Of a stretch of 58,900 nucleotides of DNA, positions 1 through 58,900 are shown piece after piece (position 1 is the first letter of the stretch; every line of letters starts with the position of its first letter). Source of the stretch: an uncultured Alphaproteobacteria bacterium (GTDB taxonomy: Bacteria; Pseudomonadota; Alphaproteobacteria; Micropepsales; Micropepsaceae); contig CAILUV010000093.1 in assembly GCA_903837555.1 (NCBI GenBank), positions 1-58,900 on the forward strand, given 5' to 3'. Below the pieces are notes generated by a model. That model was not told the origin of the DNA, did not search any database, and saw only the letters and a program-made list of their open reading frames with translations. The position numbers were made by a program, and so were the translations under genes.

Positions 1-142
1 CCCGCACTCATCGTTGGGATACCGACCACCGGCACCGCAGGCCACAGTCTGGCCGCCAGATCAGCCGGCTAGCAACGGGATGGTGCAAATGATGCCCTTA
101 AACTAACATACCAACTGGGCCACTCAGTGGGGGCCGGTCAGC
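1..142. other. Window edge, no gene recognised
   Basis: This is the stretch downstream of the ferredoxin gene. I looked for a tRNA, a gene tail and a terminator hairpin and can support none of them. It may be the intergenic end of whatever lies left of the window. Confidence 0.4.
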
Positions 143-451
143 CTACTCAGGCGCAACAGTGACCTTGATGCCGTCGGTCTCGGTGCTGCAGATCACCTGG
201 CACGACAGGCGCGAATTCGGCTCGACGGCGAGCGCCATGTCCAGCATGTCGATCTCGGCGTCCGACGGCTTGGGCAACTTATCGAACCAGCCATCGGTGA
301 TGTAGACGTGGCAGGTCGCGCAGGCGCAGGCGCCGCCGCATTCGGCGGCAACATCCAGCCCGCCGTCGCGCAGGATTTCCATGACGCTCCAGCCGTCGCG
401 GCCTTCCAGCGTGTGTTCCTTGCCCTGGCGGTCGATGGCGATGATCTTCAT
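143..451 (-). CDS. Adrenodoxin-type 2Fe-2S ferredoxin
   Basis: A 102-residue soluble electron carrier. The cluster ligands fit the vertebrate/bacterial-type pattern: Cys38, Cys44 and Cys47 (CX5CX2C, with one extra cysteine at 42) plus Cys84 in a SCQV context. Length and the C-terminal acidic tail suit the FdxB/adrenodoxin family, which serves Fe-S assembly or P450-type partners. The gene lies 112 bp downstream of, and on the same strand as, a flavin reductase of the ferredoxin-NADP type, so donor and acceptor are probably co-transcribed. The physiological end acceptor is not visible here. Confidence 0.9.
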   Translation of the reverse strand: MKIIAIDRQGKEHTLEGRDGWSVMEILRDGGLDVAAECGGACACATCHVYITDGWFDKLPKPSDAEIDMLDMALAVEPNSRLSCQVICSTETDGIKVTVAPE

Positions 452-514
452 GACCTTGTCATTCCTTCTACAGTTCTATCGTGCCGCTCGCTCGTGCTCG
501 CGGCGTTCGCCACT

Positions 515-539
515 CGAATTGATCCACCGGATCAATTCG
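515..539. promoter_or_regulatory. Perfect 11-bp inverted repeat between reductase and ferredoxin genes
   Basis: CGAATTGATCC and its reverse complement are separated by ACC. It sits between the stop of the reductase and the start of the ferredoxin, both on the minus strand. No T-run follows, so it is either an operator for the ferredoxin or an RNA stem that sets differential expression, rather than a full terminator. Confidence 0.45.
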
Positions 540-563
540 CCGCCTTCGGCGACCGCGGCTCAC

Positions 564-1676
<1,113 letters not shown>

Positions 1677-1705
1677 TCACAACCCCCGCCTATAACAGTG
1701 CTGCG

Positions 1706-2029
1706 ATGCAAAATGACGCTCCCCTCAAACAGGGCCTGATCCCTGCCGGTGATTGCGGCTCGATGACCGAGCTGCGCGCGGCCATCGATGCGCTGGATGC
1801 CCGGCTGGTAGCGCTGCTGGCGGTGCGCCAGGCCTATATCGAACGGGCCGCGCAGCTCAAGACCGGTCGCGACCAGGTGCGCGATCCGGCGCGGATTGAG
1901 GAAGTGGTGTCGAAGGTGATCGCCGAAGGCCGCAAGGCCGGGCTGTCCGCCGATATCGCCGAGCCGGTATGGCGCGCCCTGATCGAAGCCTCGATCAAGC
2001 ACGAGTTCGACGCCTTCGATAAGCGCTGA
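1706..2029 (+). CDS. Chorismate mutase, AroQ class
   Basis: A 107-residue all-helical protein that would convert chorismate to prephenate for Phe/Tyr synthesis. The segment RAAIDALDARLVALLAVRQ matches helix 1 of AroQ mutases, with the arginine and repeated aliphatic residues expected. R-D-P-A-R followed by EEVV matches the second helix. Met20 (in MTELRAAI) is an alternative start nearer the conserved domain. It is a stand-alone mutase, with no prephenate dehydratase domain attached. The neighbours give no further hint. Confidence 0.85.
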   Translation: MQNDAPLKQGLIPAGDCGSMTELRAAIDALDARLVALLAVRQAYIERAAQLKTGRDQVRDPARIEEVVSKVIAEGRKAGLSADIAEPVWRALIEASIKHEFDAFDKR

Positions 2030-2047
2030 AATTGCTGGCTTAAATGT

Positions 2048-2392
2048 TCAGGCCGCCAGATAGCTGGCGATGAATTCCTGCACCGCTTCGCCTTCGACGC
2101 GCAGCGCTTCGATCACTTCCACGGCACGGTCGTGATTGATCGCCGGGTCGACCGGCTCGGCCGTCGCCGCCGCTTCCCCCATGGCAAAGGCGCCGACGCC
2201 GCGCGCCGCGCCCTTGATGGTATGGGTGACTTCGCGCCATTTGCGGGCGTCGCGCTGTTCCAGGATGCTGAGCAATTGGCCGACCATCTCGCTGACCTGG
2301 CCGTCGAACAGCTTGAGGATCTCGGCATTCAGGGTCTTGTCGCCGCCGGTGTAGCGGGCCAGATGCTCCAGATCGACGGGGGCGGCGGACAT
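2048..2392 (-). CDS. Histidine phosphotransfer (Hpt) domain protein
   Basis: A 114-residue four-helix-bundle protein of the Hpt type, which relays phosphate between receiver domains in a phosphorelay. The signature THTIKGAARGVGAF places the phosphorylatable histidine at residue 57, followed by the usual small residues. No kinase or receiver gene is adjacent, so its cognate partner is unknown. ChpT-like dimeric proteins are longer and unlike this. The ORF lies opposite to and is separate from both neighbours. Confidence 0.85.
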   Translation of the reverse strand: MSAAPVDLEHLARYTGGDKTLNAEILKLFDGQVSEMVGQLLSILEQRDARKWREVTHTIKGAARGVGAFAMGEAAATAEPVDPAINHDRAVEVIEALRVEGEAVQEFIASYLAA

Positions 2393-2527
2393 GGCGTTTT
2401 CCTGCGAATACCCCGTGATCCTGCGCCGGATGCCGCTAAAGCCGCGTTAATGCGTGCTTTTGGGTGTGAAATGGGCCGCGATCGTGCTTAACATGGAAAA
2501 AGACAGGGCAAATTCAGGGCTTTAGAC

Positions 2528-4582
2528 ATGGCCAGGACATTCGGGCAGCCGGTTCCGCTCGACAGGACTGTTGAGCCGGCCAACACGCAAGCCGCGCCTG
2601 CCGCCCCGATTCCGCGCGTGAAGAAAAGCCGTTTCGCCCAACTGGCGCTGATCACCGGCGCCACCCTGTCCCTGTTCTGGGTGGGCGTGGGATGCGCCTT
2701 TGTCTGGGGCTGGCTGGGCGCGCAGGTTCTGGCGCAGCCGCTGTCGGCCCAGGCGCTGATCGCCGCCGCGATTTTGCTGCCGCCCTTTTTCTTCGTCGCC
2801 ATCGCCGCCGCGCTCGCCCGCAGCGCCGCCATGGCCGATGCCACCACGCTGATGCTGGCCGCCAGCGACCGGCTGTTCGCCGCCGATGAAACCGCCGCCA
2901 ACAATGCTGCGCGGCTGGCCCGCGCCGTGCGCCGCGAACTGGATGGTTTGAACACCGGTCTGGATGTCGCGTTCCAGCGCATGCGCACGCTGGAGGCGGT
3001 GCTGGAAAAACAGATTTCCACGCTGGATGACGCGGGCGCCCGCGCACAAGTGCGCGGCGACACCATCGCCGCCCGTCTCAACCAGGAAAGCCAGCGGCTG
3101 GAAAGCCTCGGCGACAATCTCACCGATGCCGCCAGCCGCGCCGGGGAAACCGTGGCGGGCCGCGCCGCGCAGCTCAAGTCGATGATGGAATCGGCCGAAG
3201 GCACGCTGAAGATGGCGACCCAGTCGCTGGACGTGCAGGCCGCCGGTTTCCGCGCCGCCATCACCTCGGCGGCCGAAACGCCGCTGGAAGCCGCCAAGAT
3301 GCTGGAAAGCCATGCCTCGCGCATCGAGGAGGTTTCCGACTCGGTGATGAGCCGTGCCGAATTCGTGCTGGCGCGCCAGGAAAAACACCGCGCCCAGATG
3401 CACGAGCTGGTGCAGAAGCTGAAGGACGAAAGCGAAGCGTTTGAAACCGCGCTGTCGCAACAGCGCACCGGCATGGAATCGGCGATCGACGCGCTGGGCG
3501 GCGAAGCCAAGAAATTCGAAATGGTCACCGGCGACGCCGAGCGTCACCTGGAACTGATCATGTCCAATGCCGCCACCCGCGCGGCGCAGCTCACCGACGC
3601 GTTCGCGCGCGAAGCCGAACGCTTGACCCAGACCAGCGAAGCGGCGGCCAATGTGCTGGCCGGATTGTCGGCGGCACTGAAGGATGCGGGCACCGGCGCC
3701 CAGACGTTGATCGGCGAAAGCGCCGCCCAGGCCAAGCATGACGCGCGCCTGCTGGTGGGCGAGGCGATGGCCGAATGCGAGCGGTTGCTGCGCGCCAGCG
3801 GCGAGATGAGCGCCGAAGCCGGCAAGATCCGCAGCCTGCTGTCGGAAACCACGCGCGAAGTCGAAAAGCACCTGATCCGACTTCCGGGGCTGGTGCAGGA
3901 AGAAGCGCGCCGCGTGCGCCAGACCATGGCGGCCGAAACCGAACAGCTTCTCGACCTATCGGCGCGCACCATGTCGACGCTGCATGCGCGCTCGACGCAG
4001 AAGATCACGCCGCCCGATCTGGGCGGCCCCATGAAGCCGCAGGCCGAGCCGGAAAGCGAAGGGCTCAAGGGCCTGGCCCGCAAGCTGACCACGCGCAAGT
4101 CGCCGGACCGCAGCGCGCGCGACGGCAAGACCTGGGAAATGAAAACCCTTCTGGCGGCGGCCGAGCAGAACAATGGCGATATCCGTCTTCCCGCCCGCTT
4201 CGGCGCCAAGCCCAATCTCGACAACGCCGCCACCTTGGGCGCGCTGGAACTGGCGCTGGCCGACATGGCCATCGACCTGTCGGCGCTGGACGATGCCCAG
4301 CCCGGCGATGAGGACTGGAAGCGTTATCTGGCGGGTGACCGCGCCGTGTTCGCGCGCCGCCTGGCCGAGACCATCGACGAAGAGGCGGTGGACCGCATCA
4401 CCATTCTCTATCGCGACGACAAGCGTTTCCACGATGCGGCCGATGCCTATCTGGCGGAGTTTGAAACGCTGCTGGCGCGGGCGCGCGAAGGCGACGGCGG
4501 CGGCCTGCTGACCTCGACGCTGCTGTCGGCGGATACCGGCAAGGTGTATCTGGCGATCGCTTACGCGTTAGGGCGTCTCTAA
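2528..4582 (+). CDS. Inner-membrane-anchored long coiled-coil protein
   Basis: 684 residues, not confidently assignable to a named family. A short basic cytoplasmic N-terminus (VKKSR near residue 32) leads into two hydrophobic segments at about 38-62 and 75-98. About 400 residues of Ala/Glu/Arg-rich heptad-like sequence (roughly 110-490) follow. A Pro-containing linker then leads to a compact C-terminal domain (about 545-684, ending LAIAYALGRL). The plan of two N-terminal membrane helices, a long coiled coil and a C-terminal domain recalls the alphaproteobacterial polarity factor TipN. That resemblance is architectural inference only. Confidence 0.7.
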   Translation: MARTFGQPVPLDRTVEPANTQAAPAAPIPRVKKSRFAQLALITGATLSLFWVGVGCAFVWGWLGAQVLAQPLSAQALIAAAILLPPFFFVAIAAALARSAAMADATTLMLAASDRLFAADETAANNAARLARAVRRELDGLNTGLDVAFQRMRTLEAVLEKQISTLDDAGARAQVRGDTIAARLNQESQRLESLGDNLTDAASRAGETVAGRAAQLKSMMESAEGTLKMATQSLDVQAAGFRAAITSAAETPLEAAKMLESHASRIEEVSDSVMSRAEFVLARQEKHRAQMHELVQKLKDESEAFETALSQQRTGMESAIDALGGEAKKFEMVTGDAERHLELIMSNAATRAAQLTDAFAREAERLTQTSEAAANVLAGLSAALKDAGTGAQTLIGESAAQAKHDARLLVGEAMAECERLLRASGEMSAEAGKIRSLLSETTREVEKHLIRLPGLVQEEARRVRQTMAAETEQLLDLSARTMSTLHARSTQKITPPDLGGPMKPQAEPESEGLKGLARKLTTRKSPDRSARDGKTWEMKTLLAAAEQNNGDIRLPARFGAKPNLDNAATLGALELALADMAIDLSALDDAQPGDEDWKRYLAGDRAVFARRLAETIDEEAVDRITILYRDDKRFHDAADAYLAEFETLLARAREGDGGGLLTSTLLSADTGKVYLAIAYALGRL

Positions 4583-4590
4583 GCACATCT

Positions 4591-4725
4591 GTTATTCCCG
4601 GCCGAGCGCAGCATCGCTGCGCGAGGGGAAGGGAATCCATCTCAAAACGTGCGCATGTTTCAACATGGATTGTTTGTACGCTGCCGCTACAAACTCCCTC
4701 GCGCTTCGCGCTCGCCGGGAATGAC
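4591..4725 (-). repeat. Dispersed ~135-bp intergenic repeat, copy 1
   Basis: Read on the minus strand it begins GTCATTCCCGGCGAGCGC, passes through AGCGCGAGGGAGTTTGTAGC and GATTCCCTTCCCCTCGC, and ends CGGCCGGGAATAAC. The second copy, at 21239-21372, has the same order of blocks in the opposite orientation. It fills the gap between two convergent genes. Its ends are inverted (GTCATTCCCGG/CCGGGAATAAC), as in MITE- or REP-like elements. Confidence 0.75.
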
Positions 4726-4727
4726 AC

Positions 4728-6002
4728 TCAGACGCGTTTCAGCCGCGCCGCGTAAAAGCCATCCATGCCGCCCTTGTCGCCCAGGTAACAGGGCAGGGTG
4801 CGCAGGTCGCCATCGGGCGTGATCCAGTCGCTGTTGCCGAAGACTTCATCCGCCCTGATGGGCGCGCGCGCAAACTCCGGATGCTGCGACAGGAAGACCG
4901 CGATCTGCTCTTCACCCTCTTCGCGTTCCAGCGAGCAGACCGCGAAGACCAGCGTGCCGCCGGGTTCGACCAGCGCGGCACCGCTTTCCAGAATCTCATA
5001 CGCCGCGCCCGCCGATATGGTGACGTCGGCGGCGCCCTTGATCCAGGGCAGGTCGGGATGACGGCGGATGGTGCCGGTGGCCGTGCAAGGCGCGTCGATC
5101 AGCACGAAGGGCGCCTTGGTTTCCACATCCCGCGCGTCGGCGGTCACAATGTCTGCGCTCAGCTTGGTGCGCGCCAGATTCTCGCGAATACGCTCGGCGC
5201 GAGTTGCATCGATCTCTACCGCGATGACATTCGCGCCGGCTGCTGCAAGCTGCATGGTCTTGCCGCCCGGCGCGGCGCACAGATCGATGACGGTCTTGCC
5301 GCGCACATCGCCCAGCAGCATGGCGGGCAAGGTCGCGGCAGCGTCCTGCACCCACCACGCGCCATCCGCAAATCCGGGCAGGTCTTCGATACGGCCTTCG
5401 TCGCTCAGCCGGCGCACAGTGCCGAACAAAGCTTCGCTGGCGGGCGTCACCGCGTCGGGCGATTTCAGAACAATGTCGATGGGGGCTTCGCGCTGATGGG
5501 CGCGGGCGATGATGCGCGCGGTGCCGGCGTCATACTGCGCGGCCCAGCGTGTCCACAGCCAGTCGGGCGTGGAAAGCCGCTCGCGGTCCAGCCCCGACAG
5601 AACCGCTTCGCCTTCCTTGGCGACCTTGCGCAGCACCGCATTGACCAGGGGCTTGAAATGCACCGCCTTGGAATCTTTCGCTGCCAACTGGTTGGCGGCA
5701 TCCACAGCCGCATGTGCCGCGACTTTCAGGATCAGAAGCTCGCACGCGCCAAGCAAAAGAACTTCACTGGTCGCGCCCGCCTTGTGCGGCACCAGCGGCT
5801 TGGCGATGAACTTGCGCAGCACCGCATCCAGCGCGCCCATGTGGCGCAGGGTTTCGCTGACCAGCGCGCGGGCGAAGCCCGCGTCGCGCGGCGAAAGACC
5901 CGCAAGCTTGTCCAGCCCGGCGTCAAGCGGACGACGTTTTTGCAGTACCCCTGACAGAATCGAAAGCGCGGCCCGGCGCGCCGGTAGCCCAGCATCATTC
6001 AT
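4728..6002 (-). CDS. rsmB: 16S rRNA (cytosine-967-C5) methyltransferase
   Basis: About 424 residues. The N-terminal NusB-like RNA-binding domain (to about 150) is followed by a Rossmann-fold SAM methyltransferase. Motifs seen: DLCAAPGGKT (SAM binding), VIAVEIDATR, LIDAPCTATGT with the motif IV cysteine of RNA m5C transferases, and VFAVCSLEREEGE with the second, catalytic cysteine. I start it at the Met of MNDAGLPARRAAL. An upstream in-frame Met adds 12 poor residues. It modifies 16S rRNA in the cytoplasm. It is monocistronic here, bounded by the repeat and a divergent SDR gene. Confidence 0.92.
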   Translation of the reverse strand: MNDAGLPARRAALSILSGVLQKRRPLDAGLDKLAGLSPRDAGFARALVSETLRHMGALDAVLRKFIAKPLVPHKAGATSEVLLLGACELLILKVAAHAAVDAANQLAAKDSKAVHFKPLVNAVLRKVAKEGEAVLSGLDRERLSTPDWLWTRWAAQYDAGTARIIARAHQREAPIDIVLKSPDAVTPASEALFGTVRRLSDEGRIEDLPGFADGAWWVQDAAATLPAMLLGDVRGKTVIDLCAAPGGKTMQLAAAGANVIAVEIDATRAERIRENLARTKLSADIVTADARDVETKAPFVLIDAPCTATGTIRRHPDLPWIKGAADVTISAGAAYEILESGAALVEPGGTLVFAVCSLEREEGEEQIAVFLSQHPEFARAPIRADEVFGNSDWITPDGDLRTLPCYLGDKGGMDGFYAARLKRV

Positions 6003-6087
6003 GGGCGCTGTTAAAGCAGTCGCCGCCCTTGCGGCCAAGCTTTAACGGGCATTATCTGCGCACTTCGTATGCGAGCGAGGTGCGACC

Positions 6088-6840
6088 ATGACGGCGTTTG
6101 ATCTGACGGGAAAGGTTGCCCTGGTGACGGGCGGCAATGGCGGCATCGGGCTGGGCATGGCCAGGGGGCTCGCCAGCCTGGGCGCGACCGTGATGGTCGC
6201 GGGGCGTGACGGCGAAAAGAACCGCCGCGCGGTGGCGCTGCTGGGCGGCAAGGCCGATGCTATTGCTGTCGACCTGGCGGACGAGGCCGGGGCCAGGGCG
6301 GTGGTGGACAAGACGGTAAAGAAATTTGGCCGCCTGGACATCCTGATCAACAATGCCGGCATCAATATTCGCAAACCCCCGCAGGACTTCGCGCTGGAAG
6401 AATGGCAGCGTGTGCTGGACATCAACCTGACCAGTCTGTTTGTCTGCTGCCAGGCCGCCTATCCGCACATGAAGACGCGCGGCGGCAAGATCATCAATAT
6501 CGGCTCGATGACATCGATCTTCGGCGCGTCTTTCGCCGCGCCCTATGGTGCCAGCAAGGGCGCGGTGGTGCAGTTGACCAAGTCACTGGCGGTCGCCTGG
6601 GCGCCAGACAACATTCAGGTCAATGCCGTGCTGCCCGGCTGGATTGATACCGAGTTGACCGAGACGGCGCGCGAGCAGGTCGCAGGGCTGCATGAGAAGG
6701 TGGTGGCCCGCACGCCGGCAGGACGCTGGGGCACGCCGGACGACATGGCGGGCATCGCGATGTTTCTGGCCGGTCCCGCCTCAGACTTCGTCACCGGCAC
6801 CGCTATCCCGGTGGATGGCGGTTACGCGGCGGCGGCTTAG
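6088..6840 (+). CDS. SDR-family NAD(P)-dependent oxidoreductase
   Basis: A 250-residue classical short-chain dehydrogenase. The Rossmann motif is TGGNGGIG near residue 15. NNAG is near residue 90, the catalytic Ser lies in NIGSMTS, and YGASK supplies the catalytic Tyr/Lys. The C-terminal [11 protein letters not shown]-like segment ([11 protein letters not shown]) is typical. The closest characterised relatives in pattern are the sugar-acid dehydrogenases (2-deoxy-D-gluconate/gluconate 5-dehydrogenase group) and FabG-like enzymes. The substrate cannot be fixed from sequence. Its TAG overlaps the stop codon of htpX on the other strand. Confidence 0.88.
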
Positions 6841-7763
6841 CCCCAGGGACTTTTCGGCTGCGCGACAGCCTGACGGCGGCCGCCGATCCACGGGCCATTG
6901 CCTGCGGTGACAACTGCGGGCTGGCTGCTGCCCGTCATCGCGTTCAGGCGCGCGATGCGGTCTTCGGTGGCCGGATGGGTCGCAAACAGGCCCGACAGGC
7001 CGCCATGCAGCGGGTTGATGATGAACAGATGCGCGGTGGCCGGGTTGGCGTCGGCTTCCGGGTTGGGCGTGCCGCTGCGCACGCTGCGCTCCATGCGCGC
7101 CAGCGCGCCGGCCAGCCATTGCGGGCGGCCCGAAATTTCCGCGCCAGCGCGGTCGGCTTCATATTCGCGCGAACGCGAAATCGCGGCCTGCACCAGCATC
7201 GCGGCGATGGGCGCCAGCATCGACACCACAAGCGTCAGCGCCAGGCCGCCAGGCTGGTTGCGGCGGTCGCCGCCCATGAACATGGCCATGTTGGCCAGCA
7301 TCGAAATCGCGCCTGCGATCACCGCGGTGATGGTCATGGTCAGCGTGTCGCGATGCTTGATGTGCGCCAGCTCGTGCGCCGCCACGCCCGCCAGTTCTTC
7401 AGGCGTGAGTTGTTCCAGGATGCCGGTGGTGAAGGCCACGGCGGCATTTTCCGGATTGCGGCCCGTCGCAAAGGCGTTGGGCTGCGGATTGTCCATGATG
7501 TAGACCTTGGGCATCGGCAACTGGGCGTTGGCGGCCAGCCGCTGAACCATGGCGAAGATTTCCGGCTCGCTGGCGGCATCGACCTGGCGCGCGCCATACA
7601 TGCGCAGCAAGACCTTGTCGGAATTCCAGTAGGCGAACAGGTTCATGGCCAGCGCCATGCCGAACGCGATCAGCACGCCTGAGCTGCCGCCGATCATGGC
7701 GCCGACCGCCACAAAAATGCCGGTCATCAGGGCCAGCAACATGCCGGTGCGAAGGGTATTCAT
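6837..7763 (-). CDS. htpX: Zinc metalloprotease HtpX
   Basis: About 308 residues, an integral inner-membrane M48 protease that clears misfolded membrane proteins. Hydrophobic segments lie near the N-terminus (two) and around 145-195 (two). The zinc motif is HELAH, with the downstream glutamate in REYEADRAG. The start chosen is the Met of [12 protein letters not shown], since AGGAGACC lies a few bases upstream of it. The longer form would add 18 non-family residues. It diverges from the SdhAF4-like gene by about 40 bp, so the promoters must be packed into that gap. Confidence 0.93.
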
Positions 7764-7805
7764 CTGTCTTTGGTCTCCTTGACCCACTTCATGTAAGATC
7801 GGCGC

Positions 7806-8006
7806 ATGGCCAATCAAGCATCGCCTTCGCCCCAGGACGTCGCCGCCCGCATCGCGGACGCGGCCGCCCGCGCCAATGCGGAAGCTGAGGCCCGCCGCGC
7901 CGCCGAGACTAAACAGGAATTGCCGCCGGAATTGGGCGGACGCAAAGGCCCTGAGCCCACCCGCTACGGCGACTGGGAAAAGAAGGGCATCGTCTCGGAT
8001 TTTTAA
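7806..8006 (+). CDS. SdhAF4/DUF1674-family small protein
   Basis: 66 residues. The Ala-rich N-terminus is followed by the family signature [20 protein letters not shown] and the C-terminal VSDF. Members in mitochondria and alphaproteobacteria help assemble the flavoprotein subunit of succinate dehydrogenase. No sdh gene is in the window, so the role is from family knowledge only. It diverges from htpX and its TAA overlaps the stop of the DUF2239 gene. Confidence 0.85.
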
Positions 8007-8503
8007 TCTTCGAAGGCGTCAGCCGTTAACGCCTCCAGCTCGGCCCGAACATCCGCAGGCCAGGCTTCGATATGGGCGGCGAACTCGTCTTTCTGCCCGG
8101 CATACAGCGCCCGCATGGCTTCCTCATATCCCGGCGCATTACCCACCAAAGCCGTGGCGAAGCGGTAGGCGGCGTCGCGCTTCTGGCGCATCTGGGCTTT
8201 GGGGTTGCGGCTGGCCTCTTCCACCAGCTTGCGCAGCGTCACCGAAGCGCCGCCCGGCTGGGTCGCCAGCCAGTCCCAATGCCTGGGCAAAAGCGTGATT
8301 TCCCGTGGCACCACCCCCAGTTTGGGGCGGCCCGCCTTGGGCGCATCGTCGGCGGTGGGCGGGAAGCGCGGGTCGATATCAACCACCCGGCCGGTTTCAC
8401 GGTCGAAGATCACGGCGTTGGCGGCGGACAGGCTGGCGGCATACGCCTCAGCCAAAGACCCGGACGCCAGGTGATCGAAGCCGGAAAAGGCGGAATAACT
8501 CAT
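8003..8503 (-). CDS. DUF2239-family protein
   Basis: 166 residues, a family of unknown function. It has an N-terminal Ser/Phe-rich part ([14 protein letters not shown]). A beta-strand-rich middle includes [15 protein letters not shown], and a conserved segment [19 protein letters not shown] is followed by an Arg/Lys-rich helix. No catalytic motif is apparent. Its promoter (8510-8538) places the transcription start at or next to the ATG, so the mRNA is probably leaderless. Two ACCCGGGT-type palindromes overlap or flank that promoter. Confidence 0.8.
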
Positions 8504-8509
8504 GTGCTT

Positions 8510-8538
8510 TAATTACCCGGGTATAATATCATGGTCAA
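8510..8538 (-). promoter_or_regulatory. Sigma-70-type promoter of the DUF2239 gene, leaderless
   Basis: On the minus strand, TTGACC (8538-8533) is followed by a 17-bp spacer and TAATTA (8515-8510). The ATG at 8503 lies only about 7 bases beyond the -10 box, leaving no room for a 5' UTR. Confidence 0.55.
8514..8523. promoter_or_regulatory. Operator-like palindrome TACCCGGGTA, site 1
   Basis: A perfect 10-bp palindrome that overlaps the -10 box of the DUF2239 promoter by two bases. Occupancy would block RNA polymerase. A perfect TATAAT on the plus strand (8522-8527) also touches it. Confidence 0.5.
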
Positions 8539-8541
8539 TAC

Positions 8542-8551
8542 TATCCGGGTA
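8542..8551. promoter_or_regulatory. Operator-like palindrome TATCCGGGTA, site 2
   Basis: This matches site 1 at nine of ten positions and lies 28 bp away, just upstream of the DUF2239 -35 box. The pair suggests cooperative binding by one regulator. The regulator itself is not recognisable nearby. Confidence 0.45.
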
Positions 8552-8626
8552 AAAACATATATCATCCAAGCCTTGATGCCGACACGCCCGAGGTTCATTT
8601 ATCGGGGGAGATCAAAGAGCGCCGCC

Positions 8627-9184
8627 ATGTTCATCCAGACGGAATCGACCCCCAATCCCGCCACCCTGAAATTCCTGCCCGGCAAGGATGTGATGGGAGA
8701 AGGCGCCGTGGCCGATTTCCCGGATGTGTCGTCCGCCGGGCGCTCGCCGCTCGCCAAGGCGCTGTTTTCCATTCCCGAAGTCAGCCGGGTGTTTTTCGGC
8801 GCGGACTTTATTTCGGTGACCAAGCGCGACGGCGACTGGAAGCATCTCAAGCCCGCCATCCTGGGCGCGGTGATGGAGCATTTCACGGCCGGCCTGCCGC
8901 TGCTGGAAGGCAGCGCCGAGGAAGCGGAAGAGACCTATAGCGAGGCGGATTCCGAAATCGTCGGCCAGATCAAGGAACTGATCGAAACCCGGGTGCGTCC
9001 CGCCGTGGCGCAGGATGGCGGCGATATCATCTTCAAGGGCTTTGATGGCGCCAGCGGCGTGGTCTCGCTGAAGCTGCAAGGTTCGTGCGCGGGCTGCCCG
9101 TCGTCGTCCATGACGTTGAAGAACGGCATCGAAAACATGCTGCGCCATTACGTGCCGGAAGTGACCGCGGTCGAATCCGTGTGA
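8627..9184 (+). CDS. NfuA/NifU-type Fe-S scaffold or carrier protein
   Basis: About 185 residues. The N-terminal Nfu_N domain starts FIQTESTPNPATLKFLPG. The C-terminal NifU domain holds the cluster-binding CAGC pair in GSCAGCPSSSMTLKNG. It delivers Fe-S clusters to apo-enzymes. MiaB, encoded a few genes downstream, is a plausible client (inference). The start is the Met of MFIQTES, because the upstream in-frame sequence has no family character. The gene is first in a long co-directional run that ends with the XRE regulator. Confidence 0.92.
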   Translation: MFIQTESTPNPATLKFLPGKDVMGEGAVADFPDVSSAGRSPLAKALFSIPEVSRVFFGADFISVTKRDGDWKHLKPAILGAVMEHFTAGLPLLEGSAEEAEETYSEADSEIVGQIKELIETRVRPAVAQDGGDIIFKGFDGASGVVSLKLQGSCAGCPSSSMTLKNGIENMLRHYVPEVTAVESV

Positions 9185-9195
9185 TAGCCTCAGGC

Positions 9196-9822
9196 ATGAG
9201 CAATGCCGAACCCTATCTGGCGCAAGCCGATCACGCGATTTCCGACGCCGCGCTGGACACGATTTTCCGCAGCGCCCGCACCCTGCGCCAGTGGCAGGAC
9301 AAGCCGGTTTCGCCCGCGCTCCTGATGGCGCTGTATGACCTGATGCGCTGGGGCCCAACCGAATCCAACATCACCCCGGCGCGGTTTCACTTCGTGGTGT
9401 CGAAAGACGCCAAGGCGCGGCTGGAGCCGTTGCTGGATGAAGGCAATCGCAAGCAGACCATGGCTGCTCCGGCCACCGCGATCATAGGGTATGACCTGGA
9501 TTTCGCCAGCACGTTGCACAAGCTGGCGCCCAGGGCCGCCGACAGGATGTCTGAAAGTCTTGCCCAGGATCCGCAGAAAGCCCGCTTCATGGCGATGCGC
9601 AGCGCCGGTTTGCAAGGTGGTTATCTGATCGTGGCGGCGCGCGCGCTGGGGCTGGATTGCGGCCCCATGTCGGGCTTCGACAATGACGGCGTGGACAAGG
9701 CGTTCTTCGCGGGTACCGCGATAAAGTCCTATTTTCTCTGCAATCTGGGCTACGGCGTGGCGGAAAGCGTGCGCCCGCGCGCCGCGCGTCTGGGCTTCGA
9801 CGAAGCCTGCAAGATCCTCTGA
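9196..9822 (+). CDS. Nitroreductase-family protein, RutE/HadB-like
   Basis: About 208 residues, a predicted FMN-dependent NAD(P)H reductase. The family pattern is clear: RTLRQWQDKPVS near residue 28, LMRWGPTESNITPARF, and near the C-terminus ALGLDCGPMSGFD followed by NLGYG. RutE-like members reduce malonic semialdehyde in pyrimidine breakdown. No other rut gene is present, so I call only the family. The start is the Met of MSNAEPYLAQ, 11 bases after the NfuA stop. Confidence 0.85.
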   Translation: MSNAEPYLAQADHAISDAALDTIFRSARTLRQWQDKPVSPALLMALYDLMRWGPTESNITPARFHFVVSKDAKARLEPLLDEGNRKQTMAAPATAIIGYDLDFASTLHKLAPRAADRMSESLAQDPQKARFMAMRSAGLQGGYLIVAARALGLDCGPMSGFDNDGVDKAFFAGTAIKSYFLCNLGYGVAESVRPRAARLGFDEACKIL

Positions 9823-9823
9823 C

Positions 9824-10480
9824 ATGCTGCTTGCGGTGGATACCGCGCTCGGCGGCTGTTCGGTTGCGCTGCTGGACGGCGAAAAGATCCGCGCCCATAT
9901 CTTTGAAGCGATGGACCGGGGCCATGCCGAACGCCTGGCGCCGATGGTCGATGAGGCCATGCGCGGCGCGGCGACGGATTTTGCGGCGCTGACCCAGCTT
10001 GCCGTCACCACCGGCCCCGGCACTTTCACCGGACAACGTGTCGGCCTGGCCTTCATGCGCGGCTTGCGGCTGGCGCTGCATCTGCCACTCACCGGCGTCA
10101 CCACGCTGGAAGCCATCGCCCTGGCCGCGATGGATGAAACAAGCCAAGGCAGAGCCGCGGTGATTCACGATGCGCGGCGCGAGGAAGCCTATCTGCTGCT
10201 GCGCGACGGCGACGACGTTATCCAGCAACCCTGCGTGCTGCCCTTTGCCGATGCGGTGGCGCGCATTCGCATTTTTGGCCCTTGCGCGATTGCCGGCACC
10301 GGCGCGGTGACCGCGCAGGAAACGCTGGGCGCCGATTTCACGCTTTCCACCATTCGCCAGCCCGATGCCTTGTGGGCGGCGCGGCTGGCCCGGGCGATGC
10401 CGGTGCCGACGCAAGCACCGGGCCCGCTATACTTGCGCGCGCCCGATGCCAAGCTGCCCGGGGGAAAAGTTCTTGTTTGA
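9824..10480 (+). CDS. tsaB: tRNA t6A37 biosynthesis protein TsaB
   Basis: 218 residues, ASKHA fold. It begins LLAVDTALGGCSVALLDG. The conserved VTTGPGTFTGQRVGLAF segment is near residue 63. TsaB dimerises with TsaD (encoded at 38141-39187 in this window) to make the threonylcarbamoyl modification of ANN-decoding tRNAs. It starts one base after the nitroreductase stop and overlaps the start of rimI by eight bases, the usual tsaB-rimI pairing. Confidence 0.93.
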   Translation: MLLAVDTALGGCSVALLDGEKIRAHIFEAMDRGHAERLAPMVDEAMRGAATDFAALTQLAVTTGPGTFTGQRVGLAFMRGLRLALHLPLTGVTTLEAIALAAMDETSQGRAAVIHDARREEAYLLLRDGDDVIQQPCVLPFADAVARIRIFGPCAIAGTGAVTAQETLGADFTLSTIRQPDALWAARLARAMPVPTQAPGPLYLRAPDAKLPGGKVLV

Positions 10481-10907
10481 AGTCCTGCCATTCGATTCCC
10501 GCGCCGGCACCTACACGCTGGCGGCGCTGCATGCGGCCTGTTTCCCCGATCCCTGGGATGCCGCCGCCATCAGCGCGCTGCTGGTGAAGCCCGGCACCTT
10601 CGCCTTTGCCCATGAAGACGGTTTTGTGCTGGCGCGCGCCGTGGCCGACGAGGCGGAGATTCTCACGCTGGCGGTACATCCGTACAAGCGCGGCAAAGGC
10701 CTGGGCCGCGCCTTGTTGCAAGCCACTATCAGCAAAGTGCGCAGCATGGGGGCCAAAAGCGTGTTTTTGGAAGTTGGCGTCGAAAATCCCGCCGCCCGCG
10801 CCCTGTATGCCAGGCTGGGCTTCACAAAGGTGGGGGCGCGAAAAGGCTATTATAATGGCGGCGATGCTCTGGTACTGAGGCTTCCGCTCCCGGACGATTT
10901 CGCCTAA
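10473..10907 (+). CDS. rimI: Ribosomal-protein-alanine N-acetyltransferase
   Basis: About 144 residues, GNAT fold. The acetyl-CoA loop is HPYKRGKGLGRALL, followed by FLEVGVENPAARALYARLGF, the standard RimI C-terminal motif, and then GARKGYY. The start is inferred as TTG at 10473. It gives a family-like N-terminus (FEVLPFD), has GGGGAAAAG just upstream, and overlaps the end of tsaB by eight bases. Its likely product acetylates the N-terminus of ribosomal protein bS18. No ATG fits, and this is the only weak point of the call. Confidence 0.9.
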   Translation: MFEVLPFDSRAGTYTLAALHAACFPDPWDAAAISALLVKPGTFAFAHEDGFVLARAVADEAEILTLAVHPYKRGKGLGRALLQATISKVRSMGAKSVFLEVGVENPAARALYARLGFTKVGARKGYYNGGDALVLRLPLPDDFA

Positions 10908-10920
10908 CCTTCGGCCCATC

Positions 10921-11340
10921 ATGACCCGCATCGAAAAACTCTGTGTCGACAAAGGCCTGCGCATGACGGACCAGCGCCGCGTGATCGCGCGCGTGCTGTC
11001 GGACGCCATCGACCATCCCGACGCCGAAGAACTGTATCGCCGTGCGTCCGCGATCGACCCGCACATCTCCATCGCCACCGTCTATCGCACGGTGAAGCTG
11101 TTCGAGGATGCCGGCATCCTGGAGCGTCACGATTTCCGCGACGGCCGCTCGCGCTATGAAGAAGTTCCCGAGTCCCATCACGATCACCTGATCGATGTGG
11201 CGACCGGCAGCGTCATCGAATTCCGCAACGAGGAAATCGAAAAGCTGCAGCGCCGCGTGGCCGAAGAGCTGGGCTTTGAGCTGATCGACCACCGCCTGGA
11301 GCTGTACGGCGTTCCCAAGGGCCGCAAGCCGCAAAACTGA
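10921..11340 (+). CDS. Fur-superfamily metalloregulator, alphaproteobacterial Mur/Fur type
   Basis: 139 residues. The winged-helix N-terminus ends with ISIATVYRTVKLFEDAGI. The dimerisation/metal domain has HHDHLIDVATGSVIEF. The CxxC structural zinc site of enterobacterial Fur is absent and the protein has only one cysteine, at residue 8, a pattern typical of alphaproteobacterial Mur/Fur, which responds to Mn or Fe. The gene sits 13 bp after rimI and its TGA overlaps the ATG of plsC. No Fur box is obvious directly upstream, so it probably depends on read-through from the tsaB promoter. Confidence 0.88.
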   Translation: MTRIEKLCVDKGLRMTDQRRVIARVLSDAIDHPDAEELYRRASAIDPHISIATVYRTVKLFEDAGILERHDFRDGRSRYEEVPESHHDHLIDVATGSVIEFRNEEIEKLQRRVAEELGFELIDHRLELYGVPKGRKPQN

Positions 11341-12119
11341 TGCCGCGGCTGCGCGCCACCGTCATCACGGCGGTTTTCTTCCTCATCACGCTGATCGGCA
11401 TGCCGGTGCAGTGGCTGCTGCTGAAATTGCGGCTGAAGGCGGCGCGCAGCTTCCCCAATTTCTATCACCGCACCGTCGCCGCGCTGTTCGGCATCCATAT
11501 CAAGGTGACGGGAAAGCCCGTGACCGGCGAAGGCGTGCTGCTGATCGCCAATCACACCAGCTGGGCCGACATCATCATCTTCTCGGCGGTGGCGCCGATC
11601 TCGTTCGTGTCCAAGGCGGAAGTGGCCATGTGGCCCTTCTTCGGCACGCTGGCGCGGCTGCAGCGCACTGTGTTCGTCGATCGCAACCGCCGCAGCACCA
11701 CCGGCGAAACCCGCGACGCCATCCGCGACCGGCTGATCGCAGGCGACGCGCTGGTGTTGTTCCCCGAAGGCACCAGCCACACCGGCAACGGCGTGTTGCC
11801 GTTCAAGAGCGCGCTTCTGGGCGCCGCCGAAGCGGTGCTGGCCAATGGTTGCCACGTGAAGGTGCAGCCGGTCTCGACCGCCTTTACCGGGGTGCATGGC
11901 CTGCCCATGGGGCGGGAAAACCGGCCTTTTTTCGCCTGGTATGGCGATATGGAGATGGTGCCGCACCTGTGGGAGGCCCTGCTGGCCGGACCGCTGGATG
12001 TGGTGGTCCAGTTCCACGAGCCCCTCAGCCTGGACATGATGGACCGCAAGGAACTGGCTCGCCGGGCCGAAAATGTGGTGCGAACCGGGCAGGCCCAGGC
12101 CCTTGCGGGCCGGGCTTAA
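11340..12119 (+). CDS. plsC: 1-acyl-sn-glycerol-3-phosphate acyltransferase
   Basis: 259 residues, anchored by an N-terminal hydrophobic helix (about 6-24). Acyltransferase block I is NHTSWADI (HX4D catalytic pair), block II is around FVDRNRR and block III is FPEGTSHTG. It acylates lysophosphatidic acid to phosphatidic acid at the inner membrane. The start codon overlaps the fur stop (TGATG), implying translational coupling. The conserved position between fur and miaB is typical for alphaproteobacteria. Confidence 0.9.
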
Positions 12120-12162
12120 TCTTGAATTTCAGCCCCCCGGACCCGATAACCCCTCCCTCCGT

Positions 12163-13473
12163 ATGAAGAAGCTCTTCGTCAAAACCTATGGCTGCCAGAT
12201 GAACGCCTATGATTCCGCCAAGATGGCGGATCTGCTGGCGCCGCTGGGCTATGCTCAGGCCGATGCGCCCGAAGGCGCCGACATGGTGATCCTCAACACC
12301 TGTCACATCCGCGAACGGGCGGCCGAGAAGGTCTATTCCGAACTGGGCCGTCTCAAGCAGATGAAGGCCGCCAAGGCCAGGGACGGCGGCAAGATGCTGC
12401 TGGCCGTGGCCGGCTGTGTCGCACAGGCTGAAGGCGAAGAGATCGTGGCGCGCGCGCCGCAGGTCGACATGGTGGTGGGGCCGCAATCCTATCACCGCCT
12501 GCCGGAGATGATCGCCCGCGCGGCGCGGGCCGGAGGCCATGCGCTGGAAACCGATTTTCCCGCGCTGGAAAAATTCGATTCGCTGCAGCCGCCGCAGGCC
12601 AGCGGCGTCAGCGCCTTCCTCACGGTGCAGGAAGGTTGTGACAAGTTCTGCACCTTCTGCGTGGTGCCTTACACGCGCGGCTCCGAACATTCGCGCAGCC
12701 CCGAAACGATTCTCACCGAAGCGCGGCAGCTCGCCGACAAGGGCGCGCGCGAACTGGTGCTGCTGGGCCAGAACGTCAACGCCTATGACGGTGGCGGCTG
12801 GAGCCTGGCGAAACTGTGCGAGGCCATCGCGCAGATCGATCAGATCGAACGCATCCGCTACACCACCAGCCATCCGCGCGACATGGGCGACGATTTGATC
12901 GCGGCCCATGCGGACAATCCCAAGCTGATGCCCTATCTGCATCTGCCGGTGCAGTCGGGCAGCGATACGGTGCTGGAGGCGATGAACCGCCAGCATACGG
13001 GCGACGATTATCGCCGGTTGGTGGAGCGCATCCGCAAAAGCCGTCCCGACATCGCCATGACCTCGGATTTCATTGTCGGCTTTCCCGGCGAAAGCGATAC
13101 CGATTTCGATGCCACCATGCAACTGGTGCGCGACATCGGTTACGCCACGGCCTTCTCGTTCAAATATTCCAAGCGACCCGGGACGCCCGCATCCACCATG
13201 CGCAAGCAGGTCGCCGAAGATGTGAAGGCCGCTCGGCTGGACGCGCTGCAAAAGCTGCTTTTGTCGCAGCAATACGCCTTCGACGATTCGCAAATCGGCA
13301 AGATCATGCCGGTGCTGTTTGAAAAGGTGGCGCGCGAGGAAGGCCAGATCATGGGCCGCACGCCGTATTTGCAGCCGGTGCATGTGAAGACCGACGCCGC
13401 GCTGATCGGCCAGGTCGCCAGCGTGAAAATCGAAAAGCGTACTGCCAACAGTTTGCACGGAGTGCTGGCTTGA
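12163..13473 (+). CDS. miaB: tRNA-2-methylthio-N6-dimethylallyladenosine synthase
   Basis: About 436 residues. The N-terminal MTTase domain provides three cysteines ([21 protein letters not shown]) for one 4Fe-4S cluster. The radical-SAM domain has CDKFCTFC (CX3CX2C). A C-terminal TRAM domain follows from about residue 370. It thiomethylates i6A37 in tRNAs reading UNN codons. The start is the Met of [10 protein letters not shown]; an upstream Met gives 30 unrelated residues. Its stop overlaps the TTG start of phoH. Confidence 0.95.
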
Positions 13474-14426
13474 GCGCCAGGAAGACGCCGGCCACGACCC
13501 TGGAGTTTCCGGACAACAAATTGCTGCGCGCGCTTTGTGGCCCGCACGCCAAGAATTTCGCGCGCCTGGAACAGAAGCTGAATGTCGGCATCGATCTGCG
13601 CGGCAATCTGGTGGCGGTCGAAGGCGCGGGCCGCGAACGCGCCGGAGCCATCCTGCGCGCGCTGTATCAGCGGCTGGAAGCGGGCGAAAGCGTCACGCTG
13701 GCGGAAGTCGATGCGGAAATCCGCTTCACCGATGAAGCGCGGGTCGCCGCGCCTGGTGCGATCAAGACCGCATCTGGGCGCGCCGTGCGGCCGCGCTCGC
13801 CGGTGCAGGCGGGCTATATGGACATGATGCGCGCCTGTCCGCTGGTGTTCGGCATCGGCCCGGCGGGCACCGGCAAGACCTATCTGGCGGCGGCTTTTGC
13901 CGCGCACATGCTGCATGAAAGGCGCGTCGAACGTATCATCCTGTCGCGGCCCGCGCTGGAAGCGGGCGAACGGCTGGGCTTTTTGCCGGGCGATCTGAAA
14001 GAGAAAATCGATCCGTATCTCAGACCGCTCTATGATGCGTTGTTCGATGTTCTGGGTGATGCCGCCGGGCGGCTGATGGAGCAGGGCATTATCGAAGTCG
14101 CGCCACTCGCCTTCATGCGTGGCCGCACGCTGAGCCGCGCCTTTGTCATCCTGGACGAAGCGCAGAACACCACGCCGGCGCAGATGAAGATGGCGCTGAC
14201 GCGGCTGGGCGAAGACAGTCACATGGTGGTCACCGGCGACGTGTCGCAAAGCGACCTGCCGGGCGGCGCGGCGCTGGGCCTGAACGAAGCGCTGTCCTTC
14301 CTGGAGGGTGTCGAAGGCGTCGGCGTCACGCGCTTCAGCGAAAAGGACGTTGTGCGCCACCCGCTCGTGGCGCGGATCGTCGCCGCCTACAATCGCGGCG
14401 GCCAAGGCGTGAGCAAAAAGCCATGA
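13470..14426 (+). CDS. PhoH-family NTPase
   Basis: 318 residues. An N-terminal KH-like RNA-binding region is followed by the PhoH ATPase core. Walker A is [11 protein letters not shown] near residue 130, Walker B is [14 protein letters not shown], and the sensor-like segment is [10 protein letters not shown]. PhoH proteins (YbeZ) act with YbeY, encoded immediately downstream, in RNA handling. The start codon is TTG, embedded in the miaB stop; no better start exists. The ybeY ATG overlaps the phoH stop. Confidence 0.92.
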
Positions 14427-14893
14427 GCGCGATCACGCTGATGGTCGAAGACAAGGCCTGGCGCACCCATCGCGGCCTTCAGGCCCGCCTGACACAAGCC
14501 GCCGAAGCGGCCCGCCGCAGCGCCAAATTGCGCGGGGATTTCTCCATCCTGCTGGCGGGCGACAAGCGGCTGCGCGCCCTGAACCTGGATTTTCGCGGCA
14601 AGGACAAGCCGACCAATGTCCTGTCTTTTCCTGCTGGCGGCGCCTATGCGGGTGACATCGCCATCGCCTATGGCGTGACGAAAAAAGAAGCAAAAGCAGC
14701 GGGCAAGAGCCTGGCCGACCATGCCAGCCACTTGGTGGTGCATGGCGTTCTGCATCTGGCGGGGTATGATCACGAGCGTCCCCGGGATGCGAAGCGCATG
14801 GGGCCGCTGGAAGTGAAGATTCTGAAGGCGCTCGGCATCGCCGATCCCTATGCCGCAACCGACACGGCGCCCAAGACCGCCAAGGTAAAATGA
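14423..14893 (+). CDS. ybeY: Endoribonuclease YbeY, rRNA maturation factor
   Basis: 156 residues. The metal-binding motif HLVVHGVLHLAGYDHE provides the three histidines of the UPF0054 family, and LDFRGKDKPTNVLSFP is the conserved preceding block. It acts in 16S rRNA 3'-end processing and ribosome quality control. It overlaps phoH by four bases (ATGA) and corC by four bases, so the trio is translated as a coupled unit. Confidence 0.94.
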   Translation: MSAITLMVEDKAWRTHRGLQARLTQAAEAARRSAKLRGDFSILLAGDKRLRALNLDFRGKDKPTNVLSFPAGGAYAGDIAIAYGVTKKEAKAAGKSLADHASHLVVHGVLHLAGYDHERPRDAKRMGPLEVKILKALGIADPYAATDTAPKTAKVK

Positions 14894-15753
14894 GCGAACA
14901 TCCCCCAATTCTGAAACGCCTCTATCACGCTCTGACCGGCCAGGACGCCTCTTCGGCGTCGATCCGCGAAAGCCTGGAAGAGGTGATCGAGGAGAGCGAG
15001 CGCGAGTCGCCCGCCATTTCCGCGCAGGAGCGCGTGATGCTGGGCAACCTGCTGCGCTTCGGCGACCCGCGGCTCAGCGACGTGATGGTGCCGCGCGCCG
15101 AGATCATCGCGGCGGACGAAAGCTTCAGCCTGGACGAACTGGTGCAGGTATTCCGCGAGGCGCAGCATTCGCGCCTGCCGGTCTATCGCGGCACGCTCGA
15201 CGATCCCACGGGGCTTGTGCATGTGAAGGATGTGCTGGCGCGGCTGAACGCGGAAGAGGATTGCTACCGCCTGACGCCCAGCACGATCGCGCAATTGCGC
15301 CGCCCCATCCTGTTCGCGCCGCCGTCGATGCGCGCGCTCGACCTGCTGCTCAAGATGCAGCAGACCCATACTCATCTTGCGCTGGTGATCGACGAATATG
15401 GCGGCACCGACGGGCTGGTTTCGATCGAGGACATCATCGAGGAAATTGTCGGCGACATTGCCGACGAACATGACGAGGCCGATGTCATCGTCAAGCAGGA
15501 CGGCGATGGCGTGATCGCCGACGCCCGCATGGACCTAGACGATTTCAAGGCCCAGACCGGCCACGATCTGGAAGTGGTGGACAGCGAGCAGGATATCGAC
15601 AGCCTGGGCGGGTTGGTGACATCGCTGCTGGGGCGCGTGCCCCAGCGCGGCGAGATTGTCGCCCATCCGAACGGCTATGAATTCCAGGTGCTGGAAGCCG
15701 ATCCGCGCCGGGTGCGCCGTTTGCGCGTCAAGCTGCCGCCCAAGCCGGAATGA
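14890..15753 (+). CDS. CorC/HlyC-type CBS-domain protein
   Basis: 287 residues. Two CBS domains (about 65-190; VMVPRAEIIAADE and LALVIDEYGGTDGLVS are the landmarks) are followed by a CorC_HlyC domain (from about 205). Family members modulate Mg/Co efflux or haemolysin-like transporters. The DUF21 membrane domain is missing, which is normal for the CorC branch. It is tightly coupled to ybeY before it and lnt after it, the same order as in enterobacteria. Confidence 0.9.
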   Translation: MSEHPPILKRLYHALTGQDASSASIRESLEEVIEESERESPAISAQERVMLGNLLRFGDPRLSDVMVPRAEIIAADESFSLDELVQVFREAQHSRLPVYRGTLDDPTGLVHVKDVLARLNAEEDCYRLTPSTIAQLRRPILFAPPSMRALDLLLKMQQTHTHLALVIDEYGGTDGLVSIEDIIEEIVGDIADEHDEADVIVKQDGDGVIADARMDLDDFKAQTGHDLEVVDSEQDIDSLGGLVTSLLGRVPQRGEIVAHPNGYEFQVLEADPRRVRRLRVKLPPKPE

Positions 15754-17306
15754 GTCTGGCGACGCGCATGGGGACCGGGCTTCGCGCGCTGACCGGCTGG
15801 CGGCGCGCAGCGGCAGCCTTCGGGCTGGGTGCGTTTTCCGCCACCGCTTTCGCCCCCCTCGGATTCTTTCCCGCCATCCTGATCGCCTATGCCGGATTGC
15901 TGCTGCTTCTGGATGGCGCGGATACCGCGACCAAGCCGCTGCGCCGCGCCTTTTCCATCGGTTGGTTCTTTTTCCTAGGTCAGTTTCTGATCGGCCTGCA
16001 CTGGATCGGCTATCCGTTCCTGATTAACCCGGACGCGCATCTTTGGATGATGCCGTTTGCGCTGGTATCAATGCCGGCGGGGCTGGCCTTGTTCGGCGGG
16101 CTGTTCTGCCTGCTCGCGGTGTATTTCTGGCAGGACGGTCCGGCGCGGATTTTCGTGCTGGCGGTGCTGCTGGCCATCGCCGAATGGCTGCGCGGGCACG
16201 TCTTCACCGGATTGCCGTGGAATCTGTCCGGCTATGGCTGGGGCGCATCGCTGGAAGTGTTGCAGTCCACCAGCCTGTTCGGCGTGTATGGGCTTTCCTT
16301 CCTGACGATTTTGTTCGGCGCCTCGCTGGCCGAACTGGCGGACCGGCGCTGGCGCGTGCCCGCCGCGATGCTGGCGATGTTTGTCCTGCTATGGGGGTTT
16401 GGCGCCTGGCGCGTCACCGCCACAACGATCACCGATGTCCCGGGCGTGTCGCTGCGGCTGGTGCAGCCCAACATTCCCCAGCGCGAGAAATATGACCGCG
16501 CGCTGATGCTGCGCAACTGGCAGCGGCTGATGGATCTTTCCGCGCGCCCCGCGGACAAGGCGCTGGGCCGGCCCACGCATATCATCTGGCCCGAAGCGGC
16601 GAACGGCTTTCCAGTGGCGCGCGCGCCCGGCGCACTGGACCAGATCGGCCTGTTCACCGCGCGAGGCCAGACGGTGATGACTGGCTCCGACCGCATCGAG
16701 CGCGATGGCGATGGCGTGCGCTATTTCAACAGCCTGTACCTCTTCGCGCCGGGCGGCGTGCTGCCGGTGGTCTATGACAAATTCCACCTGGTGCCCTTCG
16801 GCGAGTATGTGCCCTTCGCGCGGTTGCTGGGTAGCCTGGGCGTCACCAAGCTCACCACGGGCGGCGGCTTTTCCAGCGGCGACGGCCCCAAGCTGCTGGC
16901 GGCCGCGGGCGCGCCGCCAGTGACGCCACTGATCTGTTACGAGGTGATCTTTCCGCGCGCGGTGACTGATCCCAAGGCGCCGCGTCCCGGCTGGTTCGTC
17001 AACATTACCGATGATTCCTGGTTCGGCCCCTGGGCGGGACCACGCCAGCATCTGCTGATCGCCCGCACGCGTGCCATCGAAGAGGGCCTTGCCATCGCCC
17101 GCGCCGCCAATACCGGCATCAGCAGCGTGATCGATCCTTTGGGCCGCATTCGCGGCGCCTTGCCGTTGAACCAGTCCGGCATCGTCGATGCCGCGCTTCC
17201 CGCAGCATTGCCGCAAACGCCCTATGCGCGTTTCGGCGATCTTTTGTTTCTGCTGCTTTTGGTTACCGGGGCATTTGCCGCGTATCTGTTGCCGCGCAAG
17301 CCGTGA
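15750..17306 (+). CDS. lnt: Apolipoprotein N-acyltransferase
   Basis: 518 residues. About six N-terminal membrane helices (to about 215) precede a periplasmic nitrilase domain and a C-terminal helix. The catalytic triad is visible: Glu in IIWPEAANG, Lys in YDKFHLVPFGEY and Cys in LICYEVIFP. It adds the third acyl chain to outer-membrane lipoproteins such as LptE, whose gene is also in this window. It overlaps corC by four bases. Confidence 0.94.
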   Translation: MSLATRMGTGLRALTGWRRAAAAFGLGAFSATAFAPLGFFPAILIAYAGLLLLLDGADTATKPLRRAFSIGWFFFLGQFLIGLHWIGYPFLINPDAHLWMMPFALVSMPAGLALFGGLFCLLAVYFWQDGPARIFVLAVLLAIAEWLRGHVFTGLPWNLSGYGWGASLEVLQSTSLFGVYGLSFLTILFGASLAELADRRWRVPAAMLAMFVLLWGFGAWRVTATTITDVPGVSLRLVQPNIPQREKYDRALMLRNWQRLMDLSARPADKALGRPTHIIWPEAANGFPVARAPGALDQIGLFTARGQTVMTGSDRIERDGDGVRYFNSLYLFAPGGVLPVVYDKFHLVPFGEYVPFARLLGSLGVTKLTTGGGFSSGDGPKLLAAAGAPPVTPLICYEVIFPRAVTDPKAPRPGWFVNITDDSWFGPWAGPRQHLLIARTRAIEEGLAIARAANTGISSVIDPLGRIRGALPLNQSGIVDAALPAALPQTPYARFGDLLFLLLLVTGAFAAYLLPRKP

Positions 17307-17392
17307 TCCTTGTCGCAAGAATGAAATTAAGTGTTTGCGATGGCTCCCGGATGAGGCAAGTTCCCGTCCGCATTTGATATGAGTATTCGGGC

Positions 17393-17788
17393 GTGGCCAA
17401 GAAGCAGACCAACCCCATCGACGTTCAGGTTGGCAATCGGGTGCGCATCCGCCGCATGCTGATCGGCATGAGTCAGGAAAAGTTGGGAGACCTTCTGGGT
17501 CTGACTTTCCAACAGGTGCAGAAATATGAAAAGGGCGTGAACCGCATCGGCGCGGGCCGCCTGTATGAAGTGGCGCGCATCCTCAATGTGCCGGTCGATT
17601 TCTTTTATGAAGGCGTCGCCTCGTCCGGTCCCGATCCCGAAGCCGCCCCGCCGGTGATGGAATTTGTGTCCAGTGGCGAAGGCCTGCAGCTCGCTCTGGC
17701 TTTCATGAAGATCAAGGAAGCGCGGGTGCGCAAGCGCGTGCTCGACTTGGTCAAGAGTCTCGCCGAAGAAGAAGAACAGAAAGTCTAG
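17393..17788 (+). CDS. XRE-family helix-turn-helix regulator
   Basis: 131 residues. The HTH spans about 14-65 (RIRRMLIGMSQEKLGDLLGLTFQQVQKYE, described here by its ends). A C-terminal helical segment rich in Lys/Glu ends SLAEEEEQKV. It starts with GTG. This subgroup commonly follows lnt in alphaproteobacteria; its targets are unknown. An 86-bp gap after lnt probably holds its own promoter. Its TAG shares four bases with the hisE stop on the opposite strand. Confidence 0.85.
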   Translation: MAKKQTNPIDVQVGNRVRIRRMLIGMSQEKLGDLLGLTFQQVQKYEKGVNRIGAGRLYEVARILNVPVDFFYEGVASSGPDPEAAPPVMEFVSSGEGLQLALAFMKIKEARVRKRVLDLVKSLAEEEEQKV

Positions 17789-18105
17789 GCCTTCGGGCGC
17801 GAGGCTTTCTCGGCCAGACCCGACGTGCCTTCGCGCGCTTTCAGCACTGCATAGACATCGTCCGGCGTGATGCCGCTGGCCGCCCACAGCACCATCAGGT
17901 GATACAGGACGTCCGCCGATTCCTTGGCCAGCTCGGTCTTGTCGCGGCGAATCGCGGCGATCACCGCTTCGGTGGCTTCCTCGCCGAACTTGGCGGCGCA
18001 TTTCTCCACCCCCGCCGCCAGCAGCTTGGCGGTATACGACTGGCCGGCGTCACCACCCTTGCGGGCGGCGATGGTGGCGAACAGCGTGTCGAGAACATCG
18101 GGCAT
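17785..18105 (-). CDS. hisE: Phosphoribosyl-ATP pyrophosphatase
   Basis: About 106 residues, a MazG-like helical fold. The conserved GEEATEAVIAA and ESADVLYHLMVLW segments carry the metal-binding Glu/Asp residues. It catalyses the second step of histidine synthesis. In many relatives hisE adjoins hisF; here hisF is 16 kb away (34482-35243), so the his genes are dispersed. The start is the Met of MPDVLDTLF; the longer reading frame overlaps the neighbouring promoter and operator. Confidence 0.93.
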   Translation of the reverse strand: MPDVLDTLFATIAARKGGDAGQSYTAKLLAAGVEKCAAKFGEEATEAVIAAIRRDKTELAKESADVLYHLMVLWAASGITPDDVYAVLKAREGTSGLAEKASRPKA

Positions 18106-18146
18106 GGTGCGCCAAGTAACACGGTCAGGAGGCGAGGAAAATCCTG

Positions 18147-18175
18147 TTGACACAGATTACTCTATCGAATAGAGT
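18147..18175 (+). promoter_or_regulatory. Promoter of the membrane-protein/regulator pair
   Basis: A consensus -35 TTGACA (18147-18152), a 17-bp spacer and TAGAGT (18170-18175). The transcript would begin near 18182, leaving a short leader before the ATG at 18198. Confidence 0.65.
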
Positions 18176-18181
18176 AATCTG
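18153..18181. promoter_or_regulatory. Perfect 13-bp inverted repeat operator
   Basis: CAGATTACTCTAT, CGA, then the exact reverse complement. It starts one base after the -35 box and covers the whole -10 box, so a bound dimer would exclude RNA polymerase. The small winged-helix protein encoded second in the operon is the obvious candidate ligand (inference). Confidence 0.75.
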
Positions 18182-18197
18182 CAACTGGGGGGTAGCC

Positions 18198-18758
18198 ATG
18201 ATCACCGCCGAACAAGCCGCCGATGTCTTGAAGGAAGTTGCCACCACCGAACGGCGCAGCGCCGAGGCATACAGCTACAGCCAGACCGCGCCGCATTGCT
18301 TCGTCTGGGGGGCAGTGTGGTTCCTGGGCTATGGCGCTGAAGCCCTCGCGCCCATCGCGCATCCTCAATGGATGTGGCTGGGCTGGTGGTGGCTGGCGCT
18401 GAGTATGAGCGGCGCGCTGGCCAGCACGCTGATCGGTGTGCAGCAGGGCTCGCGCCGCAACAGCAACGCCTGGCGGATGACCGCCCTGTTCGCCATCATG
18501 TGGCTCTTCACGCTGGCGCTGTTCCAGATCATGCATGCCCGCGAACTGCAGATCGCGGCCTATTTCCCGCTGGCTTTTTCGGCGATCTATGCAGCCATCG
18601 GCCTGTGGCTGGGGCTGCGATACATCCTGGTCGGGATCTTCATGGCGGTGTCGACGCTGGGGGCCTATTATTTCCTGCGCGAACATTTCCTGCTCTGGAT
18701 GGCGCTGGTGGGCGGCGGCTCGCTGCTGCTGACTGGCCTTTGGATGCGGAAGGCCTGA
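18198..18758 (+). CDS. Multi-spanning membrane protein of unknown function
   Basis: About 186 residues. A soluble N-terminal helix (EQAADVLKEVATTERRSAEAY) precedes about five hydrophobic segments, rich in Trp and Leu, ending LLTGLWMRKA. I do not recognise a family with a known role. It is paired with a wHTH regulator gene that starts one base after its stop. Such two-gene units of a membrane protein plus a small regulator are common in soil bacteria; the signal is unknown. Confidence 0.75.
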   Translation: MITAEQAADVLKEVATTERRSAEAYSYSQTAPHCFVWGAVWFLGYGAEALAPIAHPQWMWLGWWWLALSMSGALASTLIGVQQGSRRNSNAWRMTALFAIMWLFTLALFQIMHARELQIAAYFPLAFSAIYAAIGLWLGLRYILVGIFMAVSTLGAYYFLREHFLLWMALVGGGSLLLTGLWMRKA

Positions 18759-18759
18759 G

Positions 18760-19056
18760 ATGGACCAGCCCGATAATCTCATTCATCAGCCAGTGCGGCT
18801 GAAGATCATGGCGGCGCTCAAGGCGCTCCCCGCCGCTGAGCAGATCGAGTTCGTGCGCCTGCGCAAGCTGGTGGACGCTACCGAAGGCAATCTCGGCGCC
18901 CATATCCAAACGCTGGAACATGCGGGCTATGTCGCGGTGGAAAAGGACTTCGCCGAAAACCGCCCGCGCACCCGCGTCAAGCTGAGCAAGCATGGCCGCC
19001 GTGCTTTCGAGGATTACACTGCCTTCCTGCGCGATCTGATCGACGGCGCGTCCTAG
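18760..19056 (+). CDS. Small winged-helix transcriptional regulator
   Basis: 98 residues, almost entirely one wHTH domain of the MarR/ArsR-like HTH_27 type. Landmarks are HQPVRLKIMAALKAL, the recognition region LVDATEGNLGAHIQTLEHAGY, and the wing RPRTRVKLSKHGRRAF. There is no separate ligand domain and there are no metal-binding cysteines. It probably binds the 29-bp palindrome at 18153-18181 in front of its operon. Its TAG shares four bases with the stop of the convergent gluQ gene. Confidence 0.85.
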   Translation: MDQPDNLIHQPVRLKIMAALKALPAAEQIEFVRLRKLVDATEGNLGAHIQTLEHAGYVAVEKDFAENRPRTRVKLSKHGRRAFEDYTAFLRDLIDGAS

Positions 19057-19871
19057 ATGCCGATGCGGGCGCGGATGTCGGCTGGCGTCAGCCCCGCTTC
19101 GCGCAGGGATTGCAGTGTGACCGCGCCGTCGCGCTTGGAGAACTTTCGGCCCTGATCATCCAACACCAGCGGGTGATGGGCATAGACTGGTTCGGGCAGC
19201 TTCAGCAGCGCCTGCAGCAGGCGCTGGATATGGGCCGCCGACAGCAGGTCTTCGCCGCGTGTCACCAGCGACACCTGCTGATAGGCGTCATCGACCACCA
19301 CGGCCAGATGATAGGATGTCGGCATGTCCTTGCGCGCAATCACGATATCGCCGAAGCGCAGGGGATCGACCGGATGGATATGACCATGCTCCCTGAAGGT
19401 CAGCGGACCGGTCTGCTTTGTGGCCTTGCTGACATCCAGCCGCAGGGCATGGTTTTCGCCGGCCGCGATCCGGCGCAGGCCTTCTTCCACCGACAGGCTT
19501 TTGCAGGTGCCGGGGTAGAGCGGGCCTTCGGGCCCATGCTGCGCTTCGCCGGCGCGGGCGATTTCCTGCGCAATCTCGGCGCGGGTGCAGAAACACGGAT
19601 AGACCAGTCCGCGGGCTTTCAGGTTGGCCAGCGCCTCGGCATAGGCGCCCATGCGGGTGGACTGGCGCAAGGTGGGTTCGTCCCAGGACAGGCCCAGCCA
19701 TTTCAGGTCGAAGAAAATCGCCTCGATGAACTTGTCGCGGCTGCGGCCCTTGTCGATGTCCTCGATGCGCAGCAAAAAATCGTCACCGCTTTCATGGGCG
19801 ATGATGGCGGCCAGGGCATGGCCCAGATGCAAAAGCCCGGTTGGACTGGGTGCGAACCTTGTGACAATCAT
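19053..19871 (-). CDS. gluQ: Glutamyl-Q tRNA(Asp) synthetase
   Basis: 272 residues, a truncated GluRS paralogue without the anticodon-binding domain. It begins TRFAPSPTGLLHLGHALA with the HIGH-like HLGH. The zinc-site residues are CFC and YPGTC, and KFSKRDG is the KMSKS counterpart. It attaches glutamate to queuosine-34 of tRNA(Asp). In many proteobacteria this gene follows dksA; here dksA is about 36 kb away. Confidence 0.93.
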   Translation of the reverse strand: MIVTRFAPSPTGLLHLGHALAAIIAHESGDDFLLRIEDIDKGRSRDKFIEAIFFDLKWLGLSWDEPTLRQSTRMGAYAEALANLKARGLVYPCFCTRAEIAQEIARAGEAQHGPEGPLYPGTCKSLSVEEGLRRIAAGENHALRLDVSKATKQTGPLTFREHGHIHPVDPLRFGDIVIARKDMPTSYHLAVVVDDAYQQVSLVTRGEDLLSAAHIQRLLQALLKLPEPVYAHHPLVLDDQGRKFSKRDGAVTLQSLREAGLTPADIRARIGI

Positions 19872-19900
19872 CGCTCTGTCATAACAAAAAGAACGACATC

Positions 19901-20584
19901 ATGGCACTGACCGGTCCTACTTTGGCGCCTGCGCGCCGCCCCGCCACCCATCTGGTGGTGCTGGTGCATGGCTATGGCGCTGACGGCAACGACCTGATCG
20001 GCCTGGCGCAGCATTGGCAGGGCCTGTTGCCGACGGTGGCCTTTGCCGCGCCCAACGCGCCCACCCGCGTGCCGGGCGCGCCCGGTTTCCAGTGGTTTCC
20101 CATTTCGCGCATCGATCCGCACGAAATGCAGAAGGGCGTGGAGATCGCCGGGCCGGTGCTGGAGGAATATCTGGACGCCGAACTGGCGCGACTGGGTCTG
20201 CCGCCCGAGAATCTCGCGCTGGCCGGGTTCAGCCAGGGCACCATGCTGTCGCTGCATGTGGGCCTCAGGCGCAAGGCCAAGCCGGCCGCCATCGTGGGCT
20301 TTTCCGGCATGCTGCCGGCGCCGCCGCCGACCGACGCCGCGCCCTATCCGCCCGTTCTTTTGACCCATGGCGACAGCGACCAGGTGATCCCGCCCCAGGC
20401 CCTGTTCATGGCCGCAAACCAGCTCGGCCTGTCGGGGGCTTGCGTGCAATGGCATCTGGCGCGCGGCGTCGGGCATGGCATCGACCCCGATGCGCTTATG
20501 ATTGCGGGACAATTCCTCAATGCCGGTTTCCGCGGCCTGTTGAAAACGACCGGCGAGACACACTGTGTCTGCAAACCGTCATAG
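19901..20584 (+). CDS. Alpha/beta-hydrolase, carboxylesterase/phospholipase family
   Basis: 227 residues of the acyl-protein-thioesterase-like esterase group. The catalytic Ser lies in GFSQGTML, the Asp in HGDSDQVIP and the His in GVGHGID. The oxyanion region is VHGYGADGNDL near the N-terminus. It is cytoplasmic, with no signal peptide. It probably cleaves short carboxyl esters; the natural substrate is unknown. It diverges from gluQ across about 29 bp. Confidence 0.87.
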   Translation: MALTGPTLAPARRPATHLVVLVHGYGADGNDLIGLAQHWQGLLPTVAFAAPNAPTRVPGAPGFQWFPISRIDPHEMQKGVEIAGPVLEEYLDAELARLGLPPENLALAGFSQGTMLSLHVGLRRKAKPAAIVGFSGMLPAPPPTDAAPYPPVLLTHGDSDQVIPPQALFMAANQLGLSGACVQWHLARGVGHGIDPDALMIAGQFLNAGFRGLLKTTGETHCVCKPS

Positions 20585-20671
20585 CGAATCAGCTAGCCTC
20601 TTGAGCAACGAAAGGGCTTGGCCCTAGAGTTCAGGTCGCGAAAGGGGAATTGCCTTCAGGGAATTTCTTCC

Positions 20672-21232
20672 GTGTTAGCCGCTGCGGTGACCTCCGGCAA
20701 TTGTCCGGCGCTGGTGCTCAACGCTGACCACCGGCCCCTGAGCTATTATCCGCTGTCCCTCTGGTCCTGGCAGGACACCATCAAGGCCGTCTTCCTCGAC
20801 CGCGTTACCATCCTGGAAGAGTATGACCGGGTGGTGCATTCGGCGCGTTTTGAAATGCGCCTGCCGTCCGTGGTGTCGCTCAAGACCTATATCAGGCCCG
20901 CGCGCCGCCCCGCCTTCACCCGCTTCAACGTGTTCCTGCGCGACCAGTTCGAATGCCAGTATTGCGGCGATCCCAGGGACCTGACCTTCGATCACATCAT
21001 TCCGCGCAGCAAGGGCGGGCGCACCACCTGGGAAAACATCGTCACCGCCTGTTCGCCCTGCAACCTGACCAAGGGCGGCCGCATGCCAAACCAGGCCAAG
21101 ATGCATCCGCGCATCAGGCCGCATCAGCCCAGCGTGATCGAACTGCGGGAGAATGGCCGCCGGTTTCCGCCCAACTATCTGCACGAAAGCTGGACCGATT
21201 ACCTGTATTGGGACTCGGTTCTGGAACCGTAG
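20672..21232 (+). CDS. HNH endonuclease-fold protein
   Basis: About 186 residues. The N-terminal part (NADHRPLSYYPLSLWSWQDTI) and the C-terminal HNH domain are typical of a chromosomally conserved alphaproteobacterial family. The zinc-finger Cys pairs are CQYC and CSPC; the catalytic core is FDHIIPRSKGGRTTWENIV. I prefer a GTG start at 20672 preceded by AGGGAA, because the 18 residues upstream look non-coding. A housekeeping role rather than a mobile one is likely, since it is not near transfer genes. Confidence 0.82.
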   Translation: MLAAAVTSGNCPALVLNADHRPLSYYPLSLWSWQDTIKAVFLDRVTILEEYDRVVHSARFEMRLPSVVSLKTYIRPARRPAFTRFNVFLRDQFECQYCGDPRDLTFDHIIPRSKGGRTTWENIVTACSPCNLTKGGRMPNQAKMHPRIRPHQPSVIELRENGRRFPPNYLHESWTDYLYWDSVLEP

Positions 21233-21238
21233 CTGCCT

Positions 21239-21372
21239 GTCATCCCCGGCGAGCGCGTAGCGCGAGGGAGTTCGTAGCGGCAGCGTACGAACGATCTATT
21301 CCTGCACCGCGCAGATTTCAGCATGGATTCCCTTCCCCTCGCATCGCTGCGCGATGCTCGACCGGGAATGAC
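21239..21372 (+). repeat. Dispersed ~135-bp intergenic repeat, copy 2
   Basis: This has the same block order as copy 1 (4591-4725, opposite strand): GTCATCCCCGGCGAGCGC, GCGCGAGGGAGTTCGTAGC, GATTCCCTTCCCCTCGC, CCGGGAATGAC. The central about 35 bases differ. It again lies exactly between two convergent genes (HNH and coq7). Confidence 0.75.
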
Positions 21373-21374
21373 AG

Positions 21375-21932
21375 TCAGATTTTTTCCGACAGCTTGATGG
21401 CGACGCGGCAACCGGCCTTGATGGTTTCGCTGAGCAGCGTGTAGCCGGGCGCCTGCTGCGCGCCTTCCGCCAGCGCGGTGTCGCGATGGGCGGCTTCATC
21501 GGCGCGGAAGTCTTCGATCTTCTCTTTCAGCGCCGGATCCTTGCCATCTTCCAGCGCCTTGATCTGGGCGGCGTAGTGCTCGTCAATCACTTCCTCGACC
21601 GCGGCGGTGCAGGCGAAAGCGGCTTTCTCGCCCAGCATGGCGGTGGCCGCGCCCAGCGCGAAACCCGCCACGCGCCACACCGGCTCCAGCGCGGTGGGCC
21701 GCACCTTGCGCTCGTTGATCAGCGCGTCAAAGGCTTTCAGATGGCGCTGTTCCTGCTGCGCCATATGTTCGATCATCTCGACGCTGCGCTCCGTCCCTTT
21801 GCGGCCGCGCAGCACTGCGAGCTGGCCTTCATAGATGCGCACCGCGCCATACTCGCCGGCATGGTCGACCCGGATCATGGATTCGATGTCGGCGGCGCTG
21901 CCGGGAGCGGCAGGTTTGGGTTTGCGGCTCAT
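21375..21932 (-). CDS. coq7: Demethoxyubiquinone hydroxylase
   Basis: 185 residues, a four-helix di-iron monooxygenase. Ligand motifs are in order: RVDHAGEYGAVRIYEGQ, MAQQEQRHLKAF (ExxH), EEVIDEHYAAQ and ADEAAHRD (ExxH). It performs the last hydroxylation of ubiquinone synthesis, at the inner membrane surface. The dsbB reading frame ends four bases inside its start, so dsbB-coq7 is an operon; both touch the quinone pool. Confidence 0.93.
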   Translation of the reverse strand: MSRKPKPAAPGSAADIESMIRVDHAGEYGAVRIYEGQLAVLRGRKGTERSVEMIEHMAQQEQRHLKAFDALINERKVRPTALEPVWRVAGFALGAATAMLGEKAAFACTAAVEEVIDEHYAAQIKALEDGKDPALKEKIEDFRADEAAHRDTALAEGAQQAPGYTLLSETIKAGCRVAIKLSEKI

Positions 21933-22519
21933 GCGTGCTTCCTAAGCAGCAAGGCGGTGCCGATGGCGGCCACGCCCAGCGAGAACAGCGCGTTCAACGC
22001 CGCCAGCGACAGGCCGAACAGATCCCAGGTCACGGTGTTGCAGCTTATCTCAGGATCGGGCGCGCCTGATCCCATCACATAAGGCTTCGCCACGGAGCAG
22101 GCGGTTGGTCCTGGAAATACACCTTCCTGCATGCCGGTCTGATAGGCGCCAATCAGGCCCGTCACCGCCAGAAGAAGGACTGCGGTTACGGCAATGCCGC
22201 GCGGGCCTTTCTGTGTGGCCGCAACAAGCGCCAGAACGGCGGACACGCCCGCGATATAAGGCCATAGCGGCGGCGCGGTCAGCACCAGGCCGATCGCGGC
22301 CGTCAAAAAAATCACGCCGGCGCCCAGAACGCGGCTGTCCCATTTCCACACGCTTGTACCCACAGCTGCGATGATGGCGGCGGCGATATGGGGCCAACGC
22401 TGCCAATGGCACATTTCGCACGGCGGCAGATGCTTGAAATACTGGAACCCTAACGCGCCCAGCAGCAGCGTCAGCGCAACCGCGCCCATCAATCTTGCAA
22501 TTTGTTCATCACGAATCAT
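21929..22519 (-). CDS. dsbB: Disulfide bond formation protein B
   Basis: About 196 residues with four membrane helices. The first periplasmic loop carries the CEMC redox pair in LPPCEMCHWQRW. The second loop has one cysteine in GPTACSVA and another in EISCNTV. It re-oxidises a DsbA-type enzyme and passes electrons to ubiquinone. The start is the Met of MIRDEQIARL; an upstream Met gives a cysteine-bearing extension unlike the family. No dsbA is nearby. Confidence 0.9.
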   Translation of the reverse strand: MIRDEQIARLMGAVALTLLLGALGFQYFKHLPPCEMCHWQRWPHIAAAIIAAVGTSVWKWDSRVLGAGVIFLTAAIGLVLTAPPLWPYIAGVSAVLALVAATQKGPRGIAVTAVLLLAVTGLIGAYQTGMQEGVFPGPTACSVAKPYVMGSGAPDPEISCNTVTWDLFGLSLAALNALFSLGVAAIGTALLLRKHA

Positions 22520-22592
22520 GACGTGGAAATTTCTTCCGGTGAACGCGCAATCCGGGCTACATATCACACCTCATCGCGCGAGGCATCACCGG

Positions 22593-23324
22593 GTGTTTTT
22601 CAAGTCCAAGCCCAAACCCGAGCCAGTTCGCCGCGAGCTTCTGAAAATCGACGGCCAGATGCTGGAAGTGAAAGTGCGGCTCAACCCGCGCGCCCGGCGC
22701 ATGATCGTCAAGGTCCATCCCGCCACCGGCGAAGTCAGCGTCACTGCGCCGTCGCGCCGCGGGCTGGCGGTGGCGCTGGAGTTCGCGCGCGGCGAAACCG
22801 CCTGGATTTCCGGCCAGCGCGCCAAGGTGCCCGGCGCGGTGACGCTGGCGCCCGGCGCGGTCATTCCTTTCAAGGGCGTGGCCCATGAAATCCGCGCCAG
22901 CGCCAAGGGGCCTGCGCCCGTGTGGCGCGAAGATGGCGTGATCTGGGTGCGCGGCCGCCCCGCCCATGCCTCGCGCCGGGTGGTGGATTTTCTCAAGCAC
23001 GAAGCGCGCGCGGTGTTCGAGGAACGGGCACTGGTCCATGCCGCCAAACTGAATGTGAAGCCGTCGCGCATCACGGTGCGCGACACGGCCAGCCGCTGGG
23101 GCTCCTGTTCATCGACCCGCTCGCTGTCTTTTTCCTGGCGGCTGATTCTGGCGCCCGATTTCGTGCTGGATTACGTGGTGGCGCATGAAGTGGCGCACTT
23201 GCGCGAAATGAACCACAGCCCGCGCTTCTGGGCGCATGTGGCGTCACTGGTCGATGATCTGGACGCGCCGCAGGACTGGCTGCGCAAGCACGGTCGTGAA
23301 CTCCAGCGTTACGCCGCCAATTAG
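22593..23324 (+). CDS. YgjP-like zinc metallopeptidase (DUF45)
   Basis: About 243 residues. The C-terminal gluzincin motif is HEVAHLREMNHSPRFW, with the third His ligand after the HExxH. The preceding block WGSCSSTRSLSFSWRLILAP is diagnostic for the family. The N-terminal half is a beta-rich domain. A GTG start at 22593 is chosen; an ATG at 22518 is possible but overlaps the dsbB coding start. Members are implicated in protein quality control, but no substrate is known. Confidence 0.87.
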   Translation: MFFKSKPKPEPVRRELLKIDGQMLEVKVRLNPRARRMIVKVHPATGEVSVTAPSRRGLAVALEFARGETAWISGQRAKVPGAVTLAPGAVIPFKGVAHEIRASAKGPAPVWREDGVIWVRGRPAHASRRVVDFLKHEARAVFEERALVHAAKLNVKPSRITVRDTASRWGSCSSTRSLSFSWRLILAPDFVLDYVVAHEVAHLREMNHSPRFWAHVASLVDDLDAPQDWLRKHGRELQRYAAN

Positions 23325-23350
23325 TGATTGAAGGGGCGCATCCGCGCCCG

Positions 23351-25369
23351 TTAACCGCCGAACAGGCCGCTCAGGATGCGCTGGAAGGCGTCGGGGTTTT
23401 CCTTGCCGCCGTCCTGCGGCTCTGGCGCATCGGGCGCGATGACGCGCTCCGCCGAGGCCACCAGCGTGGTGCCGATCAGGGGACGCGGCGGGATATTCTG
23501 GCTCGCAGTCTCCATGAAGGTCTTGAAGATGCGCGCCGGCAATCCGCCGCCCGTGGCTTTCACCATCGGCGAATTGTTGTCGTTTCCGATCCACACGCCC
23601 GTTACCAGATCGGCGGAGAAGCCCACGAACCAGGCGTCGCGGAAATCCTGTGTGGTGCCGGTCTTGCCGGCGCTGTCGCGGCCCTCCAGCCGTCCGGCCT
23701 TGCCGGTGCCGGTGGCCAGCGCTTCCATCATCAGCCGCGTCATCTGGATATTGTCGCCCACGCTCATCACCGCATCATGGCCGGGGGCCTTGCGCTCATA
23801 GAGGGTTTTGCCCGCCTTGGTGCGCACGCGCAGGATGCCGAACGGTTCGACCCCGATGCCGCCATTTGCAAACGGCGCATAAGCACCGGTCAGCTCCAGC
23901 GGTGTGACGCCGGATGTGCCCAGCGCCAGCGAGGAAACTTCCATCATCGGCGAGGCGATGCCCAGCCGCCGCGCGGTGCGCGCGACCACCTTGGGGCCCA
24001 CTTCGGCGGTGAGCTGGGCGGCGGCGGAGTTGGACGAACGCGCAAAGGCTTCGATCAGTGGAATCTCGCCCATGAAGCGGCCTTCAAAATTGGTCGGCTT
24101 CCAGCCTTTTATGTCGATCGGCGCGTCGTTGATGGTTTCATCCGTGGTGTGGCCATGTTCCAGCGCCGCCAGATAGACGAAGGGCTTGAAGGCGCTCCCC
24201 GGCTGGCGCAACGCATCGGTGGCGCGGTTGAAGGTGGACGCGCCATAGTTGCGCCCGCCCACCATCGCGCGGACCGCGCCGTCGGGCGTCATGGCGACCA
24301 GCGCCGCCTGTCCGGCATTCAACGCGTCACCCTCGGCGCCCAGCCTGCGCGTCACGGCGCGCTCGGCCAGCGTCTGGGTTTCCAGGTCGAAGCTGGTTTC
24401 CACGATGATCGGTTCAGTGGTGTCGGCGACATGGTCGCGCAGGCGCGACACGATCCAGTCGGCGAACCAGCCCGCCCCCGGTGTGCCGGTGACATGCACG
24501 ATGCGCGGCCGTGTCGCCTGCGCCATGCTGCGGGTCTCTTCGTCGATGAAGCCGGCATCCTGCATGGCCCTGAGCACGATGCGGGCGCGGGTCAGCGAGG
24601 CATCGGTATCGGCGATGGGGTTGTAACGCGCGGGCGCCTTGACGCTGCCCGCGATCATGGCGGCTTCCGTCAGGCCCAGTTCGCTAGCGTGCTTGCCGAA
24701 GAATTTCTGCGACGCCGCTTCGATGCCGTAAACGCCTGCGCCGAAATAGACGCGGTTGAGATACAGCGTCAGAAGCTGGCTCTTGGTGTAACGCGACTCC
24801 AGATACAGGGCCAGCATGGCTTCCTGCACTTTGCGCTCATAGGTGCGGCTGGGGCTGAGAAACAGATTCTTGGCGAGCTGCTGCGTCAGGGTCGATCCGC
24901 CCTGCACCACGCGGCCCGCCATCATGTTGGTGGTGGCGGCGCGCACCAGACCGATGGGATCGACGCCCAGATGGTGACGGAAGCGCCGGTCTTCGATGGC
25001 AACGAAGGCATTGGTGACGTAATCGGGAAGCTCTTCGGCTTTCACCATCTGACCTTGCGTGAGGCCGCGCCGCGCGATCTGGCGGCCGCGATCATCCAGG
25101 ATGGTGATGTCCTGCGACGGGCCGCTGACCATCAGGTTGTTCACGTCGGGCAGGCTGGACAGGAAGTGTGAGAAGAACAGCCCGCCGAAGATGATGCCCC
25201 AGGCGCCCAGCATCACCACCACATAGGGCCAGGTGGCGCGGCGGCGTTTGGGTGCAAGTGGCTCGGAGTCGGCATGCGCGCTGGACGGGCGCGAGGTCGA
25301 ATTGGGCGCGCGGCGTCGCGGTTGCCGCGAAGGCGGCGGAGCGGGTGGTTTGGGCGGTTGCCGGGCCAT
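23351..25369 (-). CDS. Penicillin-binding protein 1A-type peptidoglycan synthase
   Basis: 672 residues, bifunctional class A PBP. A Pro/Arg-rich cytoplasmic N-terminus is followed by a membrane helix at about 48-72. The glycosyltransferase domain has EDRRFRHH and [12 protein letters not shown]. The transpeptidase domain has SAFK (SxxK), SSN (SxN) and KTGTTQ (KTG). The protein ends in an acidic, Pro-rich tail. It polymerises and cross-links peptidoglycan at the inner membrane. The 134-bp upstream region carries a perfect 14-bp palindrome (25393-25406). Confidence 0.95.
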
Positions 25370-25392
25370 CCGCCAGTTCTAGAAGCCGGGGG

Positions 25393-25406
25393 TTAACGCG
25401 CGTTAA
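25393..25406. promoter_or_regulatory. TTAACGCGCGTTAA palindrome upstream of the PBP gene
   Basis: A perfect 14-bp palindrome 24 bp upstream of the PBP start, with another TTAA eight bases further on. The spacing (N6, N8) does not fit the TTAA-N7-TTAA CtrA consensus, so the bound factor is unknown. Confidence 0.35.
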
Positions 25407-25503
25407 ACAAGTTCTTAACGGCATGCCTGGGCAATTATGAAAATCCGGGAGCGACCGCGAACCCGAGGCAAAGCCGAGGGCCTCGCGGCGCGACCCAAAA
25501 AAA

Positions 25504-26127
25504 TCAGGCTGAAAGCCTGTACCCCCCGCCCTCGGTCAGCAGGATCTGGGCGCGGGCGGGGTCCTGCTCAATTTTCTTGCGCAGGCGGTAAATGTGGGTT
25601 TCCAGCGTGTGGGTGGCCACCGCCGGGCCATAGCCCCACACTTCATGCAGCAGGATGTCGCGCGGCACGGTTCCGGCGCTGGCATGGAGGAATTTGAGAA
25701 TATTGGTTTCCTTCTCGGTCAGCCGCACCTTGCGTCCGTCCGCCTCCAGCAGCTTGGCCGACGGATGGAAGCTGTAAGGCCCAATCCGGACCACCGCGTC
25801 GCCGCTGGCGGCGTGATGGGTGAGAAGGGCGTGCATCCGCGCCAGCAGGGCGGAAAACCGGAACGGTTTGGCCAGGCTTTCCTGCGTGGCGCTTTCGCCC
25901 AGCACCAGCAGCGGCGCGCTGAGGCCCGCTTCGCGCAAGGCGGCCGCGGCGCTGTCGCCATCTTCCAGCCCGATAATGGCGAAGGCGAAGGTTCCCGTGC
26001 GGGCGGCATGCGCTGCGTCTTCGACACTGCCGGCAGCCACCACCTCGCAGCCTTCATGCTGAAGCTGCTCGGCCAGGCTGGCGCGCAATACGCAATCGCT
26101 TTCTGCCAGAAGAATTCGGGTCGGCAT
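25504..26127 (-). CDS. OmpR-type response regulator with degenerate receiver
   Basis: About 207 residues. The N-terminal receiver-like domain (1-105) reads RILLAESDCVLR where an acidic pair is expected, and AIIGLEDGD where the phospho-acceptor Asp should follow the third strand, so a Gly occupies that position. The lysine is kept in AKPFRFSALL. The C-terminal winged helix (about 125-207) is normal: LTEKETNILKFLH and THTLETHIYRLRKKIE. It is therefore probably a phosphorylation-independent DNA-binding protein. The start is the Met of MPTRILLAES. No kinase is adjacent. Confidence 0.85.
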   Translation of the reverse strand: MPTRILLAESDCVLRASLAEQLQHEGCEVVAAGSVEDAAHAARTGTFAFAIIGLEDGDSAAAALREAGLSAPLLVLGESATQESLAKPFRFSALLARMHALLTHHAASGDAVVRIGPYSFHPSAKLLEADGRKVRLTEKETNILKFLHASAGTVPRDILLHEVWGYGPAVATHTLETHIYRLRKKIEQDPARAQILLTEGGGYRLSA

Positions 26128-26275
26128 GGATGCTTTACGGTTTGGGGTGGCGAAGACTAGCCCGCAGCGGCGCGGCGCGGCAAATCTTGCCGGGCTGCCT
26201 GCGTATACAGTTGCATGAAAATCCAGCAACGCCGCGGAAAAATTGCTGGCGTAGGGCTTGCTTCGGTTCGAGGTG

Positions 26276-26899
26276 ATGATGACCTTTGACCCCGTGCGCA
26301 AGATGATGGTGGCCATGCCGCCATACGGCCGCATGCGCACCGAAGCGCCCAAGCCGGCGCAAGATCCGGTCACCGACCTGAAGGTCGCCGATGCCAAGGC
26401 CGCGCCCGAGGAAGAAGATTTCTTCGATCACCTGTGGGACGTGGTCAATCCGCTGCAGCACCTGCCGGTGATCGGCACCATTTATCGCGCCGCCACCGGC
26501 GATCGCCTGGACCCGGTCGAAAAGATCGCGGGCGGCACGCTGTATGGCGGGCTGTGGGGTGCGGTGGGCGCCGTGGCCAGCCTCGCGTTTGAATCCATCA
26601 CCGGCAAGAGCGTGGAAGACACGGTCATGGCCTGGCTGGACAGTGATGACACCGCCGCCCCGACCCGCATCGCGGCGGCCAACATCACGCCCCGATCGTC
26701 GCTGCCATCGGGCGAGCTGCCGAACCTGCCGGATGCGCAGACGGCGTCCAAGGCGCCCGATACGCTGGAACTGGCGCTGAGCGGCGCCATGACCGCCAAG
26801 GGCGTGGATGGCGACGTCGCCAACCGCGCGCTTTACGCTTATCGCCGCAGCATGAATGTCGGCGCACTCTACACACCGGTTACGGCCAGCCTCCATTGA
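26276..26899 (+). CDS. Conserved hypothetical protein
   Basis: About 207 residues with no recognised family. The N-terminus is Met/Pro-rich (MMTFDPVRKMMVAMPPYG). An acidic patch EEEDFFDHLWDVVNPLQHLPVIGTIY is followed by a Gly-rich amphipathic stretch (GGTLYGGLWGAVGAVASLAF), suggesting membrane association. The second half is low-complexity, followed by a short helical C-terminus. Codon use looks native and the reading frame is clean. The next gene begins 17 bp later, so they may be co-transcribed. Confidence 0.65.
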   Translation: MMTFDPVRKMMVAMPPYGRMRTEAPKPAQDPVTDLKVADAKAAPEEEDFFDHLWDVVNPLQHLPVIGTIYRAATGDRLDPVEKIAGGTLYGGLWGAVGAVASLAFESITGKSVEDTVMAWLDSDDTAAPTRIAAANITPRSSLPSGELPNLPDAQTASKAPDTLELALSGAMTAKGVDGDVANRALYAYRRSMNVGALYTPVTASLH

Positions 26900-26915
26900 G
26901 GCTATTCTCACAGCC

Positions 26916-27419
26916 ATGAATCTGATCGTCACGTCTGACGCGGACGGCGCCTGGCTCGACTGGGGCGCAGGGCATCGCCGCTGCGCCATCGGTCCGGGCG
27001 GCATCGCCGTGAAGGGCGGCGAGGGTGACGGCATCACGCCGCGCGGCACCTGGCCGGTGCGGGAGGTTTTCTATCGCGCTGACCGCATCGCGCAGCCGCG
27101 AACGGCTTTGCCGCTATGGGAAATTCAAAAAGATGACGGCTGGTGCGATGCGCCTGAAGATTCCAGTTACAACCGGCTGGTGAAGCTGCCTTATGCGGCC
27201 AGCGCCGAGAATATGTGGCGCGAAGATCATCTCTACGATCTGGTTCTGGTGCTGGGTTACAATGACGATCCGGTTTATGCGGGCAAAGGCAGCGCCATCT
27301 TTTTGCATCTGGCGCGGCCCGATTTCTCGGCCACCCATGGCTGCGTCGCGCTGGCCTATGACGATGCCCTGGCTGCTATCGAACAGCTTCAGCCAGGCGA
27401 CAGCGTTCAGATTTCCTGA
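26916..27419 (+). CDS. L,D-transpeptidase (YkuD) domain protein
   Basis: About 167 residues. The catalytic signature is reduced to THGCVAL, with the nucleophilic Cys and preceding His; GDGITPRGTWPVREVFYRAD is the usual N-terminal block. No signal peptide is visible, so either export uses another route or it is an intracellular variant. Family members make 3-3 peptidoglycan cross-links or anchor lipoproteins. The start is the Met of MNLIVTSDADG. Its 3' end overlaps the convergent PLP-homeostasis gene by 13 bases. Confidence 0.85.
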   Translation: MNLIVTSDADGAWLDWGAGHRRCAIGPGGIAVKGGEGDGITPRGTWPVREVFYRADRIAQPRTALPLWEIQKDDGWCDAPEDSSYNRLVKLPYAASAENMWREDHLYDLVLVLGYNDDPVYAGKGSAIFLHLARPDFSATHGCVALAYDDALAAIEQLQPGDSVQIS

Positions 27420-28087
27420 TCATTGACGGGCGCGCGCGTCCCGAAGATCGCGGTGCCCACGCGCACATGCGTGGCGCCGAATTTCACCGCCAGTTCGAAG
27501 TCGCCGCTCATGCCCATGCTGAGTGTGGAAAGGCCATTTTCACGCGCGATCTTGGCCAGCAGCGCGAAATGGGGCGCGGCGTCATCGTCGGCGGGCGGAA
27601 TGCACATCAGGCCTTCCACCGGCAGCTTCTTGTCACGCGCGTAAGCGATCAGCGCCGCCGCGTCGCGCGGGAAAACGCCAGCCTTCTGCTCTTCTTCGCC
27701 GGTATTCACCTGCACCAGCAGGCGGGGAATCTTGCTGCCCTTGTCCTGTTCGGCAGCCAGCGCGTCGGCCAGCTTTTCGCGGTCCAGCGTCTGGATCACA
27801 TCGAAAAGGCCGATGGCGTCACGCACCTTGTTGGTCTGCAGCGGGCCGACCAGGTGCAATTCCAGATTGGGAAACTGCGCCTTCAGCGCGGGATATTTCT
27901 TCTGCGCTTCCTGAACCCGGTTTTCGCCGAACAGGCGTTGACCGGCATTCAAGGCTTCGCGCACGCCTGCTTCATCCACCGTCTTGGCGATGGCGACCAG
28001 CGCGGTTTGCGGGGCAGGGGCGATCGCCACCTTTCGCGCCGCGTCGATGCGGGCCAATATGGCGGCCAGATTTTCCGGGATGCTCAT
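27407..28087 (-). CDS. YggS/PROSC-family PLP homeostasis protein
   Basis: 226 residues, a single TIM barrel of the alanine-racemase type. The PLP lysine lies in VAIAKTVDEAGV (ALVAIAKT, near residue 34), with later blocks HLVGPLQTNKV and LSMGMSGDFELAVKFGATHVRVGTAIFG, described by key residues. It buffers pyridoxal phosphate and affects amino-acid pools. Its ATG shares bases with the start codon of the divergent ThiE-like gene if the longer start of the latter is used. Confidence 0.92.
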   Translation of the reverse strand: MSIPENLAAILARIDAARKVAIAPAPQTALVAIAKTVDEAGVREALNAGQRLFGENRVQEAQKKYPALKAQFPNLELHLVGPLQTNKVRDAIGLFDVIQTLDREKLADALAAEQDKGSKIPRLLVQVNTGEEEQKAGVFPRDAAALIAYARDKKLPVEGLMCIPPADDDAAPHFALLAKIARENGLSTLSMGMSGDFELAVKFGATHVRVGTAIFGTRAPVNDQEI

Positions 28088-28637
28088 GACCGCGAACCTA
28101 GCAAGGCATCAGGCACGCCTCAATGACGAGATGCCGCTGGTGCTGGTGACCGATGACCGCAAGGCCGATTGGGCGCTTGCCGCCTCGCGCCTGCCGCACG
28201 GTAGCCTGGTGCTGGTGCGTGGCCGTGACGCCAGGGCGCGCGAGAAACTGGCGCACAGCCTGCATGGCATCGCGCCGCTGCTGATCGCCGATGATCCCGA
28301 ACTGGCAGCGGACATGGGCGCAGGCCTGCATCTTCCCGAAGCGCGCATTCGCGAGGCCGCGCATTGGCGGGTGCGGCACCCGGACTGGATCATCACATCC
28401 TCCGCGCACGGCTTACGCACGCTGATGCATGCGCGCGAACTGGATGCGGTATTTTTGTCGCCGGTCTTTGCCACCACCAGCCACAAGGGCGCCGCGTCTC
28501 TCACGCCCGCGCGCGCCGCCTTCATCGCGCAGCACGGCATGGTGCCGGTCTATGCGCTGGGCGGCGTGACAGCGCGCAACGCCGTGCTGCTGGCGCCTGC
28601 GTTCAGCGGCATCGCGGCGATTTCGTCACTGCTCTGA
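28086..28637 (+). CDS. Thiamine phosphate synthase-like (ThiE/TenI) protein
   Basis: About 183 residues, a TIM-barrel relative of ThiE. It has LVLVTDDRKA near the N-terminus, GAGLHLPEARI, ITSSAHGLRTL, SPVFATTSHKGAASLTP and YALGGVTARN, matching the ThiE order of loops. No other thi genes are near, so it may be a genuine ThiE or a TenI-like paralogue. Two starts are possible: 28086 (ATG overlapping the start of the divergent PLP-homeostasis gene) or 28131 (MPLVLVTDD). Confidence 0.8.
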   Translation: MTANLARHQARLNDEMPLVLVTDDRKADWALAASRLPHGSLVLVRGRDARAREKLAHSLHGIAPLLIADDPELAADMGAGLHLPEARIREAAHWRVRHPDWIITSSAHGLRTLMHARELDAVFLSPVFATTSHKGAASLTPARAAFIAQHGMVPVYALGGVTARNAVLLAPAFSGIAAISSLL

Positions 28638-29834
28638 TGTCTGCAGACTGAGATTGAGAAACACCGCATCCATCTTCAGTTGCGGCGTGCCGCTGAAGAA
28701 ATTACCGGCATTGCGGCCATAGCCCAACCGTTGCCAGCCGGCGCTGACGTTCAGGCTCGGCGACAGGCGGTATCCGGCGGAGGCTTGCCAGCCGTTCAGC
28801 CCCAGACGCGGCAGGCCCGCAATTCCCACCTCCTTGGCGACGCCGTTGCCATACTCTACGCCCAGGCGCCACACGCCATCGCCGAGCATCGCGCTGGCAT
28901 GCTGGGCGCGCGTGATTGACGGTTGCCAAGTCTGCTTGACGTTGAAGGCATAGGCGTTGCTCTGCCGCCAGGCGCCACCCAGCGATGCGGTAAGCTCTTC
29001 GGTCAGCGGATAGTCCACTCGCAAACCGAATCCGAAATCGCTGGTGCCTTGCTGGCCCGGCAGCTTGCGCTCGCCGCGACTCTCGGACACCGCCGCCGAT
29101 GCGGCGATGCCCGCGCCCGCAAACTCGGTTTCATAGCGCAGCGCTGCTTCCCAGAAGGTCGCCTGTCGACCCGGCACATCGGGTCCGGCATCCAGGAACG
29201 GAAGCTGCTTGCCTTCGGTCGGCGCGAAGGACAGCGCAAGCTGCGCCCCGAACAGCGACGGGCTGGTGTAGACGAACTTGGCATAGTTGCTGGACGCGCT
29301 GACCTGGGTGCGCAGCGGGAACAACGCCCGCACGGCCCGGCCCGTGCCGGGATCGCGATGAAAGCTGGTGCGCGGATTGTCCAGGCTGACGGCGGCATCA
29401 ACCTTGGGGCCGCCAGCCGCCAGCGCTGTGCCCGCGCCGTCGCTGATGCCGATCTCCAGCGTGCCCAGACCGGTGCGGGCCGAGGCGCTCAGCCGTTCGA
29501 TCACATCGCGATCGTAACGCCCGCGCGACAGGGGATCGGCGGCCGCGAATGTGCCGTTCAGCGCCAGGCTCAGCCCGCTGTCATAGTCGCGCCGAAGCTG
29601 GGGCATGAACAGAAAGGCGCCGCTGGCCTGCGCCCCGCGCCAGCCGGGCTGGTGGGGTGAAAACAGGGCGCCATTGGCCGCGCCGTTCAGGCGCAGTTCG
29701 GCACTGCCCACGGCAAAGGATGGGGGCGCCAGGGCCCAGTCACCCAGCGCGGCATGGGCCGGGGTGGCGAGGGGTATCGCGGCAACCAGCACAGCCACCA
29801 GCCCCGTGCCCCATCCCGTCTTACCAAAATGCAA
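28626..29834 (-). CDS. Porin-like outer-membrane beta-barrel protein
   Basis: 402 residues. A signal peptide of about 28 residues (GLVAVLVAAIPLATPAHA) is followed by a Gly/Ala/aromatic-rich sequence with alternating hydrophobic residues. Loop-strand repeats such as FGFGLRVDYPLTEELTASLG and ASAGYRLSPSLNVSAGW are typical of the Gram-negative porin superfamily (gammaproteobacterial-porin-like fold). The last residue is Gln rather than Phe, unusual for a BAM substrate. Solute specificity is unknown. It is convergent with the ThiE-like gene, overlapping it by 12 bases. Confidence 0.78.
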   Translation of the reverse strand: MHFGKTGWGTGLVAVLVAAIPLATPAHAALGDWALAPPSFAVGSAELRLNGAANGALFSPHQPGWRGAQASGAFLFMPQLRRDYDSGLSLALNGTFAAADPLSRGRYDRDVIERLSASARTGLGTLEIGISDGAGTALAAGGPKVDAAVSLDNPRTSFHRDPGTGRAVRALFPLRTQVSASSNYAKFVYTSPSLFGAQLALSFAPTEGKQLPFLDAGPDVPGRQATFWEAALRYETEFAGAGIAASAAVSESRGERKLPGQQGTSDFGFGLRVDYPLTEELTASLGGAWRQSNAYAFNVKQTWQPSITRAQHASAMLGDGVWRLGVEYGNGVAKEVGIAGLPRLGLNGWQASAGYRLSPSLNVSAGWQRLGYGRNAGNFFSGTPQLKMDAVFLNLSLQTSEQ

Positions 29835-29969
29835 TCCGCACCGCCTCTAAGTCCTTATGAAATAAGCCAAACTGGGCACCGCTGCGCAAGCGTTGCGCCG
29901 TTGCGCCAATTCGGCACCGCCGCTATAAGCCCTGACGGCCCTGTGCCTTTTCAGACCCTGGGAAAATTG

Positions 29970-30422
29970 ATGTCCATGCGAGTTCTGCCTGCCTTGCTGT
30001 CTGCGCTGGTCCTGGCCGGCTGCGGTTCTTCCAATGACGGCACCCGGGACATGGAAGCCGGAACAACCGGCATCGCCAGCGGTTCCGCCCGCATGACGCT
30101 GGGCGTCAATTCCTTCCTGTGGCACGCCTCGCTCGACACGCTGCGCTTCCTGCCGCTGGCCTCGGCCGATCCGTTCGGCGGCGTCATCATCTCCGAATGG
30201 TATGTCGCGCCCGCCAGCCCCAATGAACGCCTGAAAGTGACGGTCTACATCATGGACCGCACGCTGCGCGCCGACGGGCTGAAGGTCGTGGTGTTCCGCC
30301 AGGTGCGTCAGGGCAATACCTGGGCCGAAGCCCAGCCCAGCCCGGATACCGCGCACAAGCTGGAAGACTCCATCCTCACCCGCGCCCGCGAACTGCGCCT
30401 CGCCAGCGTCAGCGCCAACTAA
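29970..30422 (+). CDS. DUF3576 lipoprotein
   Basis: About 150 residues. A lipoprotein signal peptide ends in the lipobox LAGC near residue 17, followed by a Ser/Asn/Gly linker. The DUF3576 body includes [27 protein letters not shown]. This gene precedes leuS in many alphaproteobacteria; its function is unknown, but the outer-membrane lipoprotein LptE is encoded in the same run. GGGAAAA lies just upstream of the chosen ATG. Confidence 0.87.
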
Positions 30423-30433
30423 GGCCTCGCGAC

Positions 30434-32973
<2,540 letters not shown>

Positions 32974-32977
<4 letters not shown>

Positions 32978-33459
32978 ACAAGCTGGCTGCCCTTGCCGCC
33001 TGCCTGATGCTGCCTTTGCTGAGTGCCTGTGGTTTCCAGCCGCTCTATGGCAACAACACCGCGCCGCAACTGTCATCCATCTTTGTGGAGGATATTGCCG
33101 AGCGCAACGGCTTTGAACTGCGCACCCGGCTGATCGACATTCTGGATTCCGACGGGATGCAGACGAACAAGCGCTATCGTCTGAAAGTTACCTTGAGCGA
33201 ATCCAGCCAGGGCATCGCGCTGCAGAACGACGCCGCCATCACCCGCTACAACAACCGCATGGAAGCGCGCTTTGTGCTGAGCGACGCCGGCGGCAAGGAA
33301 ATCTATCGCGGCACGCAGAGCGAGCTGTCGTCCTACAATGTGGTGCAGTCGCCCTATGCCACGCTCGCCGCCGAACAGGATTCCGGCAAGCGCGCGGTGC
33401 AGGACATGGCCGAACGCATCCGCTTGGAACTGGCGGTCTGGTTCCGGCGGCAGAAATGA
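32974..33459 (+). CDS. lptE: LPS-assembly lipoprotein LptE
   Basis: 161 residues. The lipoprotein signal is [16 protein letters not shown], with the lipobox Cys at about 20, followed by GFQPLYG, the hallmark of LptE/RlpB. It forms the outer-membrane LPS translocon plug with LptD. ATGA overlaps join it to leuS on one side and holA on the other. The small size is normal for the alphaproteobacterial branch. Confidence 0.9.
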
Positions 33460-34481
33460 TCGTCAAGAACCACGAAGCCGACCGCTATGTGGTGTCACCG
33501 CCCAAGGGACTCAGCATCGCGCTGGTCTATGGTCCCGATGCCGGTCTGGTGCAGGAACGCGCCGAAAAGCTGCTCAAGACCGTCACGCCCGATCTGACCG
33601 ATCCCTTCAATGTCGCCGATCTGAACGAGGCCACGCTGTTGAACGATCCGGCGCGGCTGGCTGATGAAGCCGCCGCCATTTCCATGATGGGCGGCCGCCG
33701 CGTGGTGCGGGTGCGCGGGGCGGGCAACGACCTGGCCGATGTGGTTGAGTCTTTCATGGACGATCCCAAGGGTGATGCCCTGGTGGTGATCGAAGCGGGC
33801 GACCTGGCCAAGACATCGGCCTTGCGCAAGCTGTTCGACGATCACAAGACCGCCGCCGCCATCCAGTGCTATCCGGATTCGGTGCGCGACCTGGCCGATG
33901 TGGTGCGTGACGCGCTGCGCGCCGAAGGCATGTCCATCGCGCCCGATGCGCTGGAAGACGCGGTGTCGCGGCTGGGATCCGACCGCGGCGTGACCCGCAA
34001 GGAAATCGAAAAGTTGCTGCTCTACATGCACGGCAAGAAACAGGTGGCGCTCGAAGACGTCCGCGCCGTGATGGGCGACGAAGCCGAAGCGCGCAGCGAA
34101 AGCGCCTGCGACGCGGCGGCAGGCGGTGATCTGGTGAAACTGGACCGCGAGCTGGAACGGCTGTGGGTGTCCGACACCAATCCGGCCCAGGTGATCCGCA
34201 GCGCCATGGGGCATTTTCAGAAGCTGCTGCAGGCGCGCGAAAGCACAAGCCGCGGCGAATCCATCGACACGGTGATGAAACGACTGCGCCCGCCGGTGCA
34301 TTTTTCGCGCAGCACCGCCTTCAAGGCCCAGGCCCAGCGCTGGAACACCGACAAGCTGGGCGAGGCGCTGGACATGCTGCTGGAGGCGGAAGTATTGACC
34401 CGCACCACCGGCGTTCCGGCCGAAGCCGTCACGGGCCGCGCGCTGATGAACATCGCCGCGATGGCAAAGGGGCGCATGTAA
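33456..34481 (+). CDS. holA: DNA polymerase III subunit delta
   Basis: 341 residues. The AAA+-like clamp-loader fold has LVYGPDAGLVQERAEKLL near residue 25, ARLADEAAAISMMGGRRVVRVR-type sequence (key blocks DEAAAISMMGGRR), and the C-terminal collar domain. It opens the sliding clamp within the clamp loader. Its stop is immediately followed by the hisF ATG, the lptE-holA order being the standard one. Confidence 0.93.
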   Translation: MIVKNHEADRYVVSPPKGLSIALVYGPDAGLVQERAEKLLKTVTPDLTDPFNVADLNEATLLNDPARLADEAAAISMMGGRRVVRVRGAGNDLADVVESFMDDPKGDALVVIEAGDLAKTSALRKLFDDHKTAAAIQCYPDSVRDLADVVRDALRAEGMSIAPDALEDAVSRLGSDRGVTRKEIEKLLLYMHGKKQVALEDVRAVMGDEAEARSESACDAAAGGDLVKLDRELERLWVSDTNPAQVIRSAMGHFQKLLQARESTSRGESIDTVMKRLRPPVHFSRSTAFKAQAQRWNTDKLGEALDMLLEAEVLTRTTGVPAEAVTGRALMNIAAMAKGRM

Positions 34482-35243
34482 ATGCTGAAGGTCCGGATCA
34501 TTCCCTGCCTCGACGTGAAGGACGGCCGCGTCGTCAAGGGCGTGAACTTTGAGGGCCTGCGCGATGCCGGCGATCCGGTGGAGCAGGCGATTCTTTATGA
34601 CAAGGCCGGGGCGGACGAGCTCTGCTTTCTCGACATCACCGCCTCCCATGAAAATCGCGGCACCATTCTGGATGTGGTGCGGCGCACCGCCGAGGTCTGC
34701 TTCATGCCGCTGACCGTGGGCGGCGGGGTGCGCACGCTGGAAGACATCCGCGCGCTGCTGCTGGCGGGCGCCGACAAGGTTTCGATCAATACAGCCGCCG
34801 TGTCGCGGCCCGAATTCGTCAAAGAGGCCGCCGAGAAGTTCGGCAGCCAGTGCATCGTCGCCGCCATCGACGCCAAGAAGGGCGAAAAGGGCAATTACGA
34901 GATTTTCACCCATGGCGGGCGCAAACCGACCGGCATCGACGCGGTGGAACATGCCAGGAAGCTGGTCGGCTATGGGGCGGGCGAAGTGCTTCTCACCTCG
35001 ATGGACCGCGACGGCGTGAAGTCGGGCTATGACCTGGAACTGACGCGCGCGGTGGCCGATGCGGTGCCGGTGCCGGTGATCGCTTCGGGCGGCGTCGGCA
35101 ATGCGCAGGATCTGGTGGATGGCGTGGTCAAGGGCCATGCCAGCGCCGTGCTGGCGGCCTCCATCTTCCATTTCGGCGAAGTGAGCATCGCGCAGGCGAA
35201 ACAGGCGCTGGCGGCCGCCGGTTTGCCGACCCGTCCCATTTAA
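34482..35243 (+). CDS. hisF: Imidazole glycerol phosphate synthase cyclase subunit
   Basis: 253 residues, a TIM barrel. The catalytic Asp lies in [16 protein letters not shown] near residue 12 and the second in [15 protein letters not shown] near residue 180. The phosphate-binding loops are [10 protein letters not shown] and ASGGVGN. It closes the imidazole ring in histidine synthesis and makes AICAR, but hisH is not in the window. It starts on the base after the holA stop, so histidine synthesis is tied to an essential operon. Confidence 0.95.
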
Positions 35244-35346
35244 TCGTGGTTTTATGGTCGCACCGGACGGCGCTCGCTACGCTCGCGTCGCCGGCTCCTC
35301 CTGCTGCGATTGATAGCGCGGATGAATTGGTCCTAGGCTCGCGGCC

Positions 35347-36303
35347 ATGGACGACAATCGCGCCACCATCCATTTCCTGACCAGCCGCACGCTGGGCCCG
35401 GCCCAGCCGGCCAAGGCCGCGCCCTCGCATGTCTTCCCGGCCATGCGGCCCGAGGAAGCCTTCCGCGCCACTCTGTCCGACTGTCTGGCCCAGATTGCCG
35501 CCAATGCCGGGACCTTGCGGGCGGGGCGTTCGGTGGAAGGCCTGCATCAGTTGCGCGTGGCCTTCCGTCGGCTGGAAGTGGCGCTGGGCGCCTTCGGTCG
35601 CGAATTCGGCCAGGACTGGCTGGAAGAGCTGCGCAGCCGCGCCAAGATCCTGTCGCACCGGCTGGCCCATGCGCGCGAGCTGGATGTCTTTGTCGAGGAA
35701 TTGCTGGAGGCTGCGCCCGACAAGGATGGGGCAGGTTTCGCGGCGCTGCGGGCCCGCGCCCAGGCCGCGCGCGATACCGCATGGCAGGGCGTGCAGGCCT
35801 GCATCCGCGCGCCGGAGTTCGAACGATTCACCGATGATGTCGCGGGCCTGGCCCAGTCGCGGGTGCCGCTGACCCGCCCGCGCCGCCTGGCCAAAACTGC
35901 GTCGCGCATGCTGGACCGCCAGATCAGGCGCGTGAAAAGGCGCGGCAGCACCGCACAGTCAAAAGAGGAAGGCGATCTGCACCGCTTGCGCATCGCGCTG
36001 AAAAAGCTGCGCTACACGGCGGAGTTTTTCGCGCCGCTCTACCCGAAATCCGATGTGAAACGCTATCTGCGGAAGGTCAAGGACCTGCAAAACCATCTGG
36101 GCCAGCTCAACGATGTCGCCAATGTGCGCAGCGTCATCGCCGGCCTGTTGCCGCTCAAGGGGCGCAAGGAAGACGAAGCCGGCTTGCGCTTCGCGGCCGG
36201 GGCATTGGTGGGCTGGTACGGCGCGCAGACGCCAGGGGCCATCTGCCAGGCGCTGAAGCGTTACGCCAAGTTCCGCGAGGTCACGCCGTACTGGGTGAGG
36301 TAG
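35347..36303 (+). CDS. CHAD-domain protein
   Basis: 318 residues. The conserved histidine alpha-helical domain shows GLHQLRVAFRRLEVAL near residue 60 and LHRLRIALKKLRYTAEFF near residue 215. CHAD proteins bind polyphosphate through the basic face of these helices. No CYTH domain is attached and no ppk gene is present in the window. Many Arg/Lys residues flank the two motifs, consistent with anionic-polymer binding. Confidence 0.85.
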   Translation: MDDNRATIHFLTSRTLGPAQPAKAAPSHVFPAMRPEEAFRATLSDCLAQIAANAGTLRAGRSVEGLHQLRVAFRRLEVALGAFGREFGQDWLEELRSRAKILSHRLAHARELDVFVEELLEAAPDKDGAGFAALRARAQAARDTAWQGVQACIRAPEFERFTDDVAGLAQSRVPLTRPRRLAKTASRMLDRQIRRVKRRGSTAQSKEEGDLHRLRIALKKLRYTAEFFAPLYPKSDVKRYLRKVKDLQNHLGQLNDVANVRSVIAGLLPLKGRKEDEAGLRFAAGALVGWYGAQTPGAICQALKRYAKFREVTPYWVR

Positions 36304-36323
36304 CGGCGCGCGTTAGCGCGTGA

Positions 36324-36342
36324 GCAGGTCCGGTGGACCTGC
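36324..36342. terminator. Intergenic hairpin between convergent genes
   Basis: GCAGGTCC, a GGT loop, then GGACCTGC: a perfect 8-bp stem in the 60-bp gap between the CHAD and phosphatase stops. It lacks a T-run, so it is at best a weak bidirectional terminator or an mRNA 3'-end protector. Confidence 0.35.
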
Positions 36343-36363
36343 GAAAGCGACGAACGCCGCGAG

Positions 36364-36969
36364 CTAAGGCGAGCGGCCGGGTGCGGCAGCACTGAAGTCC
36401 AGGTTAAGGCTTTCGACCTTCGGCCTTCCGCCGGTTTCCAGCGACAGCACCAGTATCTTGGACACATCCAGATCGGCGGGCATGGGCGCGTCCATCGCCC
36501 AGCCGGTGGCCAGCGTGTAGGCGGCACGCAGCACACCCAGATGGGCCACCGCCGCCGCATCGCCTTCGCCTGCCGCGACATCGTTCAGGAAGGCGCCGAC
36601 CCGTTCATGCAGCTCGCCGGTGGATTCGCCCGCCATGGGGCGAAAGGCGATGCCTTGTTGCGAACCGGCCTTGATGAAGGCGTCGTCGCCATGCGCGGCA
36701 AAAATCTGGTCGCGGGTCAGACCTTCCCACTGGCCCCAATGCTGCTCCATCAGCCGCGCATCGTGCACCACACTCCCCAGCGCCAATGCTTCGGCGGTCT
36801 GGCGCGCGCGCAGCAGGGGGCTGCAATAGACGCGCTGGACCGCGAAAGGCAAGCGAAGCCCGCGCATCTTTGCCAGGCCCGCTTCGCTGAGCGGAATATC
36901 GGTATGGCCCTGGATGCGCCCGGCGGCGTTCCATTCGGTGGGGCCGTGGCGCAGCAAGGCAAGCTTCAA
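36364..36969 (-). CDS. Histidine phosphatase-family protein
   Basis: 201 residues of the phosphoglycerate-mutase-like superfamily. The catalytic RHG lies in ALLRHGPTEWNAAGRIQGH at the N-terminus. The second active-site block is around EQHWGQWEGLTRDQI, and VAHLGVLRA is near the C-terminus, in place of the usual His-Gly. It overlaps xthA by four bases. Alpha-ribazole phosphatase is one possible role, but there are no cobalamin genes here; the substrate is unresolved. Confidence 0.85.
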   Translation of the reverse strand: MKLALLRHGPTEWNAAGRIQGHTDIPLSEAGLAKMRGLRLPFAVQRVYCSPLLRARQTAEALALGSVVHDARLMEQHWGQWEGLTRDQIFAAHGDDAFIKAGSQQGIAFRPMAGESTGELHERVGAFLNDVAAGEGDAAAVAHLGVLRAAYTLATGWAMDAPMPADLDVSKILVLSLETGGRPKVESLNLDFSAAAPGRSP

Positions 36970-37769
36970 ACGTCAATCTCCACGATCACCGGCACATGGT
37001 CGGACGCCTTCTGCCAGCCGCGCATCTTTTTCACGATGCGCTGCGATTTCAGCGCGCCTTTCAGGCCCGGGCTGATCCAGACATGGTCCAGACGCCGTCC
37101 CCGGTCGGAGGCTTCCCAGTCGCTCGCGCGATAGCTCCACCAGGAATAAATCTTCTGGTCGGGCGGAATGAAGTGGCGCGTGGAATCCGTCCAGTCGAAG
37201 GCCGCCTGCGCTTCGCCCAGCAGCCGCGTCTCCACCGGCGTGTGGCTGACGATGTTCAGAAGCTGCTTGTGGCTCCACACGTCATGCTCCTGCGGCGCGA
37301 CGTTCAGGTCGCCCATCAGCAGGACGGGATTGTTCTTTTTGGCTTTGCGCGCCGAAAAGAATTTCTCCATCCCTTCCAGAAAGTGCAGCTTGTGGGCGAA
37401 CTTGGGATTGGCCTTGGGGTCGGGAATGTCGCCGCCCGCCGGCACGTAGAAATTGTGCAGCTCGACCCCGCCTTCCAGCGTCACGCCCATGTGACGGGCA
37501 TGGCCTTCGCGGCAGAAATCCTGAACCCCGGTTTCGCGGAACGGCACTTTCGAAAGGATCGCGACCCCGTGATAGGCCTTCTGGCCGTGGATCGCCTGAT
37601 GGACATAGCCCAGCTTGTGAAAGGGCAGCTTGGGGAACAGCTCGTTCATCACCTTGGTTTCCTGCAGGCACAGCACATCGGGCTGCTCGTCGCGCAAAAA
37701 ACGGGTCACAAGCTGGATGCGGTGGCGCACGGAATTGACGTTCCAGGTGGCGATTTTCAAACTTTGCAT
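36966..37769 (-). CDS. xthA: Exodeoxyribonuclease III
   Basis: About 267 residues, an EEP-fold AP endonuclease/3'-exonuclease. It has IATWNVNSVRHR, LCLQETKVMNE with the metal-binding Glu, LMGDLNVAPQEHDVW and, at the C-terminus, RGRRLDHVWISP and SDHVPVIVEID with the catalytic Asp-His. It repairs abasic sites. I start at MQSLKIATWNV; another Met lies three codons earlier, and neither has a well-placed Shine-Dalgarno sequence. Confidence 0.94.
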   Translation of the reverse strand: MQSLKIATWNVNSVRHRIQLVTRFLRDEQPDVLCLQETKVMNELFPKLPFHKLGYVHQAIHGQKAYHGVAILSKVPFRETGVQDFCREGHARHMGVTLEGGVELHNFYVPAGGDIPDPKANPKFAHKLHFLEGMEKFFSARKAKKNNPVLLMGDLNVAPQEHDVWSHKQLLNIVSHTPVETRLLGEAQAAFDWTDSTRHFIPPDQKIYSWWSYRASDWEASDRGRRLDHVWISPGLKGALKSQRIVKKMRGWQKASDHVPVIVEIDV

Positions 37770-37815
37770 CCCTTCCATGCTGCACTTGCACTGCAGAACA
37801 GTGTTCAGACGTAAT

Positions 37816-37830
37816 TTAATTGCAAATTAA
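37816..37830. promoter_or_regulatory. Possible CtrA site TTAA-N7-TTAA
   Basis: TTAATTGCAAATTAA fits the alphaproteobacterial CtrA consensus and lies inside a symmetric TTTAATT-GCA-AATTAAA element. It sits between the xthA start and the 42-residue peptide gene. AT-rich chance occurrence cannot be excluded. Confidence 0.35.
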
Positions 37831-37896
37831 ACAACTTCAATATGTTAACGAACGTTTCTGTCGTCTGATAGTCACAAAACGCATAGCTCAGCATCA

Positions 37897-37925
37897 TTGA
37901 TTTGCAATACTTGGCTTCCTATATC
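37897..37925 (+). promoter_or_regulatory. Promoter of the 42-residue membrane peptide gene
   Basis: TTGATT (37897-37902), a 17-bp spacer and TATATC (37920-37925), giving a leader of about 35 bases before the ATG at 37966. The AT-rich setting contrasts with the surrounding genes. Confidence 0.5.
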
Positions 37926-37965
37926 GCACTGCAACAAAGCAGTTGTGATTTCAAAGGAGCAGACC

Positions 37966-38094
37966 ATGACCAACAATTTCCGCACGGAAACGCAGGAAGA
38001 AACCGTCACCAACACCGTCGCTGACATCTTCAATGTCGCCGCCATCGCCCTGACCGGCTTCCTGGGCCTCCTGACCGTCGCCGCCACCATCTAA
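37966..38094 (+). CDS. 42-residue single-pass membrane peptide
   Basis: A hydrophilic N-terminus with a run of Thr/Glu (TETQEETVTNTV) is followed by one hydrophobic helix (IAALTGFLGLLTVAAT-like, residues about 25-41) that ends the protein. A strong AAAGGAG lies nine bases upstream of the ATG. It has its own promoter and a rho-independent-type hairpin downstream, so it is a complete small monocistronic unit. Family unknown. The size suggests a modulator of a membrane complex, but the sequence does not show which. Confidence 0.7.
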   Translation: MTNNFRTETQEETVTNTVADIFNVAAIALTGFLGLLTVAATI

Positions 38095-38120
38095 CTGGCG
38101 GCAAGCGGCCACCTGGCCCC

Positions 38121-38141
38121 GGCGGGCATAGCCCGCCATTT
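38121..38141 (+). terminator. Terminator of the small membrane peptide gene
   Basis: GGCGGGC, ATA loop, GCCCGCC, then ATTTT. It lies between the peptide gene and the convergent tsaD stop. Confidence 0.65.
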
Positions 38142-39187
38142 TAAGAATGGGGCACATTGGCCAAAGGCCAACGTGCCCTGGGAGAGATCGCAAGATCATC
38201 GCCGCCGGATCCGGCCGATAAACGTTCCACGCCCGCCCAGGCGATCATCGCCGCATTGTCGGTGCAAAGTCTGGGCGGCGGGACGCGGAGGGTGAAATCT
38301 TCCTCTCCGCACAGTTTCGCCAGCGCTTCGCCGATCGCCTGATTGGCTGCGACGCCGCCGGCAACCACCAGTGTACTGCCTTGCGGAAAATCGCGGCGGA
38401 ACATCTGCATCGCGATCCGGGTGCGGTCGCGCAGAATATCGATCACCGCCGCCTGGAACGACGCGCTGACATCCTCGGCGCTGGCGTGATGGTCCTGCAC
38501 CAGCTGGCGCACGGCCGTCTTCAAACCGGAAAAGGAAAAATCGGCGCCGGCGCGTCCCTTCAAGGGACGTGGCAGGTCGTGCGCGCGTGGACTGCCGCGC
38601 CTGGCGGCCTCTTCCACCGCCGGGCCGCCGGGATACGGCAAACCCAGTATTTTCGCGGTTTTGTCGAAAGCCTCGCCCACCGCATCGTCGATGGTGCTGC
38701 CATACAGGCGAAAGTCTTCTGGTCCGTCCACGCCGACCAACTGGCAATGGCCGCCCGATACCAGCAGCAGCAAAAAGGGAAATTCCACGCCATGGGTCAG
38801 CCGCGCCGTCATGGCATGGCCCATCAGATGGTTGACCGCGATCAGGGGTTTGCGCGCGCCCAGCGCCAGGGCCTTGGCGGTGGTCAGCCCCACCATCACG
38901 CCGCCGATCAGGCCCGGCCCCGCCGTCACCGCGATGCCGTCCATGTCCGCCAGCGTGACTTTGGCTTGCGACAATGCCTGTTCGATCACGCCATCGACGA
39001 TTTCCAGATGGGCTCTGGAGGCGATTTCGGGCACCACGCCGCCATAGGGCGCATGCGCTTCGGTCTGGCTGAATACGATATTGGACAGGATCTCGCCCGG
39101 ACCGGGCGCAGCCCCACGCACCACCGAGGCCGCGGTCTCGTCGCAGCTTGTCTCGATGCCCAGCAGGGTGAAGCTCTTGTCAGCCAT
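38141..39187 (-). CDS. tsaD: tRNA N6-adenosine threonylcarbamoyltransferase
   Basis: About 348 residues, ASKHA fold. Start block [15 protein letters not shown], metal-binding [11 protein letters not shown] (HxxxH), [11 protein letters not shown] near residue 130, and the C-terminal VAGGVAANQ and [15 protein letters not shown]. It transfers the threonylcarbamoyl group to A37 with TsaB (9824-10480). The start is the Met of MADKSFTLL, which leaves a short gap to the divergent hemD. An upstream in-frame Met would run into hemD. Confidence 0.95.
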
Positions 39188-39235
39188 GGGGCGCTGCTTT
39201 ACGCCCAAAATGCTATGCGGCAAAGGCGCTGATCC

Positions 39236-39922
39236 ATGCATGTGCTGGTGACCAGACCGGTGGAAGACGGCGCGGAAATCGCCGCCCGTCTGGACGAAAT
39301 GGGCCATGTGGCGCTGCTGGCCCCGCTGCTCAGCACGCATTTCGAAGTCGGTCCCGAGCCTGACTTTGCCGGGGTGCAGGCCATTCTGATCACCAGCGCC
39401 AACGGCGTGCGGGCTTTGATCCGCCGCACGGCGCGGCGCGACATTCCCATCTTCGCGGTCGGGCCGCAGACCACCAAGGAAGCACAGGCCGCCGGTTTCA
39501 CCACCATCCGCAATGCCGATGGCGACGCCAGGCTATTGGCTCAAGCCACCGCGCAATGGACCACGCCCGACAAAGGCGCGCTGCTGCATGTCTGCGGCGC
39601 CGAGGCGCCCGGCACGCTGGCCGCGCTGCTGGAAAGTGCCGGTTTTACGGTACGCCGCGCGGTTCTGTACCGTGTGGATGCCGCCGCAAGCCTGCCGGAG
39701 GATACCCGCCAGGCGCTGGCAACGGGCCAGGTGGATGCGGCGCTGTTTTTCTCGCCCCGCAGCGCCAGAATTTTCTGCGACCTGGCGCAAGGCCTGCCCC
39801 TGCAGACGTTGACCGCGCTGTGCATCAGCCCGGTCACCGCCCAGGCGCTGACGCGGCCGTTCCAAGCCGTACGTATCGCCGACAAGCCCAACCAGCAGGC
39901 GTTGCTGGCGTTGCTGAACTAA
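39236..39922 (+). CDS. hemD: Uroporphyrinogen-III synthase
   Basis: 228 residues. It has the loosely conserved HemD pattern: [17 protein letters not shown] at the N-terminus, [14 protein letters not shown] near residue 60, [29 protein letters not shown] and [11 protein letters not shown]. It cyclises hydroxymethylbilane in tetrapyrrole synthesis. Divergence from tsaD at this point is a common alphaproteobacterial arrangement. Confidence 0.88.
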
Positions 39923-40078
39923 CACACTGATAATATTTGGCTTTGCGAACGACATGGCGGTGCATACCCACGCGCTGCGGCGCGTTCCTATCGCCAGGCT
40001 TGCAAGACGGCGAGGCGCGGCATTCGTGCCCACACAACGCGCTTGCGGGCAAGCCTAACCCCTGTGCAGACTTCGCTC

Positions 40079-41599
40079 ATGCAGCATGAAGCTTTCGCGA
40101 ATACCGAGGACTTTGGCGGCCCCGATATCGTGGCTGGACCAGGCCGGGTTTCGCGCCCCGGCGCGGACGCGCCCTATACCGGCTATGAGCTGGGCAAGCC
40201 CTATGACGAGATGTTCACGCGCGAAGGCAAGGCGCGCGCGCCCTATGCCGCGCTGGATTCGCGGCTATCGACGCTGCCGCTGGAAGAACTGAACCGTCGC
40301 CAGCAGGCCTGCGAGCAAAGCTTTCTGCACCAGGGCATCACCTTCACCGTCTACAACGACAACCGCGCCACCGAGCGGATCATACCCACCGATCTGCTGC
40401 CGCGTATCGTCACCGCCAAGGAATGGGACCGCATCGAACGCGGCCTGACCCAGCGCATTCTGGCGCTCAATCTGTTCCTGCGCGACATTTACGGCGACAG
40501 CCGGGTGCTGAAGGACGGCGTTGTGCCGCGCTCGATGATCTACGGCTCCAAGCATTACCGCCGCGAGATGCGCGGGCTGCCGGTGCCGCATGGCGCTTAC
40601 GTCAATATCTGCGGCAGCGATCTGGTGCGCAACGAAGCCGGCGATTTCGTCGTGCTGGAAGACAATCTGCGCGTGCCATCAGGCGTCAGCTACATGCTGG
40701 CCAATCGCGACGCGGTGCGCCGCGCCTTCCCGGCAGTGTTCCGCTCCATGGGCGTGCGCCCCATCGAGCATTACCCGCTGGAACTTCTGGCGACCTTGCG
40801 CTCGTTGGTGCCGTTCCACGAAGACGTTTCCATCGCGATTTTGACGCCGGGCGTTTTCAACTCCGCCTATTTTGAGCACGCTTTCCTGGCCCGCCAGATG
40901 GGCGTGGAACTGGTGGAAGGCCACGACCTGCTGGTGAACGACAATGTCGTTTATACCCGCACCACATCGGGCCTGAAGCGCATCGACGTGATCTACCGCC
41001 GTATCGATGACGATTTCGTCGATCCGCTGATTTTCCGCGAAGACAGCGCGCTGGGCGTGCCGGGACTGTTCAACGCCTATCGCGCCGGCAATGTGATGAT
41101 CGCCAACGCGCTGGGCACTGGCGTGGCCGACGACAAGGCGGTCTATGCCTATGTGCCGCGCCTGATCCGCTATTACCTTGCTGAAGAGCCGATCTTGGAC
41201 AATGTCGAAACCTTCCTCTGCCGCGAGGAAAAATCGCTCAGCCATGTGCTGGCCAACCTTGACAAGCTGGTGGTGAAGGCGGTGAGCGAAAGCGGCGGTT
41301 ACGGCATGCTGGTGGGCCCGCACGCTTCGCAGGCCGAACGCGAAGACTTCGCGCAGAAGATCAAGTCCGATCCCGAAAACTATATCGCCCAGCCCACCAT
41401 CCAGCTTTCCACCGCGCCGACCTTCATCGGCAGCGGCGTGGAGGCGCGGCATGTCGATTTGCGGCCCTTCATCCTGCACGGCGCCGAAACCAAGATCGTG
41501 CCCGGCGCGCTGACCCGCGTCGCCTTGAAGCGCGGCAGCCTGGTGGTCAATTCATCGCAAGGCGGCGGTTCGAAAGATACGTGGGTGTTGAGCCAGTAA
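40079..41599 (+). CDS. Circularly permuted ATP-grasp protein (COG2308)
   Basis: About 506 residues of the type 2 circularly permuted ATP-grasp family. Landmarks are [66 protein letters not shown] and, near the end, [10 protein letters not shown] and [13 protein letters not shown]. The family is predicted to form amide bonds with small molecules or peptides. It is followed two bases later by the alpha-E gene and then a transglutaminase-like gene, an operon repeated across bacteria. The start is the Met of [11 protein letters not shown]. Confidence 0.9.
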
Positions 41600-41600
41600 T

Positions 41601-42545
41601 ATGTTGAGCCGCGTCGCAGACTCTTTGTACTGGATGAGCCGCTATACCGAGCGGGCCGAGCACACCGCCCGCCTGATTGCGGTGAAGCTGGAATCTATGG
41701 TCGACCAGACGCCCGAAGACGCCGCCGCAAGCTGGGCGCGGGTCACCGAGGCGCTGACCGGCGAAAAAAGGGAAGCGTCGCATGATGCGTTCGCCATCAC
41801 GCAATATCTGGCCTTCGACCGCGACAATGATACGTCGCTGATCAATAGTCTGGCGGCGGCCCGCGACAATGCCCGCCAGGTGCGCGAAGCGCTGTCCAAC
41901 GAGGTCTGGGAAAACCTCAACCGGCTGTACCTGCGCATGTCGCCGGTCACGATCGACTCCATCTGGGTTCACACACCGGCGCGCCTGTTCCGTGAGGCCC
42001 TGGAAGAGATGCACGCGCTGGAAGGCGTGACCTACTCGACGCTCAGTCATGGCGAAGGCTGGTACTTCCTGGAACTCGGCCGGCATATCGAACGGGTGCA
42101 GCAGTTGGGCCGCCTGCTCGACCTGCATTTCAGCGCTGCCGCGCAGAACAGCGAAAGCGGCCCGAAATATTTCGACTGGCTGGTGCTGCTGAAATTTTGC
42201 ACCGCCTGGGAGCCCTATACCAAGCGCTATACCGCTTCGATCCGACCCCAGAAGATCGCCGAATTCCTGCTGTTCGATCCGGAATTTCCGCACTCCATCT
42301 GTTTTTCCGTCGACCGCATGACCGAAGCCCTGGCGCGCGTGGCGCCGGGCGCGCCGCCTGCCCGCCGCGCCGCGGTGGAACGGCTTGCGGGACGGTTGAA
42401 GGCGGCGGTGGATTTCGGCCAGGTGGACGAGTTGATGGCGGGCGGCGTCGCGCCCTTCATCGCCGACATCACCAAGCAGTGCGAGCAGATCCACAAGGCG
42501 CTGTACTCGTCCTACATCACCTATGGCGCGGAGACTGTTTTATGA
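41601..42545 (+). CDS. Alpha-E domain protein (COG2307)
   Basis: 314 residues, all helical. It begins MLSRVADSLYWMSRYTERAEHTARLI, the diagnostic start of the alpha-E family (quoted here only in part: LSRVADSLYWMSRYTERAE). GEGWYFLELGRHIERVQQL is a second conserved helix. Its partner is the preceding ATP-grasp protein; in some genomes the two are fused. Function unproven. It probably acts with the transglutaminase-like protein in a peptide- or amide-forming pathway (inference from conserved clustering). Confidence 0.9.
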   Translation: MLSRVADSLYWMSRYTERAEHTARLIAVKLESMVDQTPEDAAASWARVTEALTGEKREASHDAFAITQYLAFDRDNDTSLINSLAAARDNARQVREALSNEVWENLNRLYLRMSPVTIDSIWVHTPARLFREALEEMHALEGVTYSTLSHGEGWYFLELGRHIERVQQLGRLLDLHFSAAAQNSESGPKYFDWLVLLKFCTAWEPYTKRYTASIRPQKIAEFLLFDPEFPHSICFSVDRMTEALARVAPGAPPARRAAVERLAGRLKAAVDFGQVDELMAGGVAPFIADITKQCEQIHKALYSSYITYGAETVL

Positions 42546-42579
42546 GGCGAATTTTCGTCGCAAATTCGCGGGGTCTGTA

Positions 42580-43545
42580 ATGTTCTACTCGATCCGCCAT
42601 GTTACCCGTTTCCGCTACAATGCGCCGGTGCGCGAGGCAGTGATGGAATTGCGCATGCAGCCCCGCTCGGAAGGGCCGCAGGCGCTGCGCTCGTTCCAGA
42701 TCGCCACCAATCCCCGCGCCCAGCTCTATGCCTATACCGATCACCTGGGCAACGCGGTCTATCACTTCAACATGCTGCGCGAGCATGAAGACCTGCACAT
42801 CGAAGCGCAAGCGGTGGTGGAAATCGGCCAGATGCGCCCGCTGCCCGAACATCTCGACGCGCTGGAATGGGGCCGGTACAACGCCTTCAATCTCAGCGAT
42901 GATCATTTCGACATGCTGGAGCCGTCAAAGTTCGCGCGGCCTTCGCCGGAACTTGAAGCCTTCATGCGCATCGCCGACCTGTCCAAGCCAGAAGGTGACC
43001 CGCTGACGGCGCTCAAGACGCTTCAGCGCACCATCTATGATTCCTTTGAGTATCAGAGCGGCGTCACGGAAGTGAATTCTCCCATCGAAGTGGCGCTGGA
43101 ACAGCGCCGCGGCGTCTGCCAGGACTTCGCGCACATCATGACCGCCATCGGCCGGGTCTGGCGCATTCCCTGCCGCTATGTCTCCGGCTATCTCTATCAC
43201 AAGGGTTCGCGCGACCGCAGCACCGCCGACGCCACCCATGCCTGGGTCGAAGCCTATCTGCCCAGCCTGGGCTGGGTCGGGTTCGATCCCACCAACAACA
43301 TCATGGCCTGTGAACGCCATATCCGCGCCGCGGTGGGCCGCGACTATTCCGACGTGCCGCCGACGCGCGGCACCTACAAGGGCGGCGCGGACAGCGAATT
43401 GTCGATCGCCGTGTCGCTGGAACCGACCCAGGCCCCGGTGCGCCACGAGGATTTCTTGAAGGTTACGCGGCCGATGACGTCGCCGACCCCGACGCCCTCG
43501 ATGCCCGAAAGGCTGTATCACCAGCAGCAACAGCAGCAACAATAA
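42580..43545 (+). CDS. Transglutaminase-like protein with N-terminal Bact_transglu_N domain
   Basis: About 321 residues. The N-terminal beta domain starts SIRHVTRFRYNAPVREAVME. The papain-like core has the Cys in RRGVCQDFAH, the His in ATHAWVEAYLPSLGWVGF and the Asp in DPTNN. A low-complexity tail ends in a run of glutamines (HQQQQQQQ). It is third in the ATP-grasp/alpha-E operon. It is probably an amidase or peptidase acting on the product of its partners. The start is the Met of MFYSIRHVTRF. Confidence 0.9.
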   Translation: MFYSIRHVTRFRYNAPVREAVMELRMQPRSEGPQALRSFQIATNPRAQLYAYTDHLGNAVYHFNMLREHEDLHIEAQAVVEIGQMRPLPEHLDALEWGRYNAFNLSDDHFDMLEPSKFARPSPELEAFMRIADLSKPEGDPLTALKTLQRTIYDSFEYQSGVTEVNSPIEVALEQRRGVCQDFAHIMTAIGRVWRIPCRYVSGYLYHKGSRDRSTADATHAWVEAYLPSLGWVGFDPTNNIMACERHIRAAVGRDYSDVPPTRGTYKGGADSELSIAVSLEPTQAPVRHEDFLKVTRPMTSPTPTPSMPERLYHQQQQQQQ

Positions 43546-43586
43546 GCGGCTTGTGCCGTGCCTGCGCGCCTGTGATATGAAGGCGC

Positions 43587-43898
43587 ATGACTCAACGCCG
43601 AAAAAGAGAGCTGACCGGCACGCTGGAAGTGGATGGTTGGCCGCTGCGCTGGACGCTCAAAAGCGAACAGATCTGGAGCGCCAATGGCGACCATGTTGGC
43701 CTGCGCCTGTCGGTGGAACGCAGCGACGAACAACGCCGCGAGCTGATCCTGGAATATCCGTTTCAGGAGCTGCCGGGCGGCCGCACGGCGCGGCCCGACG
43801 TCAATGTCCACCGCCTGGCCGATGACGTGCGCGCCGCTATCGCGGAAGGCTGGAAGCCCAAATCGCGCGGACGGCCCTTCACACTGATGTGTGACTAA
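43587..43898 (+). CDS. Conserved hypothetical protein
   Basis: 103 residues, family not recognised. Strand-rich: GTLEVDGWPLRWTLKSEQIW, then LRLSVERSDEQRRELILEYP and a C-terminal helix before WKPKSRGRPFTLMCD. It lies 41 bp after the transglutaminase gene on the same strand, so it may be the fourth gene of that operon. Its TAA shares four bases with the stop of the minus-strand fragment that follows. Confidence 0.65.
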   Translation: MTQRRKRELTGTLEVDGWPLRWTLKSEQIWSANGDHVGLRLSVERSDEQRRELILEYPFQELPGGRTARPDVNVHRLADDVRAAIAEGWKPKSRGRPFTLMCD

Positions 43899-44101
43899 AC
43901 CAGTTCGCGGCGTTCCGCGCCCGAAGCGAACACTTCCAGCTCATCCGCCACATCCGGCATCAGGCTTTCCCAGTCCCCGAATTTCCTGGGTGACAGCACG
44001 CGGGTGCTGGCGTACCAGGGATATTCGTTCGTCCCCAGTTGCGGCCAGGTGCGGCCCGCGTTTCGCATATGCGGCAAAGAACGGCGCAAGAATCGTCGCA
44101 T
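43895..44101 (-). pseudogene. Remnant of a TPR-type glycosyltransferase/sulfotransferase C-terminus
   Basis: A 68-codon open frame containing YPWYASTRVLSPRKFGDWESLM, which resembles the C-terminal PWYPSxRLFRQ...GDW block of large TPR glycosyltransferases. The part upstream of it is replaced by an in-frame stop and then the oxygenase array on the opposite strand. It is best read as a truncated relic. A real short protein is possible, because its stop overlaps the neighbour's stop in the same way as several live genes here. Confidence 0.45.
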
Positions 44102-44137
44102 GGACTAAGCCGGAATCAGGTCCTAACGTCGACGTCA

Positions 44138-44725
44138 ATGACGGAAGAAAATCGCCTTGCCATGCTGACATTCACCGCTTGGGCGGATGCCTTCACGCCC
44201 GCGGAAATCGACCGCATCGTGGCGGATGGCGACAGCCTGATGCCCGAACGGGTTCAGCTTGCGGGCACGGCGCCGGGTGATCATGTAGCGGCGGCGGAAC
44301 GTCTTCGCATCACCCACACCGCCTGGATCGACCGCAACCCCGACACGCTCTGGCTGTTCGCACGCATGCAGGCCGTGGCGCAATCGCTGAACGACCAGAC
44401 CTATCAGTATGACCTGCGCGGCTTCAGCGAGAATTTCCAGTACACCGTCTATCACGGCAATGAAGGCGGCCATTATGACTGGCATGTCGATCACGGGCCG
44501 CTTCCGGCGCCGCGCAAATTGTCGATGACGGTGCAGCTCACCGATCCGTCGCAGTATCAGGGGTGTAACCTGGAATTCTGCGCCGGCGGCAATGTCGAAA
44601 TCGCGCCGCGTGACCGCGGCACGGTGGTGGCGTTTCGGTCTTACGTGCTGCACCGGGTGACGCCGATCACCGCTGGCGTGCGAAAGTCGCTGGTCGTCTG
44701 GACCACCGGGCCGAAGTTTCGCTGA
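44138..44725 (+). CDS. 2OG-Fe(II) oxygenase, array member 1
   Basis: 195 residues, a double-stranded beta-helix dioxygenase of the prolyl-hydroxylase/PKHD type. The iron triad is HxD in DWHVDHG plus the distal His in YVLHRVTPI; the 2OG-binding Arg is in GVRKSLVVW. The N-terminal block FTPAEIDRIVADGDSL is shared with all five members. It has no signal peptide and no other domain. It starts after the TPR remnant and its TGA overlaps the ATG of member 2. The target is unknown; hydroxylation of a protein or small molecule is the likely chemistry. Confidence 0.9.
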   Translation: MTEENRLAMLTFTAWADAFTPAEIDRIVADGDSLMPERVQLAGTAPGDHVAAAERLRITHTAWIDRNPDTLWLFARMQAVAQSLNDQTYQYDLRGFSENFQYTVYHGNEGGHYDWHVDHGPLPAPRKLSMTVQLTDPSQYQGCNLEFCAGGNVEIAPRDRGTVVAFRSYVLHRVTPITAGVRKSLVVWTTGPKFR

Positions 44726-45312
44726 TGAGCCAGGGGAACGGACAATATGGATCGACGCTGCCCTTCGCGGCCTGGGGCGGCGCCTTCACACCCGCCGAGC
44801 TGGACCGCATCGAGGCCTATGGCGATGGCCTGACCACGGCAAAGGCCACGGTCGCTGGCGATGCGCCCCAGGGAAAAGAAGACGACGCGTCGCGCATCTC
44901 GCGCACCGCCTGGATCGCGCGCAATGCCGAGACCGACTGGTTCTATGTCCGGATGGAGCGGATCGCCCGCACCCTGAACGACCAGTTGTGGCAATTCTCG
45001 ATCAGCGGTTTCTCCGAACTGTTCCAGTATACAATCTATAACGGGCAGGAGCAGGCCTATTTCGACTGGCATGTCGATCAGGGCTTTGTGGAAGTGCCGC
45101 GCAAACTGTCCTTTTCGCTGCAGCTTTCGCATGGTTCGCAATATGAGGGTTGCGACCTGCAGTTCCATGCGGGCAGACTGGTGGAAACCGCGCCAAGGGA
45201 GCGAGGCGTGGTGATTGCGTTTCCGTCTTATGTTCTGCATCGCGTGACGCCGATTACCAGCGGCACGCGAAAGTCGGTGGTGATCTGGATTACAGGGCCG
45301 AAGTTCAAGTGA
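44725..45312 (+). CDS. 2OG-Fe(II) oxygenase, array member 2
   Basis: 195 residues. All catalytic residues are kept: FDWHVDQG (HxD), YVLHRVTPI (distal His) and GTRKSVVIW (Arg). It differs from its siblings by EQAYFDWH where the others have a GGH[YF]DWH sequence, placing Tyr/Phe next to the active site. Its C-terminus, ITGPKFK, matches member 1 (TTGPKFR), suggesting these two are the most recent duplicates. Its start overlaps the member 1 stop (TGATG). Confidence 0.9.
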   Translation: MSQGNGQYGSTLPFAAWGGAFTPAELDRIEAYGDGLTTAKATVAGDAPQGKEDDASRISRTAWIARNAETDWFYVRMERIARTLNDQLWQFSISGFSELFQYTIYNGQEQAYFDWHVDQGFVEVPRKLSFSLQLSHGSQYEGCDLQFHAGRLVETAPRERGVVIAFPSYVLHRVTPITSGTRKSVVIWITGPKFK

Positions 45313-45353
45313 AGGGCGTTGCATAGAATAAGAACAGCAGCTGGGGGGCATGC

Positions 45354-45953
45354 ATGTCTTTTTTCAATCCCACATCGGCGCCGGTCATCATGCCGGGCGG
45401 ACTGGTGGCATGGGAAAATCTTTTTACGGCGGCCGAGCTGGATGCGGTCGAACGCTATGGCGACAGCCTCACGCAGGAACGGGCGGAGCTGCAGGCCAAG
45501 GCTTCGGGGCGCGACAGCATTCGCATCACGCGGGTGGCCTGGTTTCCGCGCAACCCGCAGACCGAAAGTTTCTATGCCCGCATGGAAGAAGTGGTGCTGC
45601 GGATCAATGCGCAGTTCTTTCGGTACGACCTGTCGGGCGTAGTGACATTTCAGTACGCTTTCTATGACGGCACCGAAGGCGGCCACTTTGATTGGCACAA
45701 GGATTATGGCCGCGATTATGGCGCCCCCGATCAGGAACCTCGCAAATTGTCGCTAAGCGTACAGTTGAGCGATGGCGCGAATTATCAGGGCTGCAATTTG
45801 GAAGTTCGCGGCGGAAATGAGACCGACATCGCGCCACGCTCGCGCGGCGCGGTCGTGGCGTTCCCGTCTTACGTCCTGCATCGCGTGACACCGATAACAT
45901 CGGGTGTGCGCAAATCACTCGTTGTCTGGGCGGTGGGACCGGAGTTCAAATAG
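45354..45953 (+). CDS. 2OG-Fe(II) oxygenase, array member 3
   Basis: 199 residues. The active site is FDWHKDYG, YVLHRVTPI and GVRKSLVVW. The loop after HxD is four or more residues longer than in the other copies (RDYGAPDQEPRKLS), which would reshape the substrate entrance. It shares the WHKD variant and the FF[RY]Y segment with member 4. It lies 41 bp after member 2 with GGGGGG-rich sequence upstream, and may carry its own ribosome-binding site. Confidence 0.9.
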   Translation: MSFFNPTSAPVIMPGGLVAWENLFTAAELDAVERYGDSLTQERAELQAKASGRDSIRITRVAWFPRNPQTESFYARMEEVVLRINAQFFRYDLSGVVTFQYAFYDGTEGGHFDWHKDYGRDYGAPDQEPRKLSLSVQLSDGANYQGCNLEVRGGNETDIAPRSRGAVVAFPSYVLHRVTPITSGVRKSLVVWAVGPEFK

Positions 45954-45984
45954 GCCTGCAAAGCCTGCGCCGGAAGCTCGTCAA

Positions 45985-46569
45985 ATGTTATTATCGCGTC
46001 CCGCGACTGTACCCGCGTCTGCGGGTGAGCATGTGGTGTGGGAAGGAGCTTTCACCAATGCCGAACTCGACCGGATCGAGGCGTATGGCGACAGCCTGGC
46101 CAAAAGCAAGGCCGATCTGTCGGGTTATCGCGCGCAATACGATTCCATCCGCGTCACCCAGGTTGCCTGGATCGAGCGCAATCCCGACACCGCCTGGCTG
46201 TATCACCGGGTGGAGGAAATCGTGCTGCGGCTGAACGAGCAGTTCTTCCGCTACGAACTGTACGCCCTGTCGGAAAGCTTTCAGTACACCGTCTATGACG
46301 GCGCCAAAGGGGGGCACTTCGATTGGCACAAGGATCACGGCAACGCGCAGGAAGCACCGCGCAAGATTTCGCTCAGCCTGCAACTGTCGGATGAAGATGC
46401 CTATCGCGGTTGCGATCTGGAAATTCATGGCGACTGGCGGCAGGCCGCGCCCCGCAAGCGCGGAACACTGATCGCTTTCCCGTCATTTATGCTGCATCGT
46501 GTAACCCCTATCGAGGCCGGCATCCGCAAGTCGCTGGTGATCTGGGCCGCAGGTCCGGAGTTTCGATGA
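45985..46569 (+). CDS. 2OG-Fe(II) oxygenase, array member 4
   Basis: 194 residues. The active site is FDWHKDHG, FMLHRVTPI and GIRKSLVIW. The N-terminal block FTNAELDRIEAYGDSL is almost identical to that of member 2 (FTPAELDRIEAYGDGL). The start chosen is the Met of MLLSRPATV, 31 bp after member 3; an earlier Met lies inside member 3. Its TGA overlaps the ATG of member 5, so the two are coupled. Confidence 0.9.
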   Translation: MLLSRPATVPASAGEHVVWEGAFTNAELDRIEAYGDSLAKSKADLSGYRAQYDSIRVTQVAWIERNPDTAWLYHRVEEIVLRLNEQFFRYELYALSESFQYTVYDGAKGGHFDWHKDHGNAQEAPRKISLSLQLSDEDAYRGCDLEIHGDWRQAAPRKRGTLIAFPSFMLHRVTPIEAGIRKSLVIWAAGPEFR

Positions 46570-47138
46570 CTGTGTCAGCACCATTGGTTCAGGGGCCTTT
46601 CGTGGCCTGGGAAGGCGCGCTTTCACCCTCTGAAGTGGATGCGATTGTCACCTATGGCGATGCGCTGCTGCACAGCAAGGGCACGATCGAAGGCAAGAGC
46701 GATACGATCGAGACGGTGCGGATCACCGATCTGGCCTGGATCGAACACGGCCCCGAGACACAGAAATTCTATGAGCGGCTCGCCCAGATCGTGCAGCGGC
46801 TCAATACCGACTTCTACCGCTTCGACCTGACGGGATTGGAGAACCTGCAATACACCATCTATGACGGGCGGCAGGGCGGCCATTACGACTGGCACATCGA
46901 TTTCGGGCACAAGAATTTCAAGCCGCGCAAGATTTCCCTCAGCGTCCAGCTCAGTGATCCGGCCGATTACGAGGGCTGCGAGCTGCAGTTCCAGATCGAC
47001 AGCCTACCGGTCACCGCCCCGCGCAGCCGCGGCACCGTGATCGCCTTTCCGTCCTTCTTCCTGCACCGGGTCACCCCGGTGACCCGGGGGGTGCGAAAGT
47101 CGCTGGTGCTCTGGGCCACGGGGCCTGATTTCCGCTAA
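46566..47138 (+). CDS. 2OG-Fe(II) oxygenase, array member 5
   Basis: 190 residues, the most divergent copy. The active site is still complete: YDWHIDFG, FFLHRVTPV and GVRKSLVLW. The N-terminal block is LSPSEVDAIVTYGDAL. The start at 46566 lies inside the stop of member 4 (ATGA). The array ends here, 49 bp before gpmI. The retention of the triad and arginine in all five copies argues for active, diversified enzymes rather than decaying duplicates. Confidence 0.9.
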   Translation: MTVSAPLVQGPFVAWEGALSPSEVDAIVTYGDALLHSKGTIEGKSDTIETVRITDLAWIEHGPETQKFYERLAQIVQRLNTDFYRFDLTGLENLQYTIYDGRQGGHYDWHIDFGHKNFKPRKISLSVQLSDPADYEGCELQFQIDSLPVTAPRSRGTVIAFPSFFLHRVTPVTRGVRKSLVLWATGPDFR

Positions 47139-47187
47139 CGCCTTCAAATGCATGGACAGGGGGGGCAGGGCTTCCTATTTTCCCGCC

Positions 47188-48720
47188 ATGATCCGCAAAC
47201 GCCCCGCTTTGCTCTGCATTCTCGACGGCTGGGGCTGGCGCGCCGACCCCGCCCCGGACAATGCCATCGCCCAGGGTTCCACACCCAACTACACCCGGCT
47301 CCTGGCCACCTGTCCGCATGCCCTGCTGGAAACCAGCGGCAATGCCGTGGGCCTGCCCAAGGGCCAGATGGGCAATTCCGAAGTCGGTCACATGAATATC
47401 GGCGCCGGCCGCATCGTGGCGCAGGATCTGCCGCGCATCGACGTCGCCATCGAAGATGGCAGCCTGGCGCGGCGCCCCGTGCTGCTCGCGCTGATTGATA
47501 AAGCCAAAAGCGCCCAGCGCGCGGTCCACATCATGGGCCTGATGTCGCCCGGCGGCGTGCATTGCCATCAGGATCACATGGCCGCGCTGGTGAAGATCGC
47601 CAGCGCGGCGGGCGTGCCGGTGTTCGTGCATGCCTTTCTGGACGGACGCGACACCCCGCCCAAAAGCGCCGGCGGCTTCGTTGCCAAGTTCCTGTCCGAC
47701 ATTGCCGGTCTGGCGGGCGTTCGTCTGGCGACCTTGTCAGGACGCTTCTACGCCATGGACCGCGACCAGCGCTGGGACCGGGTGGAAAAATGTACCAACG
47801 CCATCATCGATGCCTCGGCGCGCCGGTTTGACGATGCGGGCGCGGCCATCGAGTCGTCCTACGCCGAAGACATTACCGACGAATTTCTGGTTCCCTGCGT
47901 GCTGGGCGACTATGCGGGGGTGGAAGATGGCGACGTGTTGCTGTTCGCCAATTTCCGCGCTGATCGCGCGCGCGAGATTTCCGCGGCCTTGCTGGACAAG
48001 GGCTTTGACGGTTTTTCCCGCGCGAGAGTGCCGCAGTTCGGCGCGGCGGCGGGGCTGACCGAATATTCCGAACATCTCAAGACGCTGATGGCTTCGGTGT
48101 TCCCGCCCGAAGACGTGCGCGAAACGCTGGGCGAGGTGGTGTCGCGGCAGGGGCTGAAGCAGTTGCGCATCGCCGAGACCGAGAAATACGCACATGTCAC
48201 CTTCTTTCTGAATGGCGGGCGCGAGCAGGTGTTCGACGGCGAGGACCGCATCCTGGTGCCCAGCCCCAAGGTGGCGACCTACGACCACAAGCCGGAAATG
48301 AGCGCCTATGAAGTCACCGAAAAACTGGAAGAGGCGATTGCCGGCGGCAAATACGATCTGATCGTCTGCAACTACGCCAATCCCGACATGGTCGGACATA
48401 CCGGCATCATGAGCGCGGCCATCAAGGCGGTGGACACGATCGATGTGTGTCTGGGCCGGTTGATCACGGCTTTGGATAAAGCGGGCGGCGTGATGCTGCT
48501 CACCGCCGATCACGGCAATATCGAAATGATGGTCGATCCCGCCAGCGCCGAGCCTTACACGGCGCACACCACGCTGGACGTGCCGGTGATCGCGTATGGC
48601 GTGGACGGCACGCTCACCAACGGACGGCTGGCCGATGTCGCGCCGACGCTGCTGGATATGATGGGCCTCTCCCAGCCCGCGGCGATGAGCGGGCATTCCT
48701 TGCTGGTCAAAGGCGCGTGA
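47188..48720 (+). CDS. gpmI: 2,3-bisphosphoglycerate-independent phosphoglycerate mutase
   Basis: About 510 residues of the alkaline-phosphatase superfamily, manganese-dependent. ILDGWGWR at the N-terminus supplies a metal Asp, GNSEVGHMNIGAGR carries the catalytic Ser, DGRDTPPKSA follows, and the C-terminal metal site is LTADHGNIEMM and YTAHT. It interconverts 3- and 2-phosphoglycerate. The start is the Met of MIRKRPALL. Its stop overlaps the start of the envC gene. Confidence 0.95.
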   Translation: MIRKRPALLCILDGWGWRADPAPDNAIAQGSTPNYTRLLATCPHALLETSGNAVGLPKGQMGNSEVGHMNIGAGRIVAQDLPRIDVAIEDGSLARRPVLLALIDKAKSAQRAVHIMGLMSPGGVHCHQDHMAALVKIASAAGVPVFVHAFLDGRDTPPKSAGGFVAKFLSDIAGLAGVRLATLSGRFYAMDRDQRWDRVEKCTNAIIDASARRFDDAGAAIESSYAEDITDEFLVPCVLGDYAGVEDGDVLLFANFRADRAREISAALLDKGFDGFSRARVPQFGAAAGLTEYSEHLKTLMASVFPPEDVRETLGEVVSRQGLKQLRIAETEKYAHVTFFLNGGREQVFDGEDRILVPSPKVATYDHKPEMSAYEVTEKLEEAIAGGKYDLIVCNYANPDMVGHTGIMSAAIKAVDTIDVCLGRLITALDKAGGVMLLTADHGNIEMMVDPASAEPYTAHTTLDVPVIAYGVDGTLTNGRLADVAPTLLDMMGLSQPAAMSGHSLLVKGA

Positions 48721-50021
48721 AGGCCGGGCTTCCCTTTTTTCTTGCCGCCGTCCTGCTGACGCCGACTTGCGCCGCGCTGGCCCAGAAACCCAAAAAGGTG
48801 ATGGCGCCCATCCGGCCCACGCCGCGTCCGGCTTTGCGCAGCGATATTCGCAGTGATGTGCGTGAAATTCCGCTCGACCTGTCACGCGCCCTGCCGGGCA
48901 AGACGCTGGCGACACTGCCGTCCACGGCGCAGCAACTGCAAAGCCTGTCGTCGGAACTGAAGCAGGGTCAGCCGCAACTGGCCAGCGCCAAAGTGAAGAG
49001 CGATGCGCTGGCGGCCGAGGCGCTGGAGCTGCGCCGCCGCCTGATCGCCACCGCCGCGCGGATCGAGGGACTGGAACGCGCCCGCATCGACGCGGATGTA
49101 CAGATCGAGAAACTGGAAGCGGAAAACAAGCGCCTCAGCGCCGGCTTCGCAAACGACCGCGTGGCGGTGACCAAATTGCTGGCGGTGCTGCAACGCCTGC
49201 AGCACGACATGCCGCCGGCGCTGGCGATGCATCCGGGTGACGCGCTGGGGGCCGCGCGGGGCGCCATGCTGATCGGCTCGTCGCTGCCATCGGTCTATGC
49301 CCAGGCCGCCAGCCTGTCGCGCCGTATCGATGGCCTGAAGCGCAGCCGCGCGGCGCTGGAACAGCAGCGCCACCAGGCCGCCGATACCGGACGGCGCTTA
49401 ACCATCGCGCGCGGCGAACTGGACACGCTTTTGATCCAGAAAGAGAAGGAAGCGGCGGGCGCGGCCGAGGCCTATGGCAGCCTGAAAGCCCAGTTGGCGG
49501 TGATCGCCCGCGAAGCGGCCGACTTCCAGGCGCTGGCAGCAAGGGTGCGCAGCCTGCGCCAGAATGGAACCCCCGACCAGAGCGTGGTCTTTGTGACAGC
49601 GGCGAATGGCGGTTCCGCCGGGGGGCTGGCCAAAAACTCGCTTTTGGAGCCGGTGGTCGGAACCGTGGTCAGCGGCGGGAACACGGCCAGTCCCGGCCTT
49701 TCCTATGCAACCCGGGCCGGCGCCCAGGTGATTACGCCGTCCGACGGCAAGGTTCTTTTCGCGGGCCCTTACCATAAGATGGGACAAGTCTTGATCCTGG
49801 AAATCACCACCGGCTACGATGTGGTCCTGGCGGGACTGGGACGCGTGACGGTAAAGCCGAACGATCAATTGCTGGCAGGCGAGCCGGTTGGAACCATGCC
49901 CGCCCAAGGATCGGACAACCGGCTGTATTTTGAGTTACGTCACGGCGGTCATGGCCAGAATCCCGCGCCATGGTTGAAGTTGAATCTGCGCCCCGCAGTT
50001 GGAAAGGCGAACGGCACATGA
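48717..50021 (+). CDS. Murein hydrolase activator EnvC-like, degenerate LytM
   Basis: 434 residues. A signal peptide (FLAAVLLTPTCAALA) is followed by a long coiled coil (about 60-270) and a C-terminal LytM domain (about 320-420). The domain has lost the zinc ligands: LILEITTGYDVVLAG stands where His residues are expected. The terminal LYFELRHGGHGQNPAPWL is characteristic of EnvC. It probably activates a periplasmic amidase during division rather than cutting peptidoglycan. It is coupled to gpmI and ctpA by four-base overlaps. Confidence 0.9.
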   Translation: MKAGLPFFLAAVLLTPTCAALAQKPKKVMAPIRPTPRPALRSDIRSDVREIPLDLSRALPGKTLATLPSTAQQLQSLSSELKQGQPQLASAKVKSDALAAEALELRRRLIATAARIEGLERARIDADVQIEKLEAENKRLSAGFANDRVAVTKLLAVLQRLQHDMPPALAMHPGDALGAARGAMLIGSSLPSVYAQAASLSRRIDGLKRSRAALEQQRHQAADTGRRLTIARGELDTLLIQKEKEAAGAAEAYGSLKAQLAVIAREAADFQALAARVRSLRQNGTPDQSVVFVTAANGGSAGGLAKNSLLEPVVGTVVSGGNTASPGLSYATRAGAQVITPSDGKVLFAGPYHKMGQVLILEITTGYDVVLAGLGRVTVKPNDQLLAGEPVGTMPAQGSDNRLYFELRHGGHGQNPAPWLKLNLRPAVGKANGT

Positions 50022-51349
50022 ATAAGTTTGCATTGGTCAGTCTGGGTCTGGTCGGCGGTTTCGCCGTGGCCCTGGTTGCGCTGCCCGAAGCCAAGGGCGC
50101 CAACGATGCCAGCGCATACGGCCAGCTCGACCTGTTCAGCGACGCCTTCGAACGCGTGCGCGCCAATTATGTGCGTCCGGTCAAGGACAGCGAACTGATC
50201 GACGCCGCGATCCAGGGCATGGTGTCCAATCTCGATCCCCATTCCAGCTACATGGACGCCAAGTCGTATGGCGACATGCAGATCACCACCAAGGGCCAGT
50301 TCGGCGGCGTCGGCATCGAAGTCACGCAGGAAGACGGGCTGATCAAGGTCATCTCGCCGATCGACGGCACGCCCGCCAGCCGCGCGGGCATCAAGTCGGG
50401 CGACCGCATCGCCGGAATCGATGGCGGTTCGATCCAGGGCCTGCCGCTGAATGAAGCGATCGACAAGATGCGCGGCCCGGCGGGCAGCAAGATCACGCTG
50501 ACCATCCTGCGCGAAGGCGAAAAGAAGCCGTTTGACGTGACGCTGGTGCGCGCCATCGTGCGCGTCGATGCCGCCGCGTTCCGCCGCGAAGGCGATATCG
50601 GCTATGTGCGCATGCCCGGTTTCAACGAACAGACCGCTGATGGCCTGCAACGCGCGGTGCGCGAACTGAAGAAGCAGATCGGTCCCGGCATCAAGGGTTA
50701 TGTGCTGGACCTGCGCAACAATCCGGGCGGTCTCTTGGATCAAGCCATTCAAGTGTCGGATGACTTCCTGGGCACCGGCGAGATCGTGTCGACGCGCGGC
50801 CGCCGCAGCGAAGATACCCAGCGCTATGATGCCAAGGGCGGCGACATCGCCGAGGGCAAGCCGATCGTGATCCTGATCAATGCCGGCAGCGCCAGCGCGT
50901 CGGAAATCGTTGCGGGCGCCTTGCAGGACCACAAGCGCGCCACCGTCATCGGCCTGACCAGCTTTGGCAAGGGTTCGGTGCAGACCATCATCCCGCTGGG
51001 CGAAGGCCGCGGCGCGCTGCGCCTGACCACGGCGCGCTATTTCACGCCGTCGGGTCATTCGATCCAGGCGCAAGGCATCGTGCCGGACATCCAGGTGGCG
51101 CAGGGCGACGAAGCCAATGTGCCCAAGCTGGCGCGCGGATCGGAAGCCGACCTGCGCGGCCATCTGTCGGGTGAACCGGTGCCGGCCAAGCGCGCCAACG
51201 CGCCGGTGATCAAGCCGGCGGCGGGCACCAAGTATGACGACTTCCAGCTTGCCTATGCGCTGGACCTGCTGCGCGGCAAGATGACGGTGGCCTCGGTCAC
51301 CACGCCGCCGCCGGCCAAGACCGCCAACGCCGCCACCCCGGCCCGCTAA
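50018..51349 (+). CDS. C-terminal processing peptidase, S41 family
   Basis: About 443 residues. A signal peptide/anchor (LVSLGLVGGFAVALVAL) is followed by a PDZ domain (about 90-170, with GGVGIEV and GIKSGDRIAGIDGG) and the S41 core. The catalytic Ser lies in GSASASEIVAGAL and the Lys in SFGKGSVQT. It degrades or processes periplasmic proteins, often cell-wall enzymes or their adaptors. The start is the Met of MNKFALVSLG, overlapping the envC stop. Confidence 0.93.
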   Translation: MNKFALVSLGLVGGFAVALVALPEAKGANDASAYGQLDLFSDAFERVRANYVRPVKDSELIDAAIQGMVSNLDPHSSYMDAKSYGDMQITTKGQFGGVGIEVTQEDGLIKVISPIDGTPASRAGIKSGDRIAGIDGGSIQGLPLNEAIDKMRGPAGSKITLTILREGEKKPFDVTLVRAIVRVDAAAFRREGDIGYVRMPGFNEQTADGLQRAVRELKKQIGPGIKGYVLDLRNNPGGLLDQAIQVSDDFLGTGEIVSTRGRRSEDTQRYDAKGGDIAEGKPIVILINAGSASASEIVAGALQDHKRATVIGLTSFGKGSVQTIIPLGEGRGALRLTTARYFTPSGHSIQAQGIVPDIQVAQGDEANVPKLARGSEADLRGHLSGEPVPAKRANAPVIKPAAGTKYDDFQLAYALDLLRGKMTVASVTTPPPAKTANAATPAR

Positions 51350-51374
51350 ACTTTAAACGAAAACACAGGCCCGC

Positions 51375-51453
51375 CTCCCCTTCGTGCGCGCAGCGCACAA
51401 GAGGGGGAGGTGGTTTCAGCGTGCGAAGCGAAGCTTCGCGGAAGCTGAAACCG
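51375..51453. repeat. Double-hairpin intergenic repeat
   Basis: Two adjacent stems: CCTCCCCTTCGTGCGC (51375-51390) against GCGCACAAGAGGGGGAGG (51394-51411), and GGTTTCAGC (51413-51421) against GCTGAAACC (51445-51453). It lies after ctpA in a 162-bp gap. The form matches dispersed repeats seen in other alphaproteobacterial intergenic regions, but no second copy is in the window. Confidence 0.55.
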
Positions 51454-51511
51454 GAGAGGGTCATTAACAGAATTAACCCTTACCTAACCATGCCCGTTCA
51501 TAAATAGGCGC

Positions 51512-52582
51512 ATGGCTGCTGCTGTCGATTCCGCAGAAGGGTTTGCCGTGTCCAAGTCCGGGCGCGCTTTGGCGTTCGCCTGCTCTTTCACCGCCTGCCT
51601 GTTCGCCGCGGGAATCCTGGCGATAACACTGTTCGGCCGCCCCGCCGCGCCCGGCATTTCGCTGGAACTGGGTGAAAGCGCCGATGCGCACGGCCCGGCT
51701 GCGGCCCAGGCCGCCGGTCCCGCCGCCGCCGCGACATCCCAAACGCTTGCCGCGCCCGCCGCCGTGACCCAGCCGATCTATGCCGGCAAGGCGCTGCTGG
51801 CCGATCCGGCGCTGATCGAGAATACGCCTTCGGGTCCGCTGCCCCGTATCGCCGATGACGGGCGCAAGCCGATGACCGCTTATGCGGCACCCGCGGCTGC
51901 CGGAAAATTCAAGATCGCCATCGTGGTCAGCGGGTTGGGCGTTTCGGCCACCGCCACCAAGGCCGCGCTGGATAATCTGCCGGCGGGCGTCACGCTGGGC
52001 TTTGCGCCTTATGCGGCCGATGTCGGCGAATGGGTGACGCAGGCGCGTGGCCGCGGCCATGAAGTTCTGCTCCAGGTGCCGATGGAGCCGTTCGATTTCC
52101 CCGACAGCGATCCTGGCCCGCACACCTTGCGCGCCGGCCAGGATGAAGCCGCCAACCTGCAAAAGCTTTCCTGGGCGCTGTCGCGCTTCACCGGCTATGC
52201 CGGGGTGACCAATCTGCTGGGCCAGCGCTTCCTGTCCGACAGTTCGGCGCTGTCCCCGGCTTTGACCTATCTGGGCCGCCGTGGCCTGTACTTCTTCGAC
52301 AATGGCGCTGCCACCCAGTCGGTCGCGCCCAGTGTGGCCGCGCAGGTCGGCCTGCCGGCGGTGCAAAGCAACGCCACGCTTGACGGCATCCAGACCGCGC
52401 TGGAAATCGACAGCCGCCTGTCGGAACTGGAGACTCAGGCCCGCGCCAATGGCAGCGCCGTGGGCTCCGCCTTCCTCTATCCGGTTTCCATCGCGCGCAT
52501 TTCCGCATGGGCAAAGGGATTGCAGGCGCGGGGCTTTGTGTTGGTGCCGGTTTCGGCCATAGTCACGCCGCAAGCACAATAA
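51512..52582 (+). CDS. Divergent polysaccharide deacetylase (DUF610)
   Basis: 356 residues. An N-terminal membrane anchor (about 22-45) is followed by an Ala/Pro-rich periplasmic linker. The NodB-like barrel starts at FKIAIVVSGLGVSATATKAAL near residue 130. Other landmarks are VLLQVPMEPFDFPDSDPGPHTL, YAGVTNLLGQRF and FFDNGAA. It is a conserved partner of ctpA and envC in alphaproteobacteria and probably acts in envelope or peptidoglycan remodelling. The canonical metal triad is not preserved, hence divergent. Confidence 0.87.
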   Translation: MAAAVDSAEGFAVSKSGRALAFACSFTACLFAAGILAITLFGRPAAPGISLELGESADAHGPAAAQAAGPAAAATSQTLAAPAAVTQPIYAGKALLADPALIENTPSGPLPRIADDGRKPMTAYAAPAAAGKFKIAIVVSGLGVSATATKAALDNLPAGVTLGFAPYAADVGEWVTQARGRGHEVLLQVPMEPFDFPDSDPGPHTLRAGQDEAANLQKLSWALSRFTGYAGVTNLLGQRFLSDSSALSPALTYLGRRGLYFFDNGAATQSVAPSVAAQVGLPAVQSNATLDGIQTALEIDSRLSELETQARANGSAVGSAFLYPVSIARISAWAKGLQARGFVLVPVSAIVTPQAQ

Positions 52583-52625
52583 GGCGCTGGGCTTTTGGCC
52601 CCCAACTTCGTCGCGCGTTCGCTCA

Positions 52626-52641
52626 TGGGCCTTAAGGCCCA
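52626..52641. repeat. Perfect 16-bp palindrome upstream of rppH
   Basis: TGGGCCTTAAGGCCCA, in the 82-bp gap between the deacetylase and rppH. It could be the stem of a weak terminator or an operator; no T-run follows. Confidence 0.4.
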
Positions 52642-52664
52642 CATCGCTCCGCGCTCCTGCTTGG

Positions 52665-53177
52665 ATGACCAAAATCCTGCGCGCCACATTCGAGAAGACT
52701 GCTGGGGAAATGCCCGATAACGATCTGCCTTACCGGCCTTGCGTCGGCATCATGCTGTTCAACAAGAACGGTGAAGTGTTCGTCGGCAAACGCATAGACC
52801 AGACCGTGGAAGGCTGGCAGATGCCCCAGGGCGGCATCGACGATGGCGAGACGCCCAAACAGGCTGCCCTGCGCGAGCTGCAGGAAGAAGTCGGCACCGA
52901 CAAGGCGGAAATCATCGCCGAGATGGACGCGTGGGTGACCTATGACCTGCCTGCCCACCTGATCGGCGTCGCCTTTCATGGAAAATACAAAGGCCAGCGC
53001 CAGAAATGGTTCGCCCTGCGCTTCACCGGCGAAGATGCCGATATCAACCTGACCAGCCATGAACCGGAATTCTCGGCCTTTCAGTGGGTCAGCCTGGAAA
53101 ATCTGCCGGGGCTTATTGTTCCTTTCAAGCGCGACACCTATCGCAGCGTGATCGCGGCGCTGGGCAAGCACGCGTGA
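52665..53177 (+). CDS. rppH: RNA pyrophosphohydrolase (Nudix)
   Basis: 170 residues from the first Met (a shorter form from 52710, MPDNDLPYRP, fits the family better at its N-terminus). The Nudix box is GGIDDGETPKQAALRELQEEVG, with metal-binding Glu residues. YRPCVGIMLFNKNGEVFVGKR is the family opening. It removes pyrophosphate from mRNA 5' ends and starts decay. Its TGA overlaps the GTG start of the following hydrolase. Confidence 0.93.
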   Translation: MTKILRATFEKTAGEMPDNDLPYRPCVGIMLFNKNGEVFVGKRIDQTVEGWQMPQGGIDDGETPKQAALRELQEEVGTDKAEIIAEMDAWVTYDLPAHLIGVAFHGKYKGQRQKWFALRFTGEDADINLTSHEPEFSAFQWVSLENLPGLIVPFKRDTYRSVIAALGKHA

Positions 53178-53971
53178 AGGCTTCTGCGGACGTTCGCTCT
53201 TGCTCTCCTAAACGCTCTCCGGTCCTGATGATCCATGGCGCCTTTTGCGGCCCCTGGTCCCTGGACGGGCTCAAGGAAAAATTCGAAGCGGCCGGTTACC
53301 GCGTCACCGCGCCGGCCCTGCGGTTTCACGATGTGAAGCCCGCGCCCGCCGCGCTGGGCACCACCGGTCTGGACGACTATGCCGCCGACCTGGAAGAAGA
53401 GATCGAAGCGCTGAAGGCGCCGCCCATTCTGGTGGGCCATTCGATGGGCGGATTGCTGGCCCAGATGCTGGCGGCGCGCACTGATGTGGCGGCGCTGATA
53501 TTGCTGGCGCCTTCCGCGCCTTGGGGTGTGCCGCCGACCACCCTGTTCGAGATCGGCGCCGCCCAGTCGATGCATCTGCAGCCCGGCTACTGGAAACAGG
53601 TGCTGGAACCGCAACGCGATGTCGCGCTGGCCCATTCGCTCGACAGGCTGCCCAAGGACATGCGCGACGCGGTCTATGACCGCTTCGTGCCGGAATCGGG
53701 GCAGGCCACCTTCGAGGTGATGAACTGGGCGCTGGACATGAACCATGCCAGCGCGGTGGACAGCGCAAAGGTCACCGCGCCCCTGCTGTTCCTGACCGGC
53801 AGCGAAGACCGCATCAATCCGCCCAGCACCGTGGCGCGCATCGCCGCGCTGTACGGGGACCGCGCAACGGCCGAAGTCTTGCCCGGCATGGGCCACTGGC
53901 TGATCGGCGAACCGGGCTGGGAAGTGTTGGCGGAACGCGCGCTAAGCTGGCTGAAAAAGCGCGAGCTCTAG
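53174..53971 (+). CDS. Alpha/beta-hydrolase
   Basis: About 265 residues. The nucleophile elbow is VGHSMGGLLAQML, the oxyanion block is MIHGAFCGPW, the acidic residue lies in TGSEDRINPPS and the His in GMGHWLIGEPGW. The start is inferred as GTG at 53174, inside the rppH stop (GTGA). A longer reading would overlap rppH by 90 bp. Cytoplasmic; substrate unknown. Its TAG shares four bases with the stop of the small minus-strand ORF. Confidence 0.85.
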   Translation: MKASADVRSCSPKRSPVLMIHGAFCGPWSLDGLKEKFEAAGYRVTAPALRFHDVKPAPAALGTTGLDDYAADLEEEIEALKAPPILVGHSMGGLLAQMLAARTDVAALILLAPSAPWGVPPTTLFEIGAAQSMHLQPGYWKQVLEPQRDVALAHSLDRLPKDMRDAVYDRFVPESGQATFEVMNWALDMNHASAVDSAKVTAPLLFLTGSEDRINPPSTVARIAALYGDRATAEVLPGMGHWLIGEPGWEVLAERALSWLKKREL

Positions 53972-54060
53972 CTCTTTATGTCCGCCCGGCGCTTGGCGAA
54001 GTCCTGCATGAAGGACTTGAGGGTGTCGATCCCCGCTTCGTTCCGCATGGTTTCGGCCAC
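53968..54060 (-). CDS. Possible 30-residue small protein
   Basis: A GTG at 54060 preceded by GGAG at an eight-base spacing opens a frame reading AETMRNEAGIDTLKSFMQDF and then AKRRADIKS. It has balanced composition and a predicted amphipathic helix. Its stop codon forms a CTAG overlap with the hydrolase stop, the same layout as five other convergent pairs here. No family recognised. The alternative is the tail of a decayed larger gene. Confidence 0.45.
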   Translation of the reverse strand: MAETMRNEAGIDTLKSFMQDFAKRRADIKS

Positions 54061-54144
54061 CGTGATTTCTCCGGGTGTCGTGCGCGCCACTGGCGGCCCG
54101 ATCTCCGCCCCCAACAAACTCGCCCGTCGATAGGATCAACAGCC

Positions 54145-54867
54145 ATGCGTACCATGTTTGTGAAATTCGCCGCTCTTGCCCTGATCGCGCCGCTCGCCGC
54201 GTGCAACGCTGCCGACCGCGTATCCGAAATCGGTAACGGTCCGCGCCTGGCCGCGGTGGGCAATCCCGCCGGCAGCCAGATCGTGGCCGAGATCCCGCGC
54301 CCCGCGCCGATCCGCCATGTCAACAATTCGCTGTGGTAGACCAGCGCCAAGAGCTTCTTCGACGCTTCGCGCGCCCGCAATATCGGCGATGTGATCACGG
54401 TCAATGTCTCGACCTCGGACGCGGCCAAGCTGTCGAACACCACCTCGCGCAGCCGCGCCAACAGCGACAATGCCAGCATGAACAACCTGTTCGGCCTGGA
54501 GAAAGCCTTCCCCAGCCAGCTCGATCCGTCGAGCCTGGTGAAGATGGGCTCGGACATGTCGCACATGGGCACCGGCGCGGTGTCGCGTTCGGAATCCATC
54601 AACCTGACGCTGGCGGCGCTGGTCGCCCAGGTGCTGCCCAACGGCAACCTGGTGATCGACGGCCACCAGCAGGTGCGCGTCAACAACGAGCTGCGCGACA
54701 TGCGCGTTTCGGGCATCGTGCGCCGCGAGGACATTACCCAGGACAATACCGTCAACCTGACCCAGATCGCTGAAGCACGCATCTCGTATGGCGGCCGCGG
54801 CCTCGTCAGCGATGTGCAGCAGCCGCGTTACGGTTCGCAACTGCTCGACATCATCATGCCCTGGTAA
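54145..54867 (+). pseudogene. flgH: Flagellar L-ring protein FlgH, broken by one amber codon
   Basis: The frame from 54145 encodes a lipoprotein signal (ALALIAPLAAC) and NNSLW, then TAG at 54337-54339. It continues without any shift as TSAKSFFDASRARNIGDVIT through MSHMGTGAVSRSES and LVIDGHQQVRVNNELR to LLDIIMPW. The total of about 240 codons is the normal FlgH length. The TAG stands where CAG (Gln) would fit. FlgH forms the outer-membrane ring of the flagellar basal body. No other flagellar gene is in the window. A strong terminator follows. Confidence 0.85.
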
Positions 54868-54901
54868 CTCGAATACACCGGACAATGGGAGGGTAAAAAG
54901 C

Positions 54902-54933
54902 AAAAGGGCCGGATCGTCTGATCCGGCCCTTTT
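54902..54933. terminator. Bidirectional terminator between flgH and dksA
   Basis: AAAAGGGCCGGATC, loop GTCT, GATCCGGCCCTTTT: a perfect 14-bp stem with A- and T-runs on both sides, serving the convergent flgH and dksA transcripts. Confidence 0.9.
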
Positions 54934-54954
54934 CAATTTCGATCCGCTTTCGCG

Positions 54955-55371
54955 CTAGTCGTCGCGATAAACCTTCTCGCGCCTTTCATGGCGTTCCTGC
55001 GCCTCGATCGACAAGGTGGCGATCGGGCGCGCGTCCAGGCGCTTGAGCGAGATGGGTTCGCCGGTCTCTTCGCAGAAGCCGTAGGAGCCGTCTTCGATCC
55101 GGCGCAGCGCTTCGTCGATCTTGGAAATCAGTTTGCGCTGACGGTCGCGAGTGCGCAGTTCGAGCTGGCGTTCGGCTTCGGTGGAGGCGCGGTCTGCCAG
55201 ATCGGCATGCGGCACGGTCTCGGCCTGGAGATTTTGAATCGTTTCCCGGCTTTCCTTGAGAATCTCGTCTTTCCATGTGTTGAGCTTGCGGCGGAAGTAT
55301 TCCCGCTGGCGCTCATTCATGAAGGGCTCGTTGTCAGATGGCCGGTAGTCGGCGGGAACCTGGGTACCCAT
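54955..55371 (-). CDS. dksA: RNA polymerase-binding protein DksA, single-cysteine type
   Basis: About 138 residues. The coiled coil begins near MNERQREYFRRKLNTW. The C-terminal finger reads YGFCEETGEPISLKRLDARP, then ATLSIEAQERHER: only one of the four zinc cysteines remains, as in other alphaproteobacterial DksA proteins. It works with ppGpp at the RNA polymerase secondary channel. I start at ATG 55371, because AAGGGAG lies at the right distance upstream. A GTG two codons earlier is directly abutted by that Shine-Dalgarno sequence. Confidence 0.93.
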   Translation of the reverse strand: MGTQVPADYRPSDNEPFMNERQREYFRRKLNTWKDEILKESRETIQNLQAETVPHADLADRASTEAERQLELRTRDRQRKLISKIDEALRRIEDGSYGFCEETGEPISLKRLDARPIATLSIEAQERHERREKVYRDD

Positions 55372-55466
55372 GCGCACTCCCTTAGACAGGGGCGAGACTC
55401 AGTAAATGTCGCCCCGACGGCCGGGGTTATAGCGGCGGCCCACCCCCCCCGCAATCGAGATTGGAG

Positions 55467-55497
55467 GGTGCACTTAACGGTGCACATGAAAGGTGCA
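55467..55497. repeat. Three GGTGCA direct repeats upstream of dksA
   Basis: GGTGCA occurs at 55467, 55479 and 55492, spaced by about one helical turn (12 and 13 bp). It lies about 100 bp upstream of dksA and next to the integrated element. It could be a regulator-binding array; no family is suggested. Confidence 0.35.
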
Positions 55498-55586
55498 ATA
55501 GGCCGGAAAATGAGGGTTTTTGCGACAGTTTTGATGCGTTGCGACACGGCGAACCGTACGTCAGGCACGGGCCGGCTGGGCATCAA

Positions 55587-55616
55587 AAAAGCCCGCCTTT
55601 GGTAAAGCGGGCTTTT
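55587..55616 (-). terminator. Terminator of the initiator tRNA gene
   Basis: AAAAGCCCGC pairs with GCGGGCTTTT across a 10-base loop; on the minus strand the stem is followed by TTTTTTG. It lies just past the CCA end of the tRNA remnant, as expected for its original terminator. Confidence 0.75.
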
Positions 55617-55621
55617 CTTGA

Positions 55622-55668
55622 TGGTTGCGGGGACAGGATTTGAACCTGTGACCTTCAGGTTATGAGCC
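55622..55668 (-). tRNA. 3' half of initiator tRNA-fMet (CAU), att site
   Basis: The minus strand reads GGCTCATAACCTGAAGGTC, then the T-arm ACAGG-TTCAAAT-CCTGT, then CCCCGCA and ACCA. The A before ACCA corresponds to the C1-A72 mismatch typical of initiator tRNA. The CAU anticodon is at 55664-55662. Upstream of it the sequence stops matching: the 5' anticodon stem and everything beyond is foreign. It is a duplicated or split attachment site left by the element; the complete gene should lie at its other end. Confidence 0.8.
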
Positions 55669-55705
55669 CCAGCGGTCACCTGGTATCTATTGGCTTATTT
55701 ACTTC

Positions 55706-55728
55706 GTTTATACTTTAGTTTATACTTT
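55706..55728 (+). repeat. Tandem GTTTATACTTT repeat before the integrase
   Basis: Two copies of GTTTATACTTT separated by one base (12-bp period), ending four bases before the integrase ATG. Candidate recombinase arm sites or an autoregulatory operator. Confidence 0.5.
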
Positions 55729-55732
55729 TTGG

Positions 55733-56977
55733 ATGGTTGACCCTCAGGTTACCAAGTCTCGTAACGCCCTGAACGAGCCCATCATTCGGCTCCATAAAGG
55801 GCTGGCGATCTACAAGCTAAATTCCTCGCCCTTTTGGTACGCCCGTATTCGGGACCCACGGTCCAAGAGACACGTCGTTCGATCAACCAAAGAAACCTCA
55901 AGAATCGATGCCCGGATAGCAGCTGAGGAACTGTATCTAAAAATAGCAGGGTCAAATGCTCCCCTGAAGGTCCCTCAGAATCTGACCTTTGGGTACTACG
56001 CCGACGAGTTGGTCAAAGAAGAAAAACAAAAAGGCTTACGTGGGGAAATCCATAAGCGGTTATGGGCAAACACCGAGTTTTATCTACAGCATAAAAGGTG
56101 GGGTATTTGTCAGCAGTTCGACAAGGTAGACGTAAGAACCATCACCACCGTCGATTACAATTCTTATTTGAACTGGGTTCGCTCTAAGGACAACACACTT
56201 AAGCCAGCTACGATGAATCACATCACCAGTGCTTTTTCGAAAGTACTGAAGATGGCTCGTAACAAAGGCGCGATTGTTACGGTTCCTGATCTACCCCGGA
56301 CAAGTCGTAAGGATAATCCACGACCCTTCTTTCGCTTCTTCCCATTAGTTTCAAGAAAAGACGATGAGTACAAAAAGCTCATTTTGACCTCGAACAAGAT
56401 GGCGAATGAGAAGGTACGGGTACGCGAAACAGTTATAGACAGCGAGCTTCACGACCTCGTTATGTTTTTGCTGAACACGTTTTTACGACCCATTGAAACC
56501 GAACTCTATAACCTGAAGCACAAGCACGTAGCCGTAGTGAGTGATCCGCGATCACTCAGTTTGACGATATCCGACGGAAAGACTGGCTTTAGAATCTGTA
56601 ACACGATGTCTAGTGCCGTAACGGTTTATGACCGGATCAAGAAACGCTATCCTGATCTTTCAGGTCCCGAAGACTATTTGTTCTTTCCGAAATACCAGAA
56701 CCGAGCCAGTGCTAAGCGCGTAGCACAGCGTCAGTTCAATGCTTTGTTGGAGAGGTGTGCTTTAAAAGAGAACAACGTGTTCGGCTATAAGCACTCGCTA
56801 TATTCGTTACGCCATACAGCTATTTGTATGAGGCTTACCTTGAGCAAAGGTAAGGTGAACATCTACTCGCTAGCTAAGAATGCTGGAACGTCAGTAGATC
56901 AAATAGAGCGGTTCTATGCTCGAAACTTACCGCTATCAGCTGAGCTGGTTCGAAACCTTCAGAGCTTTGGAAAGTGA
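55733..56977 (+). CDS. Tyrosine recombinase/integrase
   Basis: 414 residues. The N-terminal arm/SAM-like region is followed by a catalytic domain from about 225. The first Arg lies in FLRPIETELY. Box II is LYSLRHTAICMRL, with Tyr in place of the usual first His and Arg-His kept. The nucleophile is the Tyr in QIERFYARNLPLS. It presumably integrates the element at tRNA-fMet, whose remnant is 65 bp upstream. AT-rich codon use marks it as foreign. The C-terminus QSFGK is complete. Confidence 0.9.
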   Translation: MVDPQVTKSRNALNEPIIRLHKGLAIYKLNSSPFWYARIRDPRSKRHVVRSTKETSRIDARIAAEELYLKIAGSNAPLKVPQNLTFGYYADELVKEEKQKGLRGEIHKRLWANTEFYLQHKRWGICQQFDKVDVRTITTVDYNSYLNWVRSKDNTLKPATMNHITSAFSKVLKMARNKGAIVTVPDLPRTSRKDNPRPFFRFFPLVSRKDDEYKKLILTSNKMANEKVRVRETVIDSELHDLVMFLLNTFLRPIETELYNLKHKHVAVVSDPRSLSLTISDGKTGFRICNTMSSAVTVYDRIKKRYPDLSGPEDYLFFPKYQNRASAKRVAQRQFNALLERCALKENNVFGYKHSLYSLRHTAICMRLTLSKGKVNIYSLAKNAGTSVDQIERFYARNLPLSAELVRNLQSFGK

Positions 56978-57113
56978 TAGGGACGAACTCACCAAGTACA
57001 CGCCAAAGAAGAAGAAAATAGCTGGCGAGAAGAAACCTAAAGAGGCTTTTGCTTGGCTAAAGGATGATGGCGAAGCGAACAGTGAAGATACGTCGCCTCA
57101 GCCGCAGAGCTAA
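56916..57113 (+). CDS. Possible lysine-rich small ORF after the integrase
   Basis: A frame shifted relative to the integrase and overlapping its last 62 bases. The part past the integrase is Lys/Glu/Asp-rich (TPKKKKIAGEKKPKEAFAWL) and ends SPQPQS. The usable start may be a TTG (LESDRDEL) inside the integrase end. Whether it is translated is unclear; its end runs into the 86-bp repeat. Confidence 0.35.
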   Translation: MLETYRYQLSWFETFRALESDRDELTKYTPKKKKIAGEKKPKEAFAWLKDDGEANSEDTSPQPQS

Positions 57114-57178
57114 CGAAGGGTGGGACCTTCAAGAGTGGGAAGAAGGCTAAGACCGTGGATCGGCTTGGGGAGATGTGA
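57093..57178 (+). repeat. 86-bp direct repeat, copy 1 (integrase-tail module)
   Basis: It matches 58744-58829 at 81 of 86 positions. In one frame it reads ASAAELTKGGTFKSGKKAKT followed by VDRLGEM and TGA, the tail of a tyrosine recombinase other than the intact one. The nuclease gene's GTG start begins two bases after the TGA. Confidence 0.85.
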
Positions 57179-57179
57179 A

Positions 57180-58667
57180 GTGACAGAAAATACTCCAATA
57201 ACAGCAGCAATGCTGTACGACTTTGTTCAGTGTCCCCATCGAGTGACTATGGACTTGTTCGGAGACTTATCTCTGAGGGATAAGGTCAACCCATTCGTAC
57301 AGCTCCTTTGGGACAAGGGCTCACTCTACGAACGAGAAGTCATCAACGAGCTAAAGATAGAGTTTACAGATTTATCTCAGTACTCACTAGATGAGAAAGA
57401 GCAGAAAACCACAGAAGCAATGGATCGCAAGGATCCTTTAATCTATAGCGGACGTATCAAGGTAGGTGACCTTCTAGGTGATCCGGATCTCCTCAGACTA
57501 GAGAACGGTAGCTACATAGCCGGAGACATAAAGTCTGGCGCGGGTGAAGAAGGTGGTGAAGATGAAGAAGGCGGCAAGCCGAAGCCCCACTACGCCGTAC
57601 AGCTAGCGATCTATACCGATATACTTAATCGCCTTAAACGCTCAAATGAATCACGTGCTTTTGTATGGGATATACACGGACGAGAAGTCCCGTATGACTT
57701 CAAGGCTCTCTACGGAACGAGGCGCCCACATACACTGTGGCAAGACTACCAAGAAGCACTCACATCAGTTCGGCGTATAGTGAGTAACCCTGATGAAACT
57801 CGTGGAGCTTATTCCGCTGTTTGTAAGATGTGCGTCTGGTACACCGCCTGTCTTAAGCAGCTATCAGATAACAAAGACCTGACACTTATCCCTGGTCTTG
57901 GTCGCTCAAAGCGAGACGTACTGGTTGATAGCTTCGAAAACATTCCAGAACTAGCTGAGGCTAACCCATCGGGTTACTTCAACGGAAATAAAACGATCTT
58001 CAAAGGCATAGGTCCGGACTCACTTGAGAAGTTCGTTGATAGAGCCAGATTGATAGCTACAGACGGTAAGCCATATCTACGGGAGCCAATAACGCTTCCG
58101 GTAGCAGACAAGGAACTATTCTTCGACATTGAAGTCGATCCGATGCGAGACCTTTGCTATCTCCACGGCTTTGTCGAGAGAAACAACGGCGCCAACGATA
58201 CAGAAAAGTTCGTCTACTTTTTCGCCAATGAGGAAACCAAAGAATGTGAAGAAGAGGCTTTCCGAGGCGCTTGGCAATACATCCAAAATAGTCAACCAGC
58301 TGCTATCTATTACTACTCAAAGTACGAGAGAACGATTTATAGAAAGCTTCAACAGAAGTACCCATCCGTTTGCAGTGGACAGGACATAGAAGACCTCTTC
58401 GCTTCTGAGCTTACGAAAGATCTCTATTTTAATGTCGTTCTTAAGTCGACGGAGTGGGCTACGCGTGACTACTCGCTCAAGACGCTAGCGAAGTATCTTG
58501 GTTTCAATTGGAATGACGCCCACCCATCAGGAGCGGCATCAATTGAGTGGTTTGATCAGTGGGTAAAGACCCGTGATCCAAAAGTCCGTGAAAGAATTAT
58601 GGTCTACAACGAGGACGACTGTAGGGCTACGCGAGTGTTACTCGATGGAATAAGGGAACTAACTTAA
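57180..58667 (+). CDS. TM0106-type RecB-like nuclease with DEDD exonuclease domain
   Basis: About 495 residues. N-terminal PD-(D/E)xK Cas4/RecB-like domain: YDFVQCPHRVTMDLFGD, then IAGDIKSG with the Asp and Lys of the active site, and a Cys cluster CKMCVWYTAC that, with the first Cys, could hold an Fe-S cluster. A helix-hairpin-helix region follows (LIPGLGRSKRDVLVDSF and FKGIGPDSLEKF). The C-terminal RNase H-like exonuclease has FFDIEVD and YNEDDCRATR. The start is GTG at 57180, directly after the repeat. A defence or element-maintenance role is inference. Confidence 0.85.
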   Translation: MTENTPITAAMLYDFVQCPHRVTMDLFGDLSLRDKVNPFVQLLWDKGSLYEREVINELKIEFTDLSQYSLDEKEQKTTEAMDRKDPLIYSGRIKVGDLLGDPDLLRLENGSYIAGDIKSGAGEEGGEDEEGGKPKPHYAVQLAIYTDILNRLKRSNESRAFVWDIHGREVPYDFKALYGTRRPHTLWQDYQEALTSVRRIVSNPDETRGAYSAVCKMCVWYTACLKQLSDNKDLTLIPGLGRSKRDVLVDSFENIPELAEANPSGYFNGNKTIFKGIGPDSLEKFVDRARLIATDGKPYLREPITLPVADKELFFDIEVDPMRDLCYLHGFVERNNGANDTEKFVYFFANEETKECEEEAFRGAWQYIQNSQPAAIYYYSKYERTIYRKLQQKYPSVCSGQDIEDLFASELTKDLYFNVVLKSTEWATRDYSLKTLAKYLGFNWNDAHPSGAASIEWFDQWVKTRDPKVRERIMVYNEDDCRATRVLLDGIRELT

Positions 58668-58829
58668 TCAAAAAAATTAATTTCTCGCAATATGGAGACC
58701 AGTACGGCGATGTTGGAACGCCACTACGGTCACACTAACAACATCGCCTCAGCAGCAGAGCTAACGAAGGGCGGAACGTTCAAGAGTGGGAAGAAGGCTA
58801 AGACCGTGGATTGGCTTGGGGAGATGTGA
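58668..58829 (+). pseudogene. C-terminal fragment of a second tyrosine recombinase
   Basis: In the same frame as the nuclease, right after its TAA, the sequence reads LISRNMETSTAMLERHYGHT and then the 86-bp repeat module ending VDWLGEM. SRNMxTSxAMLERHYGH is the nucleophile box of phage-type integrases, with the catalytic Tyr present. The rest of the gene (the Arg and His boxes) is absent, so it is a fragment, not a functional integrase. Confidence 0.75.
58744..58829 (+). repeat. 86-bp direct repeat, copy 2
   Basis: Second copy of the integrase-tail module. Four of its five differences from copy 1 fall at third codon positions and are silent; the fifth changes Arg to Trp. Its TGA overlaps the ATG of the next gene (TGATG). 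Confidence 0.85.
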
Positions 58830-58900
58830 TGGAGGGCGCGTTTCAACTCCCAACTAATTATCCGGGAAGTTTTCTTTTATATAAGCGAGCAAAGCGGGAC
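58829..58900 (+). CDS. Unknown gene start, cut by the window end
   Basis: The frame opens at the ATG overlapping the repeat's TGA and reads MEGAFQLPTNYPGSFLLYKR, then AKRD, to the last base. Too short to assign. Its position, immediately after a repeat copy, mirrors that of the nuclease gene. Confidence 0.5.
   Translation, partial: MEGAFQLPTNYPGSFLLYKRAKRD

Follow-up and report, generated by a model that had tools for sequence, protein, structure and literature searches.

Why would a bacterium keep five 2OG-Fe(II) oxygenase genes side by side, and on what might their products act? Few cases of protein hydroxylation in bacteria are known, and five conserved paralogues offer a direct test of how targets are divided among enzymes of the prolyl-4-hydroxylase (P4H) fold. 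The locus lies in a 58,900-nucleotide stretch of DNA, the whole of which we refer to as the window, from an uncultured alphaproteobacterium of the family Micropepsaceae (contig CAILUV010000093.1, assembly GCA_903837555.1). As a sequence-only reading of the window had proposed, five consecutive genes for proteins of 190-199 residues occupy one strand, head to tail, at 44138-47138 (+), and all five are intact PF13640 genes. The array and its bordering genes are listed below, with orthologues given by our labels for the sampled genomes.

43895..44068, minus strand: remnant of a TPR/glycosyltransferase-like gene, named by eye; approximately the last 54 residues match longer copies
44138..44725, plus strand: oxygenase copy 1, 195 aa, WHVD; orthologues in G083, G074 and G060
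44725..45312, plus strand: oxygenase copy 2, 195 aa, WHVD, with QAYF before the motif; orthologue in G083
45354..45953, plus strand: oxygenase copy 3, 199 aa, WHKD, with a longer loop after HxD; orthologues in G083, G075 and G074; clusters with dispersed copies of other genus members
45985..46569, plus strand: oxygenase copy 4, 194 aa, WHKD; orthologues in G083, G075 and G074
46566..47138, plus strand: oxygenase copy 5, 190 aa, WHID; orthologues in G083 and G060
47188..48720, plus strand: gpmI-like gene, named from sequence; constant right-hand neighbour of the array site

Each copy exceeds the 27-bit gathering cut-off of PF13640 (2OG-FeII_Oxy_3), with scores of 37.9-49.5 bits, and carries the HxD...H iron triad and 2OG arginine of that family together with an upstream Tyr. 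The HxD motif reads HVD, HVD, HKD, HKD and HID in copies 1 to 5, and the intact HxD, distal His and 2OG Arg ascribed to every copy were confirmed. The H-D-H-R-Y set is likewise retained in 57 of 57 rows of at least 150 aa from the window's genus, a count that leaves aside fragments and L235, a diverged copy from G054. Identity to copy 1 is 49-54% among copies 2-5, and the five-copy alignment has a mean column identity of 65% with 54 invariant columns. A search for defence systems with PADLOC matched the array to a generic 2OG domain model only.

The reading had also called the array an operon on the strength of TGATG/ATGA junctions. Read by eye, junction 1/2 is a TGATG overlap and junction 4/5 an ATGA overlap; the other two intergenic gaps are 41 and 31 bp. 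Alternative starts are available for copies 4 and 5, and the gene caller picked later ones. The overlaps stand in favour of the claim, which gained nothing from promoter- and terminator-like sites, as these were no more numerous at the array than in shuffled sequence. Judged from gene arrangement, the array is likely to be one operon.

Structure work covered copy 5 alone among the five. Its AF2 model, built with 74 sequences (pLDDT 91.7, pTM 0.88), had as best Foldseek match the Pseudomonas putida P4H in complex with EF-Tu (4iw3, E 6.9e-11). Structural Z scores were 19.7 for PPHD, 19.6 for PHD2 and 19.5 for an algal P4H, over 177-186 residues, followed by the PBCV-1 collagen P4H (18.9) and PiuC (18.3), so that all five are near ties. 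Copy 5 is thus predicted to adopt the P4H double-stranded beta-helix fold along the whole chain. PPHD (4iw3, 4j25), the top structural match over 182 residues, hydroxylates EF-Tu (PMC7864055); it is only 19% identical to copy 5. PBCV-1 vCPH (5c5t) shares the fold and is also a viral P4H, but it comes from an algal virus and is 22% identical.

The closest sequence matches bring in a different function. PiuC/YbiX proteins of the PKHD type (9ghl, 3dkq; NF003972-NF003975) share the fold and are the best matches to the array among NCBIfam models and in single-sequence searches of the PDB, and the array could accordingly have a PiuC/YbiX-type role in iron or siderophore uptake. We consider this very improbable: the best scores were 47-62 bits (array maximum 61.6) against curated cut-offs of 143-399 bits, all four models being missed; the PiuC/YbiX profiles are 221-227 long versus 190-199 aa for the array proteins; PPHD and PHD2 match the copy 5 model equally well or better; and no TonB receptor was recognised by eye at the array site. 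When the 74-sequence profile was compared with the PDB, it matched PiuC, prolyl 4-hydroxylases, PHD2 and PPHD, and weakly two small-molecule enzymes, ectoine hydroxylase (E 0.004) and leucine hydroxylase (E 0.12). These weak matches, together with the lack of a protein substrate linked to the array in the bacterium, lend something to the view that the hydroxylated substrates are free amino acids or some other small molecule, with the copies making different isomers or intermediates. Matches to protein prolyl hydroxylases are far stronger in both sequence and structure, and we regard a small-molecule role as unlikely.

We then consider how widely such arrays occur. The window assembly (2.46 Mb, 101 contigs) contains the five copies and one remote match (38% over 78 residues). 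At E 1e-20, 24 of 96 sampled Micropepsaceae genomes match, the order-level sample being the same 96 genomes. Within the window's genus 21 of 69 genomes match, 15 of these with at least two matches, some broken; another genus of the family has three diverged single copies. In the class sample, 29 of 385 genomes match, 27 of them outside the window's genus. Among these 27, for which copy counts are lower bounds because no more than 8 candidates per genome were scored, 23 have a single copy, in line with the earlier statement that related enzymes usually occur singly; two have a tandem pair, and two genomes of one genus, G309 and G473, have three copies in tandem and one elsewhere. Multi-copy arrays, whose recurrence the reading had proposed to check, are therefore found in the genus and also recur outside it, and the G309/G473 array forms a separate clade in the tree.

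Within the genus, the array site is defined by gpmI. Of the 21 family-bearing genomes, 17 have at least one copy directly upstream of gpmI; in G047 a called ORF of 66 aa separates the two. Counting copies of at least 150 aa, the site holds five in G000 and G083, three in G074 and G060, two in G075, G069, G081, G077, G025, G072 and G043, and one in G039, G078, G076, G058, G034 and G047, the counts for G060, G034 and G047 being interrupted by contig ends. Twenty genus genomes have gpmI and no copy there; in the 14 of these that were sampled, the family was absent from the site in every case. The left neighbour at the empty sites is a flagellar-like block in 12 and a transglutaminase/c9 block in two, and the latter block is also present in the window. 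A second, dispersed oxygenase locus recurs in several genus genomes, adjoining genes read as glutamate dehydrogenase and sucCD.

The empty sites also bear on what the neighbours can say about substrate. In several genomes the array has genes read as flgI and flgJ nearby, and a flagellar target was considered and rejected: since the flagellar-like block occupies 12 of the 14 oxygenase-less sites, the link is incidental. An MFS transporter-like gene near the array might fit a small-molecule pathway, but it too accompanies the flagellar-like block at six of the 14 empty sites. The genes that flank the array are either housekeeping, by eye, or present at empty sites as well. The sequence-only reading had suggested a set of related targets, or stepwise hydroxylation of a single scaffold; no hint of a scaffold-type substrate was found among the array neighbours, and that suggestion drew no support from the neighbourhood.

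To distinguish in-place duplication from recruitment, a check that the reading had called for, trees were built. In the main tree, for which dereplication at 80% oxygenase identity reduced the viral loci from 80 to 44, 57 genus rows and one viral-contig row form a clade with support 99; in a smaller tree of 61 rows chosen from 151, the 19 chosen genus rows form one clade (support 99/98). Eight non-viral fragments below 150 aa were excluded from the trees. The viral-contig row, L100, sits within the genus clade, and its contig looks bacterial (63% GC); the diverged L235 lies outside it, beside a viral row. The window copies (win_1 to win_5) fall into five separate groups. All of these include an orthologue from G083, and further orthologues come variously from G074, G075 and G060, giving one to three sister species per copy. 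As nearly all genus copies fall in one clade, five separate recruits are ruled out, and the five array groups predate the split from at least one sister species.

Selection was estimated from pairs of sequences. Maximum-likelihood dN/dS was 0.078-0.229 in 22 of 22 pairs from the five window groups and 0.061-0.204 in 15 further family pairs; Nei-Gojobori values were higher (0.074-0.347), YN00 gave no value for 14 of the 37 pairs, and several of the synonymous distances are above 1, which makes the ratios rough. By these estimates selection is purifying in 37 of 37 pairs. Ratios near 1, which the reading had named as evidence against a functional array, did not appear in the range of 0.061-0.229, and relaxed selection is ruled out by values so far below 1. 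One clade, shared orthologue groups, a site empty in 14 of 14 sampled genomes and purifying selection together bear out the earlier idea of duplication with diversification. The array is real, maintained and lineage-specific, and the data support its growth at one site upstream of gpmI by in-place duplication, with retention and diversification.

Whether the copies also divide their labour is a further matter. The reading had placed the variation in the residue between H and D, the loop after HxD and the region just before the motif. These variable spots were confirmed, with a qualification. Every one of the four group 3 rows has the longer loop, and both group 2 rows have Ala-Tyr ahead of the motif; between H and D, however, group 4 has both K and R. 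In PHD2 the residue between H and D is residue 314; by its title, entry 5la9 is PHD2 with residues 281 and 314 changed to Cys and cross-linked to substrate, which fits the earlier idea that the residue between H and D faces the substrate. The extra copies might instead serve dosage or be transient duplicates, in a birth-and-death family that has a single target, as one to five copies occur at the site among related species and broken extra copies are present in G074, G076 and G058. Against this stand purifying selection on each of the five groups in separate species, some group-fixed differences near the HxD motif and the 49-54% identity noted above, and we hold the absence of any division of labour to be improbable.

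The trees also show which sequences outside the genus are closest. All five window proteins match PHROG 61 (E 4.4e-35 to 6e-22) over most of their length, in a collection that has no curated cut-off, and relatives of copy 5 include 352 phage records, 272 of them from Synechococcus phages. These phage 2OG-Fe(II) oxygenases, from cyanophages and viral contigs, are the nearest group to the array, and it is IMG/VR contigs that encode the nearest relatives outside the genus. In the trees the genus is nested among viral rows, but a topology holding the viral rows together was not rejected (AU p 0.26), so that transfer in either direction would fit. Genus rows differ from the sister viral rows at few conserved spots, most clearly in the YxG[CG]xL turn, which has Cys in 49 of 57 genus rows and Gly in 20 of 20 sister viral rows. 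The bacterial copies are chromosomal, whereas the viral copies often adjoin fibre genes. PHROG 61 proteins have been noted as EGLN3-like (PMC12774648).

The linkage to fibres was quantified in viral loci that represent the best 80 of a longer list per scan rather than a census, with viral status taken from the source collection. In the viral sister clade a collagen-like ORF lies within 3 kb upstream of the oxygenase in 17 of 20 loci, and with a stricter repeat scan 10 of the 20 have collagen-like genes; the fibre of locus L302 matches PF01391 (3.1e-16) as well as a PHROG tail fibre. In a larger set dereplicated at 80% oxygenase identity (160 to 96 loci), a collagen-like ORF is present in 43 of 96 loci versus 0 of 80 phage NrdA control loci of about the same total length, a partial control since NrdA probably lies in another genome region. 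Among loci of at least 10 kb, the ORF is just upstream in 19 of 43, compared with a mean of 6.3 and at most 14 over 2000 null draws. The earlier reading did not contain this lead of collagen-like fibres on viral contigs, and the fibres do not constitute a bacterial target as such.

Proline placement in these fibres was compared by distance from the oxygenase. In collagen-like regions near it, 636 of 830 counted prolines are at Y of Gly-X-Y, the position on which P4Hs act, against 72 of 764 in other collagen-like regions, and proline is more frequent at Y than X in 26 of 31 near regions versus 2 of 13 others (regions with fewer than five prolines or a tie being left out of the near/far count). 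Within 1.6 kb, 24 of 25 regions have more proline at Y; both distance limits for 'near', 3 kb and 1.6 kb, were picked after the loci were seen. Related fibres are not independent, so the near/far p-values are too good. On two contigs, L291 and L296, the region adjacent to the oxygenase is Y-rich and a farther region X-rich; five near fibres have proline mainly at X. The viral relatives are probable phage tail-fibre modifiers.

These results touch on published views. P4Hs act on X-Pro-Gly, and one review refers to a Bacillus P4H whose hydroxylation of peptides favours Y (PMC8968730). A 2012 paper holds that neither bacteria nor viruses possess the prolyl hydroxylases that Y-position proline in collagen requires, and reports no Y preference for proline in either (PMC3368898); the viral fibre-oxygenase link bears on that view. 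A 2022 paper briefly relates viral P4H genes to the collagen of tail fibres and describes their use as 'cryptic' (PMC9301287). No test of the fibre-oxygenase pairing was found among titles and abstract openings in a portion of the open-licence literature. Y-position proline beside an oxygenase makes fibre hydroxylation testable by mass spectrometry of phage particles.

A comparable substrate was sought in the bacteria. PF01391 at E 1e-5 was found in 0 of the 21 family-bearing genus genomes, several of them incomplete, and in 10 of 48 others. No collagen-like ORF was present in 85 bacterial oxygenase loci, and inspection by eye showed no gene with a consistent link to the family in bacteria outside the genus. 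Searching 30 genomes with a phage fibre protein returned nothing, a weak result since the search had no positive control. Canonical collagen as the bacterial target is therefore unsupported in the genus, where the collagen-like substrate in the same genome that would mark a collagen prolyl hydroxylase was not found. Since the family-bearing genus bacteria show no collagen-like protein, their substrate would be something else, and the bacterial enzymes probably share with their viral kin the family and the chemistry, not the substrate. Fibre linkage in the viral kin hints at the role of this enzyme type; the bacterial targets remain putative.

We favour, with about even confidence, a lineage-specific birth-and-death set of P4H-type protein hydroxylases drawn from phage-related stock and acting on putative host targets. 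A gene of the phage-related family would have settled upstream of gpmI in an ancestor within the genus and then been amplified by tandem duplication, with copies dispersed and lost. Each enzyme would most likely use 2OG, O2 and Fe(II), and the hydroxylated residue would most likely be proline in host proteins or peptides. Some of the differences between the copies lie around the active-site mouth, and the copies therefore probably act at different sites. We infer the activity, the proline target, the preference for protein over small molecule and the division of labour. A more specific version is tentative and somewhat doubtful: that many freshwater and other environmental phages carry a dedicated collagen-fibre prolyl hydroxylase, which this bacterial lineage captured, amplified to five and turned on host proteins.

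Two further features of the viral loci were observed. In L165 the second gene downstream of the oxygenase is a PF11397 GlcNAc-transferase-like gene, and L171 and L176 have homologues of it. Glycosylation of hydroxyproline was considered and set aside: no collagen-like ORF was detected in L165 or L176, and that of L171 is downstream with proline mainly at X, by eye. Other 2OG oxygenases (PF13759 and a second PF13640) occur in some of the same viral gene rows.

Immediately left of the oxygenase array in the window lies a short reverse-strand gene, whose name was assigned by eye:
43895-44068, reverse strand, remnant of a TPR/glycosyltransferase-like gene
The copies in two genomes of the same genus (G083 and G074) are likewise shorter than that in a third, G076. 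In the single-copy genome G039, gpmI, the constant right-hand neighbour of the array site, appeared as two matches (contig C19, 54079-55680), a split that is a frameshift or an assembly error. Besides the five oxygenase copies of the array, the window's own genome holds a remote sixth match, a 221-residue ORF (L234, 7469-8131).

On viral contigs (L101, L103, L112, L295, L302, L308, L311 and further loci), oxygenases with the P4H fold have collagen-like ORFs at most 3 kb upstream, and the proline of these ORFs' Gly-X-Y repeats was mostly at Y, the P4H site. At locus L165, a glycosyltransferase-like gene follows the oxygenase two genes downstream:
L165, 6043-6990, PF11397 GlcNAc-transferase-like gene
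Homologues of this gene were present at L171 and L176; no Gly-X-Y ORF was found at L165 or L176. In the annotation of cyanophage S-SCSM1 (L374, 8205-28841), an O-fucosyltransferase and a long block of glycosyltransferases lie close to several 2OG oxygenases.

In a different alphaproteobacterial family (L208 and L209), three genes of this oxygenase family form a tandem array of their own, with copy-by-copy orthology between the two genomes.
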